Assembly (NCBI GenBank): GCA_013822735.1
Contig: PNKZ01000003.1
Location: 124,001 to 188,000, forward strand
Direction of reading: 5' to 3'
DNA: 64,000 nucleotides
Source of the DNA: Pirellula sp.
Lineage (GTDB): Bacteria; Planctomycetota; Planctomycetia; Pirellulales; PNKZ01
The first letter of the stretch is position 1; the number at the start of each line of letters is the position of its first letter. The notes beneath the pieces are model-generated. The model had not been told where the DNA came from, did no database searches, and worked only from the letters and a program-made list of their open reading frames with translations. Shown one piece after another: positions 1 through 64,000 of the stretch. The translations under genes and the position numbers were made by a program.

Positions 1-534
1 CGAGCGTTGAAACTTACCTTCGAGCATCGGCGGCGAGAGCGCTTCGGTAAGCGTATACACGAAGCAAATGTCGCACTCCGGCAGAGCCCGCCACGTTTGC
101 CGTACGATCCCCTCCATGCAACGAATGATCTGCGTCGGGGCCGCGCCGCCGTCGTTCACCGCGAACTCCACGAACAACAGATCCGGTTTCTGCGCGAGCA
201 CGTCCTGCTGCAACCGGCAAACGCCGAGGTCGGAGCCCGTGCCGCCGATCGCCGCATTGATTTCGGTGAACTTGGCGTCGGGGTAGGCCTTTTGAAAATG
301 GGCGAGCGTCTTCACACGCCACCCTTGCTGCGCTGTAATCGAACCGCCGAGATAACCGATCCGCACCTCGGCGCCTTTCTGCGTTGCCTTCTTGAAGAAG
401 TTCGACAAGCCGGCGCGCGGCCGGCATTCTTCGGCCTTGACCAGCGCAAACTCCGGCTCGGCCCCCTGCAGAGTTGCAGGCACGGTCGACGTAATGGTCC
501 AGCAAACAACAAACGTGGTGATGAAAGTCTTCAT
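1..534 (-). CDS. Secreted SGNH/GDSL-type hydrolase, 3' end cut off by window edge
   Basis: The reading frame starts at the ATG at 534 and stays open to base 1, so only the first 178 residues are seen. Residues 1-25 look like a signal peptide. Three SGNH landmarks are visible: GGSIT at 63-67 with candidate nucleophile Ser65, IGGTGSD at 96-102 (block II glycine), and FAVND at 124-128 (block III Asn127). The catalytic Asp/His block would lie beyond the window. The family contains secreted esterases and carbohydrate deacetylases; the substrate cannot be told here. The start lies 7 bases after the stop of the 542-2995 gene, so the two are probably cotranscribed and may act on the same extracellular material. 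Confidence 0.85.
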   Translation of the reverse strand, partial: MKTFITTFVVCWTITSTVPATLQGAEPEFALVKAEECRPRAGLSNFFKKATQKGAEVRIGYLGGSITAQQGWRVKTLAHFQKAYPDAKFTEINAAIGGTGSDLGVCRLQQDVLAQKPDLLFVEFAVNDGGAAPTQIIRCMEGIVRQTWRALPECDICFVYTLTEALSPPMLEGKFQRS

Positions 535-541
535 AGGCGCA

Positions 542-2995
542 TTATTCGTACACAAACTTTGCAGTCGCAGTACAGTCGCCGGCGGGGACCAAGCGCACCC
601 AATACGCGGCGAACATTTCGGAGAAATGATGTTCGAACTTTTCGCCAGGCTTCACGGTGAGGGTGGCCACGGCCGACCACGAACCGATGCCGGTAAAGTC
701 GGCTTCTAAACGGAAATCGATCGGGCCCGCGGCATCGTGTGCGAGCGTCAATCGCTTGCGATCGTAACCAGTCATCAAGTACGGGTCGCTTGGCTTGCCG
801 GCCTGCACGGCCTTGTTCTTCCACGGGCCGCCGACGCCGCGCGGCTTGCCGAATTGCCAGAGCTCGTCGACGCTGCCGACCCAAACGGCGGCGCGATTGT
901 CGTCGGAGCGGATGATGCGCGGGTTATCGGCCCCGTCCAAGTTCGTCACTCCGCTTAACACGAGTAAGCCGCGATAGGAGGCGTAGTCATGAATGCGATG
1001 ATTATGGGTGGCGATCGGCCGCACCTTGGCGATGCCGCCGGCGTTCTCGGCCGGCAGTTCGTAGAACGTGCCATGCACATTGAGCAGATCGCGCTCGGTG
1101 CAGACCTCGCGGCAGACGCGCTCGACGCCCAACGCGCCGGACCGGTCGAACGCCGGATCTCCCTTGGGCAACCGCCAACGCTTCCCTTGTTCGTCGACGA
1201 ACAGCACGGAAGCTTCGTCGATCGAAATCACGTCGCGCGGAATGGCGACGTTCTTCTGCATAAACGACATCGCCGCCGAGTCGTCGATGCGTCGAAGTTT
1301 TAGATCGGCGTCGAGTTCGTACGGCCCGACGTCGCCCGACGAATCTTCGGCCGCCAGCAGCAACGTCCGCAGGTTCTCGCCACGTGCCCGGAGCAAACCG
1401 CCGACGATCTGCTTATCGCTCGGCTGGGCGAGCCCGGCATAAATCTTCGCCGGCTCCGTGCCGCGCAGGTCGGCATTGCTGAAATGAAACATCGCGGTGG
1501 CTTGCGAGCAGTCGCGATCGGTCTTGATGCGCAACCACGCTCCGACATCTGCCGGCGGGAACTCGATCCAAGCATTGCCGCCGCCGGCAACGTCGACTGC
1601 TCGTAATGCTTCCCATCTTCCGTCCCCGCGTCGATCGACTTCGAGTGTAAACGTCGCGGCCTCGGTGCCGGCGTGCGCCAAGTGCAGCGCGCGGCGCTCG
1701 TAGCCGGCAAACAGGAACGGGTCGCTCGGCACGCCGGCTTTCACATCGTCGTTGAGCCAGACCGCGCCGCGCCCGAGCGCCGGCCCGAATTGGTCGAGTT
1801 GCGCCGGTTCTAAAAATGCCAGGTTCGATTGCGATTGCCCCGGCCCGGCGATTTCTCCCTTGAGCTTGCGCTTGTTGAGAAACTCGCTCTTGGCGGTGTC
1901 GTCGCAACCCAATACGACGCGATCTCCCCAGCGACAAAAGTCGCCGACCACTTTGAGATAGGTCGAACGCGGGGCGATGCCTGCGGAATTGGCTTGCGAA
2001 AACGTGCGCGGGAAACGCCAGAAAGTGCCGTGCATCGTTGCGAGCAAATCGGTTTCGCCGATGTCGCGAATCCGCGGCCACTCGGTATTCCAGCCGTGGG
2101 CGCCGTCGTAAGTGTGCGAGGCTTTCGGCAGGCGATAGACGTGCCACTCGCCGTCGTCGAGCAACATCAGCAGGAGCGAACGTGCGTCCCAGCCGAGGCT
2201 CCAGAGGGGATCGGTCTTGGGATGCTCGTTGCCGTAGATGCCGCCCGGGCCGGTGATCTCGGTGAACTGGTTGCGCCGCACCAGTTGCCAATCGCCCGAC
2301 CCTCGCCACTCGGCCAGCGCTCCACTCGGCGTCGTCGGGTCGACGAGCGCCGCGGCGCTGCGCTCGCCGTTGTTGGCATACGCCACGCGCCCTTGGCCGG
2401 AGTAAAGCCCCTTGCCGTGATAGCCGGGAAGTTCCGAATCGATCTTAGCCGGATGCGCTTCGTCGGTCTGTCGTGGCTTCGGCTTGTTACCGTCGCGGAT
2501 CAGGCCCGTCACCGCGAGCGATTTCAGGTCGACCTCGTAGAGACCTTCCTCCATCGTGGCGTAGTAAACCTTGTGCGCCGGATCGGTGAGATGCCGCGCG
2601 TTGCCGGTGAGCCGGCCCGGCATCAGCGGCGAGGGAATCACGCGCACGCCGCCCCGGGCGTCGATCAGATACGGCCCGATGATCAGTTGTTCCGACTCGC
2701 GATGGATCATCCGATTCGCCGGCGTGCCGCCGACGCTCTCCGGGCGCACCGTCTGTTGGAAGTCGGAAGTGATTTCGTAGAGCTTGTCCGACGAGCCGAA
2801 CGGCAGGTGCGGGCCGTAGGTGATCACCCAGAGTCGATCGGCCCAAGGAACGACCGCGCCGGTGCCGCATTCTCCTTCGTTGTTGAACATCGCCAAGCGG
2901 GGATAGATGCCGGCGATATTCACCGGCTCCGCGGCGCAAAGTGCGGCCGAAGAATGGAAGGCGAGGAAGATCAAAAAGGTGCGTGCGAGTCTCAT
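542..2995 (-). CDS. Large secreted propeller-like protein with a duplicated beta-sandwich module
   Basis: This is an 817-residue protein with an N-terminal signal peptide (ending near the ALCAAEP segment, residues 19-25). I do not recognise a named family. The N-terminal part (about 30-410) has repeated short strands rich in W/Y/G, as in a beta-propeller. A module of about 100 residues occurs twice: near 415-520 (PSDPFLFAGY) and near 720-817 (PSDPYLMTGY). Each copy continues with a LAH-A segment and a late D-C-x2-A-x-A-x-F motif, so there was an internal duplication. The modules may be carbohydrate-binding-like, which is inference. I chose the ATG at 2995 because the signal peptide begins there; the open frame upstream to 3478 runs through a dispersed repeat. 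The SGNH hydrolase gene follows after 7 bases. Confidence 0.85.
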   Translation of the reverse strand: MRLARTFLIFLAFHSSAALCAAEPVNIAGIYPRLAMFNNEGECGTGAVVPWADRLWVITYGPHLPFGSSDKLYEITSDFQQTVRPESVGGTPANRMIHRESEQLIIGPYLIDARGGVRVIPSPLMPGRLTGNARHLTDPAHKVYYATMEEGLYEVDLKSLAVTGLIRDGNKPKPRQTDEAHPAKIDSELPGYHGKGLYSGQGRVAYANNGERSAAALVDPTTPSGALAEWRGSGDWQLVRRNQFTEITGPGGIYGNEHPKTDPLWSLGWDARSLLLMLLDDGEWHVYRLPKASHTYDGAHGWNTEWPRIRDIGETDLLATMHGTFWRFPRTFSQANSAGIAPRSTYLKVVGDFCRWGDRVVLGCDDTAKSEFLNKRKLKGEIAGPGQSQSNLAFLEPAQLDQFGPALGRGAVWLNDDVKAGVPSDPFLFAGYERRALHLAHAGTEAATFTLEVDRRGDGRWEALRAVDVAGGGNAWIEFPPADVGAWLRIKTDRDCSQATAMFHFSNADLRGTEPAKIYAGLAQPSDKQIVGGLLRARGENLRTLLLAAEDSSGDVGPYELDADLKLRRIDDSAAMSFMQKNVAIPRDVISIDEASVLFVDEQGKRWRLPKGDPAFDRSGALGVERVCREVCTERDLLNVHGTFYELPAENAGGIAKVRPIATHNHRIHDYASYRGLLVLSGVTNLDGADNPRIIRSDDNRAAVWVGSVDELWQFGKPRGVGGPWKNKAVQAGKPSDPYLMTGYDRKRLTLAHDAAGPIDFRLEADFTGIGSWSAVATLTVKPGEKFEHHFSEMFAAYWVRLVPAGDCTATAKFVYE

Positions 2996-3240
2996 GCGAT
3001 GCGGCTTCGTAAGGTTGGGCAACGGAAGGTCCAGGAGTTCCCCGGAATCGATCTCGGCAAATCTAACTTTTCCTGCGAGGCTCCGCTCGCTTTTTCGCGC
3101 GTATCGTGCGCGATTCACGCATTTTGCTGCGCCGAACCAACCATTTAGTGCGCCGTGCGCCCGGTGTGTTATCTCACCGAATTCGCCGCAATGCGCACGA
3201 TTGCGCACTTCCGGCAAGCCTTTCACACGCACCTCGCCCC

Positions 3241-3531
3241 GCAGGCGGCAAATGTCGCTTATCGCCCCCCCGGCAATCGACGTAAGTGCTCGAACCGTGC
3301 GTAGCGCCGTGCGCACTGCGCTCGGCGCGTTGTGCGCGGCCTTGTTGGTAAGCGCTCCGACGCGCACTCCGCGGGGCCACTTGTGCGCATTCCGCCGGTT
3401 TAGTGCGCGGGACTTACGTCGATTGTTAAGGTTCGGCATGGTTCGGAACTCACAGCACGATTGCGGACGGAGAATCACGCCGCATTATCCCAGATCGGCC
3501 GACCCGAGTTCCAGGCAGTTTTTGGCCGGCC
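3241..3531. repeat. GTGCGC-rich dispersed intergenic repeat, copy A
   Basis: This stretch aligns without any net gap to 38308-38598 (constant offset 35067). The core at 3275-3424 is exactly 150 bases and is bounded by a perfect 13-base inverted repeat, AATCGACGTAAGT (3275-3287) and ACTTACGTCGATT (3412-3424). By my count 124 of the 150 core positions match copy B (about 83%). The core carries repeated GTGCGC/GCGCAC words separated by variable spacers. A second conserved block at 3482-3531 starts with GCATTATCCC and ends GGCCGGCC (about 82% match). The wider gap between genes (2996-3693) has no convincing gene; more GTGCGC words extend left to about 3100. Confidence 0.8.
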
Positions 3532-3578
3532 GCCGTTTCGTTCCGGCGTCGGCCGCTACGCTTCGCGTGCCGGCTGAG

Positions 3579-3594
3579 TGGCCAAAAAATTGCT
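3579..3594 (+). promoter_or_regulatory. Candidate sigma-54 promoter for the SMP-30-like gene
   Basis: The sequence TGGCCAAAAAATTGCT has GG at 3580-3581 and GC at 3592-3593, the exact 12-base spacing of a -24/-12 promoter. The -12 part (TTGCT) is a full match; the -24 part has TGGC but lacks the following AC. It lies about 100 bases before the ATG at 3694. A sigma-54 activator with a GAFTGA motif is encoded at 18564-19982. This is a motif match by eye only. Confidence 0.35.
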
Positions 3595-3693
3595 TTCCGT
3601 CGACGGCTTCTTCGGTTATATCGGTGGCTTGCTTCCCTCCGCCGACTCGATGCGAGACCGGTCACGCCATCGTCACTTTCAGGAATCACACCC

Positions 3694-4653
3694 ATGAAGT
3701 TCTCCGCTCTTGTTCCCGTTTGCCTGTTGTTGGTCGGCGGCGCCGCCTTCGCGCCGAGTTTCGCTCGGGCGCAGGCTCCCGCTAAGGATGCGAAGCCCAA
3801 GGAGTTCGCCGCCGGCAAGCCGCTCGGCACGGTCAACGAAGCGGGCGAGTTCGTTACGATGACGCCGAACGTCAAGGTGTTCGGCAGCTTCCGTTTCGCC
3901 GAGAGCTGCACTTATGACCCGGCGCGCAATCTCATCGTCGTGATGAACGCCGGCGTGCCGCAAACGATGCAAGAGAATGACGGCTACGTGTCGCTCCTGA
4001 ATCCCGACGGCTCGGTGCATACGGCGAAGTGGATCGGCGCGACGCGCGACGGCCTGACGCTCAACCATCCGCTCGGCAGCGCCATTCAAAACGGCGTGCT
4101 CTACACGGCCGACATGGACCACGTGCGGACGTTCGACCTTGCCACCGGCAGGCCGGGCCGCGCGTTTCCGGTCGAAGGGGCGACGTTTCTCAACGGCATC
4201 GCCGTGACGAAAGACGGCACGATGTTCGTGTCGAACACCCGGCCGCCGGAATGCCTCTATAAGATCACGCCGAGCGGTGAAGTCTCGACCGTCGTGGCCG
4301 GCAAGCCGCTGATGTTGCCCAACGGCGTGGCGATCGACCAAGAGGGGAACGTCGTCGTCGTCAATGTAGGAAACAACGAAGTGCTGACGTTCGACGTCGA
4401 CGGCAAATTGCTCAAGACGGAGCACGCCGTGGAAGGGGGCAACGACGGGATCGTCGTCATGAAAGACGGTACGAAGTACGTGAGCAGCGTGAAGTTCGGC
4501 AGCGTGTCGCGCATTCGGCCCGGCCAGAAGGCGGAAATCATCGCCGCCGGCATCCCGAGCGCCGCCTCGATGGGCTACGACTCGAAGCAGCATCAGCTCA
4601 TCATTCCGATGAACCCCAACGATGCCGTGGCCTTCATCAAGCTCGAAGACTAA
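3694..4653 (+). CDS. Secreted SMP-30/gluconolactonase-like beta-propeller protein
   Basis: This 319-residue protein has a clear signal peptide (1-26, ending AFAPSFARAQA). It belongs to the six-bladed SMP-30/gluconolactonase/LRE group, in which Glu, Asn and Asp residues hold a divalent metal. Candidate ligands are Glu70 in FRFAES, Asn in the LNGIAV and LPNGVAI turns, and Asp in NDGIVV, so a metal site is plausible. Family members hydrolyse sugar lactones or other esters; which one cannot be told. The predicted location is periplasmic. It is monocistronic: repeat-bearing DNA lies upstream and a hairpin (4691-4720) lies just downstream. A second family member without a signal peptide is at 61020-61970. 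Confidence 0.88.
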   Translation: MKFSALVPVCLLLVGGAAFAPSFARAQAPAKDAKPKEFAAGKPLGTVNEAGEFVTMTPNVKVFGSFRFAESCTYDPARNLIVVMNAGVPQTMQENDGYVSLLNPDGSVHTAKWIGATRDGLTLNHPLGSAIQNGVLYTADMDHVRTFDLATGRPGRAFPVEGATFLNGIAVTKDGTMFVSNTRPPECLYKITPSGEVSTVVAGKPLMLPNGVAIDQEGNVVVVNVGNNEVLTFDVDGKLLKTEHAVEGGNDGIVVMKDGTKYVSSVKFGSVSRIRPGQKAEIIAAGIPSAASMGYDSKQHQLIIPMNPNDAVAFIKLED

Positions 4654-4690
4654 GCGAGTCTTGTGAATTCTGTGAATGATAATCCGCCGG

Positions 4691-4720
4691 GGCCGTGCAT
4701 TTCGCTAGGGATGCACGGCC
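4691..4720. terminator. Hairpin after the SMP-30-like gene
   Basis: A perfect 10-base stem (GGCCGTGCAT at 4691-4700, ATGCACGGCC at 4711-4720) has a 10-base loop and starts 38 bases after the stop at 4653. It lies between convergent genes. There is no long T run on either side, so it may act with other factors. Confidence 0.55.
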
Positions 4721-4750
4721 TCGAGCGTTTCCACGTGCTGACGGCCGGCG

Positions 4751-4963
4751 TCAGACGAACTTCACCACCGCGACGACCAGCATGACCAGGCCGAACAACA
4801 TCGCCGTGCCCAGCACGACGGCCACGTGACTGCGGGCCGAGCGATCTTCTTCCACCAGTCGATGGCGCTCGGCGCGATCGAAACTGTGTACCCAGTGAGA
4901 CCCATGAGCATGGCTGTCTTGCGAAACAAACGTTCGCGGGCCCAAATGCATCGACTTACTCAT
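4751..4963 (-). CDS. Small membrane protein with one C-terminal transmembrane helix
   Basis: This 70-residue protein starts at the ATG at 4963, which has a good ribosome site (GGAAGGGAG about 6 bases upstream); an in-frame ATG at 5014 lacks this. The first 45 residues are polar and rich in His, Ser and Arg (MSKSMHLGPRTF onward). Residues about 47-70 form a strongly hydrophobic helix ending at the C-terminus (AMLFGLVMLVVAVVKFV). I do not recognise a family. The layout resembles tail-anchored accessory proteins of respiratory complexes, but nothing here fixes the function. Confidence 0.65.
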   Translation of the reverse strand: MSKSMHLGPRTFVSQDSHAHGSHWVHSFDRAERHRLVEEDRSARSHVAVVLGTAMLFGLVMLVVAVVKFV

Positions 4964-5087
4964 CACAAACTCCCTTCCACGAAACCACGGAAGCGAGAAA
5001 ACACGCGAGAGCAAACCGCAGGCGATTCAGTCGAACATCATTATAGAGTGCTCGCATCCGGCATTGCCAACTTGCCGTGCGGGAATT

Positions 5088-5137
5088 AACGCCGCACCTA
5101 AGTGCAGCCGCCTTATGCGGTTTTGAGGTGCGGCGTT
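5088..5137 (-). terminator. Hairpin overlapping the end of the RmlD-like gene
   Basis: AACGCCGCACCT (5088-5099) pairs perfectly with AGGTGCGGCGTT (5126-5137); an inner CCGC/GCGG stem sits in the loop. The hairpin touches the stop codon of the minus-strand gene that ends at 5137. On the minus strand it is followed by AATTCC rather than a T run, so it is a probable terminator of moderate quality. Confidence 0.5.
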
Positions 5138-6216
5138 TAGCGTTTACCGCGGCGTCGCGGATTTTCGTAGAGCACTTCGGCCAGCAGTTCCGGCGAGCCG
5201 GCGAAATCGTCGCGGCGGTAATGCCACAGCCGATCTTGCGGCACGTGCGCGGCATCCAGCGGCCACGGGTCGAACGGATCGTAACCGAGCGCACGGACCA
5301 GCTTCGAAGAGTCCATCGCCACATTGCCGGCGCGCGGCGGAATCGGTCCGGCATGCAGCCGCGGGCAGCCCATCAGCAGGTGCGGATCGTAACCGCCGAC
5401 GCGGTTGATGACCTGCGCGATTTCGAATAGCGACAGTGCCGAGGGCGCTCCGGCGTGGAACAATCCGCTGAGCGGCTCCTGCAGCCGGTCGTACGAGAGG
5501 ACCGTTTCGCAAAGTTCGTTCAAGCAATCGGTGTAAGTCGGCGTGCGGAACTCGTCGAAGTAGAGCGTCGCCTTGCGGCCTTTGGCGAAGCGCGATTGAA
5601 TCCAATCGATCGCGCCGGCGTGGCCGTTGAAGCTGACCCCCATCGGCAGCGAGATGCGGAGAGTGCAGGCCTCGGGCATCTCTGCGAGCAGCAACTTCTC
5701 GGCGGCGACCATCGTGCGGCCGTACGCGGTGACCGGATCGGTCGGATCGGTTTCGACATGCCGGCCGTGACGGTTGTCGGAGAAGACGAGGTCGATCGAC
5801 AGATGTACCAGCCGGATCGGTTCGTCTTGCGGGCCTTGCGAGCGGATGGCGCTAAGCAGGTTCCGCACCCCTTCCACGTTGATGCGCCACGCCAAATCGG
5901 GATCGAGTTCGCAAGCTTTGAGGGCACAATTGCCGGCGCAATCCAACACCGCGCGGAAGCGATGTTCGGCGAAGAGTTCGGTCAGGCGTTCGGGATCTTC
6001 CGCGTCGCACGCGACCACGCCGTCGCCCGTGAGGCGAAAGTTGTCGCGTTGCCGAATGCCGATAACCTGGCCCGGGTAACGCTCGCGGAAATAGTGGAAG
6101 GCGTTATAGCCCGCGACGCCGGCGATGCCCGTCACCAGGAGCGGCAGCGGCACGTTGGGCGCAGGGGCGCCCGCGGAATGTGCCCGTTCGATCGCCGGTT
6201 CCAGAAGCCGATGCAC
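5137..6216 (-). CDS. RmlD-like SDR sugar-nucleotide reductase with an altered catalytic motif
   Basis: This 359-residue protein of the extended short-chain dehydrogenase family is closest in pattern to dTDP-4-dehydrorhamnose reductase (RmlD). The nucleotide-binding loop TGIAGVAG is at 29-36 and the typical SIDLVF strand at 140-145. The active-site tyrosine is in AYGRTM (Tyr165), but the usual YxxxK lysine is Met169; the codon is clearly ATG on the coding strand. This may be a non-catalytic or differently specific member. The start codon at 6216 is GTG with no strong ribosome site, and about 20 N-terminal residues precede the Rossmann fold, so the true start could be slightly further in. The gene stands alone; a hairpin ends it. 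Confidence 0.82.
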   Translation of the reverse strand: MHRLLEPAIERAHSAGAPAPNVPLPLLVTGIAGVAGYNAFHYFRERYPGQVIGIRQRDNFRLTGDGVVACDAEDPERLTELFAEHRFRAVLDCAGNCALKACELDPDLAWRINVEGVRNLLSAIRSQGPQDEPIRLVHLSIDLVFSDNRHGRHVETDPTDPVTAYGRTMVAAEKLLLAEMPEACTLRISLPMGVSFNGHAGAIDWIQSRFAKGRKATLYFDEFRTPTYTDCLNELCETVLSYDRLQEPLSGLFHAGAPSALSLFEIAQVINRVGGYDPHLLMGCPRLHAGPIPPRAGNVAMDSSKLVRALGYDPFDPWPLDAAHVPQDRLWHYRRDDFAGSPELLAEVLYENPRRRGKR

Positions 6217-6701
6217 GCGAAGCCCTAATCGTTACCGCAACTATTAGAAGAGTCGTCGAACCACTCGACGAATCGACCATTGTTGCCCGCAGGGGGTACT
6301 TCGGCAATCGCACTCGGCGAGCAGACGGTTGCGGGCTCGCGCAGCCTGGGAATAAGAAAACACCCCGGCTGGAGCGAACGGCGAACCGTTCGCCCCAGCC
6401 AAAGGGCGTCCTTCTGGCAGGCGGAGCCAGAATACGAAACGTGATTTGTGCGCGTCGGGCAAGGGGGCGATTGTGCCGCCGGCGGCCCGATGCGGAGTGC
6501 GACTGTGTTGCAAGTCATGTGCCCGGAGCGGGGCTCAGGCGACCGGCGTACGGCTTAAGACGTTGCCGGCCAAGTAGATGATCGCCGTCGAAAAAACCGA
6601 CGGCTCACGGCAGGTCGCTTGTGACGGCGCGGGAGCGCGGCATGGCGTGCCGCCCACGAAGGCAATCGGAGATGGGCAAACGAATTCTCGACCCGAGCCC
6701 G
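6217..6701. other. Gene-free stretch with tandem palindromes
   Basis: No reading frame here has a signal, family motif or ribosome site I can support. The notable content is two adjacent palindromes at 6367-6432 (listed separately). It separates two minus-strand genes, so it should carry the promoter of the gene starting at 6216 and the terminator of the gene ending at 6702. Confidence 0.6.
6367..6432. repeat. Two adjacent palindromes (REP/BIME-like)
   Basis: The first palindrome pairs 6367-6381 with 6386-6400 (GGCTGGAGCGAACGG with CCGTTCGCCCCAGCC, one mismatch). The second pairs TTCTGGC (6412-6418) with GCCAGAA (6426-6432). The GGCTGG/CCAGCC edge recurs at 34167-34263, suggesting a dispersed palindromic family. 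Confidence 0.55.
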
Positions 6702-7244
6702 CTAGCTCTTCTTCCAGGGCACGTCGGGCGTGCCCGCGCGGTGGTTGACGAGTCGGGCGGCGACGAAGAGCAGGTCGCTTAGGCGATTGAGATAGATGAT
6801 CGTGCCGGGCGAGATTTCTTCGCTATGATCGAGCGACACGAGCATCCGCTCGGCGCGTCGGCAAACGGTGCGCGCCAAGTGCAGATAAGCGGCGGCCGGC
6901 GTTCCGCCCGGCAGTATGAATTGCTTGAGCGGTTCGAGTTCGGATTCAAACCGATCGATGGCCGCTTCCAAACGCGACGACTGTACTTCCCCGATCGCGA
7001 CCATGCCGAACTTTGTCGGCTCGGGCGTGGCGAGCTCGGCGCCGAGATCGAAGAGTTCGTTCTGTACGCGCTCGAGCAGGCCGTCGACGTCGGTCGGCAA
7101 GCTCTGCGTGCGCACCAGACCAAGCACCGCGTTCAGTTCGTCGACTGTGCCGTAGGCTTCGATGCGCGGATGATCTTTACGAACGCGCGGGCCGCCGAAG
7201 AGGCCGGTGTCGCCGTCGTCGCCGGTTTTGGTGTAGATCTTCAT
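6702..7244 (-). CDS. pduO: PduO-type cob(I)yrinic acid a,c-diamide adenosyltransferase
   Basis: This 180-residue protein is the usual length for the family. It transfers the adenosyl group of ATP to cob(I)alamin, making coenzyme B12 in the cytoplasm. The N-terminus KIYTKTGDDGDTGLFGG (residues 2-18) is the family ATP-binding signature, followed by RIEAYGTVDELNA. The C-terminal helix YLNRLSDLLFVAARLVN carries the conserved Asn-Arg-Leu-Ser-Asp. The ATG at 7244 fits the conserved N-terminus exactly. The small Lys-rich gene ends 60 bases upstream on the same strand, so a two-gene transcript is possible. No B12 riboswitch was seen. Confidence 0.95.
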   Translation of the reverse strand: MKIYTKTGDDGDTGLFGGPRVRKDHPRIEAYGTVDELNAVLGLVRTQSLPTDVDGLLERVQNELFDLGAELATPEPTKFGMVAIGEVQSSRLEAAIDRFESELEPLKQFILPGGTPAAAYLHLARTVCRRAERMLVSLDHSEEISPGTIIYLNRLSDLLFVAARLVNHRAGTPDVPWKKS

Positions 7245-7304
7245 AGTTAATTTCGCCGGCGCCCGCGGCTTGCCGGGCTGCCGGCGAGAGAGCTACTGCA
7301 CCGC

Positions 7305-7490
7305 TTACTTCTTCTTCGCACTTTTCTTTTTGGCGGCCTTTTTCTTGGTGCTCTTCGGCGCGGCGGCTTTCGCTTGCGCAGCCGGCTTCTTGGCACTCTT
7401 CTTCGCGGCACCCTTGCCGCCGCCGAAAATGCCGTCCCAGTTTTGACTAAATTGCGGACTCGGGCCGGAACGAATGATCGGACCAGACAT
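7305..7490 (-). CDS. Small protein with Lys/Ala-rich, histone-H1-like tail
   Basis: This 61-residue protein starts at the ATG at 7490, preceded by AGGAG at good spacing; an in-frame ATG at 7559 lacks a ribosome site. Residues 1-24 (MSGPIIRSGPSPQFSQNWDG) are a short conserved-looking head. Residues 28-61 are almost only Lys, Ala, Pro and Ser in AKKS/KKKA repeats, like histone-H1-type DNA-binding tails. Small proteins with this kind of head and tail are, from memory, common in planctomycetes; I cannot name a function. Binding to DNA or RNA through the basic tail is inference. Confidence 0.7.
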   Translation of the reverse strand: MSGPIIRSGPSPQFSQNWDGIFGGGKGAAKKSAKKPAAQAKAAAPKSTKKKAAKKKSAKKK

Positions 7491-7767
7491 CGAACGTGCT
7501 CCTGCAAAGCGAAACGAGGGAGAAAAATACGGAAAATTTACGGGACCGCATGTCCGCAAACCGCACGACTTCCGTGCGTCGCGGCGCGCCAGTGAGACAA
7601 TCCGAGTAACAACCCGAATCGGTCTCGCCGGAGCGGCCGGTTACGGACTCGCGAGGCGTCGCGGCGGCGGTATAATCGTGCCAATCAATCGAACAGCGCC
7701 GCGGCGTTTCGTCAAGCGGCGCACCCATCTCGCAGGCTATCTAGCAGCCCACTACACGGAGAACGGT

Positions 7768-9138
7768 ATGTCGACCTTGCTCCGCGTCCCTCGGTTTCGC
7801 CGCCACGCGTTTTGCACTCTCGCGGCTCTGTACGCTGCGATGCACTCTCTTTCCTCGCCGGCCGCGGCAAGCGCCGCGGAGAAACCCGCCGCCCCTGCCG
7901 CGACGGCCCAACCGGCCGACGCCGTCAATGAGCACAATCGCTGGGTGACCGGCGCGGCCTTCTCGCCCGACGGCGCGCTTCTGGCCACGGTCGGCGGCGA
8001 AAGCCTGCTCTATCGGTCGGGCGACGTGCTGCTCTGGAACCCGGCCGACGGCAAGCTCAAGCAACGCTGCGCCGGCCATGATACGTGCGTCTGGGCCGTC
8101 GCATTTTCGGCCGACGGCAAAACGCTGGCCACCGGCGCGTACGACGGCACGATCAAACTTTGGAACACGGCCGACGGTAAAGAGCGCGGCAGTTGGGAAG
8201 CCGCCACGCATTGGATCAAGGCGCTGGCCTTCGTGCCGGGCTCAGGTCTGCTGGCCGCGGCTTCGGAAGACGGCGTTGTCCGGCTGTGGGACGTCTCCAG
8301 CGCGAAGCCGGAGGAGAAGCAGAAGTTTACGGGGCACACGGCTGCGGTGAATGCCCTGCTCTTTTCGACCGACGGCAAGACTTTGGTGACCGCGAGCGAC
8401 GACAAAACCATTCTGCTTTGGGACGTTGCGAAAGCCGCGCCCAAGGCCAAGCTCGAAGGTCACACCGAAGCGGCTCTCGCGCTGGCGTGGGTCGTGCCTG
8501 ACAAGACATTTGTCTCCGGCGGTGAAGATCGCGCAATCAAGCTTTGGGATACGGCCTCGGCCAAACAAACGGCCGAGCTTCCTTCGCAACGCAATTGGGT
8601 CACCTCGCTCGCCGCCACGACCGACGGCAAGCTGATCGCCGCCGGCGGGTACGATCGCACGGTGCGCTTGATCGACCCGACGACGAAAACGGAAACCGCC
8701 GCGCTCGACGGCTTCACGACCACCGTATGGGCCGTGAATCTTTCCGCCGACGGCAAGCGCTTGGCCGCGGGAAGCGCGTACGACTCGACGGGCAAGATTC
8801 CTTCGCTGCGCGTTTGGACGTTGCCCGGGCGCGAAGAGTTGCTCGCCGTCGCACGGCCGGAAGCGTCGAAAGGGGTGAAGCTCAACGGACCGACGGATAT
8901 GAAGCCGTTCGTGGCCGCCGTGCCGGTCGAGGCTGCGAAACCGGCTGAAGCGGCGAAGCCTGCGGAAACCAAGCCGGCTGCAAAACCTACGGATAAGCCT
9001 GCTGCGAAGCCGGCAGAAAAGAAACCGGCGGAGTCCGCAAAGCCGGCCGCGAAATCGCAAACGGACAACAAGCCTGCCGACAAGAAGCCGGCGGAGCCTA
9101 AGCCCGTTGAAAAGAAACCGGACGCCAAGAAACCGTAA
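7768..9138 (+). CDS. Secreted WD40 beta-propeller with a Lys/Pro/Ala-rich tail
   Basis: This 456-residue protein starts at the ATG at 7768, where a signal-like segment (basic MSTLLRVPRFRRH, then hydrophobic residues and AAASAAE) begins. Seven WD40 blades follow at about 52-365; typical blade ends are IKLWNTADG, VRLWDVSSA, ILLWDVAKA and IKLWDTASA. Residues about 375-456 are low-complexity KPAEAAKPAE/KKPAE repeats, possibly a cell-wall-spanning or interaction tail. Seven blades make one complete propeller, so this is probably an extracytoplasmic scaffold. No enzyme domain is present. The neighbours (pckA downstream, Lys-rich gene divergent) do not define a role. Confidence 0.85.
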   Translation: MSTLLRVPRFRRHAFCTLAALYAAMHSLSSPAAASAAEKPAAPAATAQPADAVNEHNRWVTGAAFSPDGALLATVGGESLLYRSGDVLLWNPADGKLKQRCAGHDTCVWAVAFSADGKTLATGAYDGTIKLWNTADGKERGSWEAATHWIKALAFVPGSGLLAAASEDGVVRLWDVSSAKPEEKQKFTGHTAAVNALLFSTDGKTLVTASDDKTILLWDVAKAAPKAKLEGHTEAALALAWVVPDKTFVSGGEDRAIKLWDTASAKQTAELPSQRNWVTSLAATTDGKLIAAGGYDRTVRLIDPTTKTETAALDGFTTTVWAVNLSADGKRLAAGSAYDSTGKIPSLRVWTLPGREELLAVARPEASKGVKLNGPTDMKPFVAAVPVEAAKPAEAAKPAETKPAAKPTDKPAAKPAEKKPAESAKPAAKSQTDNKPADKKPAEPKPVEKKPDAKKP

Positions 9139-9239
9139 GAGAATCGCCCCCCTTCCGACCGTCGCCATCGCTCGCCCCATGGCCGACTTGTCGACGTTAT
9201 TGAAACAGAACTGACTTTATCGAGGCTAGCTGAACCATC

Positions 9240-10835
9240 ATGGCCGGACTTCCCGACTTGAGCCGCTACGGCATCTACCACAAAGAGTATCTCCGTAACA
9301 CGCCACCGGCTCGGCTCTATGAAGAGGCGATCAAGAGCGACCATGGCGCCATCTCATCGGCCGGAGCCTTGCTCTCGCGCAGCGGGTCGAAGACCGGCCG
9401 CAGCCCGAAAGACAAGCGCGTCGTGCAGCATCAGGCGTCGAGCAATGATGTGTGGTGGGGCGAAGTCAATATTCCGCTCGCCGAGCACTCGTTCATCGTC
9501 AATCGCCAGCGCGCGATCGACTTCCTTAACTTCCGTTCGCAGATTTACGTGATCGACGGTTTCGCAGGCTGGGACCCGCGCTATCGGCTCAAGGTGCGCA
9601 TCATCTGCGCCCGGCCGTACCATGCGCTCTTCATGCACAACATGTTGATCCGCCCGACCCGCGACGAGCTCGAAAACTTCGGCGAGCCCGACTACGTGAT
9701 CTTCAACGCCGGCGAGTTCCCCGCGAACTTGCATACGGAGCAAATGACGTCGCGCACGACGATCGACCTCAGCTTCGAAATGAAGGAGTTCGTGATCCTC
9801 GGCACCGAGTATGCCGGCGAAATGAAAAAGGGGGTGTTCACGATCATGAACTACCTGATGCCGAAGCAAGGAGTGCTCTCGATGCACTGCTCGGCCAACG
9901 AAGGGCCCGACGGCGACGTTTCGCTCTTCTTCGGCCTCTCCGGCACCGGCAAGACGACCCTTTCGGCCGACCCGCAACGGGCGCTGATCGGCGACGACGA
10001 GCACTGCTGGAGCAACGAAGGTGTGTTCAATATCGAAGGGGGTTGCTACGCGAAGTGCGTGAACCTTTCCGCCGAGAAGGAGCCGGAAATCTTCAACGCC
10101 ATCCGCTTCGGCTCGGTCTTGGAAAACGTCGTCCACGACGAGCGGACGCGCCGCGTCGACTACTCAAACATTTCGATCACCGAGAATACGCGCTGCTCGT
10201 ACCCGATCGAATTTATTCCGAACGCCAAGATTCCTTGCGTGGGCGGGCATCCGAAGAACATCATCCTGCTCACTTGCGATGCGTTCGGCGTGTTGCCGCC
10301 GGTGAGCAAGCTTTCGCCCGAGCAGGCGATGTATCACTTCATCAGCGGCTATACGGCGAAGGTGGCCGGCACCGAGGTGGGCGTGAAAGAGCCGCAAGCG
10401 ACTTTCTCGGCGTGCTTCGGCGCGGCGTTCTTGGTTTGGCATCCGACGAAGTATGCCGAAATGCTTGCCGCCAAAATGCGCGAGCATGGCGCCGAGGCAT
10501 GGCTCGTAAACACCGGCTGGTCGGGCGGAGCCTACGGTACCGGTCTGCGGATGAAGCTCGAATACACGCGGGCCATCATCAACGCGATTCACTCCGGCGA
10601 GCTGGCCACGGCCCCGACCGAGGTCGACCCCTGGTTCGGCTTCCAAGTGCCGACGCGCTGCTCCGGCGTGCCGGAAGCGCTGCTGATGCCGCGCAAGGTT
10701 TGGAGCGACGGCGCGGCCTACGACAAGACCTCGGCCCATCTGGCGGAGCTGTTCCGCAAGAATTTTGCCAAGTACGCCGACGGCGCCTCCGCGGCGCTTT
10801 TGGCCGCCGGACCGCGTGAAATGGCCTCGGTATAG
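9240..10835 (+). CDS. pckA: Phosphoenolpyruvate carboxykinase (ATP)
   Basis: This 531-residue protein is the normal length for ATP-type PEPCK, which converts oxaloacetate plus ATP to phosphoenolpyruvate, CO2 and ADP in gluconeogenesis. Visible sites are GRSPKDK (53-59, substrate-binding arginine), the kinase loop [11 protein letters not shown] (232-242), the metal site LIGDDEH (249-255), and the downstream adenine-binding region with NTGWSGG and GTGLRM. All key residues appear intact. The start at 9240 follows CTAGCTGAACCATC with no strong ribosome site, but the N-terminal sequence aligns well with the family. A small membrane protein gene starts 34 bases after the stop. Confidence 0.97.
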
Positions 10836-10869
10836 CGGCGCGGCGGCCGACTGTGAACGAGGACGACCG

Positions 10870-11313
10870 ATGTCCGATCGACCGCCGTTGCGCGCGCTGC
10901 TTCGACGTGACCATCCAGGGCGAACGTTCGGGATTTTCACGGCTCTGTTCGGTGTGGGAGCCGCGTGCGGACTGGTCGCGAGCTTTCTTGTCGGCGAAGA
11001 AGCGCGCCCCGACTGCCTCGGGTTCGCGGCGACCTTTGGGCTATTTTCCTTGGTCATAGGCGCCGTGTTCGCGCGCCGGCTCTGGCTGCTCCATCACCTT
11101 GTCGTGCACGGAATGATCGTGGAGGGGAGCGTCCTCGTCGTCGCCCAGAATACCGAAGACGTTTGGTATCTCATCGTGGGATACGAGGTCGCCGGTGAGA
11201 AACACCGAATCTCGCAAGGGACGGGCGACCGTTCGAGGTTCAGCCCGGGCGATACGGTGCGGTTGCTTGTGGATCCGGAAAGTCCGGCGCGTGCGTGGAT
11301 CGCCGAGACCTAG
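10870..11313 (+). CDS. DUF3592-like small membrane protein
   Basis: This 147-residue protein has two hydrophobic segments near 20-42 and 47-68 and then a soluble C-terminal beta-rich domain (about 75-147) with G-DTVRLLVDPESPARA. That ending resembles the DUF3592/DUF3592-like group, where a membrane hairpin is followed by a small beta-barrel of the type VxxYxVxGxxxxxxxxxxxPGDxVxVxYDPxxP. The function of the family is unknown. It follows pckA by 34 bases on the same strand and could be read through from it. Confidence 0.72.
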   Translation: MSDRPPLRALLRRDHPGRTFGIFTALFGVGAACGLVASFLVGEEARPDCLGFAATFGLFSLVIGAVFARRLWLLHHLVVHGMIVEGSVLVVAQNTEDVWYLIVGYEVAGEKHRISQGTGDRSRFSPGDTVRLLVDPESPARAWIAET

Positions 11314-11337
11314 CGATGCCGTGGATCCGACGAGCGC

Positions 11338-11377
11338 AAAAAAAGAGCCCCGGGGAGATGGACTCCCGCGGGGCTCT
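11338..11377 (-). terminator. Rho-independent terminator of glnB
   Basis: On the minus strand a GC-rich hairpin (11377-11345; outer stem GAGCCCCG/CGGGGCTC with an inner GGGAG/CTCCC pair) is followed by seven T residues (11344-11338). It lies 72 bases beyond the glnB stop. A second short palindrome, GGCGTC-T-GACGCC at 11421-11433, sits between it and the gene. Confidence 0.8.
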
Positions 11378-11448
11378 CAGGGCATACGCGTGCGATGCGT
11401 TGCCTTTTTAACTAGCGCCTGGCGTCTGACGCCTAGCGCCTCGTCAAA

Positions 11449-11820
<372 letters not shown>

Positions 11821-11868
11821 TCAGGAGGAGGTGCCGACGTGTTGTTGATATTGATGGGAAGGACTAAA

Positions 11869-11884
11869 TGCACGCTGCGTGCCG
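11869..11884 (-). promoter_or_regulatory. Candidate sigma-54 promoter of glnB
   Basis: On the minus strand the sequence CGGCACGCAGCGTGCA matches the -24/-12 consensus TGGCACG-N4-TTGCA except at two positions. GG (11883-11882) and GC (11871-11870) are exactly 12 bases apart. It would place the transcript start about 70 bases before the glnB ATG. In many bacteria PII genes are under NtrC and sigma-54, which supports the assignment. Confidence 0.6.
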
Positions 11885-12053
11885 AGAGCGAATCGACGGC
11901 GCAGAATTTCGAACGCACCGTCGTAAAACCACGTGAAATACGTCGTTTTACGCGCATGGATTTTTCTCGGCGTCGTAATTCGTCGAGCCGTCGACTACGC
12001 GCCGATTCGCGAGTTCGAGAACGCGTGAGTACGCAAGAGAACTCTCGAAACAT

Positions 12054-12085
12054 CGTGAAACGCCGAGAATTAACGGCGTTTCACG
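12054..12085. terminator. Perfect 12-base stem hairpin
   Basis: CGTGAAACGCCG (12054-12065) pairs exactly with CGGCGTTTCACG (12074-12085), leaving the loop AGAATTAA. It lies 119 bases beyond the stop of the minus-strand gene ending at 12204 and probably ends that transcript, although no T run follows. Confidence 0.5.
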
Positions 12086-12203
12086 GTTGTCACAAGTTTG
12101 AGGCGCGCGTCACACAGTTGCGAGAACTCGCAGCGACATCGCCTCTGCCGTTCGGTCTTCACGTCGAACCGGCCGTGAGGCGACGATTAATCGGACCTCG
12201 GTG

Positions 12204-14438
12204 CTAGTTCGCCGCCGGGGATTCGAGGTCTTTGTTACCGATTCGAATGATCGCCACGATCGTCCCCCGACGATCCGCCTCGGCGATGGGGTCTTCACCG
12301 CGATCGAACTGCGTGTTCAACAATACCTGAATGCTTCTGCCGCCGGGCGCGCTAATGCCCGGGTCCGCTACGTAGACGACTTTGGTGACGAACCTGCCGA
12401 GAAGCACGTGTTCGAGGTCGTTCTCCGTGAATTCGACCGGGATCGAACTGTGCGTGAGCAAGGCCGCGGTGCGCGGCGCAACGGGAGCGATTTCCAACGT
12501 CGGATAAAGCTCCACCCCGGGTCGGCCCGGCAGATCGGTTAGTTTCAGTTGATAAATGCCGGGTTGCGGAAAATTCTGGCGGCCGGGCATGACGAGCGGA
12601 TCGTTATGGAACTTGTTGTTCGGACCTACGCTCCACGACAGAGTGGCCCCTTCAGGGCCGATGAAGGCCGCTTGCAATTTCGACGCCGGCATCGCCGCCC
12701 CGGCAAACGAATCGCATTGTGAGCCTTCGTCGCGGGCATTCCAACCGGGCGGAGGCGTGATCTCCCAGCCGCGCTTGGCCTTGAACGAAAGCGAGATGAA
12801 AGGCATCGTCTTTTGTTCCGATGTGCTCCACAGCGGCGGGCAATCGTCGGCCGCGCATAGCTGGTCCTGAAGAACCGCGGCCGTAAAACGAGCATCCGCC
12901 TCCCGCTCCTCTATTACCGCGGCGGCCAACGCCGATCGAAGCTTGTCTTCGCGACATTCAAACGCCACGGGACGAAGGTACGGCCGGTTCTCGCCCGGGC
13001 GAGGCATCGCATTCAGTTCGAGTTGCCGCAGCGCGGCATACGATGCGCGAAGCTTGTTCGTCTTCCGCTTCGCTTCCGCGCTCACGCTTGCAGGTTTGAT
13101 CAACTGATCCAATTGATTGCGTACGTCCTCGAAGTACGCCAGCACGTCGCCTTGAAACGCCTTCGACTCCAACTTAGCGCGCACCCGCGAGTCGCTCCGG
13201 GCGATCTTCGTCAACAGCGGCAAAAGTTGCTGCTTGTCGGCCCGCTCCAACTCCAACACCTTGCTCAAGTTCGCGCGCAGACTCACGAGAGCCGGTTTGA
13301 GGTTCTCCGGCGTTTGTCCCTGCACGTTGCAATCAAACAACCAAACGTTTTCGAACTTCGTGTTCTTGGACTCGGGAGCCAAAATTGCCGGCGCGAATAC
13401 GGCTTTTTTCGCCGTCGTCGTAAACGGTCGTATGGTGCGATGGGCCGCCTCTTGATTGGCGACGCTCAATTTGACGGCCTGGGCCTGAAGATAGAGGAAG
13501 TTGGCGTCGAATTTTCCCAACGGCAACCAAGCTGCGAGCGATTCCAGGGCGGGCGTGACGGTCAGTTTTTGGTCGGTGCCGACCGTGACAAACGCCTCGT
13601 CCGTTCCATGGTTGCATGGGCCCAAGCAATCGGAACAGGGGCCGGAAAGCGTTAGCGCGGCGGCCAACTGAACCTCCGAGAGTAGGTCGGGCTTCGTTCC
13701 GCGCACGGTAATCTTCGTGTTGGCGGGCACGACCGCCCGGACCCCGCTGCCGACCCGACTGCTTAACCTTACAATGCGCGCATTCGTCGTCGCGGCGCCG
13801 GCCTTCAACTCCGTGAAGGCCACGTTCGGTTCCACGGCGACCGCCAGTTCGACTTTCTTAGGCAACGATGTGGCGTTGTTGGCGACGTTGTTTCCGACCT
13901 TGCCCTCATAAACCAATCGCGGGGCGTCCCCGGTGTTGTCTTGCAGGATGATCGTCGTCGCAGCATCCGCCCAATCGAAGCCGCTGCCGTTGGTCGCCGT
14001 GACGGCAAGATCAACCCGCGATCGGTCCAGTTCCAGTACGTAGCTTTCTTCAAAGCCCGCGCTGAGGTCGGGAAACACGTATTCCGCTTCGACGTCGACC
14101 GTTGGTTTCGAAGCATCGCCCGTGATCGACAGCACCTTCCACTTCTTTCCGGCGACCGTCAGGTCGCCGACGGCATGCGGCCGCGGTTGTCCGCCGACTT
14201 CGAAGCGCGTGACGTTCAGCGGCAAGTCGCCGGTTGCTGCGGGAAGCTTGAGATCGCCTTCGGCAAACGGGTGTTGCACGGAAAACGTTATTCGCCCGGA
14301 GAACTTACCAACAGGCGTTTTGAGTTTGGTGAAAACGATGCGCAACGACGGTTCGGCGCCGGCCGTCGTCGCCGCAAACCCCATCAACGCTGCGAGCATC
14401 CAGATCGGTCGACAGTAGCGATTGCGCAAAGTATTCAT
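12204..14438 (-). CDS. Large secreted protein of unknown function with a lineage-type C-terminal module
   Basis: This 744-residue protein has a signal peptide (1-28, ending TTAGAEP). I cannot assign an enzyme family. The N-terminal half is beta-rich; a small Cys cluster GPCSDCLGPCNHG lies near residue 265-280. The middle (about 370-480) is helical with charged repeats. The C-terminal part has YPTLEIAPVAPRTAALL, HSSIPVEFTENDLEHV and DPIAEADRRGTIVAIIRIGN. I recall such a module from several planctomycete secreted proteins, but this cannot be checked here. The gene diverges from the 14689-18567 gene with a 250-base shared gap, so the two giant proteins may be co-regulated partners. Confidence 0.78.
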   Translation of the reverse strand: MNTLRNRYCRPIWMLAALMGFAATTAGAEPSLRIVFTKLKTPVGKFSGRITFSVQHPFAEGDLKLPAATGDLPLNVTRFEVGGQPRPHAVGDLTVAGKKWKVLSITGDASKPTVDVEAEYVFPDLSAGFEESYVLELDRSRVDLAVTATNGSGFDWADAATTIILQDNTGDAPRLVYEGKVGNNVANNATSLPKKVELAVAVEPNVAFTELKAGAATTNARIVRLSSRVGSGVRAVVPANTKITVRGTKPDLLSEVQLAAALTLSGPCSDCLGPCNHGTDEAFVTVGTDQKLTVTPALESLAAWLPLGKFDANFLYLQAQAVKLSVANQEAAHRTIRPFTTTAKKAVFAPAILAPESKNTKFENVWLFDCNVQGQTPENLKPALVSLRANLSKVLELERADKQQLLPLLTKIARSDSRVRAKLESKAFQGDVLAYFEDVRNQLDQLIKPASVSAEAKRKTNKLRASYAALRQLELNAMPRPGENRPYLRPVAFECREDKLRSALAAAVIEEREADARFTAAVLQDQLCAADDCPPLWSTSEQKTMPFISLSFKAKRGWEITPPPGWNARDEGSQCDSFAGAAMPASKLQAAFIGPEGATLSWSVGPNNKFHNDPLVMPGRQNFPQPGIYQLKLTDLPGRPGVELYPTLEIAPVAPRTAALLTHSSIPVEFTENDLEHVLLGRFVTKVVYVADPGISAPGGRSIQVLLNTQFDRGEDPIAEADRRGTIVAIIRIGNKDLESPAAN

Positions 14439-14688
14439 GTTCGACTCGTGATGATGCTTGAAACGAAGAATCCTAGTTTGGCGAAGCTGAGCGATTTGTG
14501 CGTCCGTCGGATTGGCTTGTCAATTCCGCTCACAAAACACTCCGATGTACCCCTCTAGGGTGTAGTTGCGGGCTCCCGCCGTTTCAAGTCGCTGTTTCTC
14601 AGCAATTTTCGAGACGCGTGCGATTCCGTTGCAATGTTTAGTTCGGAAGTCGTTTAAAAACAAGCGTTTACGAATCGGATGCGGATCT
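14439..14688. promoter_or_regulatory. Shared divergent promoter region of two giant secreted proteins
   Basis: This 250-base gap between divergent ATGs at 14438 and 14689 must hold both promoters. I looked for sigma-54 (-24/-12) and strong -35/-10 pairs and found none that is convincing. No clear ribosome site precedes either ATG. Confidence 0.4.
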
Positions 14689-17600
14689 ATGAAGACCATC
14701 TGCAAGACGTTGCGACGAATGGCTCCCCAAGTGAGCTGGTTGCTGATAGCGAGCTTGTTTGCCGGCCCCGGAGTGGGGCCCCTTTTGGCGGCCGATCCAA
14801 GCCACAATCGCCCGTTTCGCTTACTGCCGTTCTTCCAGGAAGACGTCGGCCGCAAGCCGAAGACCGGCGAAGACACGTGCATGGAAGAGCTGGCTCGCAA
14901 CATCGACTGGCTCGAACACCAAATCGACGTCTTTGGAACCGTCGTGCCGAAGACGCCGGACGTTTGGGGCGAAGCGCGTCTCACGGCGCACCGGCAAGAG
15001 TTTGAACAGGAACTCGTCAGGGAACTGACGAAATTCGATTTCAATCGAATCAACGGCGCCCAACTCGTCCAAGATCAATCGTTCTTGGCGTTCGCGCTGT
15101 CGATGAAGAACGCCCAACTCGGGGGAGACAATGGAGTACCGGCTCCCGAGATTACGATCAACAACACTCCAACCAGCACGACGGGTACGACGATCTCAAC
15201 CGGGGCGTCGAACACGGGAGGATCGATCACTCAAAATCCGCTCGGAAATGCCACGAATCCTTTTGGTCTTAGTACTTCCAATGTGACGTTCGGCACAACG
15301 ACCGGCATTGAATTGGAACAAACCGAGGTCCTTGACCAACTTGCGCGCTACATCAATCATCTCCACGAACATCGCCGGATCAACGAGGGAGATGACACGT
15401 CGGACGCGCCCGGTTACGCGATGAACTTGGTGCGTATTCCGGTGTCGGTGCTCCCCGGCAGTGCCACGAAGCACGGCTACGGCGCGGAGATCACGGTAAC
15501 GGCCGAGCCGTACTTGGGTCCGGAACTTTTGCCGATGGCGTTTCGAGACTTGGTCATTAACGACCTCGTCGATCAACTATCGTTGCCTCTGACGCGGTTC
15601 TTAAACAACGATCCGAAGCAGGTGCAAGAACTGAAAGACCTCTTCGTCGAAGCGGAACGCTTCGACGTGCGCCTCGCCGAGATCAATGCCCGACGCCGCA
15701 ATCAAGAACGCGTTTTCTCTGACCCGATAGCCCAAGCGGAAGTCGCGAAGAAATTCGAAGCACTGGCGAAGGAAAGACATACTGCGCTGCGTTTTTTCCA
15801 AAGTGACGGGGCGCCGACGGAAGAGCTTGTAACGGAAGGAAATATCGAGGACTATTCTCGGGAGTATTGGGTCCTAGTCGAATCGGCGATGGGAGTCGGA
15901 GCGAGAGTAGATTCCGCCGATAAGTTTCATAGCCAGCTCTCGAGCGCGCAATCGATGCCTGACGCTCCGCGCACTGTGGCGACGCCATCGGAAGGACAGG
16001 ACGATCCGTACCGAATGAGTTACTCGCGACTCAAGATGAAAGGCAATGAGCTCAAGGCCGACGAAAAGTATCAAGTTCGCGCGTTCGCAGAGACGGATGC
16101 CGCCGTAAAGCCGCCGTATATCCCTGAGATGTCAATCCATCCGGACATGATTCGGGCCAAGGCGGCGGCGTTGACGACGAACATCAGCATGGCTGCGTCG
16201 ACGACGCGCAAAGCGACGCTCCCCTTTCCGCCGTCGCATCTTATCGATAACTACGGCCTGCACGAATTGGCCCACATCGCGCTCGAGGCTTCCGAGTCGT
16301 TCCAGGCCGACGTGTTGAACCGTGAAGTCGTTCATGTTACCGACGTGCAATCGCTATTGCGTGAAGAACTCGGCGCCGCGTACGAATTGCTCCGCACCGA
16401 GGAAATGCGTCCTTGGTGGGACTATGCCGCCGACGGCCGCAAGGAGTTGTATAATGCGATCCGTCAGCGTAATCAGCCGGCCGTGACGCGCGCTCGCGAC
16501 GAGTTTCTCAACGGCGTCGGCATGCTTGTGCGTCATCACGGCTCCACCGGAGCGCTGGCGTGGTGCATCTACGTCGAATCGCTGCTGCTCAACGAGCGGC
16601 TGATTCTCGATATGAAGGAGACGTTCGGCAATCAACCGAATCGTCCTGTAATTGCCGACTGGCTGCCGTACTTCGGCCCCGATCCATGCCAGGAAGCCCG
16701 CGACGCCTTCGCGCAGTACGTGCGCGTCCGCTGGCCGATCCATGTGTTCCATATCGACCCGGTGAATACGGAACAGAACATCGCCGACGTCAGTTCGGTC
16801 TATCGTCAGATGCAGATGGCCGTGGCCTTGGCGTTCTCGCAACGTCGCATCGGCGTCTCGGCGGCCCTGCAGACGATGCGAAGGTTGCAGCGTGATCGCG
16901 CCACGTTCGACCTCAATCGTACGGTCGTCGGATTCGGCCACGGCGACGATACGTTCGGCTGGAAATTTTATCCGCGCTTCCAAACTCCGCCGGTCGAAAG
17001 CAACGTCACCGTCTTCTTCCGGGACCTGGTAATCGGCGGACCGACGGACAAGCACTTGGAATGCGCGAAGGAAATCGAGCCGGGCCAGCGCGAGTGCACG
17101 GCGGTCGTATTAATGCCGTCGTTCGTGCCGCACGTCACTTTTCACACACGGAGCAATTGGTTCCGACTGAACTGCGCCGCCCATACTTCCTCAAGCGTCC
17201 ATGATACGATTCATTACAGCCGAGTCGTGAAACAGATGGAGAATTGCGCCACGCAATGCGTCCAATGTTCGCATTTGTATCGCGACGGCGAAGTCGATCG
17301 GCTCATGAAGCGCGTGCATCAGATCGACCGCAAATTGGCGCTGCAAACGCTCGAATGCCAAGTACCGATCGAAAACACGCACGGCGGCTTCGAAATCTTC
17401 AGCGCCGGGACGCGTGAACTGGCGCCGGAACTTGTCGGCTGGTACGGAGCCCCGGGCTACGATCGGTCGCGACCGACGCGAATGTTCTTTTCCGGCGACA
17501 ACTTTAGCGTCGCCACCTGTCGGCTCATCGCAGGCAACCAGGAAATTCCGTTCAAGCTGCTCAGCCGACAGATCATGGAAGTGGCGCTCCCCGCAGGACT

Positions 17601-18567
17601 ACCGGTGATTCGAGACAAAAAGCTACAAGAGGCCGAAATCGAAAACTACGACGGCTACATCGATGCGCACGTCGCTACGCCCTACGGCGTGAGCGGACAT
17701 CTGCTGATTCCCGCGGTTCGTAGCGGGCAGATTTACGGCAACGGGCAAATGGTGCCGCAAGTGATACGCCTCAAAGCCCAATTTGAAGACAACGACAACG
17801 ACAGAATATTCAACGTCACACTCCAGAGCCCGACTGCCCTTCATCCTTTGATCTTCAATATTCCGTCGTCGCTAAGGACCGGCGGAACCACCGAAAAGTT
17901 CGATCTGGCGCTAACCACCGGCGCGGCGCGGCTTGCCGACACCACGATCTCTGTCACGACCGTCGCCGGAACCGACGTCGCCGTGTTCGACGCTGCGGCG
18001 ACCCTCGACCTCTTTACAGACGCCGCCGCGACAAAGCTCAAAACTAAAATCCAACAGTCGATCAAGGCCCAACTCGATGCCGGAGTCGGTCCCAACGGTT
18101 CGATCTCGTTCACACTGACATCGACGCTGAAGCGTGAAGGCGCTGCTCCCGTCTTCATTCCATTTGAAGGTTCGATAACGATCGAAGTCGCGCTTGCACC
18201 GCAAACGGCCTCCAATGGTCAAATCGGCGTAACGCAAATGGAAGGATTCGTACAAGACGGTTCGTCTTCCATGCCGTCCGGCAGCTATTCGACCGTGCCC
18301 GCTCCGACGACGATGGGCCCCCGATTTAATCCGCCCGCCGGCGGCGGCTTTGCTCCCATCACCGGACCGTCGGACTATGCCGGACAGAATTGGACCGTCG
18401 CCACACCGCCCGGCGCGTCTCAGTTCGCGCCGAATCCAGTTCGCGAAACGGGTCCCGTACCGATGATGTCGTCCGCGCCGACGGCCCGAGGATCAAATAA
18501 TCCGCAACCGCCGATCTTCGTCGCTCCGCGACATGGCTTGAGAAACAACCTGTTGGGCGACGACTAA
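14689..18567 (+). CDS. Giant secreted protein of unknown function
   Basis: This 1292-residue protein starts at the ATG at 14689; residues 1-35 form a signal peptide (basic start, WLLIASLFAGPGVGPLLAAD). I do not recognise a family. Features in order: a helical N-terminal region; a Thr/Ser/Asn/Gly-rich linker at about 157-204; a long mostly helical part to about 820; a Cys-rich stretch at about 829-862 containing CATQCVQC; a beta-rich region from about 905 with MFFSGDNFSVATCRLIAG, which resembles an IPT/TIG-type fold; and a Pro/Gly/Ser-rich tail (about 1192-1292). This architecture suggests a surface-exposed or wall protein. Its stop overlaps the end of the convergent sigma-54 activator gene by 4 bases. 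Confidence 0.8.
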   Translation: MKTICKTLRRMAPQVSWLLIASLFAGPGVGPLLAADPSHNRPFRLLPFFQEDVGRKPKTGEDTCMEELARNIDWLEHQIDVFGTVVPKTPDVWGEARLTAHRQEFEQELVRELTKFDFNRINGAQLVQDQSFLAFALSMKNAQLGGDNGVPAPEITINNTPTSTTGTTISTGASNTGGSITQNPLGNATNPFGLSTSNVTFGTTTGIELEQTEVLDQLARYINHLHEHRRINEGDDTSDAPGYAMNLVRIPVSVLPGSATKHGYGAEITVTAEPYLGPELLPMAFRDLVINDLVDQLSLPLTRFLNNDPKQVQELKDLFVEAERFDVRLAEINARRRNQERVFSDPIAQAEVAKKFEALAKERHTALRFFQSDGAPTEELVTEGNIEDYSREYWVLVESAMGVGARVDSADKFHSQLSSAQSMPDAPRTVATPSEGQDDPYRMSYSRLKMKGNELKADEKYQVRAFAETDAAVKPPYIPEMSIHPDMIRAKAAALTTNISMAASTTRKATLPFPPSHLIDNYGLHELAHIALEASESFQADVLNREVVHVTDVQSLLREELGAAYELLRTEEMRPWWDYAADGRKELYNAIRQRNQPAVTRARDEFLNGVGMLVRHHGSTGALAWCIYVESLLLNERLILDMKETFGNQPNRPVIADWLPYFGPDPCQEARDAFAQYVRVRWPIHVFHIDPVNTEQNIADVSSVYRQMQMAVALAFSQRRIGVSAALQTMRRLQRDRATFDLNRTVVGFGHGDDTFGWKFYPRFQTPPVESNVTVFFRDLVIGGPTDKHLECAKEIEPGQRECTAVVLMPSFVPHVTFHTRSNWFRLNCAAHTSSSVHDTIHYSRVVKQMENCATQCVQCSHLYRDGEVDRLMKRVHQIDRKLALQTLECQVPIENTHGGFEIFSAGTRELAPELVGWYGAPGYDRSRPTRMFFSGDNFSVATCRLIAGNQEIPFKLLSRQIMEVALPAGLPVIRDKKLQEAEIENYDGYIDAHVATPYGVSGHLLIPAVRSGQIYGNGQMVPQVIRLKAQFEDNDNDRIFNVTLQSPTALHPLIFNIPSSLRTGGTTEKFDLALTTGAARLADTTISVTTVAGTDVAVFDAAATLDLFTDAAATKLKTKIQQSIKAQLDAGVGPNGSISFTLTSTLKREGAAPVFIPFEGSITIEVALAPQTASNGQIGVTQMEGFVQDGSSSMPSGSYSTVPAPTTMGPRFNPPAGGGFAPITGPSDYAGQNWTVATPPGASQFAPNPVRETGPVPMMSSAPTARGSNNPQPPIFVAPRHGLRNNLLGDD

Positions 18568-19982
18568 CGGAACTTGCCGCCGTCGAGGTCGTTGTTCTTC
18601 AGCAGCCGGTAGAGCGTGCCGCGGGGGAGGCGGGCTTCTTGGGCCGCGGCCTTCACGTCGCCGTGGTTCCGTGTGAGCAGGTCGCTCAAGTACTGCCGCT
18701 CAAACTTCGCGAGGTGGGCGTCGCGCAACGCGAAATAACCTTCTTCGCCCGTCGAGGTCAGCATGGTGTCGCTGAGCGCCGCCGCGGTTGTCGCTCTCCC
18801 CGCCTCGGCGACGAGCGACTCCGGCAAGTCCTCCGGGCCGATCAACGTGTCGGTCGAAAGGGCAATGGCCCGCCGCATCACGTTTTGCAACTCGCGCACG
18901 TTGCCGGGCCAGGCGTAGTGCGCCATCACCTGATAAGCCTCGGGCGAAATGCCGTGGATCGTGCGCCCCATCTCCCGGCTGTACTTCGCGGCGAAGCGTT
19001 CGGCCAATAGTCCGAGATCGTCGCCTCGTTCACGCAGCGGCGGCAAGTCGATGCGCACGACGTTGATGCGGTAGTAAAGATCGCGACGGAAGCGACCGTC
19101 GTCGACCATCTCTTCCAGCTTGCGAGCCGTGGCGGCCACAATGCGCACATCGACCGGAATCTCCGCGCGGCCGCCGACTCGGCGAATGCGCCGCTCTTGC
19201 AACGTGCGCAGCAGCTTGGCTTGGAGCAGGACCGGTAGTTCACCGATTTCATCGAGGAAAAACGTACCGCCGTCGGCAAATTCCAACAGGCCGATCTCGC
19301 GCCGCTCTGCGCCGGTGAAGGCTCCCTTCTCGTGTCCGAAGAATTCGCTTTCCAACAAGTTGTCCGGAATGGCGCCGCAATCGACCGGCACAAATTGCTT
19401 GCCGGCCCGACGGCTGCGCGTGTGGATGCTCCGGGCCACGAGCTCTTTGCCGGTGCCGGTCTCGCCGTGGATCAGGCAATCGACGCCGGAGTCGGCGACT
19501 TGCGAGATGACGTCGAACACCTTACGCATGGCCGGGCAGGTGCCGATCATGTCGTCGAAGACATGCGGCCGTTCGGCGCGACGTCGCAAGAGCGCGTTCT
19601 CCGCCTCGGTGCGACGCTCGCTGAGCATCTTGTCGACGGCGGCCGCGAGTTTGTCGTCGTCCAGCGGCGGCGTGAGAAAGTCGACGTGCCCGAGCTGCAG
19701 CGCCGCTAGCGCGTTGTCGGTCGTCGGCTTGCGGCAGACAATCACCGCCGGCAGGTCGGCGTCTTGGGAACGTGCCGCCGTGACGAGGGCCAGCTCCGAG
19801 CCGCCGGCCGAATCGACGGCGATGATCAAGCCGTCGAACGGCTCCTCCTCGGCCAGCTTCCGCGCCTTGGCAAGGTCGGACTCGACCACCACTTCGGTCG
19901 GTTCCAAATTGGCCAGCGCTCGTTCATAGCTCCCGAGGGCGGCGGGATCTGCGTCGAAAATAAAGAGCCGTGCCGAAGCCAT
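18564..19982 (-). CDS. Sigma-54-dependent NtrC-type activator with a degenerate receiver domain
   Basis: This 472-residue cytoplasmic transcription activator is ordered as receiver (about 3-120), AAA+ domain (about 143-375) and C-terminal Fis-type helix-turn-helix (about 435-472, AAAQEARLPRGTLYRLLKNN). The AAA+ part is intact: GETGTGKE (173-180), GAFTGA (220-225, sigma-54 contact), and DEIGELP (244-250). The receiver is atypical: the usual phosphoacceptor Asp position in FDGLIIAVD is Ala55, and the conserved Lys of the KP motif is Pro105 (LTPPL). It may be controlled by ligand or protein binding instead of phosphorylation. No histidine kinase lies nearby. The ATG at 19982 fits the start of the receiver fold; the open frame beyond it is unrelated. 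Confidence 0.9.
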   Translation of the reverse strand: MASARLFIFDADPAALGSYERALANLEPTEVVVESDLAKARKLAEEEPFDGLIIAVDSAGGSELALVTAARSQDADLPAVIVCRKPTTDNALAALQLGHVDFLTPPLDDDKLAAAVDKMLSERRTEAENALLRRRAERPHVFDDMIGTCPAMRKVFDVISQVADSGVDCLIHGETGTGKELVARSIHTRSRRAGKQFVPVDCGAIPDNLLESEFFGHEKGAFTGAERREIGLLEFADGGTFFLDEIGELPVLLQAKLLRTLQERRIRRVGGRAEIPVDVRIVAATARKLEEMVDDGRFRRDLYYRINVVRIDLPPLRERGDDLGLLAERFAAKYSREMGRTIHGISPEAYQVMAHYAWPGNVRELQNVMRRAIALSTDTLIGPEDLPESLVAEAGRATTAAALSDTMLTSTGEEGYFALRDAHLAKFERQYLSDLLTRNHGDVKAAAQEARLPRGTLYRLLKNNDLDGGKFR

Positions 19983-20214
19983 CGCCGCCGCCTGATGTGT
20001 CGTGTCGCCAGAATCCAATGTAGCTTGCGGCGCGGCGCGGCCGCAAACGTTCGGGGGGATTCGCGAGGGCCGGATGTCAGGCGGTTTACGACGTTTTACA
20101 GTCCCGTTCGGCACATCGGTCGGTTATCCTGTCATGCGTCAGTCCCACCCGCGCGGCGAAGCCTTTTCCGCTCGCCGCCCTCCCCCGCCCCACACGCTTG
20201 CGAAGATCATCGCC

Positions 20215-23166
20215 ATGCGCATGCCGCTGCTGTTTCGTCGTTGGCCCTTCTGGTTTTGGTTGCCGACCGTTCTCTGCTTGCTGCTCGCAGCTCCGCTCGA
20301 GGCCGCCGACGACGAAGAAGATGAAGACGACGTCGGCCTGCCGGGGCTCACGGCCGTGCATAGCCCGTTGGATACGAAAGGCTCGGCGGTCAAGTCGGTC
20401 GTCGATCCGATGCCGCAACGTTTGTCGCTGTCGCTCGCCGCCGGCGAATCACCCCATCCGACGATCGCTCCCGGCCCGTTTCAAACGACCTTCACCGGCC
20501 GAGTCTTCGTACAACGCCCCGGCAAGTATTTGTTCCGCGCCGACTTGCACGGCAAGCTGAAGCTCGCGTTCGGCGATCAGGTCGCGTTCGACGGCGTCGT
20601 CGGCGATGGCGAGACCATCGTCGCGGGTACGCCGGTCACGTTGAAGTACGGACAGGTCCCGCTGACGGCGACGTTCGAGCGGACCGATGCCGACGCGCCG
20701 GCCGAACTACGCTTGTTCTGGCAGCGTGAAGGGGAAGCGGAGTTCGCAGTGCCGTCGGCCGTGTTGAGCCGCGCGAAACCGGTCGCCGGGAAGCCGGAAA
20801 CGGCGCTGCCGACGACATCTTGGGAAGAAGGACGCCGGCTGGTGTCGGAACATCGCTGTGCCGCGTGTCATGAGATCGGCGCGCTGTCGAGCCTATCGGG
20901 GACTGCGCCGGTGCCGAGGGCCGCGCTGTTGCCGGGCATCGGCGATCGCATCTCCGAAGCGTGGATGCATCGCTGGCTCGCGAACCCGAAGGCCGTGCGA
21001 CGCTTAGCGACCATGCCCGACCTGTTCGGCGATTCGCCGGCGGAACAAGCCGATCTCTACGCGGCGACGAAGTACCTGGCTTCGCTGAAGGACCCGAAAA
21101 AGAGCCCCTCACCCCCGCCCTCTCCCCAGCAAGCTGGGGCGACGGAGCCGAACAAAAATATAGTGGTGCCCGACGCCGTGGCCGTGCGAAAGTCGATGGC
21201 CGCGGTCGGCTGCGTCGCGTGTCATACGCTGCCCGGAGAAGACATCGCCAAATTCCCCGACCTGCGACCGCTCACCAACCTCGGCGATAAGACGACCGCG
21301 GCCGTGCTCGAAAAGCGGATCGCGGAGCCGAGGGCTTATCACCCTTCGAGCCGGATGCCCGATTTCCAACTCAAAAAAGAGCAACCAAAGCTGCTGCGCG
21401 ACATCGCCGCCTACTTGGCCGATCAACACGCGGCCGAAGCGTTGCCCACGCCGAAGGCTCCTGCCGGCGGCGTTCTCGAAGAGCGTTGGAATACGATCTT
21501 CGCCGGCGATAACGTCCGCGGCAAGTTCGAGAAGATGTCGGAAGACGAACGATGGCGCGTGCTCGGCTCGCGCGTCGTCGAAACGCGCGGCTGTTTGAAT
21601 TGCCACGACTTCGACAAACGACAAACGAAGCTCACCCCGCCGCCGTCGCTGGCAGGCATCAGCGCCGAGCGTATGGAACAGGGCTGCGTCGCCGAGAAGC
21701 CGCAAGCACCGGCCGCCTCGTATTCGTTTACCCCCGAGCAACAGAAAGCAATCCGTGGCGCGCTCGCGCTATCACCCCAGGCCAAGCCGGCCAAGGCGCC
21801 GATCTATGCGGCACAGCGCGAGCTGCAACGGAGCGGTTGCACGAATTGCCACAGCAGCGGCGCGGCCGAAGGCGCATTTGCCAAGCGCATTCTTTCCTTT
21901 GTTCAGTTAGGCACGGATCAAACGTTGCACGACCTCGCCCCGCCCAACTTGGCCGGCATCGGCGAGAAGCTCAACGTGAAAGCGATGCAAAGCGTCATCG
22001 ACGGCAAGACGCGCGCCCGGCCTTGGATGGCGCTGCGAATGCCGATCTTCGGGGAAGAGAACGTGAAGGGGCTCGGCACGAGCTTAGCGGCGCAAGACGG
22101 AGTGAGCGCGGCAGCTAGCCCTGCGGCCGAGGCGACTGCGGAAGTTCCCGTGTCGGACGAAGATATCGAAATCGGCCGGCAACTCATCGGTCGCACGGGC
22201 CTCAACTGCGTGAGCTGCCACGATATTCGAGGAATCCCCAGCATCGGCGTGCGCGGGCCCGACCTGGCGAAGGTCGCCGAACGCGTACGCGAAGAGTGGT
22301 TCCACGCTTGGCTCATGGACCCACAGCGATTTACGCCCGGCACGCGGATGCCGAGCGTGTTCTTCGGCGGCAAGAGCGCCGCACCGCAGTTCCTCGAAGG
22401 GGATCCCGAGCGGCAGATCAACGCCTTGTGGGCCTACCTCTCGCAAGGTTCCAAGATGGAACTGCCGAGCCTCGCACCGCCGGCGAATGCGGTGGTGCCC
22501 GGCGGCGAGAACCCGCACTTTATGCCGAAAGATCGGCCGCTGATCGTGCGCGGCTTCATGCCCGAGGTTGCCGGCCTACGCGGCATCGCTCTCGGCACGC
22601 CGGCAGGAACGCACTTCGCCTTCGATAGCGAGCGCTGCGTGCTCACCGCGGCTTGGACGGGAGACTTCGCCGAGATCGGCGGCTGGTTCGACAACGGCCG
22701 GGGTACGCCGGTCGACAATGCTTTGAAGCCGCTCGGAAAAATGATCTGGCGCGCTCCGACGGAGAGCCGCTCGTTCGCGGCAGAAGGGGCCGACCCCGCC
22801 TTCTTGCCGTCGTTGAAGTTCTCCGCCGCCTGGGCCGACGCCAAGGACGCAGGCTTCAGCTATGCCGTGGAAGTTGTGCCGGGCAAATTCCTGCACGTCG
22901 AGGAGCGACTCGCGCCTTTGCCTGACGGATTTGAACGAAGATTTACGTTGCGTGCCGATGATGAGTTGCCGGCGCTCCGCTTGCAGTTGAGCGACGGCAA
23001 GTTCGTCGGCGATATTTCGGCGGAAGCTTCGGAAGAGGCGAAAGGCGTGTTGGGGGCCGGCGATGTGCCGGAGTTGGTGTTGGAGAAGTTTGCCGCGAAG
23101 ATGCAACGTTCCGTCGTCGTGCAGTACAAGCTACCGGCCCGCGCCGAAAAGTCGGAGAAGAAGTAG
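20215..23166 (+). CDS. Secreted multi-haem c-type cytochrome with N-terminal PA14-like domain
   Basis: This 983-residue protein starts with basic residues and a signal helix (PFWFWLPTVLCLLLAAPLEA), followed by an acidic stretch. Residues about 50-185 are beta-rich and resemble a PA14/GLEYA-type domain. Five CxxCH haem-binding motifs follow: CAACH near 213, CVACH near 332, CLNCH near 460, CTNCH near 541 and CVSCH near 664. The distal methionine ligands are probably in the RMPDF, RMPIF and RMPSVF segments. The likely role is periplasmic electron transfer. The soluble propeller protein begins 2 bases after the stop, so they are one operon, and the propeller may be its dehydrogenase partner. An alternative ATG lies at 20221. 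Confidence 0.88.
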   Translation: MRMPLLFRRWPFWFWLPTVLCLLLAAPLEAADDEEDEDDVGLPGLTAVHSPLDTKGSAVKSVVDPMPQRLSLSLAAGESPHPTIAPGPFQTTFTGRVFVQRPGKYLFRADLHGKLKLAFGDQVAFDGVVGDGETIVAGTPVTLKYGQVPLTATFERTDADAPAELRLFWQREGEAEFAVPSAVLSRAKPVAGKPETALPTTSWEEGRRLVSEHRCAACHEIGALSSLSGTAPVPRAALLPGIGDRISEAWMHRWLANPKAVRRLATMPDLFGDSPAEQADLYAATKYLASLKDPKKSPSPPPSPQQAGATEPNKNIVVPDAVAVRKSMAAVGCVACHTLPGEDIAKFPDLRPLTNLGDKTTAAVLEKRIAEPRAYHPSSRMPDFQLKKEQPKLLRDIAAYLADQHAAEALPTPKAPAGGVLEERWNTIFAGDNVRGKFEKMSEDERWRVLGSRVVETRGCLNCHDFDKRQTKLTPPPSLAGISAERMEQGCVAEKPQAPAASYSFTPEQQKAIRGALALSPQAKPAKAPIYAAQRELQRSGCTNCHSSGAAEGAFAKRILSFVQLGTDQTLHDLAPPNLAGIGEKLNVKAMQSVIDGKTRARPWMALRMPIFGEENVKGLGTSLAAQDGVSAAASPAAEATAEVPVSDEDIEIGRQLIGRTGLNCVSCHDIRGIPSIGVRGPDLAKVAERVREEWFHAWLMDPQRFTPGTRMPSVFFGGKSAAPQFLEGDPERQINALWAYLSQGSKMELPSLAPPANAVVPGGENPHFMPKDRPLIVRGFMPEVAGLRGIALGTPAGTHFAFDSERCVLTAAWTGDFAEIGGWFDNGRGTPVDNALKPLGKMIWRAPTESRSFAAEGADPAFLPSLKFSAAWADAKDAGFSYAVEVVPGKFLHVEERLAPLPDGFERRFTLRADDELPALRLQLSDGKFVGDISAEASEEAKGVLGAGDVPELVLEKFAAKMQRSVVVQYKLPARAEKSEKK

Positions 23167-23168
23167 CA

Positions 23169-25256
23169 ATGAAAACGTTCACGCAAATCTATCGATATTC
23201 GCTCGTCGTCGGCCTATTGTTCGCCTGCGGAGCTTCGTATTCCGCAAGTGCCTCGGCCGCCGAGCCTGCGCTGACCTACGTCAAGCAGAACACGCGCGCC
23301 GCCACGTACGACGCGGCGCAGAAAGCCGCCGGCTTTCCGGTGTTCGGCGTTTGGTATCAGGCCGCGCCGTTTGAGCCGCTCTTGCGCAAGGTGCAGGGTC
23401 CGGATGAGAACCCGAAGCTTGATGCGCAGTACCAACTATACGGTGGCGGGCGCGGCACATGGCGCGAACTGCCGGCCTACGCCGACGGGCGCTGGAACAC
23501 GTTTGAAACGAGCGAGATCGATCCGAAGCAACTGGCCAAGAGTCCCACGATCTACTTGCGCCGCACCATAACGACCACGGCGCCCGAGCGACGCCGGGTG
23601 TTTGTCGGCGCCGACGCCCATTTCATCGTCACGCTCAACGGCAAGCAGGTGCTCTACGCCGGCAGCAAAGACAAGTTCGACGCCGGTGAAGAATCGGTGG
23701 TGCTGCCGCTCAATGCCGGCGAAAACGTGCTGATGCTGGAAGTGCGGCATTCGGTGCCGAATACGCGGTTTTTCTTTCAGCCCGATTTCGGCGCGGCGTG
23801 GGAAGCGGAACTGTACGCCAAGCTCGACGCCGACTTTCCGACCGCTTCGCCCCTTGAGACGGAGTTCCGCCGCCGCGCGGCGCTCGTTTCCTCGGCCGCT
23901 GAAGACCAATATTATCGGGCCGTCGAAATTGCTTCGCCTCCGGGCGACGTGATCGAAGGAACCGGCATGGCCATGCTCGACGACGGACGCTTAGCCGTGG
24001 CGACGCGGCGCGGCTACGTCTACCTCGTGCGCAATGCCGGCAGCGACGACCCGGCGAAGATCGAATTTCAACGCTTTGCCGAAGGGCTGCACGAGCCGCT
24101 CGGGCTCGGCGTCGCGGGGAACAAAGTCTTGGTCGTCAATCGAGGCGAAGTGACGCGGCTCGTCGACACCGACGGCGACGACAAGGCCGATCGCTACGAA
24201 TGCGTGACCAACGACTGGGGCATCACCGGCAACTACCACGAATATGCGTACGGCTTGCCGGCCGACGCGGCAGGCAATCTTTACGTCGCGCTCAATCTTT
24301 CGTTCGGCCAAGGGGGCCAATCGTCGAAGGTGCCGTACCGCGGCTGCGTGCTGCGCGTGACGCCCGAGGGGAAGCAAGAAACCGTGGCCGTCGGGCTGCG
24401 CAGCCCCAACGGCATCGGCCGCAATGCGTCCGGCGATATCTTCGTCACGGATAATCAAGGCAACTGGGTGCCGGCCTGTCCGCTGTTTCACGTCGAGCCG
24501 GGCGACTACCTGGGCGTGCCGATGAGTTTGCCATGGGCTGCGACGATTCCCGGCCAAAGCGCGGGGAAGGAGCCGAAGCGGAAGCTGCCGGCCGTTTGGT
24601 TTCCGTACGACGAACTTTGCCAGTCGTCGACCGACATTCAATGCGATACCTCGGCCGGCAAGTTCGGGCCGTTTGCCGGGCAGATCTTCGTCGGCGAGAT
24701 GACCAAGGGGCTGATCGCTCGCGTGGCGCTCGAAAAAGTGAACGGCAAGTATCAGGGGGCGTGCTTCCTGTTTCGTCGCGGCTTGGGAGCCGTGAACCGA
24801 CTCACGTTCGGGCCCGACGGCAAGCTCTACTTCGCGCGCGTCAATCGCGGTTGGGGCGGAGGCGGCCTCGGCGACGGCCTGGCCCGGCTGGAGTTTACGG
24901 GCCGAACTCCGCTGGAGATTCACGACGTGCATCTGCTGCGCGACGGCTTTGAATTGCGCTTCACGAAGCCGGTTGCGGCCGCCAAGCAAGCGGATGCCGA
25001 GCACGCGCCGAAGTTCGTGCTGGAGCAATACGGCTACCATCACTGGGAAACCTACGGCTCGCCGCGCATCAATCTGGAAGCAGTCGAAGTGCGCGACGTC
25101 GCGTGGTCGAGCGATCGGATGAGCGTGCGGCTGACGACCTCGCCGCTCAAGAAGGAGCAGGTCTGCAAGATCTCGCTGAGCAACATCACGGCGGAAGACG
25201 GCGACGCCCTGCTGCACGGCGATGCGTTCTACACGATGAACGAACTGCCGGAATAA
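23169..25256 (+). CDS. Secreted sorbosone-dehydrogenase-like propeller, partner of the cytochrome
   Basis: This 695-residue protein has a signal peptide (1-31, ending ASASAAEP). Residues about 120-230 look like a galactose-binding-type beta-sandwich (YLRRTITTTAPERRRVF onward). Residues about 245-580 form a beta-propeller of the soluble glucose/sorbosone dehydrogenase group (GTGMAMLDDGRLAVATRRG; GLRSPNGIGRNASGDIFVTD; FGPDGKLYFAR). In many planctomycetes this propeller and a CxxCH domain are fused in one protein; here the haem domain is in the adjoining gene, two bases upstream. No PQQ ligand set can be verified by eye. The hairpin at 25273-25308 ends the operon. Confidence 0.86.
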   Translation: MKTFTQIYRYSLVVGLLFACGASYSASASAAEPALTYVKQNTRAATYDAAQKAAGFPVFGVWYQAAPFEPLLRKVQGPDENPKLDAQYQLYGGGRGTWRELPAYADGRWNTFETSEIDPKQLAKSPTIYLRRTITTTAPERRRVFVGADAHFIVTLNGKQVLYAGSKDKFDAGEESVVLPLNAGENVLMLEVRHSVPNTRFFFQPDFGAAWEAELYAKLDADFPTASPLETEFRRRAALVSSAAEDQYYRAVEIASPPGDVIEGTGMAMLDDGRLAVATRRGYVYLVRNAGSDDPAKIEFQRFAEGLHEPLGLGVAGNKVLVVNRGEVTRLVDTDGDDKADRYECVTNDWGITGNYHEYAYGLPADAAGNLYVALNLSFGQGGQSSKVPYRGCVLRVTPEGKQETVAVGLRSPNGIGRNASGDIFVTDNQGNWVPACPLFHVEPGDYLGVPMSLPWAATIPGQSAGKEPKRKLPAVWFPYDELCQSSTDIQCDTSAGKFGPFAGQIFVGEMTKGLIARVALEKVNGKYQGACFLFRRGLGAVNRLTFGPDGKLYFARVNRGWGGGGLGDGLARLEFTGRTPLEIHDVHLLRDGFELRFTKPVAAAKQADAEHAPKFVLEQYGYHHWETYGSPRINLEAVEVRDVAWSSDRMSVRLTTSPLKKEQVCKISLSNITAEDGDALLHGDAFYTMNELPE

Positions 25257-25272
25257 GCACCGCGCAACAACA

Positions 25273-25308
25273 AAGCTCGGCGCCGTTTCCACGGTCGACG
25301 CCGAGCTT
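25273..25308. terminator. Bidirectional hairpin between convergent genes
   Basis: AAGCTCGGCG (25273-25282) pairs exactly with CGCCGAGCTT (25299-25308). It lies between the propeller gene (stop 25256) and the convergent SDR gene (stop 25336). Confidence 0.65.
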
Positions 25309-25335
25309 CAAGCTACGTTAACGGTGCGCCGTTGC

Positions 25336-26088
25336 TTAACGCATACCGCCGGAGATGTAGAGCGTTTCGCCGGTGATCCAAGACGCGTCGTCGGAAGCCA
25401 AGAAGACGACCGCCGGAGCGATATCCTTCGGCTTGCCGATTCGGCCGAGCGGCGTTTGGGCTTCGACCTGCTTGCGCATTTCGCTTTCGGTAATGCCCGC
25501 GCTGTGCGTTCCTTCGGTCTCGACCATGCCGGGGTTCACGCTGTTGACGCGAATCTTGCGCGGCCCGAGTTCCGCTGCCAGCGAACGCGTGATCGCTTCG
25601 ACCGCCGCTTTCGTGCCGCTGTAAACGGAACCGTTCGGGAATCGGCCGGTCGCCACGACCGAGCTAATGTTAATGACGCTGCCCCCCTCGGCGCCAAAAA
25701 GCTTCGCCGCTTCTTGTGTGGCGTAGAGCAATCCGAGCACGTTGAGGTTGAACTGCTTGTGGAAGTGCTCGTCGTTGATGGCATCGAGTGGCGCGAATTC
25801 ATAGATGCCGGCGTTGTTGACGAGTACGTCGACCCGACCGAACGCCTTCTTGGTTTCGGCGAACATGCTCTTCACTTCCGCTTGGTTGGCGACGTTCGCT
25901 TTGACGGCGACCGCCTTGCCGCCGTTGCCGACGATTTCGGAGACGACGCGATCGGCTCCTTCCTTGCTGGAGCTGTAGTTCACCACGACGGCCGCCCCTT
26001 CGGCGGCGAGCTGCAGCGCGATCACCGCGCCGATTCCCTTGGAGGCACCCGTGACGACCGCGACTTTCCCTTGAAGTTTTTGCGACAT
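25336..26088 (-). CDS. Classical short-chain dehydrogenase/reductase (FabG-like)
   Basis: This 250-residue protein is typical for classical SDRs. The cofactor loop TGASKGIG is at 13-20 and NNAG at 91-94. The catalytic triad is seen as Ser142/143 in NISSV, Tyr156 and Lys160 in VYSGTK. The family uses NAD(P)H for oxo-group reduction; 3-oxoacyl-ACP reductase and glucose 1-dehydrogenase are the nearest named types, but the substrate is unknown. No other fatty-acid genes are nearby, so a role in fatty-acid synthesis is not supported. The gene diverges from the RND permease gene at 26336. Confidence 0.92.
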   Translation of the reverse strand: MSQKLQGKVAVVTGASKGIGAVIALQLAAEGAAVVVNYSSSKEGADRVVSEIVGNGGKAVAVKANVANQAEVKSMFAETKKAFGRVDVLVNNAGIYEFAPLDAINDEHFHKQFNLNVLGLLYATQEAAKLFGAEGGSVINISSVVATGRFPNGSVYSGTKAAVEAITRSLAAELGPRKIRVNSVNPGMVETEGTHSAGITESEMRKQVEAQTPLGRIGKPKDIAPAVVFLASDDASWITGETLYISGGMR

Positions 26089-26335
26089 GATTCGATTCCT
26101 TGATAAGGAGACTGCGTCTTGTGGAGATCTGCGTTGGAGTTGTTAGGGCGGCTTTTTGTTGCCGCTCACAACGGGGAATACCGGCCCGACGGGCGGACCT
26201 TACAGCGATTTCTTGCTCCCTGGCTATTAAGCGGAGAAGAGGGACAGTTGTCGCCATTTTGCCCGGCCTGTGTAAGGTTTGCCGGGGCAGCCGGTATTCG
26301 TCAGTGAGCAATGTATCACTTTCCGGAGCCCGGCC

Positions 26336-29300
26336 ATGTGGATCGTCAAACTCGCTCTCCAGCGCCCTTATACGTTCGTCGTCATGGCGCTCCTGATCGT
26401 CGTGCTCGGCGCGACGTCGATCAGCCAGATGCGGACCGACATTTTCCCCGAAATTGAAATTCCGGTCATCAACGTGATCTGGACCTATAAGGGGATGGAC
26501 TCCAGCGAACTGGAGCGACGGATCACGACGTACAGCGAATACGCTTACACGTCGAACGTCAACGAGATCAAACGGGTCGAGTCGCAAACGCTCAACGGCG
26601 TGGCGGTTATCAAGATCTACTTCCATCAGGGAGTCGACATCGGTACGGCCTTGTCGCAAGTAACGTCTGCGAGCCAAGCCATTCGGGCCCTCATGCCGGC
26701 GGGGGTACAGCCGCCGATCATTCTCCGCTTCAATGCTTCCAGCGTGCCGATTCTACAGATCGGCCTCAGCAGTGAGACGATGTCGGAAGAGCAAGTGTAC
26801 GACTACGGGCTCTACGTTCTCCGTACGCAGCTTTCGACCGTGCAAGGCCTGACGATGCCCACTCCGTACGGCGGCCGTGAGCGGCAAGTGATGGTCGACA
26901 TCGATCCGCAGCTCTTGCAGGCCAAGGGCATCTCGCCGAAGGAAGTGGCCGATGCCGTGAACGCCTACAACTTGGCATCGCCGACCGGCGTGGCTCGGAT
27001 CGACACGCACGAATACCCGGTAACGCTCAACAACACGCCGCTGACGCCCGCGAGCTTCAACGAGATTCCGATCAAAGTGATCGACGGCGCGACGATCTAC
27101 ATGCGCGACGTCGCCCAAGTGCGCGACGGTAGCCAGGCCCAAACGACGGTCGTTCGCCGCAACGGCAGCCGCGGGGCGCTCGTTACCTTGCTCAAGAACG
27201 GCAACGCCTCGACGCTCGACATCGTCGGCCGCGTCAAGGCGATGATGCCCGAGATCAAAGCTTCGGCGCCGAAAGATTTGCAGATCGACCTGCTGTTCGA
27301 TCAGTCGCTCTTCGTCACCGCGGCCGTGCACGGCGTGATCGTCGAAAGCATCATCGCAGGCTTGCTCACCGCGGCCATGATCCTGCTGTTTCTCGGCAGC
27401 TGGCGGAGCACGTTGATCGTGGCCGTGAGCATTCCGCTCGCGATTCTGTCGTCGATTGCCATGCTCTATTTGCTGGGGCATTCGCTCAACGTGATGACGC
27501 TCGGCGGACTGGCGTTGGCCGTCGGTATCTTGGTCGACGACGCCACGGTGGAGATTGAGAACATCCACCGCAACGTCGGTCTCGGCAAGCCGCTACGCCA
27601 AGCCATTCTCGACGGAGCCATGCAGATCGCCGGCCCGACGTTCGTGTCGACTCTCACGATCAGCATCGTGTTCGTGTCCGTGTTGTTCCTGGACGGTGCG
27701 CCGAAGTACTTGTTTACGCCGTTGGCCTTGGCCGTGGCATTCGCGATGCTCGCTTCGTACCTGCTGTCGCGAACCATTGTGCCGACCATGGTCGATTACC
27801 TGCTCCCTGCCGAGCTCAAGCATGGGCACGGCCCGAGCGGCGGGTTCTTCGGGCGGATTCACGCCGGATTTGAACAGACGTTTGAGTGGTTTCGCAGCCG
27901 GTACGTCGGTTGGTTGGAATGGAACCTCAATCACCGCCGCACCGTGTTCTTGGTGTTCGGCGTCGTCGTCGCGAGCGGCCTGCTACTCATGCCGTTTGTC
28001 GGGCGCGATTTCTTTCCGACCGTCGACACGGGCCAATTCCGCTTGCACGTCCGAGCTCCGGCCGGCACGCGTATCGAACAAACCGAGCGCTACTTCACGG
28101 AGGTGGAGAATGTGATTCGCGAAGTCATTCCGAAGAACGAAGTGGAGATGGTGCTCGACAACATCGGCCTGCCGAACCGCACGTACGCCATGGCCTTCGG
28201 CGATAGCGCCACCACGGGCATGGCCGACGGCGAGATCCTCGTCGCCCTCGCGCACCACCGGACGCACGGCACGCCGGAGTATATGGCCAAGCTCCGCGAA
28301 GAGCTGCCGAAGCGTTTCCCGCAACTCACGTTCTTCTTCCAACCGCCGGATATCGTGAGCCAGATCCTCAACTTCGGCCTCCCGGCGCCGATTGATATTC
28401 AAGTCGCCGGCTTGGATCGCCAAGAAAACTACGCTCTCGCCAACGAAATCGCCGGGCGCATTAAGACGATTCGCGGCGTGGAAGACGTGCATCTCCATCA
28501 AGTGGTGAACGTGCCGGCTTTGCATATCGACGTCGACCAGACGCGTGCCCGAGAACTCGGCTTCACGCAACAGGACGTCGCCAATAGCGTGCTGGTTTCG
28601 CTCTCAGGCAGCGGTCAGGTACAGCCCAATTATTGGGTCGATCCGAAGATGGGGATTTCGTACCTCGTCGAAACGCGCACGCCGACGCACCGTTTCGACA
28701 GCGTCGACGCGATCAATCGTTTGCCGCTCCGGTCGCAACTATCGGGCGACGTGCAACTGCTGGCCAATGTGGCGGAAGTGAGCCGGAGCGTGACTTCGGA
28801 AGTGGCCAACCATACGAATGTGCAGCCGACGTACGACGTCTACGCCAACGTGCAATCGCGCGATCTCGGCAGCGTCGCCGGCGAGATCCATCACATACTC
28901 GACGAATATCGCGCACGGCTGAAGCCGGGTAACACCATCACCATGCGCGGCCAAGTCGAAAGTATGGAGTCGGCCTTCTTCCGCCTCGGGCTCGGCATTC
29001 TCTTCGCCGCCGTGTTGGTGTATCTGCTGATGGTCGTCAATTTCCAAAGCTGGCTCGACCCGTTCATCATCATCACCGCGCTGCCCGGCGCCTTGGTGGG
29101 CATCGTCTGGTCGCTCTACCTTTGGAAAACGACGTTCAGCGTGCCGGCCTTAATGGGTGCGATCATGTCGATCGGCGTCGCCACGGCCAATAGTATCTTG
29201 CTGGTGACGTTCGCCAACGAGCAACGCGACGAAGGAAAGTCGGCGTATGAGTCGGCGCTCGAAGCCGGGCGCACGCGGCTCCGTCCCGTGATCATGACCG

Positions 29301-29494
29301 CCGCGGCGATGATCATCGGCATGCTGCCGATGTCGCTCGGCCTCGGCGAAGGGGGCGAGCAAAACGCGCCGCTCGGCCGCGCCGTGATCGGCGGGTTACT
29401 CCTGGCGACCGTGACGACGCTCCTCTTCGTGCCGGTGGTCTATAGCATGCTCCGCCGCAAAGATCGGCCGACACCGGTCGAAATCCATGCCTAA
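26336..29494 (+). CDS. RND family efflux transporter permease
   Basis: This 1052-residue inner-membrane protein starts at the ATG at 26336 with GGAG upstream; a longer open frame to 26279 lacks signals. The first transmembrane helix is at about 12-30 (FVVMALLIVVLGATSI), followed by a large periplasmic loop, a helix block around 330-490, a second loop, and the last helix block around 870-1040. The proton-relay pair is seen in LVDDATVEIEN (Asp near 401-402). It matches the HAE1-type multidrug and related efflux pumps driven by proton motive force. A terminator-like hairpin follows, then the membrane fusion protein gene. No outer-membrane factor gene is present. Confidence 0.95.
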   Translation: MWIVKLALQRPYTFVVMALLIVVLGATSISQMRTDIFPEIEIPVINVIWTYKGMDSSELERRITTYSEYAYTSNVNEIKRVESQTLNGVAVIKIYFHQGVDIGTALSQVTSASQAIRALMPAGVQPPIILRFNASSVPILQIGLSSETMSEEQVYDYGLYVLRTQLSTVQGLTMPTPYGGRERQVMVDIDPQLLQAKGISPKEVADAVNAYNLASPTGVARIDTHEYPVTLNNTPLTPASFNEIPIKVIDGATIYMRDVAQVRDGSQAQTTVVRRNGSRGALVTLLKNGNASTLDIVGRVKAMMPEIKASAPKDLQIDLLFDQSLFVTAAVHGVIVESIIAGLLTAAMILLFLGSWRSTLIVAVSIPLAILSSIAMLYLLGHSLNVMTLGGLALAVGILVDDATVEIENIHRNVGLGKPLRQAILDGAMQIAGPTFVSTLTISIVFVSVLFLDGAPKYLFTPLALAVAFAMLASYLLSRTIVPTMVDYLLPAELKHGHGPSGGFFGRIHAGFEQTFEWFRSRYVGWLEWNLNHRRTVFLVFGVVVASGLLLMPFVGRDFFPTVDTGQFRLHVRAPAGTRIEQTERYFTEVENVIREVIPKNEVEMVLDNIGLPNRTYAMAFGDSATTGMADGEILVALAHHRTHGTPEYMAKLREELPKRFPQLTFFFQPPDIVSQILNFGLPAPIDIQVAGLDRQENYALANEIAGRIKTIRGVEDVHLHQVVNVPALHIDVDQTRARELGFTQQDVANSVLVSLSGSGQVQPNYWVDPKMGISYLVETRTPTHRFDSVDAINRLPLRSQLSGDVQLLANVAEVSRSVTSEVANHTNVQPTYDVYANVQSRDLGSVAGEIHHILDEYRARLKPGNTITMRGQVESMESAFFRLGLGILFAAVLVYLLMVVNFQSWLDPFIIITALPGALVGIVWSLYLWKTTFSVPALMGAIMSIGVATANSILLVTFANEQRDEGKSAYESALEAGRTRLRPVIMTAAAMIIGMLPMSLGLGEGGEQNAPLGRAVIGGLLLATVTTLLFVPVVYSMLRRKDRPTPVEIHA

Positions 29495-29529
29495 TCGGAC
29501 TTCTGCACAATCAGCCGGGTGACACGGCT

Positions 29530-29563
29530 AAGGCACCCCTCTCCTTAGGGCGAGGGGTGCCTT
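29530..29563 (+). terminator. Rho-independent terminator between RND permease and membrane fusion genes
   Basis: AAGGCACCCCTC (29530-29541) pairs with GAGGGGTGCCTT (29552-29563) and is followed by the T-rich TTGTTTTGTT. It lies 36 bases after the permease stop and 81 bases before the fusion-protein ATG, so it may reduce read-through. Confidence 0.8.
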
Positions 29564-29643
29564 TTGTTTTGTTGTAAGACCTGTCGCCGGCACCGGTATT
29601 ACCTGCTGAGTCCGCTGTTTTCCTTTGCCGGGAGTAGGTCATC

Positions 29644-31113
29644 ATGTCTTCCATCGTCATCTCGCCGACGTCGCTCCACCGTGAAACCGTTGGACACCAC
29701 GATCCGCTCGGCGAACTCGCCAACTACGGCGCGTTAGTCCGCGAGAGCTCCGCCAAAATTCCTTCGCTGCCACGTCCGAGCACGCCGCGTCGACCGTTCG
29801 GCCTTCGCGCGGCGCTCGTTTCGGCGCTAGTCGTGGCCGTCGGCTTCGGCTTCGCTTGGAAGAAGTTGCAGCCTGCTGCGGCGATCGTGGCCGCCGAACC
29901 GACCGCGAGCGCGGCCACGATGGTGCGCGTCGCGAGCCCGACACCGGTCACCGACGGCGAAGTCGAACTGCCGGCAACCGTCCGCCCATGGCAAACCACG
30001 GAGCTGCATGCCCGAGCGAGCGGGTACTTAGTCGCTTGGCACAAAGAACTCGGTTCGGAAGTGCAGGCCGGCGAGCTCCTCGCCGAGCTCGAAACCCCCG
30101 AACTTGATCAAGAGCTGCTCGAAGCGCAATCCGCCGCCGCCGAAGCCGCGGCCGCCGTCGTGCAAGCCCGGGCCGAACGTGTCGAAGCCGAGGCGGAACT
30201 CAAAGTCTCCGAAGCGCAACGCGAACGCGTGCGCGCCGAAACGAATCTGGCCATAAGCCATTTGGCGCGGCGTGAAAGCCTGCTCGCCACGCAAGCCATT
30301 TCGCAAGAAGAGTACGACACCTTCCGACGGCAAGTGGAAGCTCGCTCGGCGGATCTCGCCGCAGCCGATGCCGATGTTTCCCGTCGGCAGACTAGCTTGT
30401 CGACGAAGAGCGCGGTGATCGAAGCCCGCGAAGCCACGGCTCGCAGCCGCGAAGCCGGGGCCGAACGCGTGAAGGAGTTGCAACGCTTCAAGCAGATCGT
30501 CGCTCCATTCGCCGGCACCATCACCGGCCGCACGGCGGAAGTCGGCATGCTGATCACGGCCGGCAAGGAATCGCTCTTTACGCTCGAAGACATGAGTAAG
30601 GTGCGCGTGCAAGTGAACGTACCGCAGGCGTACGCCGTGCAAACTCGCGCCGGTGCGCAAGTGGTCGTGGAGTTGCCTGAAGCGGGCGGCAAAGCGACGA
30701 CCGCCAAGGTCACGCGCATCGCGCAATCGATCAACTCCGCAAGCCGCACGATGTTGGCCGAGATCGAGCTGCCGAACGCCGATCGCAGCTTGCAGCCCGG
30801 CAGCTTTGTACAGGTCAAGCTGGCCACGTCGTCGGCCCATTCCTCATGGACCATCCCGACGAACACGCTGCAGATGCGCGTCGAAGGGCCGCACGTGGCG
30901 CTTGTGAACGATCGTAACCAAGTCGAGCTCCGCAAGATCCAACTCGGTCGCGATCTCGGCGGCCGCGTCGTCGTGCTGCAAGGCATCCGCGGCGGCGAAC
31001 GGTTGATTGTGAATCCGGGCGACGGCCTACGTGCGGACGACGTCGTCCGGATCGCCGACGCTTCCGTGGCCGCAAAGGCTTCGACCGACGGCCCCACCGC
31101 CTCCGCGGAATAG
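29644..31113 (+). CDS. RND efflux membrane fusion protein (HlyD type)
   Basis: This 489-residue periplasmic adaptor begins at the ATG at 29644 with GGGAG upstream. A cytoplasmic N-terminal extension of about 53 residues precedes a membrane anchor at 54-71 (LRAALVSALVVAVGFGF). Then come a lipoyl/barrel-sandwich half (GYLVAWHKELGSEVQAGELLAELETPEL, given here only as positions about 130-157), a long alpha-hairpin (about 160-280, Ala/Glu/Arg-rich), the second barrel half (FAGTITGRTAEVGMLI), and a beta-barrel region. It should link the RND permease to an outer-membrane channel that must be encoded elsewhere. The order permease-then-adaptor is the reverse of the common one. Confidence 0.92.
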   Translation: MSSIVISPTSLHRETVGHHDPLGELANYGALVRESSAKIPSLPRPSTPRRPFGLRAALVSALVVAVGFGFAWKKLQPAAAIVAAEPTASAATMVRVASPTPVTDGEVELPATVRPWQTTELHARASGYLVAWHKELGSEVQAGELLAELETPELDQELLEAQSAAAEAAAAVVQARAERVEAEAELKVSEAQRERVRAETNLAISHLARRESLLATQAISQEEYDTFRRQVEARSADLAAADADVSRRQTSLSTKSAVIEAREATARSREAGAERVKELQRFKQIVAPFAGTITGRTAEVGMLITAGKESLFTLEDMSKVRVQVNVPQAYAVQTRAGAQVVVELPEAGGKATTAKVTRIAQSINSASRTMLAEIELPNADRSLQPGSFVQVKLATSSAHSSWTIPTNTLQMRVEGPHVALVNDRNQVELRKIQLGRDLGGRVVVLQGIRGGERLIVNPGDGLRADDVVRIADASVAAKASTDGPTASAE

Positions 31114-31331
31114 TTCCCCGACCCGCCGGCTCCCACAGTTCGACAAAAACCGAAAGGACTGTCCGCGAAATCGGCCCAGAAAGTGTCCTATGCGAGGCTT
31201 CCCGAAATCCCGTTCCGTACACCCGGGGCATCGTCCTCAGGCCGGCAAGCGCGTATCATGGGGGACGGCGCGGCCGGGGTCGGTCGCTGCTTCGCACATC
31301 GCGATTCACAAGCGTTCGTACGAGTTGCCTC

Positions 31332-31946
31332 ATGCCGGTCGACGACTCACCGCTGACCCGAGCCAGCCTGCTGGTGCGGCTTCGCGACGGGACGAACCAT
31401 ATCGCGTGGCAGGAGTTCGTCACGCTCTACAGTCCCGTCGTCTACGGCTTCGCGCGGAAGCGCGGCTTGCAAGACGCCGACGCCGCCGACTTGATGCAAG
31501 ACGTCATGCGGTCGATCTCGTCGGCGATCGCGCGGCTCGACTACGATCGCAATCAGGGAACGTTTCGCGGCTGGCTCTTCACGATCACCCGCAACAAGAT
31601 TTTCAATCATCTGTCGGCGCGCCGCATCCGTCCGCAAGCCTCGGGCGATTCGACGACCAGCCGTCTGCTCGACTCGCAGCCCGATCCGGATTCCGCCGAC
31701 GGCGCCGACACGTGGGAAATGGAATACCAGCGCCGGCTGGCGTCGATGGCGATGGAGCGCATTCAAAGCGAGTTTCAACCCAAGACCTGGCGCGCGTTCT
31801 GGCTGACGGCCGTCGAAGGGCGCTCCGTGCCCGAAACGGCAAAGGAAGTCGAATTGTCGCCCGGTGCGATCTACGTCGCCAAGAGTCGCGTGTTGGCCCG
31901 ACTGAAAGACGAAGTCGAAGCCATGCGTCGACAGGAAGATTCGTAA
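31332..31946 (+). CDS. ECF-type RNA polymerase sigma factor
   Basis: This 204-residue protein has sigma region 2 (about 25-95, including DLMQDVMRS and FRGWLFTITRNKI) and region 4 (about 150-198, VPETAKEVELSPGAIYVAKSR), as in extracytoplasmic-function sigma factors. The linker (about 100-130) is Asp/Ser-rich. The receptor-like kinase gene begins one base after its stop, so they are one operon and presumably one regulatory unit. Planctomycete ECF groups linked to Ser/Thr kinases are known; this one fits that pattern. The regulated promoter is unknown. Confidence 0.93.
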   Translation: MPVDDSPLTRASLLVRLRDGTNHIAWQEFVTLYSPVVYGFARKRGLQDADAADLMQDVMRSISSAIARLDYDRNQGTFRGWLFTITRNKIFNHLSARRIRPQASGDSTTSRLLDSQPDPDSADGADTWEMEYQRRLASMAMERIQSEFQPKTWRAFWLTAVEGRSVPETAKEVELSPGAIYVAKSRVLARLKDEVEAMRRQEDS

Positions 31947-31947
31947 C

Positions 31948-34155
31948 ATGAACGACACCTCCACCTGCCCCAAGCCGGAAGAACTGCAACAACTGCTCGA
32001 AGGCTCGCTGGCCGACGATCGCCAGCAGGAATGCATTCGGCACATGGATAGTTGCCAGTGCTGCCAATTGAAAGTGGAAGAGATCGCCGTCGGCGGGACC
32101 AATCTCTCGCAGGTCGTCGAACACCTGAACGAAGTGCAGCCGCCGGCCACTTCCGCTTATTGGCCCGTACTGCAGGGGCTCGGCGGCGATACTCCGGCCG
32201 ACGCGGTGAAGACGCCTCCCGTCGGCACGCGCACGCGCGAAGTGTCGCTGGCGTTCCTCCAACCGGCGGTCGACCATGCGTACCTCGGTCGCCTTGCGCA
32301 CTTCGACGTTATGCGCGTCATCGGCCGCGGCGGCATGGGCGTGGTCCTCGAGGCGTTCGATTCGAAGCTGCGCCGCAACGTGGCCATCAAGGTGCTCGAT
32401 CCGGAACTTGCCGGCGACGATGTGGCGCGGCAGCGTTTTTGCCGCGAAGCTCGGGCCGCCGCGTCGATCACCCATGAGAACGTGGTCGCCGTGCATCAGG
32501 TCGAAAAGTCCGACGGTGCCGGCCTGCCGTTTATGATCATGCAACTCATCTCCGGCGAGTCGCTTGAGCAGCGGCTCGTGCGCGAGAAGCGGTTGCCGTT
32601 CCGCGAGATCGTGCGCATCGGCATGCAGGCCGCACACGGCTTGGCCGCCGCGCATGCGCAGGGTTTGATCCATCGCGACATCAAGCCGGGCAACATCCTG
32701 CTGGAGCCGCCGACCCAGCGTGTGAAGCTCACCGACTTCGGCTTGGCTCGCGTGGAAGACGACGTGAAGCTCACACGGACCGGCTTCGTGAGCGGCACGC
32801 CTCTCTACATGGCGCCCGAACAAGCGCTCGGCGAAGAAGCCGATCCGCGTTCCGATCTCTTCAGCCTCGGCGCGATTCTCTACGAAATGTGCGCCGGGCA
32901 GCCGCCGTTTTTGGGCAACTCCGCCTTGGCCATCTTGCGACAGATCGCGGAAGCGAAGCAGCGTCCGTTGCGCGAGCTCAATCCGCAGACGCCGCAATGG
33001 CTGGCCGACACGATCGACCAATTGCTCGCCAAGAAGCCGAACGATCGGATTCAAACCGCGGCGCAGCTCGCCGAGTTGCTCGAGTTCCAGTGGGCTTTGA
33101 TGAAGACCTCGTCGGAAGAGATTCCGCAGGTCTGCGAGATCGAGCAACGCAAGCAGCGGATCCGCAACCGCTGGATCGCCGCGGGCATTAGCGCCGCGTT
33201 CTTGAGCATCGGCCTCTTGGCAGGCGCCGTGTTCTTCAATCGCGGCGGCTCCTCGGCCGAGGCGTTGGTCTCGTCCGCCGAACCGGTCGCCGTCTTAAAC
33301 GGCGGGTCGGGCCCCGTCTGGTCGGTGTCGTTCAGTCCGACGGGCGATTCGCTGGCCATGGCCGTAGAAGACGGTTCGGTTCGCCTCTGGGACGTGCCGA
33401 AGCAAAGTGTGAAAGCGACGCTCGCCGCCCATCGCGGTACGGTCTGGTCGTCGCGATACTCCCCGAGCGGCCAATGGTTGGCGACCGCCGGCGACGACGG
33501 CTTCGTCAAACTTTGGAACGTCGGCCAATCGGACCCCTTCAAAACTTTCAAGCACGACTTTGCCGTCCGGAGCCTCGTCTTCTCGCGCGATGAGAAAACG
33601 CTGTACGCCGGCGACCGCGGCGGCATGCTCCGCGTGTGGAAGGTCGAAGACGGCGTGAAGCCCCAACTCGAACAGCAACAGCCCGGCTCGGTGTATGCCC
33701 TCGCGCTGTCGCCCGACGATGAAACGCTGGCGACCTCGGGCAGCGACAAGGTCGTGCGACTTTGGAACGCCAAGACACTCACGCAGAAGCTGCTGCTCGA
33801 CGGCCACGCGGGCCCCGTGTTCGGACTTTCGTTCCATCCCGAAGGCCGTCGCCTAGCGTCGGTCGGTTGGGACAAAACGGTTCGCATCTGGGACACCGCC
33901 GCGGGCTCGCTCGTCAAGTCTTGGCCGGCGCACGGCGGCGATGTTTGGGCCGTGTCTTACTCGCCCGACGGCACCAAGCTCGTCACCGGCGGCATGGACG
34001 GCGCCGTCAAACTGTGGGATGCCCAAACCGGCGATCTGCTCGCCACGTACCTCGGTCACATCAACGCGATTCATACCGTGGCGTTCAGCAGCGGCGGCGC
34101 ACTCGTGGCGTCCGGCGGCCGCGACGGTGCGGCCCGCGTCTGGAAGGTCGAATAA
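31948..34155 (+). CDS. Zinc-finger Ser/Thr kinase with transmembrane helix and extracytoplasmic WD40 propeller
   Basis: This 735-residue protein is a likely signalling receptor. Residues 32-39 have HMDSCQCC, which gives the His-x3-Cys-x2-Cys pattern (His32, Cys36, Cys39) of zinc-binding anti-sigma domains. A Hanks-type kinase follows at about 118-380: GRGGMG (126-131), Lys148 in VAIKVL, HRDIKPGN (242-249), DFG (263-265) and APE (289-291), all intact. A single transmembrane helix is at about 410-431. Seven WD40 blades (about 440-735) should face the periplasm. It starts one base after the ECF sigma gene, so the N-terminal finger and kinase probably bind and phosphorylate that sigma factor; this is inference from order and domains. 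Confidence 0.93.
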   Translation: MNDTSTCPKPEELQQLLEGSLADDRQQECIRHMDSCQCCQLKVEEIAVGGTNLSQVVEHLNEVQPPATSAYWPVLQGLGGDTPADAVKTPPVGTRTREVSLAFLQPAVDHAYLGRLAHFDVMRVIGRGGMGVVLEAFDSKLRRNVAIKVLDPELAGDDVARQRFCREARAAASITHENVVAVHQVEKSDGAGLPFMIMQLISGESLEQRLVREKRLPFREIVRIGMQAAHGLAAAHAQGLIHRDIKPGNILLEPPTQRVKLTDFGLARVEDDVKLTRTGFVSGTPLYMAPEQALGEEADPRSDLFSLGAILYEMCAGQPPFLGNSALAILRQIAEAKQRPLRELNPQTPQWLADTIDQLLAKKPNDRIQTAAQLAELLEFQWALMKTSSEEIPQVCEIEQRKQRIRNRWIAAGISAAFLSIGLLAGAVFFNRGGSSAEALVSSAEPVAVLNGGSGPVWSVSFSPTGDSLAMAVEDGSVRLWDVPKQSVKATLAAHRGTVWSSRYSPSGQWLATAGDDGFVKLWNVGQSDPFKTFKHDFAVRSLVFSRDEKTLYAGDRGGMLRVWKVEDGVKPQLEQQQPGSVYALALSPDDETLATSGSDKVVRLWNAKTLTQKLLLDGHAGPVFGLSFHPEGRRLASVGWDKTVRIWDTAAGSLVKSWPAHGGDVWAVSYSPDGTKLVTGGMDGAVKLWDAQTGDLLATYLGHINAIHTVAFSSGGALVASGGRDGAARVWKVE

Positions 34156-34166
34156 GTTCGCATCGC

Positions 34167-34263
34167 GTGGCTGGGGCTGAGCCGCAGGCGAATCCCCAGA
34201 TACTGATCTCACTCTGCCTGATCTGACTTCAACTGGGGCATCACTTCGTTCTGCCCCAGCCAC
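34167..34263. terminator. Long inverted repeat between convergent genes
   Basis: GTGGCTGGGGC (34167-34177) pairs exactly with GCCCCAGCCAC (34253-34263), with smaller repeats of the CCCCAG word between. It lies between the kinase stop (34155) and the convergent DUF1552 gene stop (34289). The same GGCTGG edge occurs in the palindrome at 6367-6400. Confidence 0.5.
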
Positions 34264-34288
34264 CCGACGTAGATTTCTGAAATACGTC

Positions 34289-35593
34289 CTACGCCAATCC
34301 CTTGATCGTCGTGCCGTTGCTCGAGCCGAACGTGTCGGTCTCCACGCCCATGCGCTGGGCGACCTGCACGAAGAGGTTCGCAAAGCGGGCGTTCTCGAGC
34401 CCTGCTCCGCCGGCTGCGACGTGCGTGCCGTGCTTAAAGCCGCCGCCGGCCAGCACCACGGGCAGATCGCGCCAGCTGTGGTTGCTCGCGTTGCCGAGGT
34501 TGCTCGTGAAGAGCAGCGTCGTGTGGTCGAGCAGCGAGCCGCCCGGTTCCTTCACGGCGTCGAGCGACGTCAGCAGGCGATTGATCTCGGCGAACTCCGC
34601 CGTCTCGATCTTCGCGAGCTCTTCGATCTTCTCCTCGTCCTGACCGTGGTGGCTCAGGTCGTGCCAGCCCGTGTCGACTCCTTCGATCTTCGGCACGTCG
34701 TTCGTCGCCGACGCTTTGAGCGTGATGATCCGCGTCGAATCGGTTTGTAGCGCGAGCGCCACCATCTCGTTCATCAAGCGCGACTTCGCCACGATATCCA
34801 GCCGATCGGCGACGTCTTTCGGCGGCTCTTGGTCGACCTTCGGCTTCGGCCGCCGGGCCCAACCTTCGGAAGCCTGCAAGCGCGCTTCGAGTTCGCGCAC
34901 GCTCGTCAGATATTGATCGAACTTCTCCTGATCGCGCGGGCCGAGTTGTTTATGCAACGCGCGAGCGCGCTCGTTCACCGTATCGAGAATACTCCGCCCG
35001 CGCTTGAGCTCCGACATCTGGTTCGACACTTCGCCGGGCGTGCCCGTCACGAACAACTGCTTAAACAACTTCTCCGGCGATTGCTCGGCCGGCAAGTTCA
35101 CGCCGTTGGACGACCACGAAATGGAATCGTTGCCGCCGACGCTCAACGTCAGATACGGAAAGCGAACGTCGGGCACCAGCTTCTCGACCAAGTACTGATC
35201 GAACGAGATCGAGTTCTTGAAGCCCGGCAGGCCGGGATGCTTGGCGGTGGTGAGAATCGTGAGCTCGCCCGTGTGTCCGTTCGCGCCGTTCTGCTCGGGA
35301 TGTGAAAGGCCGGAGATCACCGAGAACTTCTGCTTGTTGTCGGCCAGGGCTTTCAGGTAGGGCGTCGCTTCGTAATCGCCGCCGGGCGTTTTGGGAAACA
35401 AGTTCGGGCCGTGAAAGCCGAGCCCGTAGTTCACGGCGACGAAACGCTTCGGCGGCGTCGTCGCGGCCGCGGCCTGTGCGCGCGTGGCGACGGCCGGCAG
35501 CATGGCGTCGAGCCAGGGCAATGCGAGCACTGCGCCGGTGCCGCGCAAAAAGGCCCGTCGGGAAACATGTTTCTTCGAAAGAAAGGCGGCCAT
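34289..35593 (-). CDS. DUF1552 secreted protein (Tat signal)
   Basis: This 434-residue protein has a twin-arginine signal (SRRAFLRG at 11-18, then a hydrophobic stretch with ALPWLDAMLPA). The rest matches the DUF1552 family, abundant in planctomycetes and other PVC bacteria, with KRFVAVNYGLGFHGPNLFPK, NGVNLPAEQSPEKLF and a C-terminal GASN-type segment. The family is related to alkaline-phosphatase-like DUF1501 proteins but has no proven activity. It lies 11 bases after the DUF1592/PSCyt1 gene on the same strand; this pair is a standard planctomycete operon and the products probably act together outside the cytoplasm. Confidence 0.93.
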   Translation of the reverse strand: MAAFLSKKHVSRRAFLRGTGAVLALPWLDAMLPAVATRAQAAAATTPPKRFVAVNYGLGFHGPNLFPKTPGGDYEATPYLKALADNKQKFSVISGLSHPEQNGANGHTGELTILTTAKHPGLPGFKNSISFDQYLVEKLVPDVRFPYLTLSVGGNDSISWSSNGVNLPAEQSPEKLFKQLFVTGTPGEVSNQMSELKRGRSILDTVNERARALHKQLGPRDQEKFDQYLTSVRELEARLQASEGWARRPKPKVDQEPPKDVADRLDIVAKSRLMNEMVALALQTDSTRIITLKASATNDVPKIEGVDTGWHDLSHHGQDEEKIEELAKIETAEFAEINRLLTSLDAVKEPGGSLLDHTTLLFTSNLGNASNHSWRDLPVVLAGGGFKHGTHVAAGGAGLENARFANLFVQVAQRMGVETDTFGSSNGTTIKGLA

Positions 35594-35604
35594 ACGGCAG
35601 GTCT

Positions 35605-38052
35605 CTACTTATTCAAAAACAGCGAACTCTGAATCACGGCGTGCAGCAATTCACGGAATCCATAATCGGCGCGGGCCGCGTGGGCGACGAGCGCGCGAAG
35701 TTCCTTGCGATCGGCAAAGCCCATGCCTCGCCCGGAGGCGTAGGTCGCGAGCTTCTCGGCCAGTGCGTACGTCGGCACGTCGCGCTTCGCCAAGATCCAT
35801 TGTTTGTAGTCGTTCCAATTCTGGAAGGATACGCCGTCGACGGTTTGGCCCGTCGCATCGACGGCCGGGCCGATCTTCCACGACACATATTTGCCGCCGG
35901 TCAGTTCGCGCGGCGGGCTCTTGAAGTCTTTATTGAGCGAGCGGTAGTTCGCGCGCCACCCTCCCATCACGTCGTAATTCTCGAGCGCAAATCCGGCCGG
36001 GTCGATCAGCTTATGGCAGGCGTTACACGACTCTTGCGAACGATGCTTGGCCAACTGCTCGCGCAAGGTGACCGCGCCCCGAATGTCGGGCTCCACGCCG
36101 GGAACGCCCGGCGGCGGCGGAGGAGGTTCGGTGCCGAGAATGCGCTGTAGTACGTACGCGCCGCGCACAACGGGGGACGTCGTCGTGCCGTTGGCCGAAA
36201 CCTTCAGCACGGCCGCGTGCGTCAAGACGCCGCCGCGATGTTGATCGGGCTTCAGCGACACGCGGCGCAGCTGCGAACCTTCCACGCCGTCGAGACCATA
36301 GTGCCGCGCCAAACGTTCGTTGGCGAACGTCCAATCGGAGTCGATGAAATTCAGCAGACTCAGATTCTTCGTCAGCACCTCGTCAAAGAAACGTTCCGTC
36401 TCCTGCACCATCGCAAACTTGAGCGGTTCGTCGTACTCGGGATAGAGTTGTTTGTCAGGCGTCGTGAAATCGATCTCGCGCAGGTTGAGCCATTGCCCGA
36501 CGAAGTTCTTCGTGAAACGTTGCGCCTTTCCATCGGCAAGCATTCGCTCGGTTTGCGCCCGCAGGACCTTCGGCTGCGCGAGCTCGCCGCGCTTCGCGAC
36601 GGCCAGCAACTCGGCATCGGGGCAGGAGCTCCACAGCAGGTACGAAAGCCGCGCGGCGAGGGCATAGTCGTTCAGCCGGCCCGGCGGTTCGATCAGGTAC
36701 AAAAAGTCGGGGGCACAGAGCACGGCAATCTGCGCGGTGCGAATCGCTTGGGGGAACTTCGCGCCGGCGGCGAGTTCCGCTTCCGCGAGCTTTAAATAGG
36801 GGGCAACGTCCGCGTCGGTCACCGGTCGGCGAAACGCCGCTTCGACGAACGGCGGTAGCAAGCGAGCAATGTCGGCGGCAGGATTCTCCGACTGCACCTG
36901 ATAGTTCGGCTTGTACCAACTCTCTTTGCGATGCCGTTCGTTGCCGATGTCGATCGGCGTGAGATCGCCGAAGCGGAGCTTGTGGCCGCGACCGGGATAT
37001 TCTTCCGCGAGCGGCCCTTCGATTTCGATGCGGGCGAGCGCCAGGCCCGGCCCTGCGAAGGTGTCGGCCTTGCCGTTGACGTCGTTATAGTTGTTGTTGA
37101 GGCCGGGGGCGAAGAGCCGAATGGTGTCGCCCCGACCGAGATAGCCGACGAACTCCTGCGTTTGCAGGTCGCCGGGGAGCGCGTCGAAGTAGCCGTAGAG
37201 CGTCGACGATTTGTTGAATGAGTCGGGCCCGAGATAGACGCCGTAGGTGATCGCCTTCGGCGAGTTGTGGGCCGCGGCGACGATGCGAATGCGGTAGCGC
37301 CCCGCGGCGCGGGCGCGAAGTTCGTGCACTTTGAACGCCGGATAGTTGCCGTCGTAGAAGACGACGACCGCGCCGTCTTGGCGCTTGGTCCACGACTTGC
37401 CGAGGAACTGTTCGTTGCGCCCGGTGGCGAAGGTGAACGATTCTGTTTTGCTTTCGACGGCCGGGCCCTGCGCGATCGCGTCGTCGAGCGCACGGCCGGC
37501 GGCTTCCATATAGCGCTGCAGTTGCACGGGGGAAATGTCGAGCGCTTCGCCGATGTTGTCGAAACCGTACGCCTTGCCGTCTTCCGGCAACAGCTCTTGC
37601 AGCTCGGTGCGAATGCCGAGCAGATCGTGCAGCGTGTTTTCGTATTCGATGCGGTTGAGCCGGCGGATGACGGTGTGCCCTGCGGCGGCGGAAGCCGTGA
37701 TGAGCGGCTTGCTGAGACCGGCCATCAACGTGTTTTTCGTCGATGTCGGGAGCGGCGGCATGTCGGCCGGCGGCATTTCGCCCGAGGCGATCCGATCGAA
37801 CACGCGAACCCACTTCGCCAAGTGCCCCGGCTTTGCAAGATCGACGCCGAGCTTTTCGAGATCGAGACCTCCTTCGGTCGCCGCGCCGGCGTGGCATTCG
37901 TAGCAATGCGCCTTGAGCAACGGCCGCAGCTCGGCGAATTCGTCGGCGGCGCGAGCGTGCGACGTTGCAAAACTCAGGCACATGACCGCGGCCAACGCCA
38001 GGTGACCGAGCGCGCCGGCAAGTGAATCGGCGGAAGGGAGGGGTCGAAGCAT
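35605..38052 (-). CDS. PSCyt1/DUF1587/DUF1592/DUF1588/DUF1585 secreted cytochrome-like protein
   Basis: This 815-residue protein starts at the ATG at 38052, where a signal peptide begins (LGHLALAAVMCLSFATSHARAAD lies within 15-37). The planctomycete cytochrome motif HCYECH is at 49-54 (Cys50, Cys53, His54). The DUF1587 region follows (RRLNRIEYENTLHDLLGI), then carbohydrate-binding-like beta-strands (about 190-380), DUF1592 (AARLSYLLWSSCPD), DUF1588 with a second CNACH near 674, and DUF1585 at the C-terminus. The family is thought to be extracytoplasmic and haem-binding; its reaction is unknown. It is cotranscribed with the DUF1552 gene. The GTGCGC-rich repeat copy B lies directly upstream. 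Confidence 0.93.
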   Translation of the reverse strand: MLRPLPSADSLAGALGHLALAAVMCLSFATSHARAADEFAELRPLLKAHCYECHAGAATEGGLDLEKLGVDLAKPGHLAKWVRVFDRIASGEMPPADMPPLPTSTKNTLMAGLSKPLITASAAAGHTVIRRLNRIEYENTLHDLLGIRTELQELLPEDGKAYGFDNIGEALDISPVQLQRYMEAAGRALDDAIAQGPAVESKTESFTFATGRNEQFLGKSWTKRQDGAVVVFYDGNYPAFKVHELRARAAGRYRIRIVAAAHNSPKAITYGVYLGPDSFNKSSTLYGYFDALPGDLQTQEFVGYLGRGDTIRLFAPGLNNNYNDVNGKADTFAGPGLALARIEIEGPLAEEYPGRGHKLRFGDLTPIDIGNERHRKESWYKPNYQVQSENPAADIARLLPPFVEAAFRRPVTDADVAPYLKLAEAELAAGAKFPQAIRTAQIAVLCAPDFLYLIEPPGRLNDYALAARLSYLLWSSCPDAELLAVAKRGELAQPKVLRAQTERMLADGKAQRFTKNFVGQWLNLREIDFTTPDKQLYPEYDEPLKFAMVQETERFFDEVLTKNLSLLNFIDSDWTFANERLARHYGLDGVEGSQLRRVSLKPDQHRGGVLTHAAVLKVSANGTTTSPVVRGAYVLQRILGTEPPPPPPGVPGVEPDIRGAVTLREQLAKHRSQESCNACHKLIDPAGFALENYDVMGGWRANYRSLNKDFKSPPRELTGGKYVSWKIGPAVDATGQTVDGVSFQNWNDYKQWILAKRDVPTYALAEKLATYASGRGMGFADRKELRALVAHAARADYGFRELLHAVIQSSLFLNK

Positions 38053-38307
38053 CGGGGCGTCGGAAGGTGTGGGGGTGAGTCTTTCAGTATAACGATCGAG
38101 CGTGACGGGCCTAAACGAGATCCCTTCGCCGTCGCCTGCAAAAGGGTCCGACGTTCCATTTATTGCGCGCATGCCGCATTTCAGGCCCGTTTTCGTGCGC
38201 CGGAGTGCGTATTTGCTGCGCGCTGCGCCCGATGCCGCCTGCCGCAAAGTGCGCGGTCGCGGCGGTTTCGCGCACTCGGTGGAGCCATGCGTCGGCCGCA
38301 GCGCGCC

Positions 38308-38598
38308 GCCGGCGGCAAATGTTATTGATGCGCGAATCGGGAATCGACGTAAGTGGTCGAACCATACGACCGCTCGTGCGCACATCGTCCGGCACGTTGT
38401 GCGCTCCCTTGTTGGTAAGCGCTCCGACGCGCACTCGTAGGGTCCGGTGGTGCGCATTCCGGCGAGTTAGTGCGCGGGACTTACGTCGATTTTGGAGCGC
38501 CGACGACATGGAAGCTCGGGAACAGGGGATACGTTAAAGAACCACCCTGCATTATCCCCGAACCGCCGGCCCGATTTCCAGAGAAGTTTTGGCCGGCC
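38308..38598. repeat. GTGCGC-rich dispersed intergenic repeat, copy B
   Basis: This is the counterpart of 3241-3531, at a constant offset of 35067 bases. The 150-base core (38342-38491) has the same perfect 13-base terminal inverted repeats at 38342-38354 and 38479-38491, plus the same run of GTGCGC/GCGCAC words. The conserved GCATTATCCC block starts at 38549 and ends with GGCCGGCC at 38591-38598. The rest of the gap (38053-38668) has no gene; TGCGC words continue left to about 38165. As in copy A, a minus-strand gene for a secreted protein starts on its left. Confidence 0.8.
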
Positions 38599-38629
38599 TC
38601 GAAATGGCGCATCCGCGTCAGATTTCCGG

Positions 38630-38658
38630 TTAGCCCCCGGTCGGCGACCGGGGGCTAA
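38630..38658. repeat. TTAGCCCCCGG palindrome, single hairpin
   Basis: This is a perfect palindrome with 14-base arms around one central G: TTAGCCCCCGGTCG (38630-38643) and its complement (38645-38658). It lies 11 bases beyond the gltD stop (38669) and may end the lysR-gltBD transcript. The same left half recurs at 50139. Confidence 0.75.
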
Positions 38659-38668
38659 GTATTGCGCG

Positions 38669-40159
38669 TTACCGCGCGGCGAAGTCGCCGGCGTGGGTGC
38701 TGGGCAAATGGGTGACGCCCATCAGGTGCTTGTCGACCGAGCGGGCCGCTTCGCGGCCTTCGTGGATGGCCCAGACGACGAGCGATTGGCCGCGACGGGT
38801 ATCGCCGGCGGCGAACACGCCGTCGACGCTCGTGCGGTACTCGGCGTCGCACTTGATGTTGCCGCGCGGGTCGAGCTCGAGGCCGAGGTCTTTGATCGGG
38901 CCGGGCTTTTCCGGTCCGACGAAGCCCATCGCCAAGAGCGCGAGTTGGCAGGGGAATTCCTTTTCGCTTCCCGGCACTTCGCGGAACTTGTGTTGGCCGT
39001 TTTCCTGGTACCACTCGATCGTGCAGGTCGTCAGGCTTTGCACGTTGCCCTCGGCATCTCCCTTGAATTCCTTCGTGAGGATGCTGAAGTGCCGGTCGCA
39101 ACCTTCTTCGTGCGACGAGCTCGTGCGGAGCATCATCGTCCAATAAGGCCACGGCGAATGGACCGGGCGATCTTTCGCGCGGGGGAAGTAGCCGAGATCC
39201 GGCGGCTGCGGCAGGAGCTCGAACTGCGTGACGCTGGCGGCGCCGTGACGATTCGAGGTGCCGGTGCAGTCGCTGCCGGTGTCGCCGCCGCCGATGATGA
39301 CGACGTGCTTATCCTTGGCCGTGATCGAAACGTCGGAGGGGATGACGTCTCCTTGGTTGCGCTTGTTCTGCTGCGGCAAGAACTCCATGGCGAAGTACAC
39401 GCCCTTGAGGTTGCGGCCGGGGATCGGCAGATCGCGCGGGGCGGTGGAGCCGCCGCAAAGGAGAATGGCGTCGAAGTCATCGCGGAGCTTCTGCGTCGGC
39501 ACGTTCACGCCGATGTTCGCATTGCACTGGAACTTCACCCCTTCGGCTTCCATCTGCGCCACGCGGCGGAGGACCTTGGCTTTTTCGAGCTTGAAGTCGG
39601 GGATGCCGTACATGAGCAAGCCGCCCGGACGATCGGCCCGTTCGAAGACGGTGACCTCGTGGCCGGCGCGATTGAGCTGCTGGGCCGCGGCGAGGCCGGC
39701 GGGGCCGCTGCCGACGACGGCGACTTTCTTCCCCGTGCGCTCGGTGGGCGGCTCGGGCACGATCCAACCTTCGGCAAAGCCGCGGTCGGCAATGGTCATT
39801 TCGATTTCTTTGATCGCGACCGGATCTTCGTTGATGCCGAGCACGCAGGCGTTTTCACACGGCGCCGGGCAGACGCGGCCGGTGAATTCCGGGAAGTTGT
39901 TCGTGCTGTGCAGTCGGCTGAGCGCCTCTTGCCATTGGCCGCGATACACGAGGTCGTTCCAGTCGGGAATGATGTTCCCGAGCGGGCAGCCGGTGTGGCA
40001 AAACGGGATGCCGCAATCCATGCAGCGCGCGCCTTGCGTTTTCAGCTCCGCTTCCGGGAGCAGCACCATGAACTCTTTGAAATGCTTGACGCGCTCGTCC
40101 GGCGGTTGGTTGCCGTGATGCTTGCGACCATGCTTCAAGAAACCCTTAACATCACCCAC
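38669..40159 (-). CDS. gltD: Glutamate synthase (NADPH) small subunit
   Basis: This 496-residue protein supplies electrons from NADPH to the large subunit for glutamate formation. The N-terminal iron-sulfur region has Cys46, Cys49, Cys54, Cys58 ([14 protein letters not shown]) and Cys97, Cys101, Cys105 (CPAPCENAC). The FAD loop [14 protein letters not shown] is near 149-162, and the NADPH loop [13 protein letters not shown] near 288-300. All are intact and the length is normal. The start overlaps the end of gltB by 8 bases, so the two are translationally coupled. The palindrome at 38630-38658 follows the stop. Confidence 0.97.
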
Positions 40160-43100
40160 GCGACACCTCCGCTAGCTCCGCGGCCGGTTTGCCCGACGCC
40201 GCTTCTTTTTCTTTATGCATTTCTGCCAAGGCCCGTTTGTAATCGACGGGCATCACCTTGACGAACTTTGACTTCAGCGTGTCCCAGTTTTCGACGACTT
40301 CCGTCGCCAATTCACTCGACGTGAATTCGGCGTGGCGTCGGATGAGACGCAAGACTTCCTTTTCGTCGGCCGGAGTCATCGACTCGAGCTCGACCATTTC
40401 CTTGTTCACACGGACGGGGAACGACCCGTTGCGATCGAGCACGTAGGCGATGCCGCCGCTCATGCCGGCTGCGAAGTTGCGACCGGTGGGGCCGAGAATC
40501 ACCGCGGTGCCGCCGGTCATGTATTCGCAGCCGTGATCGCCGACGCCTTCGACGACCGCTTTCGCGCCGGAATTGCGGACGCAGAAGCGTTCGCCGGCGA
40601 TGCCGTTGAGATAAACTTCGCCGCTCGTGGCGCCGTAGAGCACGACGTTGCCGGCGATGATGTTGTCTTGCGGCTTGAACGTGCTGACGCGGTTCGGCCG
40701 GACGATGATCTTGCCGCCGGAAAGGCCCTTGCCGCAGTAGTCGTTGACGTCGCCTTCGATGCGAATGGTGACGCCGGGTACTGCGAAGGCGCCGATGCTC
40801 TGACCGGCGGTGCCGGTGAAGTTGAGCTGGATCGTGTCTTCGGGGAGGCCCTTGGCGCCGTGGTGGCGCGTGACCTCGCTGGAGAGGATCGTGCAAGCCG
40901 TGCGGTTGACGTTTTTGATCGGCAAGTTGAGCGTGACCGGCTTGCCGTCTTTGATCGCCGCTTGGCATTGCGGCACGAGGGTCGTCATGTCGAGCGACCG
41001 TTCGATGCCGTGGTCTTGCGTCTCGGCGCAGAACGTTTTGATGTGCGGCGGCACGGCCGGCTTGTGCAGCATTTCGCTGAAGTCGAGCCCGCGGGCCTTC
41101 CAGTGGTCGACGGCCTTCTTCGAGTCGAGCAGGTCGACCCGGCCGACCATCTCGTTGATGGTGCGGAAGCCGAGCGAGGCCATGATTTCTCGCAACCCTT
41201 CGGCGACGAGGAAGAAGTAGTTGACCACGTGCTCCGGTTGGCCGGTGAACTTCGCACGCAGGCTCGGGTCTTGCGTGGCGATGCCGACCGGGCAGGTGTT
41301 CAAGTGACACTTGCGCATCATGATGCAACCGAGCGTGACGAGCGACGCCGTGGCGATGCCCCACTCTTCGGCGCCGAGCAAGGCGGCGATTGCCACGTCG
41401 CGCGGGGTGCGGAGCTGACCGTCGGTCTGCACGATGATGCGGCCGCGGAGATCGTTCTTTACGAGCACCTGATGGGTTTCGGCGAGGCCGAGTTCCCACG
41501 GAATGCCCGCATGCTTCACCGAGGTGAGGGGTGAAGCGCCGGTGCCGCCGTCGTAGCCGGAGATGAGGACGACGTCGGACTTGCCTTTTGCGACGCCTGC
41601 AGCCACCGTGCCGACGCCGACTTCGGCGACCAGCTTCACGCTCACGCGGGCATGGTGGTTCGAATTCTTCAGATCGTGGATGAGCTGCGCAAGATCTTCG
41701 ATGGAGTAAATATCGTGATGCGGCGGCGGCGAGATCAGGCCGACGCCCGGCGTGCTGTGGCGAATGCGGCCGATTTCCTTGTCGATCTTATGACCGGGGA
41801 GCTGGCCTCCTTCGCCCGGCTTCGCGCCCTGGGCCATCTTGATCTGCAACTCTTGCGCGTGCACCAAGTAGTTGCTGGTGACGCCGAAGCGTCCGCTGGC
41901 GACTTGCTTGATGGCGCTGTTGAGGTTGTCGCCGTTGGCTTGCGGCAGATAGCGAACCGGGTCTTCGCCACCTTCGCCGGTGTTGCTCTTGCCGCCGATG
42001 CGGTTCATCGCCACGGCCAGCGTTTCGTGCGCTTCCTTCGAGATGGAGCCGTACGACATCGCGCCGGTCGCGAAGCGTTTGACGATCTCCTTCGCCTCTT
42101 CCACCTCTTCCAGCGGAACGGGCGTGGTCCCCTTCTTGAATTCCAGGAGGCCGCGGAGCGTCAGCAGTTGGCGCTCTTGGTGATCGATCAGATCGCAGAA
42201 CCGCTTGAACTCTTCGCGGCTGTTGAGGCGCGTGGAGAGTTGCAGCTTGGCAATGGTTTCGGGATTGAAGAGGTGCGCCTCGCCTTTGCGGCGCCAAGCG
42301 TATTGGCCGCCGACGTCGAGCTCGAGCGTTTCCGGCACTTTCGTGCGCGGGAAGGCGTGCTCGTGCATCTTCAGCACTTCTTCGGTGATGGTCTCGATAC
42401 CGACCCCTTGGATGCGGCTGGCGGTGCGCGTGAAGTATTCGTCGATGAACTCGCGGTTCAGACCGATGGCTTCGAAGATCTGCGCGCCGCGGTAACTTTG
42501 CAGCGTGCTGATGCCCATCTTCGACGCGACCTTGAGCAGGCCTTTGCCGACGGCCTTGATGTAGTTCTTCTCGAGCTTCTCGGCCGGGATGTCGGCCGGC
42601 AGTTGCCCTTCGCGCTGCATCTGGTGAATTGTGTCGAACGCGAGGTACGGGTTCATCGCTCCGGCGCCGTAGGCCGAGAGCAGGCAGAAGTGGTGCACTT
42701 CGCGCGCGTCGCCCGTTTCGACGATGAGGCCGCAGCGCATCCGGTCTTTGCCGCGGATGAGGTGATGATGCACGGCGCTCACCGCGAGCAAGGCCGGAAT
42801 CGGAGCCTTCTCGCGAGATACGCCGCGGTCGGAAAGAATGACGAGCGTTGCGCCGTCGGCAATGGCTTGCGTGACTTCGGCGCGAATGTCTTCGATGCGC
42901 TTCCGCATTCCTTCGGCCCCTTCGGCGGCCGGGAAGAGCGTGGAAACGGTGTAGCTCTTAAAGCCCGGCTTGTCGATGGCCCGAATCCGCGCGAGTTGCT
43001 CGTTGGTGAGCACCGGCGAATCGAGCCTGAGCAAGCGGGCCTGCTCGGGCGTTTCGGCGAGCAGGTTGCCTTCGCTGCCGATCGTGGTGATGAGCATCGT

Positions 43101-44771
43101 CACGATCTCTTCACGGATCGCGTCGAGCGGCGGGTTGGTGACCTGCGCGAAAAGCTGCTTGAAGTAGTTGTAGATCACTTGCGGACGGCTCGAGAGCACG
43201 GCAATCGGCGTGTCGCTTCCCATCGAGCCGATGGCTTCCATGCCTTCGGCCGCCATCGGCGCCATGAGAATCTTCAGGTCTTCCAGCGAGTAGCCGAAGG
43301 CCCGTTGTTGCTGGCGCAGGGCATCGTGCGATTGGCCGTTGGCGCCCGGAGCGTGGCCGTTCGAACCGTTCTTGCCGTAGTCTTTCACCTTCGGCAGATC
43401 GTCGAGCTTGAGTTGTTTCTCGGTGATCCACTGCCGATACGGATGCCGCGTCGCCAGCGCGTTCTTCGCTTCTTCGTCGGCGATGATGCGCCCTTGTTGG
43501 GTGTCGACCAAGAACATGCGGCCCGGCCGGAGGCGACCCTTGCTCTCGACTTCTTCCGGCGGGATATCGAGCACGCCGGCTTCCGAGGCCATGATGACCC
43601 AGCCCTTTTTCGTGATCCAATACCGGCTCGGGCGGAGCCCGTTGCGATCGAGCGTAGCGCCCATGATCACGCCGTCGGTAAACGCCATCGAGGCGGGGCC
43701 GTCCCACGGCTCCATCAGGCAGGCCTTGAATTCGTAGTAGGCCTTGCGCTCGTCGCTCATGCTCTCATGACCGGCCCACGGCTCGGGCACCATCATGCTC
43801 ATGGCTTCCGGCAGCGAACGGCCGGTGACCACGAGGAGCTCGAGCACGTTGTCGAAGTTGGCCGAGTCGGAGCCGCCGGTCGTGTAGATCGGCAGCACTT
43901 TGTGTAGGTCGGGCCCGTACTTCTCGCTGGCCAGCAAACTTTGCCGAGCGCGCATCCAGTTGACGTTGCCGCGGAGCGTGTTGATTTCGCCGTTGTGCGC
44001 CAAATAGCGGAACGGATGCGCAAGGTCCCACGTCGGGAAGGTGTTCGTGCTGTAGCGTTGATGCACCAACGCCAAAGCCGACACGAAGCGTTCGTCGGCC
44101 AGGTCGAGATAGAATCGTTCGACTTGCTCGGCGAGCATCAAGCCCTTGTAGACGATCGTGCGGGTCGACAAGCTCGGCAGGTAGCAATACTTCTTCTGCG
44201 TCAGCTTGCTGTCGTACACGGCCACTTCGAGCCGTTTGCGAATCACGAACAGCTTCCATTCGAGCATGTCGGCCGGCGTGTTCTTGCCGCGAGCGATGAA
44301 GATCTGCTTCATCACCGGTTCGACGTCGCGGGCGCTCCAGCCGATATGTTCGTTGTCGACCGGCACGTCGCGCCAGCCCAGCAGAGTTTGCCCTTCTTCG
44401 GTGATGAACTTTTCCAACAGATCGACGCAGAACTTGCGCTCTGCTTCGTCGTTCGGGAGGAAGACGAAGCCGATGCCGTATTCGCCCGGTGCCGGAAGCT
44501 TGAAGCCGGATTCTTCCGCTTTGGCGGCGAAGAAGTCGTGCGGAATTTGCGTAATGATGCCGGCGCCGTCGCCGGTGAGCGGATCGCAGCCCGTGGCGCC
44601 GCGATGGGTGAGATTAACGAGAATCTCCAAGCCGCGGCGCACGATCTCGTGGCTCTTGCGACCTTGGATATCGACGACGAAGCCGACGCCGCAGGCATCG
44701 TGCTCGTTGTCGGGGTCGTAGAGACCTTCGCGCGGCGGCAGGCCGCCTTGGTTGATGAGGGGGTTATTCAT
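40152..44771 (-). CDS. gltB: Glutamate synthase large subunit
   Basis: This 1539-residue enzyme makes two glutamates from glutamine and 2-oxoglutarate. I chose the ATG at 44771 because AGGAG lies about 9 bases upstream and because it leaves a 26-residue propeptide ([10 protein letters not shown] onward) before the nucleophile Cys27 in EHDACGVGF; family members are cleaved there. The domains in order are class II amidotransferase, central domain, FMN-binding synthase domain (with [11 protein letters not shown]) and the C-terminal beta-helix. The 3Fe-4S cluster cysteines are in CHLNTCPVG near residue 1155. It lies 58 bases after the stop of a LysR gene and overlaps gltD by 8 bases. Confidence 0.97.
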
Positions 44772-44829
44772 GAGACGACGCTCCTGCATTGCGGCGGCTA
44801 GCACGTTCGGCTGCGCGCCCGGACATTTG

Positions 44830-45939
44830 TTAGACGGAAGTTGTTTTGGAGGTGGCGGCGTGCGAGGCGCCGTTGCGTGAGCCGGTTTCGCCGCGTGAAC
44901 CGTTTTCAGTGCGTGAGCCGTTCTCACTGCGTGAACCGTTGCCGTTACGGGCATGAAGTGTTGCGGCTTCAGCGGCCGGTTCGGCCGCCGTCGTCGAAGA
45001 CGACGCGAGCGTCCCGTCGGTTCGGCCCGCGCGTTGCAAGTGTTCCATGAGGCGTTGGGCGGTGACGCTAAGCTCCTTGCCGCGCCGGACGATAATTCCC
45101 AGCGGCCGAACCAGTTCTTCGGTGTCGAGCGGCACGCTCACGAGCGTACCCGCATCCACTTCGCGGCGAATCGTCGGCTCGGGCAGGAGCGATACGCCGG
45201 TATTGATCTCGACGGCGCGCTTGATGGTCTCGACGTTGTCGAACTCCATCTGCACGATCACTTCGGCATGGTGCTGATTGAGCACGCGGTCGATCTCGCG
45301 GCGGATCGTCAGGTCGCCGTCGAAGGCCACCATCTGATGTCCGTGCAGTTCGTTGATCGCGATCTTCGGACGATGCGCCAGCGGATGCTGCGGAGCGCAG
45401 GCCAGCACCATCTTCTCTTCGCGCCAAGCGATGGCGTCGATCGTGCGCGACGATTTCGGGTAGCTCACCAAGCCGATGTCCGCGACGTCGTCCTCGACGC
45501 TTTCGTACACACGGTGCGGATGCAAGTATTCGAGCCGAACGTTCGCCTTGGGAAAGGCGCTCATGAACGACGAGATATAGTCGGCCATCAAGTGCAGGCC
45601 GACGGAGTAGATCGCCGCCACGCGCACGCGCCCGATCACCTCTTGATGCATCGTGCGGACTTTGTCTTCCAGGGCGAAATAGCGCGCGACGATATCCCGG
45701 CACTGCGAATAGAACAGGTCTCCCTCGGGCGTCAGGACGAAGGGGCGCTTCGAGCGATCGATCAGCCGGACGCCGAGATGATCTTCCAGCTGTTGCACGA
45801 GCTGGCTGGCGCCCGATTGCGAAATGCTATTTTCGTCGGCCGCGCGCGAGAAGCTGCGCTGCTGGACGACGTCGCAAAACACTTTGAGGGCTTTAAGTTG
45901 CACGGCAATCCGAGGGCGATGCGGAGGGGCTTGGAGCAT
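44830..45939 (-). CDS. LysR-type regulator with a repetitive C-terminal tail, upstream of gltBD
   Basis: This 369-residue protein has the LysR winged helix-turn-helix at about 15-75 ([20 protein letters not shown]) and the effector-binding domain at about 100-305. Residues about 310-369 form an extra low-complexity tail with [18 protein letters not shown] hexapeptides encoded by four 18-base repeats. Normal LysR proteins end near residue 305. It runs in the same direction as gltB and ends 58 bases before it, unlike Bacillus gltC, which diverges from its target. It is probably a regulator of glutamate synthase and might be cotranscribed with it. No good ribosome site precedes the ATG at 45939. 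Confidence 0.9.
44871..44942. repeat. Four tandem 18-base repeats in the lysR tail
   Basis: The units are at 44871, 44889, 44907 and 44925, each close to CGYYGCGTGARCCGTTTY. They encode the NGSRxE hexapeptides on the minus strand. Exact in-frame units suggest slippage-type copy-number change. Confidence 0.8.
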
Positions 45940-46020
45940 GGAAAAATGAATCTGAAAGAAGTGAACTCAGATTCACCGCCACAAATAGTGCGCACGGCTA
46001 CTATTCGACGTTCGGATAAG

Positions 46021-46049
46021 AGCATATTTAGATTTGCTAATAGAGTCAA
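46021..46049 (-). promoter_or_regulatory. Sigma-70-type promoter of lysR (and possibly gltBD)
   Basis: On the minus strand, TTGACT (46049-46044) and TATGCT (46026-46021) are separated by exactly 17 bases. Each hexamer matches the housekeeping consensus at four to five of six positions. It lies about 82 bases before the lysR ATG at 45939, inside an AT-rich stretch. Confidence 0.6.
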
Positions 46050-46207
46050 GAAACTACCATCGCAATATTTGAATTTGCGATCAAACCTGCTAGCACTCGA
46101 TGAAATCTATACCTCTGTATGTAAGTCGAATTGCACCAATAGTTTGCCAAACGCCTTCTGCGGGGCGAATCTCTATAACACCCATGTTTCAACTAGGTAA
46201 AAGCAAA

Positions 46208-46243
46208 ACGGCCGCCGAACCTCGCTGGGGGTTCGGCGGCCGT
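46208..46243 (-). terminator. Rho-independent terminator of the cyclophilin gene
   Basis: ACGGCCGCCGAACC (46208-46221) pairs perfectly with GGTTCGGCGGCCGT (46230-46243). On the minus strand it is followed by TTTGCTTTTA. It lies 60 bases beyond the stop at 46304. Confidence 0.82.
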
Positions 46244-46303
46244 CTGCTGATGGTTGTTGTCGCGGCGCCTCGAGCCGCGGTCGCTTGGTAATCTTAGGGC
46301 GGC

Positions 46304-47662
46304 TTAGGTACCGCCGCCGATCTTTGGCTCGGGGAGTTTGGTCGGTTCGTAGGCGTGGTCGCGCTTACGCAGGACCTTGGCCTCGAGAATCTTGTCGGCA
46401 GGCGGCAGCGGCGCGGCCGAAGGGGCGCCGTGCGGGTTTTCAGTCCGGTCGCGGCGTTGCAGCTTGGGCAACACGTCGAACCCTTCCACCACGCGGCCGA
46501 ACACCGTGTGCGGAATCTGCTCGATCTTCGGGTTCACCGCTTTGCCGTCGAGGTTGGCCGTCGGGCAGAAGGTGATGAAGAACTGCGAGCCGCCGGAATT
46601 CTTCACGCCCGAGTGAGCCATGCTCAGCGCGCCGCGGAAGTGCAGACGACGATTCTCCTTATCGGTTTCATCGTTGATGAAATAGCCGGGGCCACCGGTG
46701 CCGTTGCCGTTGGGGTCGCCCCCTTGCGCCATGAATTCATGAATCACACGGTGGAACGACACGCCGTTATAAAAACCCTTCTCGACGAGGTTCACGAAAT
46801 TGCCGACCGTTTGCGGCGCTTCGTTCTCAAAAAGTTCCAGCACGATGTCGCCTTCGCTGGTCTTCAAGAGCACGCGCGGCAACGCCTTGGCCGGGTCGGC
46901 GGCGTCCTTGTCTTCCTTCGCGCGGATCTCTAGTTCTTTCTTCCAGAGCGGCTTGTAGGCCGCGATGTTTTGCAAGTAGCCGTCGGCGCGGCCGTCGAGG
47001 GCCGAGCCTTCTTGGGCCGTTTTTAGGTACTTTTCCGCCTTGTCGAAGTCGCACAGGTTAAACGCACACTTGCCGGCCAGGTTGTAAATGCGCTTGTTCT
47101 CGAACTTCGCGTCGATCAGCTTTTCGGCGATCCGCAGTGCGTCTTCATACTGATCGCGCAGGTAGAGCCCGTTGGCGAACGACGCGAGAAACGTCGTGAA
47201 CGCGACCCCCTTCGGGTCTTTAGCCAAGCCGGCTTCTGCGGCCTTTAGCAATTCGGGTTGCAACTTCTCGCCGTCGAGCCGCAGTTGCTTAAACTTGTCT
47301 TGGATCGCGGCGCGCCCTTCCGGCTTCGCCAGTTTGTAGTCGACTTGCGCTTGGAGCATCTGATCGCGCAGGTCGTCCCACTTCTTGAGCAACGCGTCGA
47401 ATTCCGGCGAACCGCTGGTGACGGGCGCCGGCGCGGCCGTGCCGGTCGGGGCGGGTGCACCTAGGCCGGGGCCTACGGCGGCGGGCGGCGTTACCGCAGC
47501 CGGCGGAGTCACGGCTGCGGGAGGCGTCACTGCGGCCGGCGGAGTCGCGGCGGCGGGCGGGGTTGCCGCCGAGGGCGTTTGAGCGTGAGCGGCGGCAGCG
47601 AACAATCCGGCGGCGAGGCCCAATGCGAGCGACGCGGCCGTAAAAGTGAGGCGAGCAAACAT
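46304..47662 (-). CDS. Secreted cyclophilin-type peptidyl-prolyl isomerase with helical repeat region
   Basis: This 452-residue protein starts at the ATG at 47662 (AAGGAA upstream); the signal peptide is at 1-28 (LALGLAAGLFAAAAHAQT). A Pro/Ala repeat (TPPAAV units) spans about 29-67. A helical, TPR-like middle (about 90-240) follows with YLRDQYEDALRIAEKLID and FDKAEKYLKTAQEGS. The cyclophilin domain is at about 268-425: VLLKTSEGDIVLELFENEAP, FHRVIHEFMAQGGDP (active-site Arg and Phe/Gln), GALSMAH and SQFFITFCP. It catalyses cis/trans proline isomerisation, probably for periplasmic folding. It diverges from rsmD. Confidence 0.93.
   Translation of the reverse strand: MFARLTFTAASLALGLAAGLFAAAAHAQTPSAATPPAAATPPAAVTPPAAVTPPAAVTPPAAVGPGLGAPAPTGTAAPAPVTSGSPEFDALLKKWDDLRDQMLQAQVDYKLAKPEGRAAIQDKFKQLRLDGEKLQPELLKAAEAGLAKDPKGVAFTTFLASFANGLYLRDQYEDALRIAEKLIDAKFENKRIYNLAGKCAFNLCDFDKAEKYLKTAQEGSALDGRADGYLQNIAAYKPLWKKELEIRAKEDKDAADPAKALPRVLLKTSEGDIVLELFENEAPQTVGNFVNLVEKGFYNGVSFHRVIHEFMAQGGDPNGNGTGGPGYFINDETDKENRRLHFRGALSMAHSGVKNSGGSQFFITFCPTANLDGKAVNPKIEQIPHTVFGRVVEGFDVLPKLQRRDRTENPHGAPSAAPLPPADKILEAKVLRKRDHAYEPTKLPEPKIGGGT
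47478..47567. repeat. Five tandem 18-base repeats encoding TPPAAV
   Basis: Units start at 47478, 47496, 47514, 47532 and 47550 and are variants of GCGGCCGGCGGAGTCACG. They encode the Pro/Ala linker just after the signal peptide of the cyclophilin. Confidence 0.8.
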
Positions 47663-47933
47663 TCGAGGTTCCTTCCCGACGGAATTCAAGCACGTTACGA
47701 TGGATGCAGCCCTTGCGACGCGCCTTGCGGCCGCGCCGTAACGGTAAGCAAGCCAGCAGGATATTGAATTTTCGCGATTCCCGCAAACGGGCTTCTCGAG
47801 GGCTGCCGGCAGATGCCGACGCGGCAGCGGCCGTCGGCAAGTAGACTAACCTTGAGCCGTGCTGATAGTCGTACGGTGAGTTTCCGCGCGGCGTCCCGTT
47901 CTTGCACCGTCTGCCTAACCCTGGGAGGCCGCG

Positions 47934-48764
47934 TTGGCCCAACGTCATCCGAAGCGGCCACGTCGCCAAGATTCTGAATCCCCGCCCCGCGAACAGCCCG
48001 CCGGCGACGAAGGGGAATGGCTCGACCTCGACTCCGTAGACGCCGACGGGGCCGATGCGGGCGACGGCGGCATTCGCGAAGGGTCGACCCCCGTCGCCCG
48101 TCGCACCGGAAAGTCCGATCCCAAGGACGACGTCGCGGAAGTCGCCGGCATTCGCGTCATCGGCGGCAAGAACCGCGGCCGGAAGCTGACCTACAGCGGC
48201 GATGTTCGTACCAGGCCGATGAAAGATCGCGTCCGCGAGGCGCTTTTCAACCTGCTCGGCAAAGGAGTGGAAGGAACCATCGCGATCGACCTCTTCGCCG
48301 GCACCGGCGCGCTGGGGATTGAAGCCTTGAGCCGAGGGGCGGGCTGGGGCATTTTTCTGGAGAAACATTTCCCGACCTGCCAGTTGATCGAAGCCAACCT
48401 CAAGGCGGTCGGCATGGAAGGGCGCGGGCAGGCGATCGGCGGCGATACGTTCTTGCAACTCCGCATGATGCGCCGCGACGGTCGCACGTTCACGGCGCCC
48501 CCCGACGTGACGAAGCTACCCGTCCCCGTCATCGAGCCGGTCCGTTGGGTGATCTTCTGTTCGCCGCCGTATGAGTTTTACAATTCGCGCGAAGCGGAGA
48601 TGCTCCGGCTGCTCGACGACATGATCGCGCTCGCGCCGCCGGGGAGCGCCATCGTCGTGGAAACCGACGACCGCTTCGATCCCACGAAGCTTCCCGAACC
48701 GGAGCTGTGGGACGTGCGTCGCTATTACCCGGCCGTGGTGATTTGGCGGCAACTGCCGCTGTAG
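47934..48764 (+). CDS. rsmD: RsmD-like 16S rRNA (guanine-N2) methyltransferase
   Basis: This 276-residue protein has an extra acidic, Pro/Arg-rich N-terminal region (1-75) before an RsmD-type SAM methyltransferase. The fold starts at IRVIGGKNRGRKL (RVIGG.wrgrkl is the usual RsmD start) and continues with TRPMKDRVREALFNLL. SAM motif I is IDLFAGTGALGIEAL. The catalytic motif near 206-211 reads FCSPPYEF, where most family members have DPPY/F, so the Asp is Ser. The family methylates G966 of 16S rRNA. The start is TTG at 47934 with GGGAGG at good spacing. It diverges from the cyclophilin gene. Confidence 0.88.
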   Translation: MAQRHPKRPRRQDSESPPREQPAGDEGEWLDLDSVDADGADAGDGGIREGSTPVARRTGKSDPKDDVAEVAGIRVIGGKNRGRKLTYSGDVRTRPMKDRVREALFNLLGKGVEGTIAIDLFAGTGALGIEALSRGAGWGIFLEKHFPTCQLIEANLKAVGMEGRGQAIGGDTFLQLRMMRRDGRTFTAPPDVTKLPVPVIEPVRWVIFCSPPYEFYNSREAEMLRLLDDMIALAPPGSAIVVETDDRFDPTKLPEPELWDVRRYYPAVVIWRQLPL

Positions 48765-48915
48765 CGGTTCGTCGGCTCATATTCGGCTCATAAGCGCGGC
48801 CGATTTCGCCGTTGCCGCGGCTCACGCGCCCCTGGAAATGGCCGGCCGTTCGCGATAGCCTGATAGGTCACTTTTCGGTCTTTGGTCGTGCTCTTTGCAT
48901 TGAAGGTTTGCTCCC

Positions 48916-50130
48916 ATGCCTAGCTGCGTATTGGCTTACTCCGGCGGTCTCGATACTTCCGTCATTCTCGGCTGGCTGCAGGAAGAGGGCTACGAGGTGC
49001 ATGCCGCCTACGTCGACCTCGGGCAACCGTGCGAAGATCGCCAAGCGATTCTCGACAAGGCCAAGAAGTGCGGCGCGAAAACTTCGCGGATCATCGACGC
49101 TCGCGAAGAACTCTGCCGCGACTTCGCCTTCCCCGTGCTGCAATGGCAAGCGAAGTACGAAGGGGTCTACTTGCTCGGCACCTCGATCGCTCGGCCGCTC
49201 ATCTCGAAGGCCTGCCTTGAAGTGGCCCGCGAAGTGAAGGCCGACGCCTACGCGCACGGCGCCACCGGCAAGGGGAACGACCAATGCCGCTTCCAGCTGG
49301 CCGCCGAAGCGCTCGACCCGGGCGTGAAGATCATCGCTCCTTGGCGGATTGAGAAGTTCCGCGAGCTCTTCCCGGGCCGGCAAGCAATGATCGAGTTCTG
49401 CAATGCGCGGAACATCCCCGTGAAGGCGTCGTCGACGAAGCCGTATTCGAGCGACGAGAACTGCCTGCACATCAGCTACGAAGCCGGCAAGCTGGAAGAC
49501 CTGATGGTCAACGGCGTCGAACTGGTCGACTTCGGCATGACCGTGTCGCCGCAAGCCGCGCCGGACAAAGTGGAAACGGTCACGATCACGTTCGAGCAAG
49601 GCGTGCCGGTCACCGTAAACGGCAAGAAGCTTTCGGCGCTGGGCATCGTGGAAGAGCTCAACAAGATCGGCGGTCGCAACGGCGTCGGCCGGATCGACAT
49701 GGTCGAGAACCGCTTCGTCGGCATGAAGAGCCGGGGCGTGTACGAATCGCCCGGCATGACCATTCTTTACGATGCCCATCGCTACATCGAACAACTGACA
49801 ATGGATCGCGACCTGATGCACTTGCGCGATCGGCTGGCTCCGGAAGTCGCCGAAATGGTGTACTACGGCTTCTGGTACCACGCGAAGATGGACGCTTTGC
49901 TTGCCTTCATCAAGGACGCGCAAAAGCATGTGACCGGCGAAGTGAAGCTCGAACTGTATAAGGGGAACATCATCCTCGCCGGGCGCAAGAGCCCGAACAG
50001 CTTGTACGACGAAGGAATCGCCACGATGGAAGGGGGCGGATCGTACAACCAAACCGACGCCGAAGGCTTCCTCCGCATCATGGGTTTGCCGGGCCGCGTG
50101 CAAGGACGCGTAACGCCAAGGAAGTACTAA
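48916..50130 (+). CDS. argG: Argininosuccinate synthase
   Basis: This 404-residue enzyme joins citrulline and aspartate with ATP, giving argininosuccinate in arginine synthesis. The ATP loop AYSGGLDTS is at 7-15; the family signatures GHGATGKGNDQ-type (here AHGATGKGNDQCRF) and APWR are present, and YSSDENCLHISYE matches the citrulline-binding region. Length and all motifs are normal. It stands alone; a double palindrome (50139-50190) follows the stop by 9 bases. Confidence 0.97.
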   Translation: MPSCVLAYSGGLDTSVILGWLQEEGYEVHAAYVDLGQPCEDRQAILDKAKKCGAKTSRIIDAREELCRDFAFPVLQWQAKYEGVYLLGTSIARPLISKACLEVAREVKADAYAHGATGKGNDQCRFQLAAEALDPGVKIIAPWRIEKFRELFPGRQAMIEFCNARNIPVKASSTKPYSSDENCLHISYEAGKLEDLMVNGVELVDFGMTVSPQAAPDKVETVTITFEQGVPVTVNGKKLSALGIVEELNKIGGRNGVGRIDMVENRFVGMKSRGVYESPGMTILYDAHRYIEQLTMDRDLMHLRDRLAPEVAEMVYYGFWYHAKMDALLAFIKDAQKHVTGEVKLELYKGNIILAGRKSPNSLYDEGIATMEGGGSYNQTDAEGFLRIMGLPGRVQGRVTPRKY

Positions 50131-50138
50131 GAAGGGAG

Positions 50139-50190
50139 TTAGCCCCCGGTCGGCGACCGGGGGCGCCCGCCGTCGCCGACGGCGGGCTAA
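50139..50190. repeat. TTAGCCCCCGG palindrome, double hairpin
   Basis: Two adjacent palindromes (CCCCCGGTCGGCGACCGGGGG and a GCCCGCCGTC/GACGGCGGGC pair) are enclosed by TTAGC at the left and GCTAA at the right. The left hairpin is identical to the core at 38630-38658, but here a second unit has been inserted before the closing CTAA. It sits right after argG and probably ends its transcript. Confidence 0.75.
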
Positions 50191-50234
50191 ATGCTCGTGA
50201 AGATCATCGCAACATTCGTCGGAGGCGGTCCGCC

Positions 50235-51848
50235 ATGCTTCGTTGGATTCTCCCTCTCGTCGCGTTGCTCGCCTCGCCAGTTCGCGCCGAAGAGTATTCG
50301 GCCGACGTCGTCGTCTACGGCAGCACGCCGGCAGGGGTTTGTGCGGCGGTCGGTGCCGCGCGCGAAGGGGCGAGCGTGCTGTTGGTCGAGCCGACCGATC
50401 ATGTCGGCGGCGTCAACTCGGGCGGCCTCTCGTTCAGCGACTCCAACCAAACGGTGCGCGCCGCGCTCGGCGGGCTCTTCGCCGAATTTCACGAGCGGAT
50501 GGAAGCCGACTACACGGCCCGCGGCGTGAAGCTTCCGTACAGCACGGCCGTGAAAGATCACGCCAAGTGGACGTATGAGCCGCACGTGGCGATGCGCGTG
50601 ACGCAGGCTTTGCTCGCCGAAGCGAAGATGCAGGTCCTCACGCGAAAGTATTTGAGCGGCGCGAAGGTCGAAGCCGGCCGCATCGTTTCCATCAGCACGA
50701 AAGACGGTTCGACGATCACCGGCAAGACGTTCGTCGATGCGACGTATGAAGGCGACCTGATGGCCGCGGCCGGCGTCAATTGGACGATCGGCCGCGAAGG
50801 ACGCGGCGAATATGACGAATCGCTAGCCGGACGGCAGTATCCGAAGAAGCCGATGGCGATCTCCGGCCTCGACGACGCGGGTAAGCCGTTGCCGCTGATT
50901 ACCGACGTCGAAAACGGTCCAGACGATTCGGGCGACAAGAACGTGATGGTCTACAGCTTCCGGCTTTGCCTTACGGACCAGCCGGAAAACCGCGTCCCCT
51001 TTCCGAAGCCCGCCCACTACGACCCGGCGCGTTTCGAAGCAGTGCGACGTTTCTACTTGAGCGACCCCAAGGCTCCGCTGGCGTGGGATCTCTATCCGCT
51101 GCCCGGCGCGAAGTTCGACGCCAATAACGGCATCGGCAAGCAATTCTCGATGGGGATTGTCGGCGGCGGAAACCGTTGGTGCGAAGCCGATGAAATGGGT
51201 CGCAAAGCCATTTGGGAAGCACACAAGCAATACACGCTCGAACTCTATCACTTCCTTACGACCGACTCGGCCGTGCCGCAACCGCTGCGCGAGCAACTCG
51301 CGAAGCTCGGGCTCTGCAAAGATGAGTTCGCCCCGTACGGGCACTGGTCGCCGCAGCTCTACGTGCGCGAAGGGCGACGGATGCTCGGGGCGTACATGCT
51401 GACGCAGAAGGACATCCTCACCGAGCGCACGAAGCCCGACTCGATCGCCGTTTGTTCTTTCCCGATCGACTCGCACGATTGCCGCCGCGTCGCCCGCGGC
51501 ACGACGAGCGTCGTCAACGAAGGGACGATTTTCCCTAAGCGCATCCGGGGCACGCGACAAGGCCCGGCGTATCAGGTGCCGTATCGCGCGATCACGCCGA
51601 AGCTCGGAGAGTGCGTGAACTTGCTGGTGCCCACGGCATTAGCGGCGACGCACGTGGCGTACTCGTCAGTGCGCGTGGAGCCGTCTTGGATGACGATCGG
51701 CCATAGTGCGGGCATCGCCGCGGCGCTGGCGGCCCGCACCGGAGCGAAGGTGCAGGAACTGCCGTACGCCGCGCTAAGCGAGCGGCTCGTGGCCCAAAAG
51801 CAGGTGCTCGACCACTCGACGACCGTGGGCAAGGTCGAAGTCGAATAG
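50235..51848 (+). CDS. Secreted FAD-dependent oxidoreductase
   Basis: This 537-residue protein has a signal peptide (MLRWILPLVALLASPVRA, 1-18) followed at once by a dinucleotide-binding strand (ADVVVYGSTPAGVCAAV, with LLVEP and GGVNSGGLS). This fits the FAD-dependent oxidoreductase family common in planctomycetes and Bacteroidetes; the GSTPAG loop replaces the usual GxGxxG. The C-terminal part has the matching VPYRAITPK and GHSAGIAAALA segments. The substrate is unknown. An in-frame start further upstream is less likely because the signal peptide begins at 50235. Confidence 0.9.
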   Translation: MLRWILPLVALLASPVRAEEYSADVVVYGSTPAGVCAAVGAAREGASVLLVEPTDHVGGVNSGGLSFSDSNQTVRAALGGLFAEFHERMEADYTARGVKLPYSTAVKDHAKWTYEPHVAMRVTQALLAEAKMQVLTRKYLSGAKVEAGRIVSISTKDGSTITGKTFVDATYEGDLMAAAGVNWTIGREGRGEYDESLAGRQYPKKPMAISGLDDAGKPLPLITDVENGPDDSGDKNVMVYSFRLCLTDQPENRVPFPKPAHYDPARFEAVRRFYLSDPKAPLAWDLYPLPGAKFDANNGIGKQFSMGIVGGGNRWCEADEMGRKAIWEAHKQYTLELYHFLTTDSAVPQPLREQLAKLGLCKDEFAPYGHWSPQLYVREGRRMLGAYMLTQKDILTERTKPDSIAVCSFPIDSHDCRRVARGTTSVVNEGTIFPKRIRGTRQGPAYQVPYRAITPKLGECVNLLVPTALAATHVAYSSVRVEPSWMTIGHSAGIAAALAARTGAKVQELPYAALSERLVAQKQVLDHSTTVGKVEVE

Positions 51849-51930
51849 TTTTCTTCTTCCCGCCGCGCGAACCTTCCGAACAATTTCCGTTCTTAACTAG
51901 CAACCAGCTACTAGCTACCAGCAACTCCCC

Positions 51931-52218
51931 ATGATCTGCCTCAACATCATTCTGAACGTGAAAGACCCGGCCGACATTGAGAAAGTGCGCACGCTGTTGA
52001 TCGAGCAAGGCAAGCTTTCACGGCAAGAGCCGGGGTGCTTGCGATTCGAAGTGTATCACTCGCAGAACGACGCTTCGGTGTTCATTTTGAACGAGCAGTG
52101 GGAATCGCAGGCCGCGGTCGATGCGCATCGTAAGGCGCACGCTTATACCACGGTCTACGCTCCGCAAGTGTTGCCGCTGGTGAATCGCACGCCTCATCCT
52201 TCGACCCTCGTGGAATAA
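51931..52218 (+). CDS. Antibiotic biosynthesis monooxygenase (ABM) domain protein
   Basis: This 95-residue protein is one ABM (dimeric alpha/beta barrel) domain: ILNVKDPADIEKVRTLLIEQ, then EPGCLRFEVYHSQND and VFILNEQWESQAAVDAHRKA. Members such as YgiN act as quinol monooxygenases; others are only structural relatives. The rarD gene begins 9 bases after the stop, so they are probably cotranscribed. The DNA before the ATG (51890-51930) is a run of CTAGC/CAGC words and has no ribosome site. Confidence 0.9.
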   Translation: MICLNIILNVKDPADIEKVRTLLIEQGKLSRQEPGCLRFEVYHSQNDASVFILNEQWESQAAVDAHRKAHAYTTVYAPQVLPLVNRTPHPSTLVE

Positions 52219-52227
52219 GTCAGGGGA

Positions 52228-53187
52228 ATGAATCAACGGAAGCAGCCTGAATCGCTCGCCGGCTCTGAATCGTTAGACGGCGCCGCGGGCTTCGCCTTCG
52301 GCATCGCCGCGTATGGGCTCTGGGGTTTGATTCCGCTCTACTTCCGCTTGCTACGCGCCATTCCGCCGCTCGAGGTGTTGGCGCATCGAGCCGCTTGGGC
52401 TTTCGCGACGCTGGCGATCATCATTCTCTTGCTGCGGCGCGGGCCTGCCGTCGCCGCGGCCTTGCGCAATCGCCGCACTGTGCTGACGCTTGCTTGCAGC
52501 ACGGCGCTCATCGCGGCCAATTGGTTTGCGTATATCTATGCCGTGTCGACCGAGCAAGTCGTGCAGGCCGGGCTCGGCTACTTCATCACGCCGCTGGCGA
52601 ACATGGCGCTCGGCTACCTCGTGCTGGGCGAAAGGTTGCGGCGTTTGCAACTCGCTGCATTGCTGCCGGCGGTGCTCGGCGTGGTGGTGCTCGCCGTGCA
52701 GACCGGCGAGATTCCCTGGATTGCGCTGTCGCTGGCCACGACCTTCTCGCTCTACGGGCTCTTCCGCAAGCTCGCGGCGGCCGATGCGCTCGTCGGTTTG
52801 TTTACGGAGACGATGTTTCTCACGCCGCTCGCACTGGCGTACCTCGGGTACTTGGCGGCCCATGACGTCGCGACGTTCTCCCCCTCCGCCCCGCGCGAAT
52901 GTTGGTTGCTGCTATTGAGCGGGCCGGTGACGACGGGGCCGCTCCTGTGCTTTGCCGCCGCCGCGCGCAGGCTTCGCATGACGACGCTCGGCTTCCTGCA
53001 ATTCTTGGCGCCGACGCTGCAAGTGCTGGTTGCCGTGTTCGTGTTCGACGAACCGTTTAAGGTCGCGTACCGCACGGCGTTTCCGCTCATTTGGCTCGCC
53101 GTCGTGCTCTACGTCTACGATGCGGTCGCCCACAACCGCCGCCGCCCGCGCGAGACCGAAATCGTGATGCCGCTGGAAGATATCTGA
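52228..53187 (+). CDS. rarD: RarD-type EamA transporter
   Basis: This 319-residue membrane protein has about ten transmembrane helices. The family opening GFAFGIAAYGLWGLIPLYFRLL, LEVLAHRAAWAF, ANWFAYIYAVSTEQVVQAGLGYFITPL and the terminal LGFLQFLAPTLQ are typical of RarD (positions about 21-300; segments given in parts). The family exports unknown metabolites; E. coli RarD was named for chloramphenicol sensitivity. It follows the ABM gene by 9 bases. A Lys/Arg-rich tail follows the last helix. Confidence 0.94.
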   Translation: MNQRKQPESLAGSESLDGAAGFAFGIAAYGLWGLIPLYFRLLRAIPPLEVLAHRAAWAFATLAIIILLLRRGPAVAAALRNRRTVLTLACSTALIAANWFAYIYAVSTEQVVQAGLGYFITPLANMALGYLVLGERLRRLQLAALLPAVLGVVVLAVQTGEIPWIALSLATTFSLYGLFRKLAAADALVGLFTETMFLTPLALAYLGYLAAHDVATFSPSAPRECWLLLLSGPVTTGPLLCFAAAARRLRMTTLGFLQFLAPTLQVLVAVFVFDEPFKVAYRTAFPLIWLAVVLYVYDAVAHNRRRPRETEIVMPLEDI

Positions 53188-53204
53188 GCGGGTCTTCGGA
53201 GATT

Positions 53205-53297
53205 GCGCGCCAAGACGCGAAGACGCAAAGGAGCGCAAGGAGGACTACATGCCCTCTTCACTCGGCTCCTTCTTGGCGTCTTTGCGCCTTGGCGCGC
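53205..53297. repeat. Imperfect inverted repeat of the CGCCAAGACGC type
   Basis: GCGCGCCAAG at 53205-53214 pairs with CTTGGCGCGC at 53288-53297, and the inner words CGCAAAG/CTTTGCG extend the match with bulges. The right arm overlaps the last codons of the 53245-53808 gene, so that protein's C-terminus (PRRKDAKK) is repeat-derived. Confidence 0.65.
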
Positions 53298-53808
53298 ACT
53301 CTGCTCCTGATGGTCGGGACGCTAAGCGTATCGCTACGAGTACCGCACACACCGCGAGTCCGATGATCCGTGTCATCGGCGGACCGAACAGCACCACGGC
53401 GTTCAAGGCCATGAAGATCAGAAAGCCGTGCATCGCGTAATTGTAGCCGGCGGCCCGACGACGGTAGCTATGCGGACGCGCGAGCAGCCAAAGCGCGTCG
53501 ACCGTCCAGAGGAGCGTCAACGCGTAGTTGAAGTAGAGCCCGCCGCCCCAATCCAGGCCGATGGTCTCGGCCGTACGTCGGGCCGTATGTTCGTAGGCCG
53601 CCCTGTGGCTCCACGCGTGCAACAGGTCGAAAGCGCACGCCACGTGCAGGAGGTAAATCGCGCAAGCGGCGACGTACAACTTTTCCCAGAGCGGACGCTC
53701 GACAGGCTTGCTAGATCGCGACCAGCGACAACCGAGCGCCGCGGCATAGCAGGCCATCGCCGCACGCGCGGTCCAGCGAACGATGTCATCATTCGTCTCC
53801 CACGTCAT
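53245..53808 (-). CDS. Multi-pass membrane protein of unknown function
   Basis: This 187-residue protein starts at the ATG at 53808, preceded by AAGGAG at 9-base spacing; an ATG at 53832 is in frame but lacks this. Hydrophobic helices lie near 15-30, 40-65, 85-108, 120-145 and 145-165. Between them are histidines (HVAC, LLHAWSHRAAYEHT) that could bind haem or metal; this is inference. The charged tail (PRRKDAKKEPSEEGM) comes from an inserted repeat. No family is recognised. It converges with rarD. Confidence 0.75.
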   Translation of the reverse strand: MTWETNDDIVRWTARAAMACYAAALGCRWSRSSKPVERPLWEKLYVAACAIYLLHVACAFDLLHAWSHRAAYEHTARRTAETIGLDWGGGLYFNYALTLLWTVDALWLLARPHSYRRRAAGYNYAMHGFLIFMALNAVVLFGPPMTRIIGLAVCAVLVAIRLASRPSGAECAPRRKDAKKEPSEEGM

Positions 53809-53847
53809 GCTCGAAAACTCCTTGCCGAGCATCAGAGCGGAAAACGA

Positions 53848-53878
53848 AAACGCTCGGCCAAAATGGGGCCGAGCGTTT
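53848..53878. terminator. Bidirectional-looking hairpin
   Basis: AAACGCTCGGCC (53848-53859) pairs exactly with GGCCGAGCGTTT (53867-53878), loop AAAATGG. It lies 36 bases beyond the stop of the minus-strand gene ending at 53914 and should end it. Confidence 0.75.
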
Positions 53879-53913
53879 ACGAAAACCGCGGGTTGCGATG
53901 CGCCCGATGCGGT

Positions 53914-54183
53914 TTAGTCGAACTTCCGGACGTCGGTCTTCGGCAGCAAGTACGACGGCATCATCCGCGAATAGCGAACCGGTGCGTAGTAGTAGCGGAC
54001 CGGAGCAGTCGACGGTTGCACCGACATGCTGCGAACGCCGGTCGAGGCAGGCGCCGAGACTTGAGCGTCGGGCGAAGGACCTTGGCCGCGCAGGGCGACG
54101 TTCGGTTGGCAAGGACCGGCGGCTTGGGCGTCGACGGCCAGGGCGAACAGCACAGCAAACGAAAGCGATGCGAACTTCTTCAT
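53914..54183 (-). CDS. Small secreted protein of unknown function
   Basis: This 89-residue protein has a standard signal peptide (MKKFASLSFAVLFALAVDAQA, 1-20/21) and a mature part of about 68 residues, with one Cys (GPCQPNVAL), a Ser/Thr/Pro-rich middle and a Tyr-rich end (VRYYYAPVRYSRMMPSYLL). The ATG at 54183 follows CGGGAGG. No known family is seen. The Tyr/Met-rich tail may be an assembly or adhesive segment; this is a guess. Confidence 0.75.
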   Translation of the reverse strand: MKKFASLSFAVLFALAVDAQAAGPCQPNVALRGQGPSPDAQVSAPASTGVRSMSVQPSTAPVRYYYAPVRYSRMMPSYLLPKTDVRKFD

Positions 54184-54472
54184 GGGGCGTACCTCCCGAA
54201 GGATAACGGCACATCGTGAGCCGGTTCGACGCCGAGCCGAGGTTCACGACCTTGGGCTGCCGCGGGTCGAGGAGAAACGAAAAATTCCTCCTGACGCATC
54301 CTCATTTTACGGCGTTCATTCATCGAATACTCATGCGCAAGTGATGAAATCGCTGTAAGGTGGGGCAATCGGGAAAGTTGGGACGCCGTTTAGGCGGCCA
54401 GATCTCGATTTGGCCGATCGATCCGCAACGTCCACCACATCCGTGCAAATTCGGCTTCAGCATCGCGCGCCG

Positions 54473-56206
54473 CTACTTCGCGGCGTACACCAGCTTTCCG
54501 CCCAGATACGTTCGCAAGACTTGCGTCTCGCGCACGGTGTCGACGGGGCAGGTCAGCGGGTCGCGATCGACCACGACGAGGTCGGCCAGCTTACCCGGCT
54601 CGATCGATCCGGTTTGGTCTTCGAGGAACATCAGCTTCGCGTTCTGAATCGTGTACATCCGCAAAACGTCGGCGCGTGACGGGGTTTCTTCCGCGTGCAG
54701 CGGTGTCGTGGCGCCGCGCGGCATCCGCGTCATGGCGATCTGCATGCCGAGCCAAGGGTCGTAAGGGTTCACGCTTCGCACGCCGCCGATCTTTTGCATA
54801 TGGTCGCTGCCGCCGCCGACCGTGACCCCCGCCGCGAACAAACTTTTGTGCGGCTGAAAGTACCGCAGTCGGTCGTCTCCAAATTGCGCCCGGAGCGTTT
54901 CGCCGTCGAGCCAGAGCCAAGCCGGCTGGATATCGCAGACGACGCCGAGCCGCGCCGCTTTCTCCACCGCTTCTTTGCTCATGAAGTTTGAGTGCGTAAG
55001 GCACGGCCGCGTCGAGGCGATCGAAGTCGACTTGTTCACTTCTTCGTACGCCGCCAACAGCGCGTGCACCGCGCCGTCGCCGACGCTATGGGCCGTGAAC
55101 TGCAAGCCGCTCTCGACGGCCGCGCGAACCATCGGCACCAGCTTCTCGTGCGGAATGTAGAGCAGGCCGCGATAGGTCGGATCGTCGATCGAGTAGATCG
55201 AGCTCACGCCCCACGGCTCGCGCATGTACGCGCTGCCGGTCAGCATGCCGCCGTCGAGAAAGCATTTGATTCCGACGATGCGCAACATCGGGCCTCCCTT
55301 CGCCAGCGGTTCGTTCGCCACGTTGCGAATGCTCTCCACGAGCTTCTCCACCGCCCCGCTATTGCCGACGCCGCGCGATGCCGCCATGCGCACGGTGAGT
55401 CGGTCGTCGGCGAGCAGCTTCTGATATTGCCCCATCGAGCCCAGGCTGGCGTTGCGGTCGCACACTCCCGTGAGCCCGCACTTGTTGTAATCGGCGAAGA
55501 GCGCCGCCAGTCGATCGAGCGATTCTTCCGGCGTCGCCGAGCGCGTGCTCTTGCCGCTCTTCTTCAAGAAGCGGCCGCCGCTGCGCAAGATGCCGGTCGG
55601 TTCGCCGGTCTTCGCATCGCGCTCGACTTTCGCGCCCGGATCGTCCGACTTGAAGTCCTTGTCGATGCCGGAGAGCTTCAGCGCGAGCGAGTTAACGCTG
55701 CTATCCGGCCCCGTGGAAAACTCGACGGGGTTATTCGGCGCCGCGGCGTCGAGTTCGGCCTTGGTCGGGTAGCGACGTTCTTTGAGCCGCGTGATGAACA
55801 CTTGACGGACCGAAATCCATTGCCCGTCCTCGAGCACGTCGGCCCGCTGCTTCACGTAGTCGAGTACGTCTTGGATTTTCTCCATGTCGGGAATCGGATG
55901 GTCGAACTCATGCATCGCCGCGCCGCCCGGATGGACGTGCGAATCGATGAGGCCCGGCACGACGATCTTGCCGGCGAGATCGATCACTTCGGTCTTCGGG
56001 CCCCGCAGCTTGAGCACCGTCGCGTCGTCGCCGACTGCCAGAAACTTCCCTTCACCGATCGCCACGGCCTGGGCCTCGCTCATTTTCGCGTCGACCGTGA
56101 GGACCCGACCGTTATGCAGAATGAGCTCGGCGGGTTCTGCGGCCCGGCAACACTCGGCAAACAACGTCACGAACATCAATGAGAGAATGCGGCCGGCGTA
56201 CGACAT
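54473..56206 (-). CDS. Secreted metal-dependent amidohydrolase (YtcJ-like)
   Basis: This 577-residue protein has a signal peptide (1-22, LMFVTLFAECCRAAEP). The amidohydrolase pattern is clear: LILHNGRVLTVD, VVPGLIDSHVHPGG (metal His-x-His), then a TIM-barrel with HSVGDGAVHALLAAYE, LTHSNFM and, near the C-terminus, GSDHMQKIGG, followed by LMFLEDQTGSIEPGKLADLVVVDRD-type ending. YtcJ-like enzymes hydrolyse amide or formamide bonds; the substrate is unknown. It is monocistronic. Confidence 0.93.
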   Translation of the reverse strand: MSYAGRILSLMFVTLFAECCRAAEPAELILHNGRVLTVDAKMSEAQAVAIGEGKFLAVGDDATVLKLRGPKTEVIDLAGKIVVPGLIDSHVHPGGAAMHEFDHPIPDMEKIQDVLDYVKQRADVLEDGQWISVRQVFITRLKERRYPTKAELDAAAPNNPVEFSTGPDSSVNSLALKLSGIDKDFKSDDPGAKVERDAKTGEPTGILRSGGRFLKKSGKSTRSATPEESLDRLAALFADYNKCGLTGVCDRNASLGSMGQYQKLLADDRLTVRMAASRGVGNSGAVEKLVESIRNVANEPLAKGGPMLRIVGIKCFLDGGMLTGSAYMREPWGVSSIYSIDDPTYRGLLYIPHEKLVPMVRAAVESGLQFTAHSVGDGAVHALLAAYEEVNKSTSIASTRPCLTHSNFMSKEAVEKAARLGVVCDIQPAWLWLDGETLRAQFGDDRLRYFQPHKSLFAAGVTVGGGSDHMQKIGGVRSVNPYDPWLGMQIAMTRMPRGATTPLHAEETPSRADVLRMYTIQNAKLMFLEDQTGSIEPGKLADLVVVDRDPLTCPVDTVRETQVLRTYLGGKLVYAAK

Positions 56207-56382
56207 GGGAGAGGCACCGAAGGTGGGAATGATCGAAGGCGGGGACCGTCACGTTAAAGCGCCGTTCGATGCGAAGCAAGCTACATGGAGCATTTGCCGC
56301 CCGAACTGCGACGCGCAACTGCACGAATCTATTGTATTGCAGCGCTCGCGGCGCGTACCATGATGACCTGCAACTCGACCGA

Positions 56383-57708
56383 CTATTGCGCAACGTCATA
56401 ACAGAACAAGAGATTCTGATCGCGCAAATACAATCGGCCGTTGCTCACTACGGGAGGCGTCCAGAAGCCTCCTTTCGGTTTGCGGAGATCGCTAGCTTGC
56501 GGCAGTTTGAGGCGTCCGACGATCATTGCCGGTTGGGGAGAGTCGCCGGCAGGCTTGGTTGGGTCGATCAGTATCGTTGCCCCGTCGCGTTCGTTCACGA
56601 GATACAAGCGGCCGTCGGCGAATGTAAGTGCGCCCGCCGGAATCTTGCGCTCCGACGTAATGATCTCGCCCGTTTCAAAACCGAGCACGGTCCAGCCGGA
56701 GCCTTGGGAATTGCCGTACAGCTTGTCGCCGAGCAGAACGACGTTGGCATGATGGTTGGCGAGGTTCTTGTTGGAGTACAGGGAGTCCGCTTCCCACGCC
56801 GCCGCGTTTCGCCTGACTTCGATGAGCTCGCAGCCGCCGCCGGCACCGACCGTAACGAAGATCTTGCGCCCTTGCACGAGCGGTGAGTTGATGACTTCTG
56901 TTCCCCAACGTCGGCGATGGGTCCAAAGTAGTCGACCGTCGTCGGCGGCGATGCCGAGCAATCCTTGGTTCGTGAGCACGACGTACTGGCGTATACCGTC
57001 GATTTCGGCGGTCATCGGCGAAGTGTACGCGGCTTGATCGGTCGCTTCCGTCGAACGCCAAACGACGGAACCGCTGCGCTTGTCGAGCGCCGCGACGGTG
57101 CCCTTGGGTCCACCTGGCGTGCAAATCAAGTGATCGCCGTCGACCAATGGCGACCATGTAAAGCCCCAGCCGAGCTTCTTGGGCCCGCCGCCGATCGGAT
57201 TGACCTCCGCTTCGAGGTCAGTCGGCAACGATTTTCGCCATAGCTCGTTGCCGTCGATTGACGCACAGACCAAATCACCGTTTGCGCCGAGCGCATAGAT
57301 GCGGTCGCCGTCGACGGTCGGCGTGGCGCTCGGTCCGGAGCTCCAAGAATTGCCTTCAAAGTCAAACTTCGCGCCGACTTTCAATGCCCAAACTTCTCGC
57401 GGTTTGCCATCGAACGTGGTCGGCAGATCGAGCGCGATGAGAAAACAATCGTCGCCACGATCGCCGAGTATGTAAAGTCGCTTGCCGACGACGGCCGGCG
57501 GTGCGTAACCGGCGCCGGTGGCGTCGAAAGTCCACCGCAACTTCGGACCGTCTGCGGGCCAGGCCGGAAGAAGACCGACCTCCTCGGAGATATCGTCACG
57601 CCGAGGGCCGCGGTACTGGGGCCAGTCGCCGGCGAGGCTTGACTCTGCGAACATTTGGCAACAGACGACGAACAAGGCAGATTGAATCGCGGCGCGCAGG
57701 GACGGCAT
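56383..57708 (-). CDS. Secreted PQQ-like beta-propeller protein (1)
   Basis: This 441-residue protein starts at the ATG at 57708 (GAGG nearby), with a signal peptide at 1-27 (ALFVVCCQMFAESSLAG) and then the typical GDWPQYRGP opening. Propeller blades with the pattern ALDKRSGSVVWRS and GIAADDGRLLWTH follow, as in the PQQ-binding-like family. Many planctomycete members lack PQQ. A close architectural relative is at 58858-60267. The CsrA-like gene ends 108 bases upstream on the same strand. Confidence 0.88.
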   Translation of the reverse strand: MPSLRAAIQSALFVVCCQMFAESSLAGDWPQYRGPRRDDISEEVGLLPAWPADGPKLRWTFDATGAGYAPPAVVGKRLYILGDRGDDCFLIALDLPTTFDGKPREVWALKVGAKFDFEGNSWSSGPSATPTVDGDRIYALGANGDLVCASIDGNELWRKSLPTDLEAEVNPIGGGPKKLGWGFTWSPLVDGDHLICTPGGPKGTVAALDKRSGSVVWRSTEATDQAAYTSPMTAEIDGIRQYVVLTNQGLLGIAADDGRLLWTHRRRWGTEVINSPLVQGRKIFVTVGAGGGCELIEVRRNAAAWEADSLYSNKNLANHHANVVLLGDKLYGNSQGSGWTVLGFETGEIITSERKIPAGALTFADGRLYLVNERDGATILIDPTKPAGDSPQPAMIVGRLKLPQASDLRKPKGGFWTPPVVSNGRLYLRDQNLLFCYDVAQ

Positions 57709-57816
57709 GATCAACCTCGATTGATGGTGAGGCGTAGGGCGGGAGGGAACGCAGACGCGCGGGAGCACCGAGGCGCTTGCATTACAAATAACTGCAAGCG
57801 GCGAATGCAATGCACC

Positions 57817-58266
57817 TTAGCGCGGCTTGCCGCTTGTGGCGGGGCGGCGGCGTTGGGGGGCGGCGGGAGTTGCGAGTTGGTCCGGCTCGTGTGCCCGGCC
57901 GTTCGTGGCGGGGGCCGGCGCTGCGATCTGCGGTAGTTCCAAGTCGTCGCTCTCGGCGACGGTTTGCAGAATTGCGCTCAGCGCCGCTTCGCGCGACGGC
58001 GGCAGCGATTCCTCTTCCGACATGCGACGTCGCAGGCGATCGAGGATCGCGCCGTCGTGCAAGGTGAGCGTGATCACGATCGGCCGGTCGCCGCGCGAAC
58101 TCGTTTCCGGAACGTCGAGCGCCTGGGGATAACGACTCCGCACTTCCGCTTCATTCGGCGTGTGGACCGTCAGACGGACGAAGTCGGGGCCGATCTCGGA
58201 GACCGTCACCGTCACGCCGTCGGCGATGACGAGCGACTGTCCGACCTTTCGCGATAACACGAGCAT
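57817..58266 (-). CDS. CsrA-like regulator with a long C-terminal extension
   Basis: This 149-residue protein opens with a CsrA-type fold (MLVLSRKVGQSLVIADGVTV, then VTVSEIGPDFVRLTVHTPNE, residues 1-40). CsrA proteins are about 60 residues and bind GGA in mRNA leaders. Leu4, Arg6 and Arg31 are kept, but the key position 44 is Ser (flanked by Arg43 and Arg45) and the APKEV segment is changed. A further 85 residues follow, first helical (DRPIVITLTLHDGAIL to ILQTVAESDDLEL) then Pro/Ala-rich and basic (QRRRPATSGKPR). It may be an altered RNA binder. The ATG at 58266 has GAGGG upstream. Confidence 0.82.
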   Translation of the reverse strand: MLVLSRKVGQSLVIADGVTVTVSEIGPDFVRLTVHTPNEAEVRSRYPQALDVPETSSRGDRPIVITLTLHDGAILDRLRRRMSEEESLPPSREAALSAILQTVAESDDLELPQIAAPAPATNGRAHEPDQLATPAAPQRRRPATSGKPR

Positions 58267-58462
58267 GCGCGGAGCCCTCGACGCACAGGTTTCGATACGC
58301 CGCTCAGTATACCGGTCGCCGTGCGCGTGTCACTGTTTTTTGCCCGAGCCCGGGATTCGCACCATTTTTTGTGAGAATGTCGCACCGTGCTTGTTGCGGT
58401 AGTCGACTGTTGCCGCACGGCGTTGCATGCGGTAGGGCGACGGAGTTCTTTAGAGGGGCTCA

Positions 58463-58747
58463 CTAAAGGGGATCGCTGCGCCCGCGCGTGAGCAGGCCGA
58501 TGACGACGGTGAACAACGTCGCGCCGATGATCGACCACAAAATAGGAAACGGCCGGCCGTCGATATTCACGGTGAGCCACTCAGGCAAGCCGAGCGCGCC
58601 TGCGATCCGTGAGCCGATAAGCGCGCCGATGAAGCCGATGGCGATCGACACCAAACAGCCGCCGCGCGAGAAGCCGGCGATCGATTGCCCGATCGCCCCG
58701 CAGACGCCGGCGATGAGCAACAGAATCAAGAAATCAATCAGCGACAT
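58463..58747 (-). CDS. GlsB/YeaQ/YmgE-family small membrane protein
   Basis: This 94-residue protein has three hydrophobic segments: LIDFLILLLIAGVCGAIGQ (3-21), VSIAIGFIGALIGSRIA (33-49) and ILWSIIGATLFTVVIGLL (69-86). The glycine-rich helix pattern is typical of the stress-related transglycosylase-associated/YeaQ group, of unknown biochemical role. It lies 196 bases upstream of the CsrA-like gene on the same strand; they need not be cotranscribed. Confidence 0.9.
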   Translation of the reverse strand: MSLIDFLILLLIAGVCGAIGQSIAGFSRGGCLVSIAIGFIGALIGSRIAGALGLPEWLTVNIDGRPFPILWSIIGATLFTVVIGLLTRGRSDPL

Positions 58748-58857
58748 GGCAGGCCTCGACGGCGAAAGTGAGCGGGACGGCGCGCCGGCGTATGCGCGCC
58801 GATCGCACCATCAGCTTACCAAGCAAATCGGGTGCCGTATCGCTTTGGCAAGAACGC

Positions 58858-60267
58858 TTAGTTCTTTTCCAGCCGATAGAGGTGCGTATCCGTTCTCAGG
58901 AAGATCGATTTCCCGGCCACCGATAGGCTCGCGAGCGTACGTCCTTCGAGCTGGTTCACCGCAAGTTCCTTGAATTCCTTCCCCGGCGTGATCACCGTGC
59001 ATTTTCCTTCTTCGTCGAGCAGGTAAATGCGTCCGTCGGCATAGAGCGGCGAAGCCGAGAAGTTGCCGCCAATCCGCTCCTGCCAAACTTCTTCGCCGGT
59101 TTTGGCGTCGAGCGCCGTGGCGATCCCCTTATCGCTGACGACGTAAAGCTCGCTCCCTACGACGACCGGCGACGGATTGAGCGGCGCCGCCTTCTTCATG
59201 GTCCAGGCGATATTGGTTTCCGTCACGTCGCCGTGCCCGCCGAGCTTCACGGCGATCATGCTCGGGATGTCGTAACCGGTGCAGATGAAGGCCATCCCGG
59301 CGGCGACGATCGGCCGCGGCACGAGCGAGTAGCCGTCGTACTTGCAGCGCCAAATCTCCTTGCCGGTTGCCGGCTCATAGCCGATTACCGCGTTGCCGCC
59401 CGAGCTGACGAGCTGCACTTGGCCGTCGACCTCGATCAACAGCGGCGTGCTATAGGCCATGCGTCCTTCGCGCGATTCCTTCCAGCGAATCTTGCCGGTG
59501 TTCTTATCGAGCGCCACCACGTATTGCACGTCGGTGCCGTCGCATGAAAGGAGCAAAAGCTCGTTGTAGATCACCGGCGAGCCGCCCGGCCCGTGCCGAT
59601 GGTTGTACACGAGCTCCTGTGTCTTCCAAACAATCTTGCCGTCGGTCGTCAGGCAAGCGGTGCCGTGCGAGCCGAAGTGGACGTAGACGCGATCTCCTTC
59701 GAGCAGCGGCGTCGGCGAGCTATGGCTGTTCTTTTTATGGATCGCGGCCGGCTCGGCGATGGTAAAGATCAGAATGTTGTGGAGGATCTCGCCGGTCTCG
59801 CGATCGAGGCAAATGGCGCGGAGCTCGATAGGCGGCTTCTTCTCGGCCGCGGCCGGCTTCTTTTCCGCTGCGGGCGCGGCGTCCTTCTTTTCCCCTTCGG
59901 CCTTCGCCGGATCTTCCTTCTTCGACTCCGCTTCTTTCGCTTCCGGCTCTTTAGACTCTGTTGCTTTTGGTTCTGGCGGCAGCGGCAGTTCGATGGTCGT
60001 CGTAATCCACACCCGATTGCCCTGAATCACGGCGCTCGACCAGCCGGAGCCGGCGATCGGCGTTTTCCAAACGACGTTCTCCGTTTCGCTCCACGTCAGC
60101 GGCAAGCCGGTTTGTGCGGCGTGCCCTTCTCCGCCGGGCCCGCGAAACTGGGGCCACATGAGTTCTCCGCCCGGCATGGCGACCGTTCGCGTCGTGAACT
60201 CTCCGACCTGGGGGGCAACGGGGGCCGCCGATATTACGGCGAGCATGCAGACCAGTGCGGCGTTCAT
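58858..60267 (-). CDS. Secreted PQQ-like beta-propeller protein (2) with a Lys/Glu-rich insert
   Basis: This 469-residue protein has a signal peptide (MNAALVCMLAVISAAPVAP) and the family opening LMWPQFRGPGGEGHAAQTG, resembling the 56383-57708 protein. PQQ-like blades follow (VYVHFGSHGTACLTTDGKIV, VVALDKNTGKIRW, TALDAKTGEEVWQ). Between the first blades (about residues 103-148) is a low-complexity Lys/Glu/Ala insert (KATESKEPEAKEAESKK), probably a disordered surface loop. The function is unknown. The ATG at 60267 has GAGG upstream. Confidence 0.9.
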   Translation of the reverse strand: MNAALVCMLAVISAAPVAPQVGEFTTRTVAMPGGELMWPQFRGPGGEGHAAQTGLPLTWSETENVVWKTPIAGSGWSSAVIQGNRVWITTTIELPLPPEPKATESKEPEAKEAESKKEDPAKAEGEKKDAAPAAEKKPAAAEKKPPIELRAICLDRETGEILHNILIFTIAEPAAIHKKNSHSSPTPLLEGDRVYVHFGSHGTACLTTDGKIVWKTQELVYNHRHGPGGSPVIYNELLLLSCDGTDVQYVVALDKNTGKIRWKESREGRMAYSTPLLIEVDGQVQLVSSGGNAVIGYEPATGKEIWRCKYDGYSLVPRPIVAAGMAFICTGYDIPSMIAVKLGGHGDVTETNIAWTMKKAAPLNPSPVVVGSELYVVSDKGIATALDAKTGEEVWQERIGGNFSASPLYADGRIYLLDEEGKCTVITPGKEFKELAVNQLEGRTLASLSVAGKSIFLRTDTHLYRLEKN

Positions 60268-60573
60268 GTGGTCAACCTCGAATCAGGAAGCAAGCGGGTT
60301 TGCATTCGCGCACTATGGCGAAGCGAAGGCGGTCGAACATCGCGCAACAATTGGCGAAGAAAGTCGGCAGGGACGAACTAGCGGCATTGGCTCGCTTTTG
60401 AGCGACGAACCAACGGTCGATTGCAAACCTGTCGCAACATCGACCGCTTCAGAGTAATCGTTTGGCACACAACATGCAAAAGGCTCTTCACGAACTTTAG
60501 GCGACGTTCACGGCTCGATTCAGGCGGAGTTCGCTTGCGGGGCCCGAGCGGCCATCACTACAGGAGTTTCATC
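60268..60573. other. Divergent intergenic region
   Basis: Between divergent genes starting at 60267 and 60574 there is no supported gene. It contains the sigma-54-like motif at 60463-60478 and the ribosome site CAGGAG at 60561-60566. I see no other clear element. Confidence 0.55.
60463..60478 (+). promoter_or_regulatory. Candidate sigma-54 promoter of the lipoprotein gene
   Basis: TGGCACACAACATGCA has GG at 60464-60465 and GC at 60476-60477, exactly 12 apart, and matches TGGCAC plus TGCA. It lies 96 bases before the ATG at 60574. It is a stronger -24 match than the site before the SMP-30-like gene at 3694. Confidence 0.5.
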
Positions 60574-60774
60574 ATGTCTCATCTTCCGCGCGGCCTTGCC
60601 GCCCTCGTCATGGCTTCGATGTTGCTTACCGGCTGCGACAAGGAAGCGTCGAACAAAACGACGACGACCACGACCAGCCCGGGCGGCGAAACGAAGGTCA
60701 CCAAGGAAACGACGGTCGAACAAAGCGGCTCTAATCCGCCGCCGGCCAACGGCTCGCCGACGACCGGCTCTTAA
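60574..60774 (+). CDS. Small lipoprotein
   Basis: This 66-residue protein starts at the ATG at 60574, with AGGAG at good spacing. The lipobox MLLTGC gives a lipidated Cys near residue 21. The mature part is short and low in complexity: a run of six Thr (KTTTTTTSPGG), charged residues (KVTKETTVEQ) and a Pro/Ser/Gly end. It is probably anchored in the cell envelope. The function is unknown; the Thr-rich stretch resembles small lipoproteins made under envelope stress, but this is only similarity of style. The terminator at 60863-60897 follows. Confidence 0.8.
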   Translation: MSHLPRGLAALVMASMLLTGCDKEASNKTTTTTTSPGGETKVTKETTVEQSGSNPPPANGSPTTGS

Positions 60775-60862
60775 GCCCTTAGGTTTAACCGGACGTAATC
60801 CCGAAATTCGCGCAGTTCTGCGTTCGACGTCAGCCCTCACGGGCGCGGATACTGCGACGTGT

Positions 60863-60897
60863 AGCTCCCTTGCGTGCCAGCGCAGGGGAGCTTTTTT
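60863..60897 (+). terminator. Rho-independent terminator after the lipoprotein gene
   Basis: AGCTCCCTTGCG (60863-60874) pairs with CGCAGGGGAGCT (60881-60892; one wobble pair), followed by TTTTTT. It lies about 90 bases after the stop. Confidence 0.88.
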
Positions 60898-61019
60898 CGT
60901 TTGCATCGCGATCGATATTTGAGCGCGATTGATTGACGGGCCGCCTACGGCAAGCGACAACGTTGGACGATGCGTTCGCCGCCATTTTCGTCTCCGTCAA
61001 AAAGCCGTCTCCCTCCCTC

Positions 61020-61970
61020 ATGACCGACTTTCATGCTACGCCGTTGCCTGAAGGAATTGATGCCGCGCCGAAAGCGGCGCAGGTGCTGGCTTTTACGGAG
61101 GGTCCGGCGGTCGACGCCGACGGCACGCTCTATTATTCCGACATCATGAACAACCGCATTCTGCGGCGTACGGTCGACGGCGAACTCTCCGAGTTTCGCA
61201 AGCCGAGCGGGCGGACCAACGGCAACACGTTCGATCGGGAAGGACGGCTGTTGCATTGCGAAGGGGCGGAATTCGGGCCCGACGGCGCGCGCCGCGTGAC
61301 GCGCACCGACTTGAAAACCGGCCAGTACGAAGTGCTCACCGAGCGCTACGACGGTAAGCGCTACAACGCGCCGAACGACATCTGCGTCGACGGGCACGGC
61401 CGCATCTACTTTACCGATCCCTGCTATTGGGATCGGAGCACCATGGAGATGAAGGACGAAAGCGTGTATCGCATCGATCCCGACGGTCGTGTAACGCGCA
61501 TCATTACGCAGCCGGCGATTCAACGCCCGAACGGCATTGCCGTGACGCAGGATTCGAAGCACCTGTACGTGATCGACAGTTGTCCCGTGGTCGGCGGCAA
61601 TCGGAAGATCTGGAGCTTCGATCTCGACGACCGTGGCGCGCCGGGGAACCAGCGCGTGGTGTTCGACTTCGCGCCCGGTCGCGGCGGCGACGGGATGCGC
61701 CTCGATGAGGACGGCAACCTTTGGGTGGCGGCGGGCATCATGACGCCGCGCGGACCGCATGAATCGAACCTTGTGCCGCCGGGCATCTACCACATTTCGC
61801 CGCAAGGGAAATTGCTGGGGCGGATTCCAATCGCGGAAGACGTGTTGACGAACCTCGCCTTCGGCGGACCCGACGGCAAGACGCTCTATATCACGGCCGG
61901 CAAAACGCTCTTCACGCTGCGCGCGCCCGTGGCCGGGCAAGTCGCCTTCCCCAAATGGAGCGCTTCCTAG
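61020..61970 (+). CDS. Cytoplasmic SMP-30/gluconolactonase-like protein
   Basis: This 316-residue protein starts at the ATG at 61020; a TTG at 60933 would add 29 non-conserved residues. There is no signal peptide, unlike the paralogue at 3694-4653. Metal ligand candidates of the SMP-30 fold are all present: Glu27 (FTEGPA), Asn119 (NAPNDI), Asn171 (RPNGIAV) and Asp224 (GGDGMRL). It likely hydrolyses a sugar lactone. The next gene is an aldo/keto reductase 60 bases downstream on the same strand; the two could form a small sugar-oxidation operon. Confidence 0.9.
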   Translation: MTDFHATPLPEGIDAAPKAAQVLAFTEGPAVDADGTLYYSDIMNNRILRRTVDGELSEFRKPSGRTNGNTFDREGRLLHCEGAEFGPDGARRVTRTDLKTGQYEVLTERYDGKRYNAPNDICVDGHGRIYFTDPCYWDRSTMEMKDESVYRIDPDGRVTRIITQPAIQRPNGIAVTQDSKHLYVIDSCPVVGGNRKIWSFDLDDRGAPGNQRVVFDFAPGRGGDGMRLDEDGNLWVAAGIMTPRGPHESNLVPPGIYHISPQGKLLGRIPIAEDVLTNLAFGGPDGKTLYITAGKTLFTLRAPVAGQVAFPKWSAS

Positions 61971-62030
61971 CGCCGCGGCCGCGTTTAGAATTCGCCCGAC
62001 GCGCGAACATTTTTTGAGGAGAGCAGGACC

Positions 62031-63059
<1,029 letters not shown>

Positions 63060-63072
63060 GATGAGCAAACAC

Positions 63073-63104
63073 AGCTAGTCGCGACACAAGCGTCGCGACT
63101 AGCT
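63073..63104. terminator. Bidirectional terminator between convergent genes
   Basis: AGCTAGTCGCGAC (63073-63085) pairs perfectly with GTCGCGACTAGCT (63092-63104), loop ACAAGC. It lies between the aldo/keto reductase (stop 63059) and the Gfo/Idh/MocA gene (stop 63118). Confidence 0.85.
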
Positions 63105-63117
63105 GCACTATTTGTCG

Positions 63118-64000
63118 CTACACGTTCGTCCAAGCTCCGCTCTTCGCGCTCGCCAGCACCGCGTCGCAGACGCGTTGCGTTTCCAGCGCTTCGCGGAACG
63201 TCGGGCTCACCGGCTTCCCCGCGGCCATGCCGGTGAGGAAGTCGGCCACTTGGTGGACGAACCCTGATTCGTAGCCGATCGCGAGACCCGGCACCCACCA
63301 GTTTTTCATGTACGGATGGTCGCCGTCGGTCACGTGGATCGAGCGCCAGCCGCGCAGCGGGCCCGCATCGCGGTAATCGAAGTATTGCAGCCGGTGCAGG
63401 TCGTGCAGGTCCCACTTGATCGAGGCGTTCTCGCCGTTGATCTCAAACGTGTAGAGCGCCTTGTGGCCGCGGGCATAGCGCGTGCTTTCGAAGAGCGCCA
63501 GCGATCCGTTTTCGAAGTGCCCCATGAAGGTGCACGCGTCGTCGATCGTCACCTTCTCCACCTTGCCGGTGAGGTTGTGCTTGCGCTCCTTCACGAACGT
63601 TTCGGTCATCGCCGTGACGTTCTTGATCGAGCCGTTGAGCCAGATCGCGGTGTCGATGCAGTGCGCGAGCAAGTCTCCCGTCACGCCGCTGCCCGCCGCG
63701 GCGGCGTCGAGGCGCCAGAGGGCCGCGCCTCCTTGCGGCAGGTCGGCCGAGATGGTCCAGTCTTGCAGGAAGTTGGCACGGTAGTGGAAGATCCGGCCGA
63801 GCTTCCCTTCGTCGATGAGTTGCTTGGCGAACGACACGGCCGGAATGCGGCGGTAGTTGTACCAAACGGTGTTGGCGACCCCGGCCTTTTCGACCGCGTC
63901 GCACATCTCTTCCCCCTCGGCGACGTTCATCGCCAGCGGCTTCTCGCACAAAATCGCTTTGCCGGCCTTAGCCGCGGCGATCGAGATTTCATGGTGCAAG
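63118..64000 (-). CDS. Gfo/Idh/MocA-family oxidoreductase, 5' end cut off by window edge
   Basis: The gene runs into the right edge; about 294 residues of the C-terminal two thirds are seen. The N-terminal Rossmann fold is partly missing: the visible part begins in [20 protein letters not shown], which contains the family EKP motif (catalytic-site Lys). Then follow [19 protein letters not shown] and a C-terminal alpha/beta domain ([17 protein letters not shown]), ending WTNV. These enzymes oxidise or reduce sugars or inositols with NAD(P). An internal Met at 63999 is not the real start. It converges with the aldo/keto reductase. Confidence 0.93.

Follow-up and report, generated by a model that had tools for sequence, protein, structure and literature searches.

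The window analyzed here, a stretch of 64,000 nucleotides (G000:C3:124001-188000) from a 6.88 Mb draft genome in 38 contigs (G000), contains two members of a family of about 90 dispersed elements, which falls into types I and II, the number of the latter being extrapolated. Orphan genes for homologs of the phage small terminase subunit (TerS) are linked to these arrays of sites, and gene and dyad have diverged together. In what we consider close to an even call, the elements can be interpreted as pac-like sites for an element-encoded TerS, served by a resident cluster resembling a gene transfer agent (GTA). Judged from sequence, DNA binding, recruitment of the large terminase subunit (TerL), packaging and transfer are predicted steps, and the elements may be either selfish or useful.

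Architecture and constraint of the elements

The initial annotation had described a repeat that occurs twice at one constant offset with perfect inverted repeats. This was borne out by the gapless match of 3271-3424 with 38338-38491 (82% identity over 154 bases; offset 35067), by a second conserved block at the same offset of 35067 (3471-3531 and 38538-38598; 80% identity over 61 bases), and by 13-base arms that are exact in both copies. The similarity is far above chance: searches with the 291-base query recovered other G000 loci with E-values down to 4e-44, and the 27-base type I center pattern (CTTGTTNNNAAGCGNNNNGNCGCGCAC, one mismatch allowed) has 40 matches in G000 and none for the reversed control. 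Thus, the outcome under which the annotation would have been abandoned, namely no third copy and no homologs in relatives, did not arise, as there are many copies in G000 and homologs in related species. The conserved footprint of copy 1 exceeds the one originally delineated, starting near 3090 and ending in TTTTGGCC. The parts of the two copies are:

3090..3531, + strand: type I element copy 1, whole footprint (left edge approximate; from the multiple alignment of 40 G000 copies and the tail position)
3090..3270, + strand: left part of the head of copy 1, with extra GTGCGC/TGCGCA sites at conserved positions (alignment conservation line)
3275..3287, + strand: left arm AATCGACGTAAGT of copy 1 (exact match)
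3309..3339, + strand: first dyad of copy 1, GTGCGCAC ... GTGCGC half-sites
3341..3367, + strand: subfamily-specific center CTTGTTGGTAAGCGCTCCGACGCGCAC of copy 1 (center match G000:C3:127341-127367)
3360..3390, + strand: second dyad of copy 1, GCGCAC ... GTGCGCA half-sites, overlapping the end of the center
3412..3424, - strand: right arm ACTTACGTCGATT of copy 1 (exact match)
3471..3531, + strand: tail block of copy 1, with TTTTGGCC at 3520-3527
38157..38598, + strand: type I element copy 2, whole footprint (start set by the offset from copy 1)
38342..38354, + strand: left arm AATCGACGTAAGT of copy 2 (exact match)
38408..38434, + strand: center of copy 2 (center match G000:C3:162408-162434)
38479..38491, - strand: right arm of copy 2 (exact match)
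38538..38598, + strand: tail block of copy 2, with TTTTGGCC at 38587-38594

The window also holds two copies of a 26-base hairpin, GCCCCCGGTCGGCGACCGGGGGCTAA, in opposite orientation (38633-38658 and 50139-50164); similar hairpins adjoin other elements (L160, L161 and L166) and constitute another dispersed palindrome family.

The elements share a plan in which a head, made up of ACTTACGTCGA arms in fixed geometry, TGCGC-type dyads and a subfamily-specific center, is followed in most copies by a variable middle and a tail ending in TTTTGGCC. The type I head begins with a left array of TGCGC motifs and continues with the arm pair TCGACGTAAGT/ACTTACGTCGA, between which lie two GTGCGC-type dyads and an asymmetric center. 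G000 contains about 41 type I elements, comprising the 40 center matches and one copy split over the ends of contigs C32 and C37. We aligned the 40 loci and used the 36 with an inward-facing arm pair for counts on the arms; the other four are either cut by contig ends (L036 and L038) or have flipped arms (L039 and L040). The distance between arms, start to start, is 135 bp in 33 of these 36 copies and 133 bp in the remaining three, which upholds the earlier proposal of selection on spacing, and 65 of the 72 arms are exact. Of the 154 columns of the core, 73 reach a conservation of 90% or more, and the 48 variable ones have a mean pairwise identity of 0.408, as against 0.270 expected from the pooled composition. 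The most similar pair of type I copies is 90% identical, one of the two being partial, and the next best is 87% identical. Thus, across type I copies the sites are nearly invariant while the spacers have strongly diverged. Given that neutral decay of dead insertions would also destroy the arms, each copy appears either to be held by selection on its sites or to stem from lineages that were always under selection. The TTTTGGCC tail, identified by exact match at a variable distance from the head, is present in 26 of 39 type I and 12 of 15 type II copies in G000, and in 19 of 21 type I-center and 17 of 20 class III copies in the related genome G001 (see below), all of these being counts that lack a chance control; a 34-base tail pattern allowing three mismatches has 15 matches in G000 and none for the control.

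The arm word TCGACGTAAGT occurs 183 times in G000, as against two for the reversed word, which exceeds what type I explains. Twenty further arm-bearing places that we inspected resolved into 16 type II elements, three lone arms (L154, L162 and L168) and one type I center lodged inside type II arms (L164). In type II, a center CCCCTTGTGGGTTTTGGGGTTG is flanked by a pair of TGCGCAGATA-N-TATCTGCGCA dyads spaced about 50 bp from each other, and the arms face outward. Exact type II dyads number 82 in G000, with none in the control or in seven other genomes; extrapolating from 50 listed dyads, which by a hand count fall in 30 elements, we arrive at about 50 type II elements. In several of them (L152, L158, L165 and L167), one arm is directly flanked on its outer side by a conserved stretch, TTTCCGCCACGGAGTGGCGGACTACTTTG.

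Arms were also encountered in more distant genomes. The complete genome G012, from another family, has 21 occurrences of TCGACGTAAGT as against two of the reversed word, and at the seven places inspected (L172-L178) these mostly lie beside other palindromes (AATAGATTCCCA..TGGGAATCTATT or GCCCCC..GGGGGC); the arm motif hence looks common to arrays that seem otherwise unrelated. In G028, from a third family, intergenic repeats (L147 and L151) carry the same arms around a TTTGCAAATTTGCA-type palindrome. G057 has 53 copies of TCGACGTAAGT and none of the control; the ten places inspected there (L179-L188) are a near-identical repeat that resembles an insertion-sequence end and is unrelated to the arrays.

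Pattern scans of the whole collection yielded 22 contig stretches, of which 19 belong to G001, a genome of the same genus (sister MAG UWPOB_PLAC3), and one to G003. Pattern matches in Myxococcota and Nitrospinae and a single viral one were without other motifs and were taken as chance; plasmid and phage sequences gave no match to the element. G001 has 19 type I-center matches (none for the control) and 231 arm words (one reversed), together with further classes such as class III, which we define by 20 loci chosen among the first 100 listed G001 sites. Its elements have sharp ends (AAAATCGACG ... TTTTTGGCC), and one of its best long copy pairs is 90% alike over 451 bp. In G003 there are 24 arm words as against two reversed, and one type I-center match that is situated in an array, although the reversed control likewise yields one. 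In G002, a 99% complete genome of the same genus, the element patterns tested gave a single arm word and nothing else. We compared the flanks of 39 G000 copies with 20 contig stretches and three further loci. The only clear position shared by G000 and G001 in this comparison is that of L027 and L135; the latter has the orientation of L027 and starts no more than about 30 bp from the corresponding stop codon, but its site layout is of the G001 type. A second shared gene (L015/L132) was discounted because it lies on the other side of the element. L022 in G000 has convergent genes on its two sides, and the same pair is separated by about 17 bp in G001, an empty site.

Small-terminase genes and a phage-type cluster

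A type I copy on contig C8 (L005/L255) harbors, between its head and tail, an ORF of 206 residues (P0001), and a paralog with 42% identity occupies the same position in a type II element on C10; we thus found one gene-bearing copy per subfamily in G000. P0001 was identified as a terminase small subunit by its match to PHROG 4102 (E 4e-9) and matches the TerL-linked TerS of G000 with an E-value of 1e-13. In Pfam it has only sub-threshold matches, with the periplasmic-binding domain Peripla_BP_3 (E 0.011) ahead of Sf6_terminase (E 0.018). A profile of the family, including its TerL-linked members, matches chains of the phage Sf6 TerS (E 2e-4 to 3e-4). It is the N-terminal region of the homologs that corresponds to Sf6 TerS, and the C-terminal part of P0001 appears, on inspection, to be degenerate.

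Searches for homologs gave 24 matches, distributed over 14 of 20 genomes. Among the 19 loci that we inspected, nine have a TerL-type ATP-binding motif downstream, six are orphans beside arrays, and four have neither feature, although one of the four, L268, has three inverted repeats 357-500 bp downstream. Around the six orphan genes, no TerL motif was found in the 1.5 kb downstream or the 1.3 kb upstream. Besides G000 and G002, a TerS followed by a TerL motif is seen in G003, G005, G007, G009, G012, G016 and G018, and a viral contig has a TerS homolog directly before an ORF that by inspection resembles TerL; no match to the P0001-type gene was found in phage sequences. In a phylogenetic tree of 15 sequences over 150 columns, which used eight of the nine TerL-linked loci (L273 was left out) and none of the four loci with neither feature, the six orphans group apart from the TerL-linked and viral members (ultrafast bootstrap 91).

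In G001 the two orphan genes were the only TerS homologs recovered, so that a cluster of the kind described below is at most putative there. The two genes lie in gene-bearing copies that are 86.5% alike over 1015 bp and combine the TerS homolog with an array of GTGCGTACA/TGTACGCAC dyads; both arrays are devoid of ACTTACGTCGA arms and have TTGCAATT repeats instead. The two genes show a dN of 0.048 and a dS of 0.50, indicating purifying selection. The orphan genes of G001 (two), G003 and G006 (another genus) are followed by one or two strict dyads, those of G003 and G006 differing in sequence from the others. The sole orphan TerS locus of G003 supplied the dyad TGCGCATCTA-N-TAGATGCGCA, which we predicted to recur, and which is indeed present 24 times in G003 (once at the gene), a genome listed with 8% contamination, with none for the control and none in G000, G001, G002 or G006. 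All six of the 24 loci that we inspected have further half-sites in the same plan around the same center.

G000 additionally encodes, on contig C18, a cluster of TerS, TerL (phrog_38, E 1e-70), portal, head decoration and capsid genes. By inspection, the same cluster lies in G002 beside the same left-hand host genes, which we take to be moaB-, hemK-, prfA- and rpmE-like from their ORFs. Its loci are:

L281 (G000 C18), 3.8-19 kb: cluster
L282 (G000 C18), 1-1.7 kb: cluster
L283 (G002): cluster

The two species share 70% amino acid identity in TerL, 68% in the portal and 81% in the capsid protein, with no internal stops, and scanning 14 of the 21 ORFs of the C18 cluster with PHROGs or Pfam revealed no integrase. 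The cluster has the appearance of a gene transfer agent, or else of a domesticated prophage, and its type may be considered a candidate gene transfer agent of this order. As G002 has the cluster without the tested elements (beyond the one arm word) and without any orphan TerS that we could find, the cluster does not need the elements.

Genomic setting and alternative readings

The 54 copies with both neighbors called are all intergenic between predicted genes and occur in every orientation context: 20 tandem, 10 convergent and 8 divergent for type I (38 copies), and 11 tandem, 4 convergent and 1 divergent for type II (16 copies), with genes called by our own simple codon-score script rather than a standard gene finder. 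The 109 neighboring genes have no common function, their largest family having five members among the 25 of 115 Pfam families listed. These observations make it very unlikely that the elements are large operators, that is, transcription-control regions of a regulon. Such a role would suit the dyad symmetry of the operator-like half-sites and the location of some copies, including both in the window, upstream of genes whose products have, by inspection, exported-like N-termini. However, the share of copies between convergent genes (10 of 38 in type I, 4 of 16 in type II) and the lack of a shared neighbor function led us to reject the promoter or regulon reading, and with it the shared regulatory region suggested initially. 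The same presence in all gene contexts, along with constraint restricted to the sites, could also befit sites for chromosome organization, with the orphan protein acting like ParB or a nucleoid protein on evenly spaced arrays. In its favor, the gaps between the 56 elements of both types on contigs C1-C9 are more even than random (CV 0.68 vs 0.94; P 0.005), as are those of type II alone (P 0.0007), based on positions taken by hand from match lists, with one type II element (C7) placed from its arms alone. We nevertheless hold this role to be decidedly unlikely: type I alone is not evenly spaced on these contigs (P 0.44), element orientations are mixed along one contig, the congeneric G002 lacks the tested patterns apart from one arm word, and the protein groups with terminase subunits.

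Mobility, which the initial annotation had raised in the form of a MITE-like element, fares better in part. The elements might be miniature non-autonomous transposable elements whose copies are moved by a separate transposase or recombinase, with the TerS-like protein being a helix-turn-helix factor that binds their ends or regulates them. The many dispersed intergenic copies, the sharp ends and close similarity of copies in G001, the 86.5% likeness of its gene-bearing copies and the empty counterpart of L022 all agree with this. On the other side, inspection of the retrieved ends by eye revealed no target-site duplication, the ends of type I in G000 are less sharp, and no transposase occurs for the 109 neighboring genes among the 25 of 115 Pfam families listed. 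Further, the sites are conserved despite the decay of the spacers, and the gene-bearing copies found carry, instead of a transposase, a TerS homolog from a phage packaging family. Nor are there terminal inverted repeats at the very ends in G001, where AAAATCGACG and TTTTTGGCC are by eye not inverted copies, while the inverted repeats reported for type I are internal to its footprint. Hence, dispersal stands, and transposition as its cause appears to us rather unlikely. Highly improbable is the remaining suggestion, a structured RNA, which we considered together with single-stranded DNA hairpins. It derives some encouragement from class III of G001 (20 loci, 40 dyads), in which two variable core positions form Watson-Crick pairs in 33 dyads, with T.G at one of them in 7 and C.A in none, and in which arm permutations reach the observed pairing in just 4 of 2000 and 0 of 2000 trials. 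Moreover, consensus-fold pairs changed on both sides number 5 in G1_III (either strand), 5 in G0_I and 2 in G1_I (minus strand). However, class III is confounded by subfamilies that each have one common site variant, and these subfamilies would be a sufficient, if unproven, explanation of the pairing. Elsewhere permutations equal or exceed the observed pairing in 453 and 1081 of 2000 trials for type I, 2000 and 1780 of 2000 for type II, and 2000 of 2000 for the second dyad of G1_I; thus, there is no covariation in types I and II. In type II, A.C mismatches are as common as G.T (10 A.C and 5 G.T at arm position 11), and more than half of the type I copies (21 of 39) have T.T mismatches flanking the core. 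In a mutual information analysis of 340 columns and 36 copies (leaving out L036, L038, L039 and L040), nine of the top ten pairs are at most three columns apart, and distant lower-ranked pairs form no visible helix. Searched against Rfam, the window yields nothing that passes the gathering score, and a permissive threshold at six loci returned only microRNA-type and sRNA matches, all below that score. Finally, the dyads span 28-29 bp, which is the size of dif as given in PMC3025954; dif-like core sites for a tyrosine recombinase, still a conceivable alternative, were no longer favored after the discovery of the TerS gene inside the elements, between the head and the tail.

Proposed packaging sites and comparison with known systems

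Under the pac-like interpretation, the head would provide a fixed-geometry set of candidate binding sites for the TerS-like protein and act like a phage pac site. The few elements that carry the TerS gene between head and tail would be accompanied by gene-less satellites. The orphan TerS would bind the dyads and, once bound, recruit the large terminase of the resident GTA-like cluster, such that packaging of chromosomal DNA would start at the heads and the elements might spread or be kept through the packaging and passing on of adjacent DNA. This would account for constraint on the sites alone, for copies that lack the gene, for the fact that no transposase has so far come up, and for the joint divergence of gene and site. 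The combined spacing of types I and II, more even than random, speaks for it as well, and the spacing of type I alone against it. The interpretation leaves unaccounted for the constant ACTTACGTCGA arm, the tail, and the presence in G002 of the cluster without the elements; to our knowledge, neither tail nor constant arm has a known role in packaging. The arm may be read by a different protein, given that it also occurs beside other palindromes in another family. Also against the pac-like interpretation are the 4 of 19 homolog loci that have neither a TerL motif nor such an array. A bolder version, which we regard as possible but lean against, is that dozens of packaging-start sites, selfish or domesticated, are scattered at roughly even intervals over the chromosome, with an orphan TerS for each subfamily, and that they would turn the GTA-like particle into a sequence-directed, genome-wide transfer system in which the subfamilies compete for one large terminase and capsid by joint divergence of TerS and site. 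If true, this would demonstrate the packaging of chromosomal DNA from defined starts by phage-derived particles and would mean that gene transfer agents have parasites. In addition, these genomes supply several naturally occurring TerS/site pairs that differ in their sites and would lend themselves to work on DNA recognition by TerS. In the portions of the open-access literature available to us, no family of dispersed bacterial repeats came to light that is associated with a small terminase rather than with a transposase.

Like MITEs and REP/BIME repeats, the elements are short, dispersed, intergenic and mostly gene-less. REPs, as defined in PMC3733652, are palindromes of 20-40 bp tagged GTAG or CGTC, the GTAG type being linked to RAYT transposases, whereas the head of the present elements spans 150-340 bp with several dyads. 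Unlike REPs, it is thus a multi-site array, and the gene linked to it is that of a small terminase.

Phage-inducible chromosomal islands (PICIs) are phage satellites with a small terminase of their own. They offer the nearest analogy, that of a parasitic element redirecting the packaging of its helper with its own TerS; however, the present elements are about 0.4-1 kb in length, and those inspected carry at most one gene and no integrase. A phage of the pac type is usually described with one pac site. As in such phages (Sf6 and P22), the TerS gene here lies at or near an array of predicted binding sites and the family profile matches Sf6 TerS; unlike in them, there are dozens of chromosomal copies, most of them gene-less, and no TerL beside the gene. 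TerS recognizes pac sites and so sets the start of packaging, according to PMC7947584. The TerS of the gene transfer agent RcGTA, on the other hand, has no specific DNA-binding domain, and packaging is random with no discrete start sites known, as stated in PMC6854486 and PMC7947584. The resemblance to RcGTA lies in a compact TerS-TerL-portal-capsid cluster, with matching chromosomal neighbors in the two species G000 and G002, and concerns the genes. In contrast to RcGTA, the TerS homologs of these genomes retain the N-terminal region matching Sf6 TerS and accompany arrays; those for which we have counts (type I and type II of G000 and the G003 dyad) recur across their own genome.
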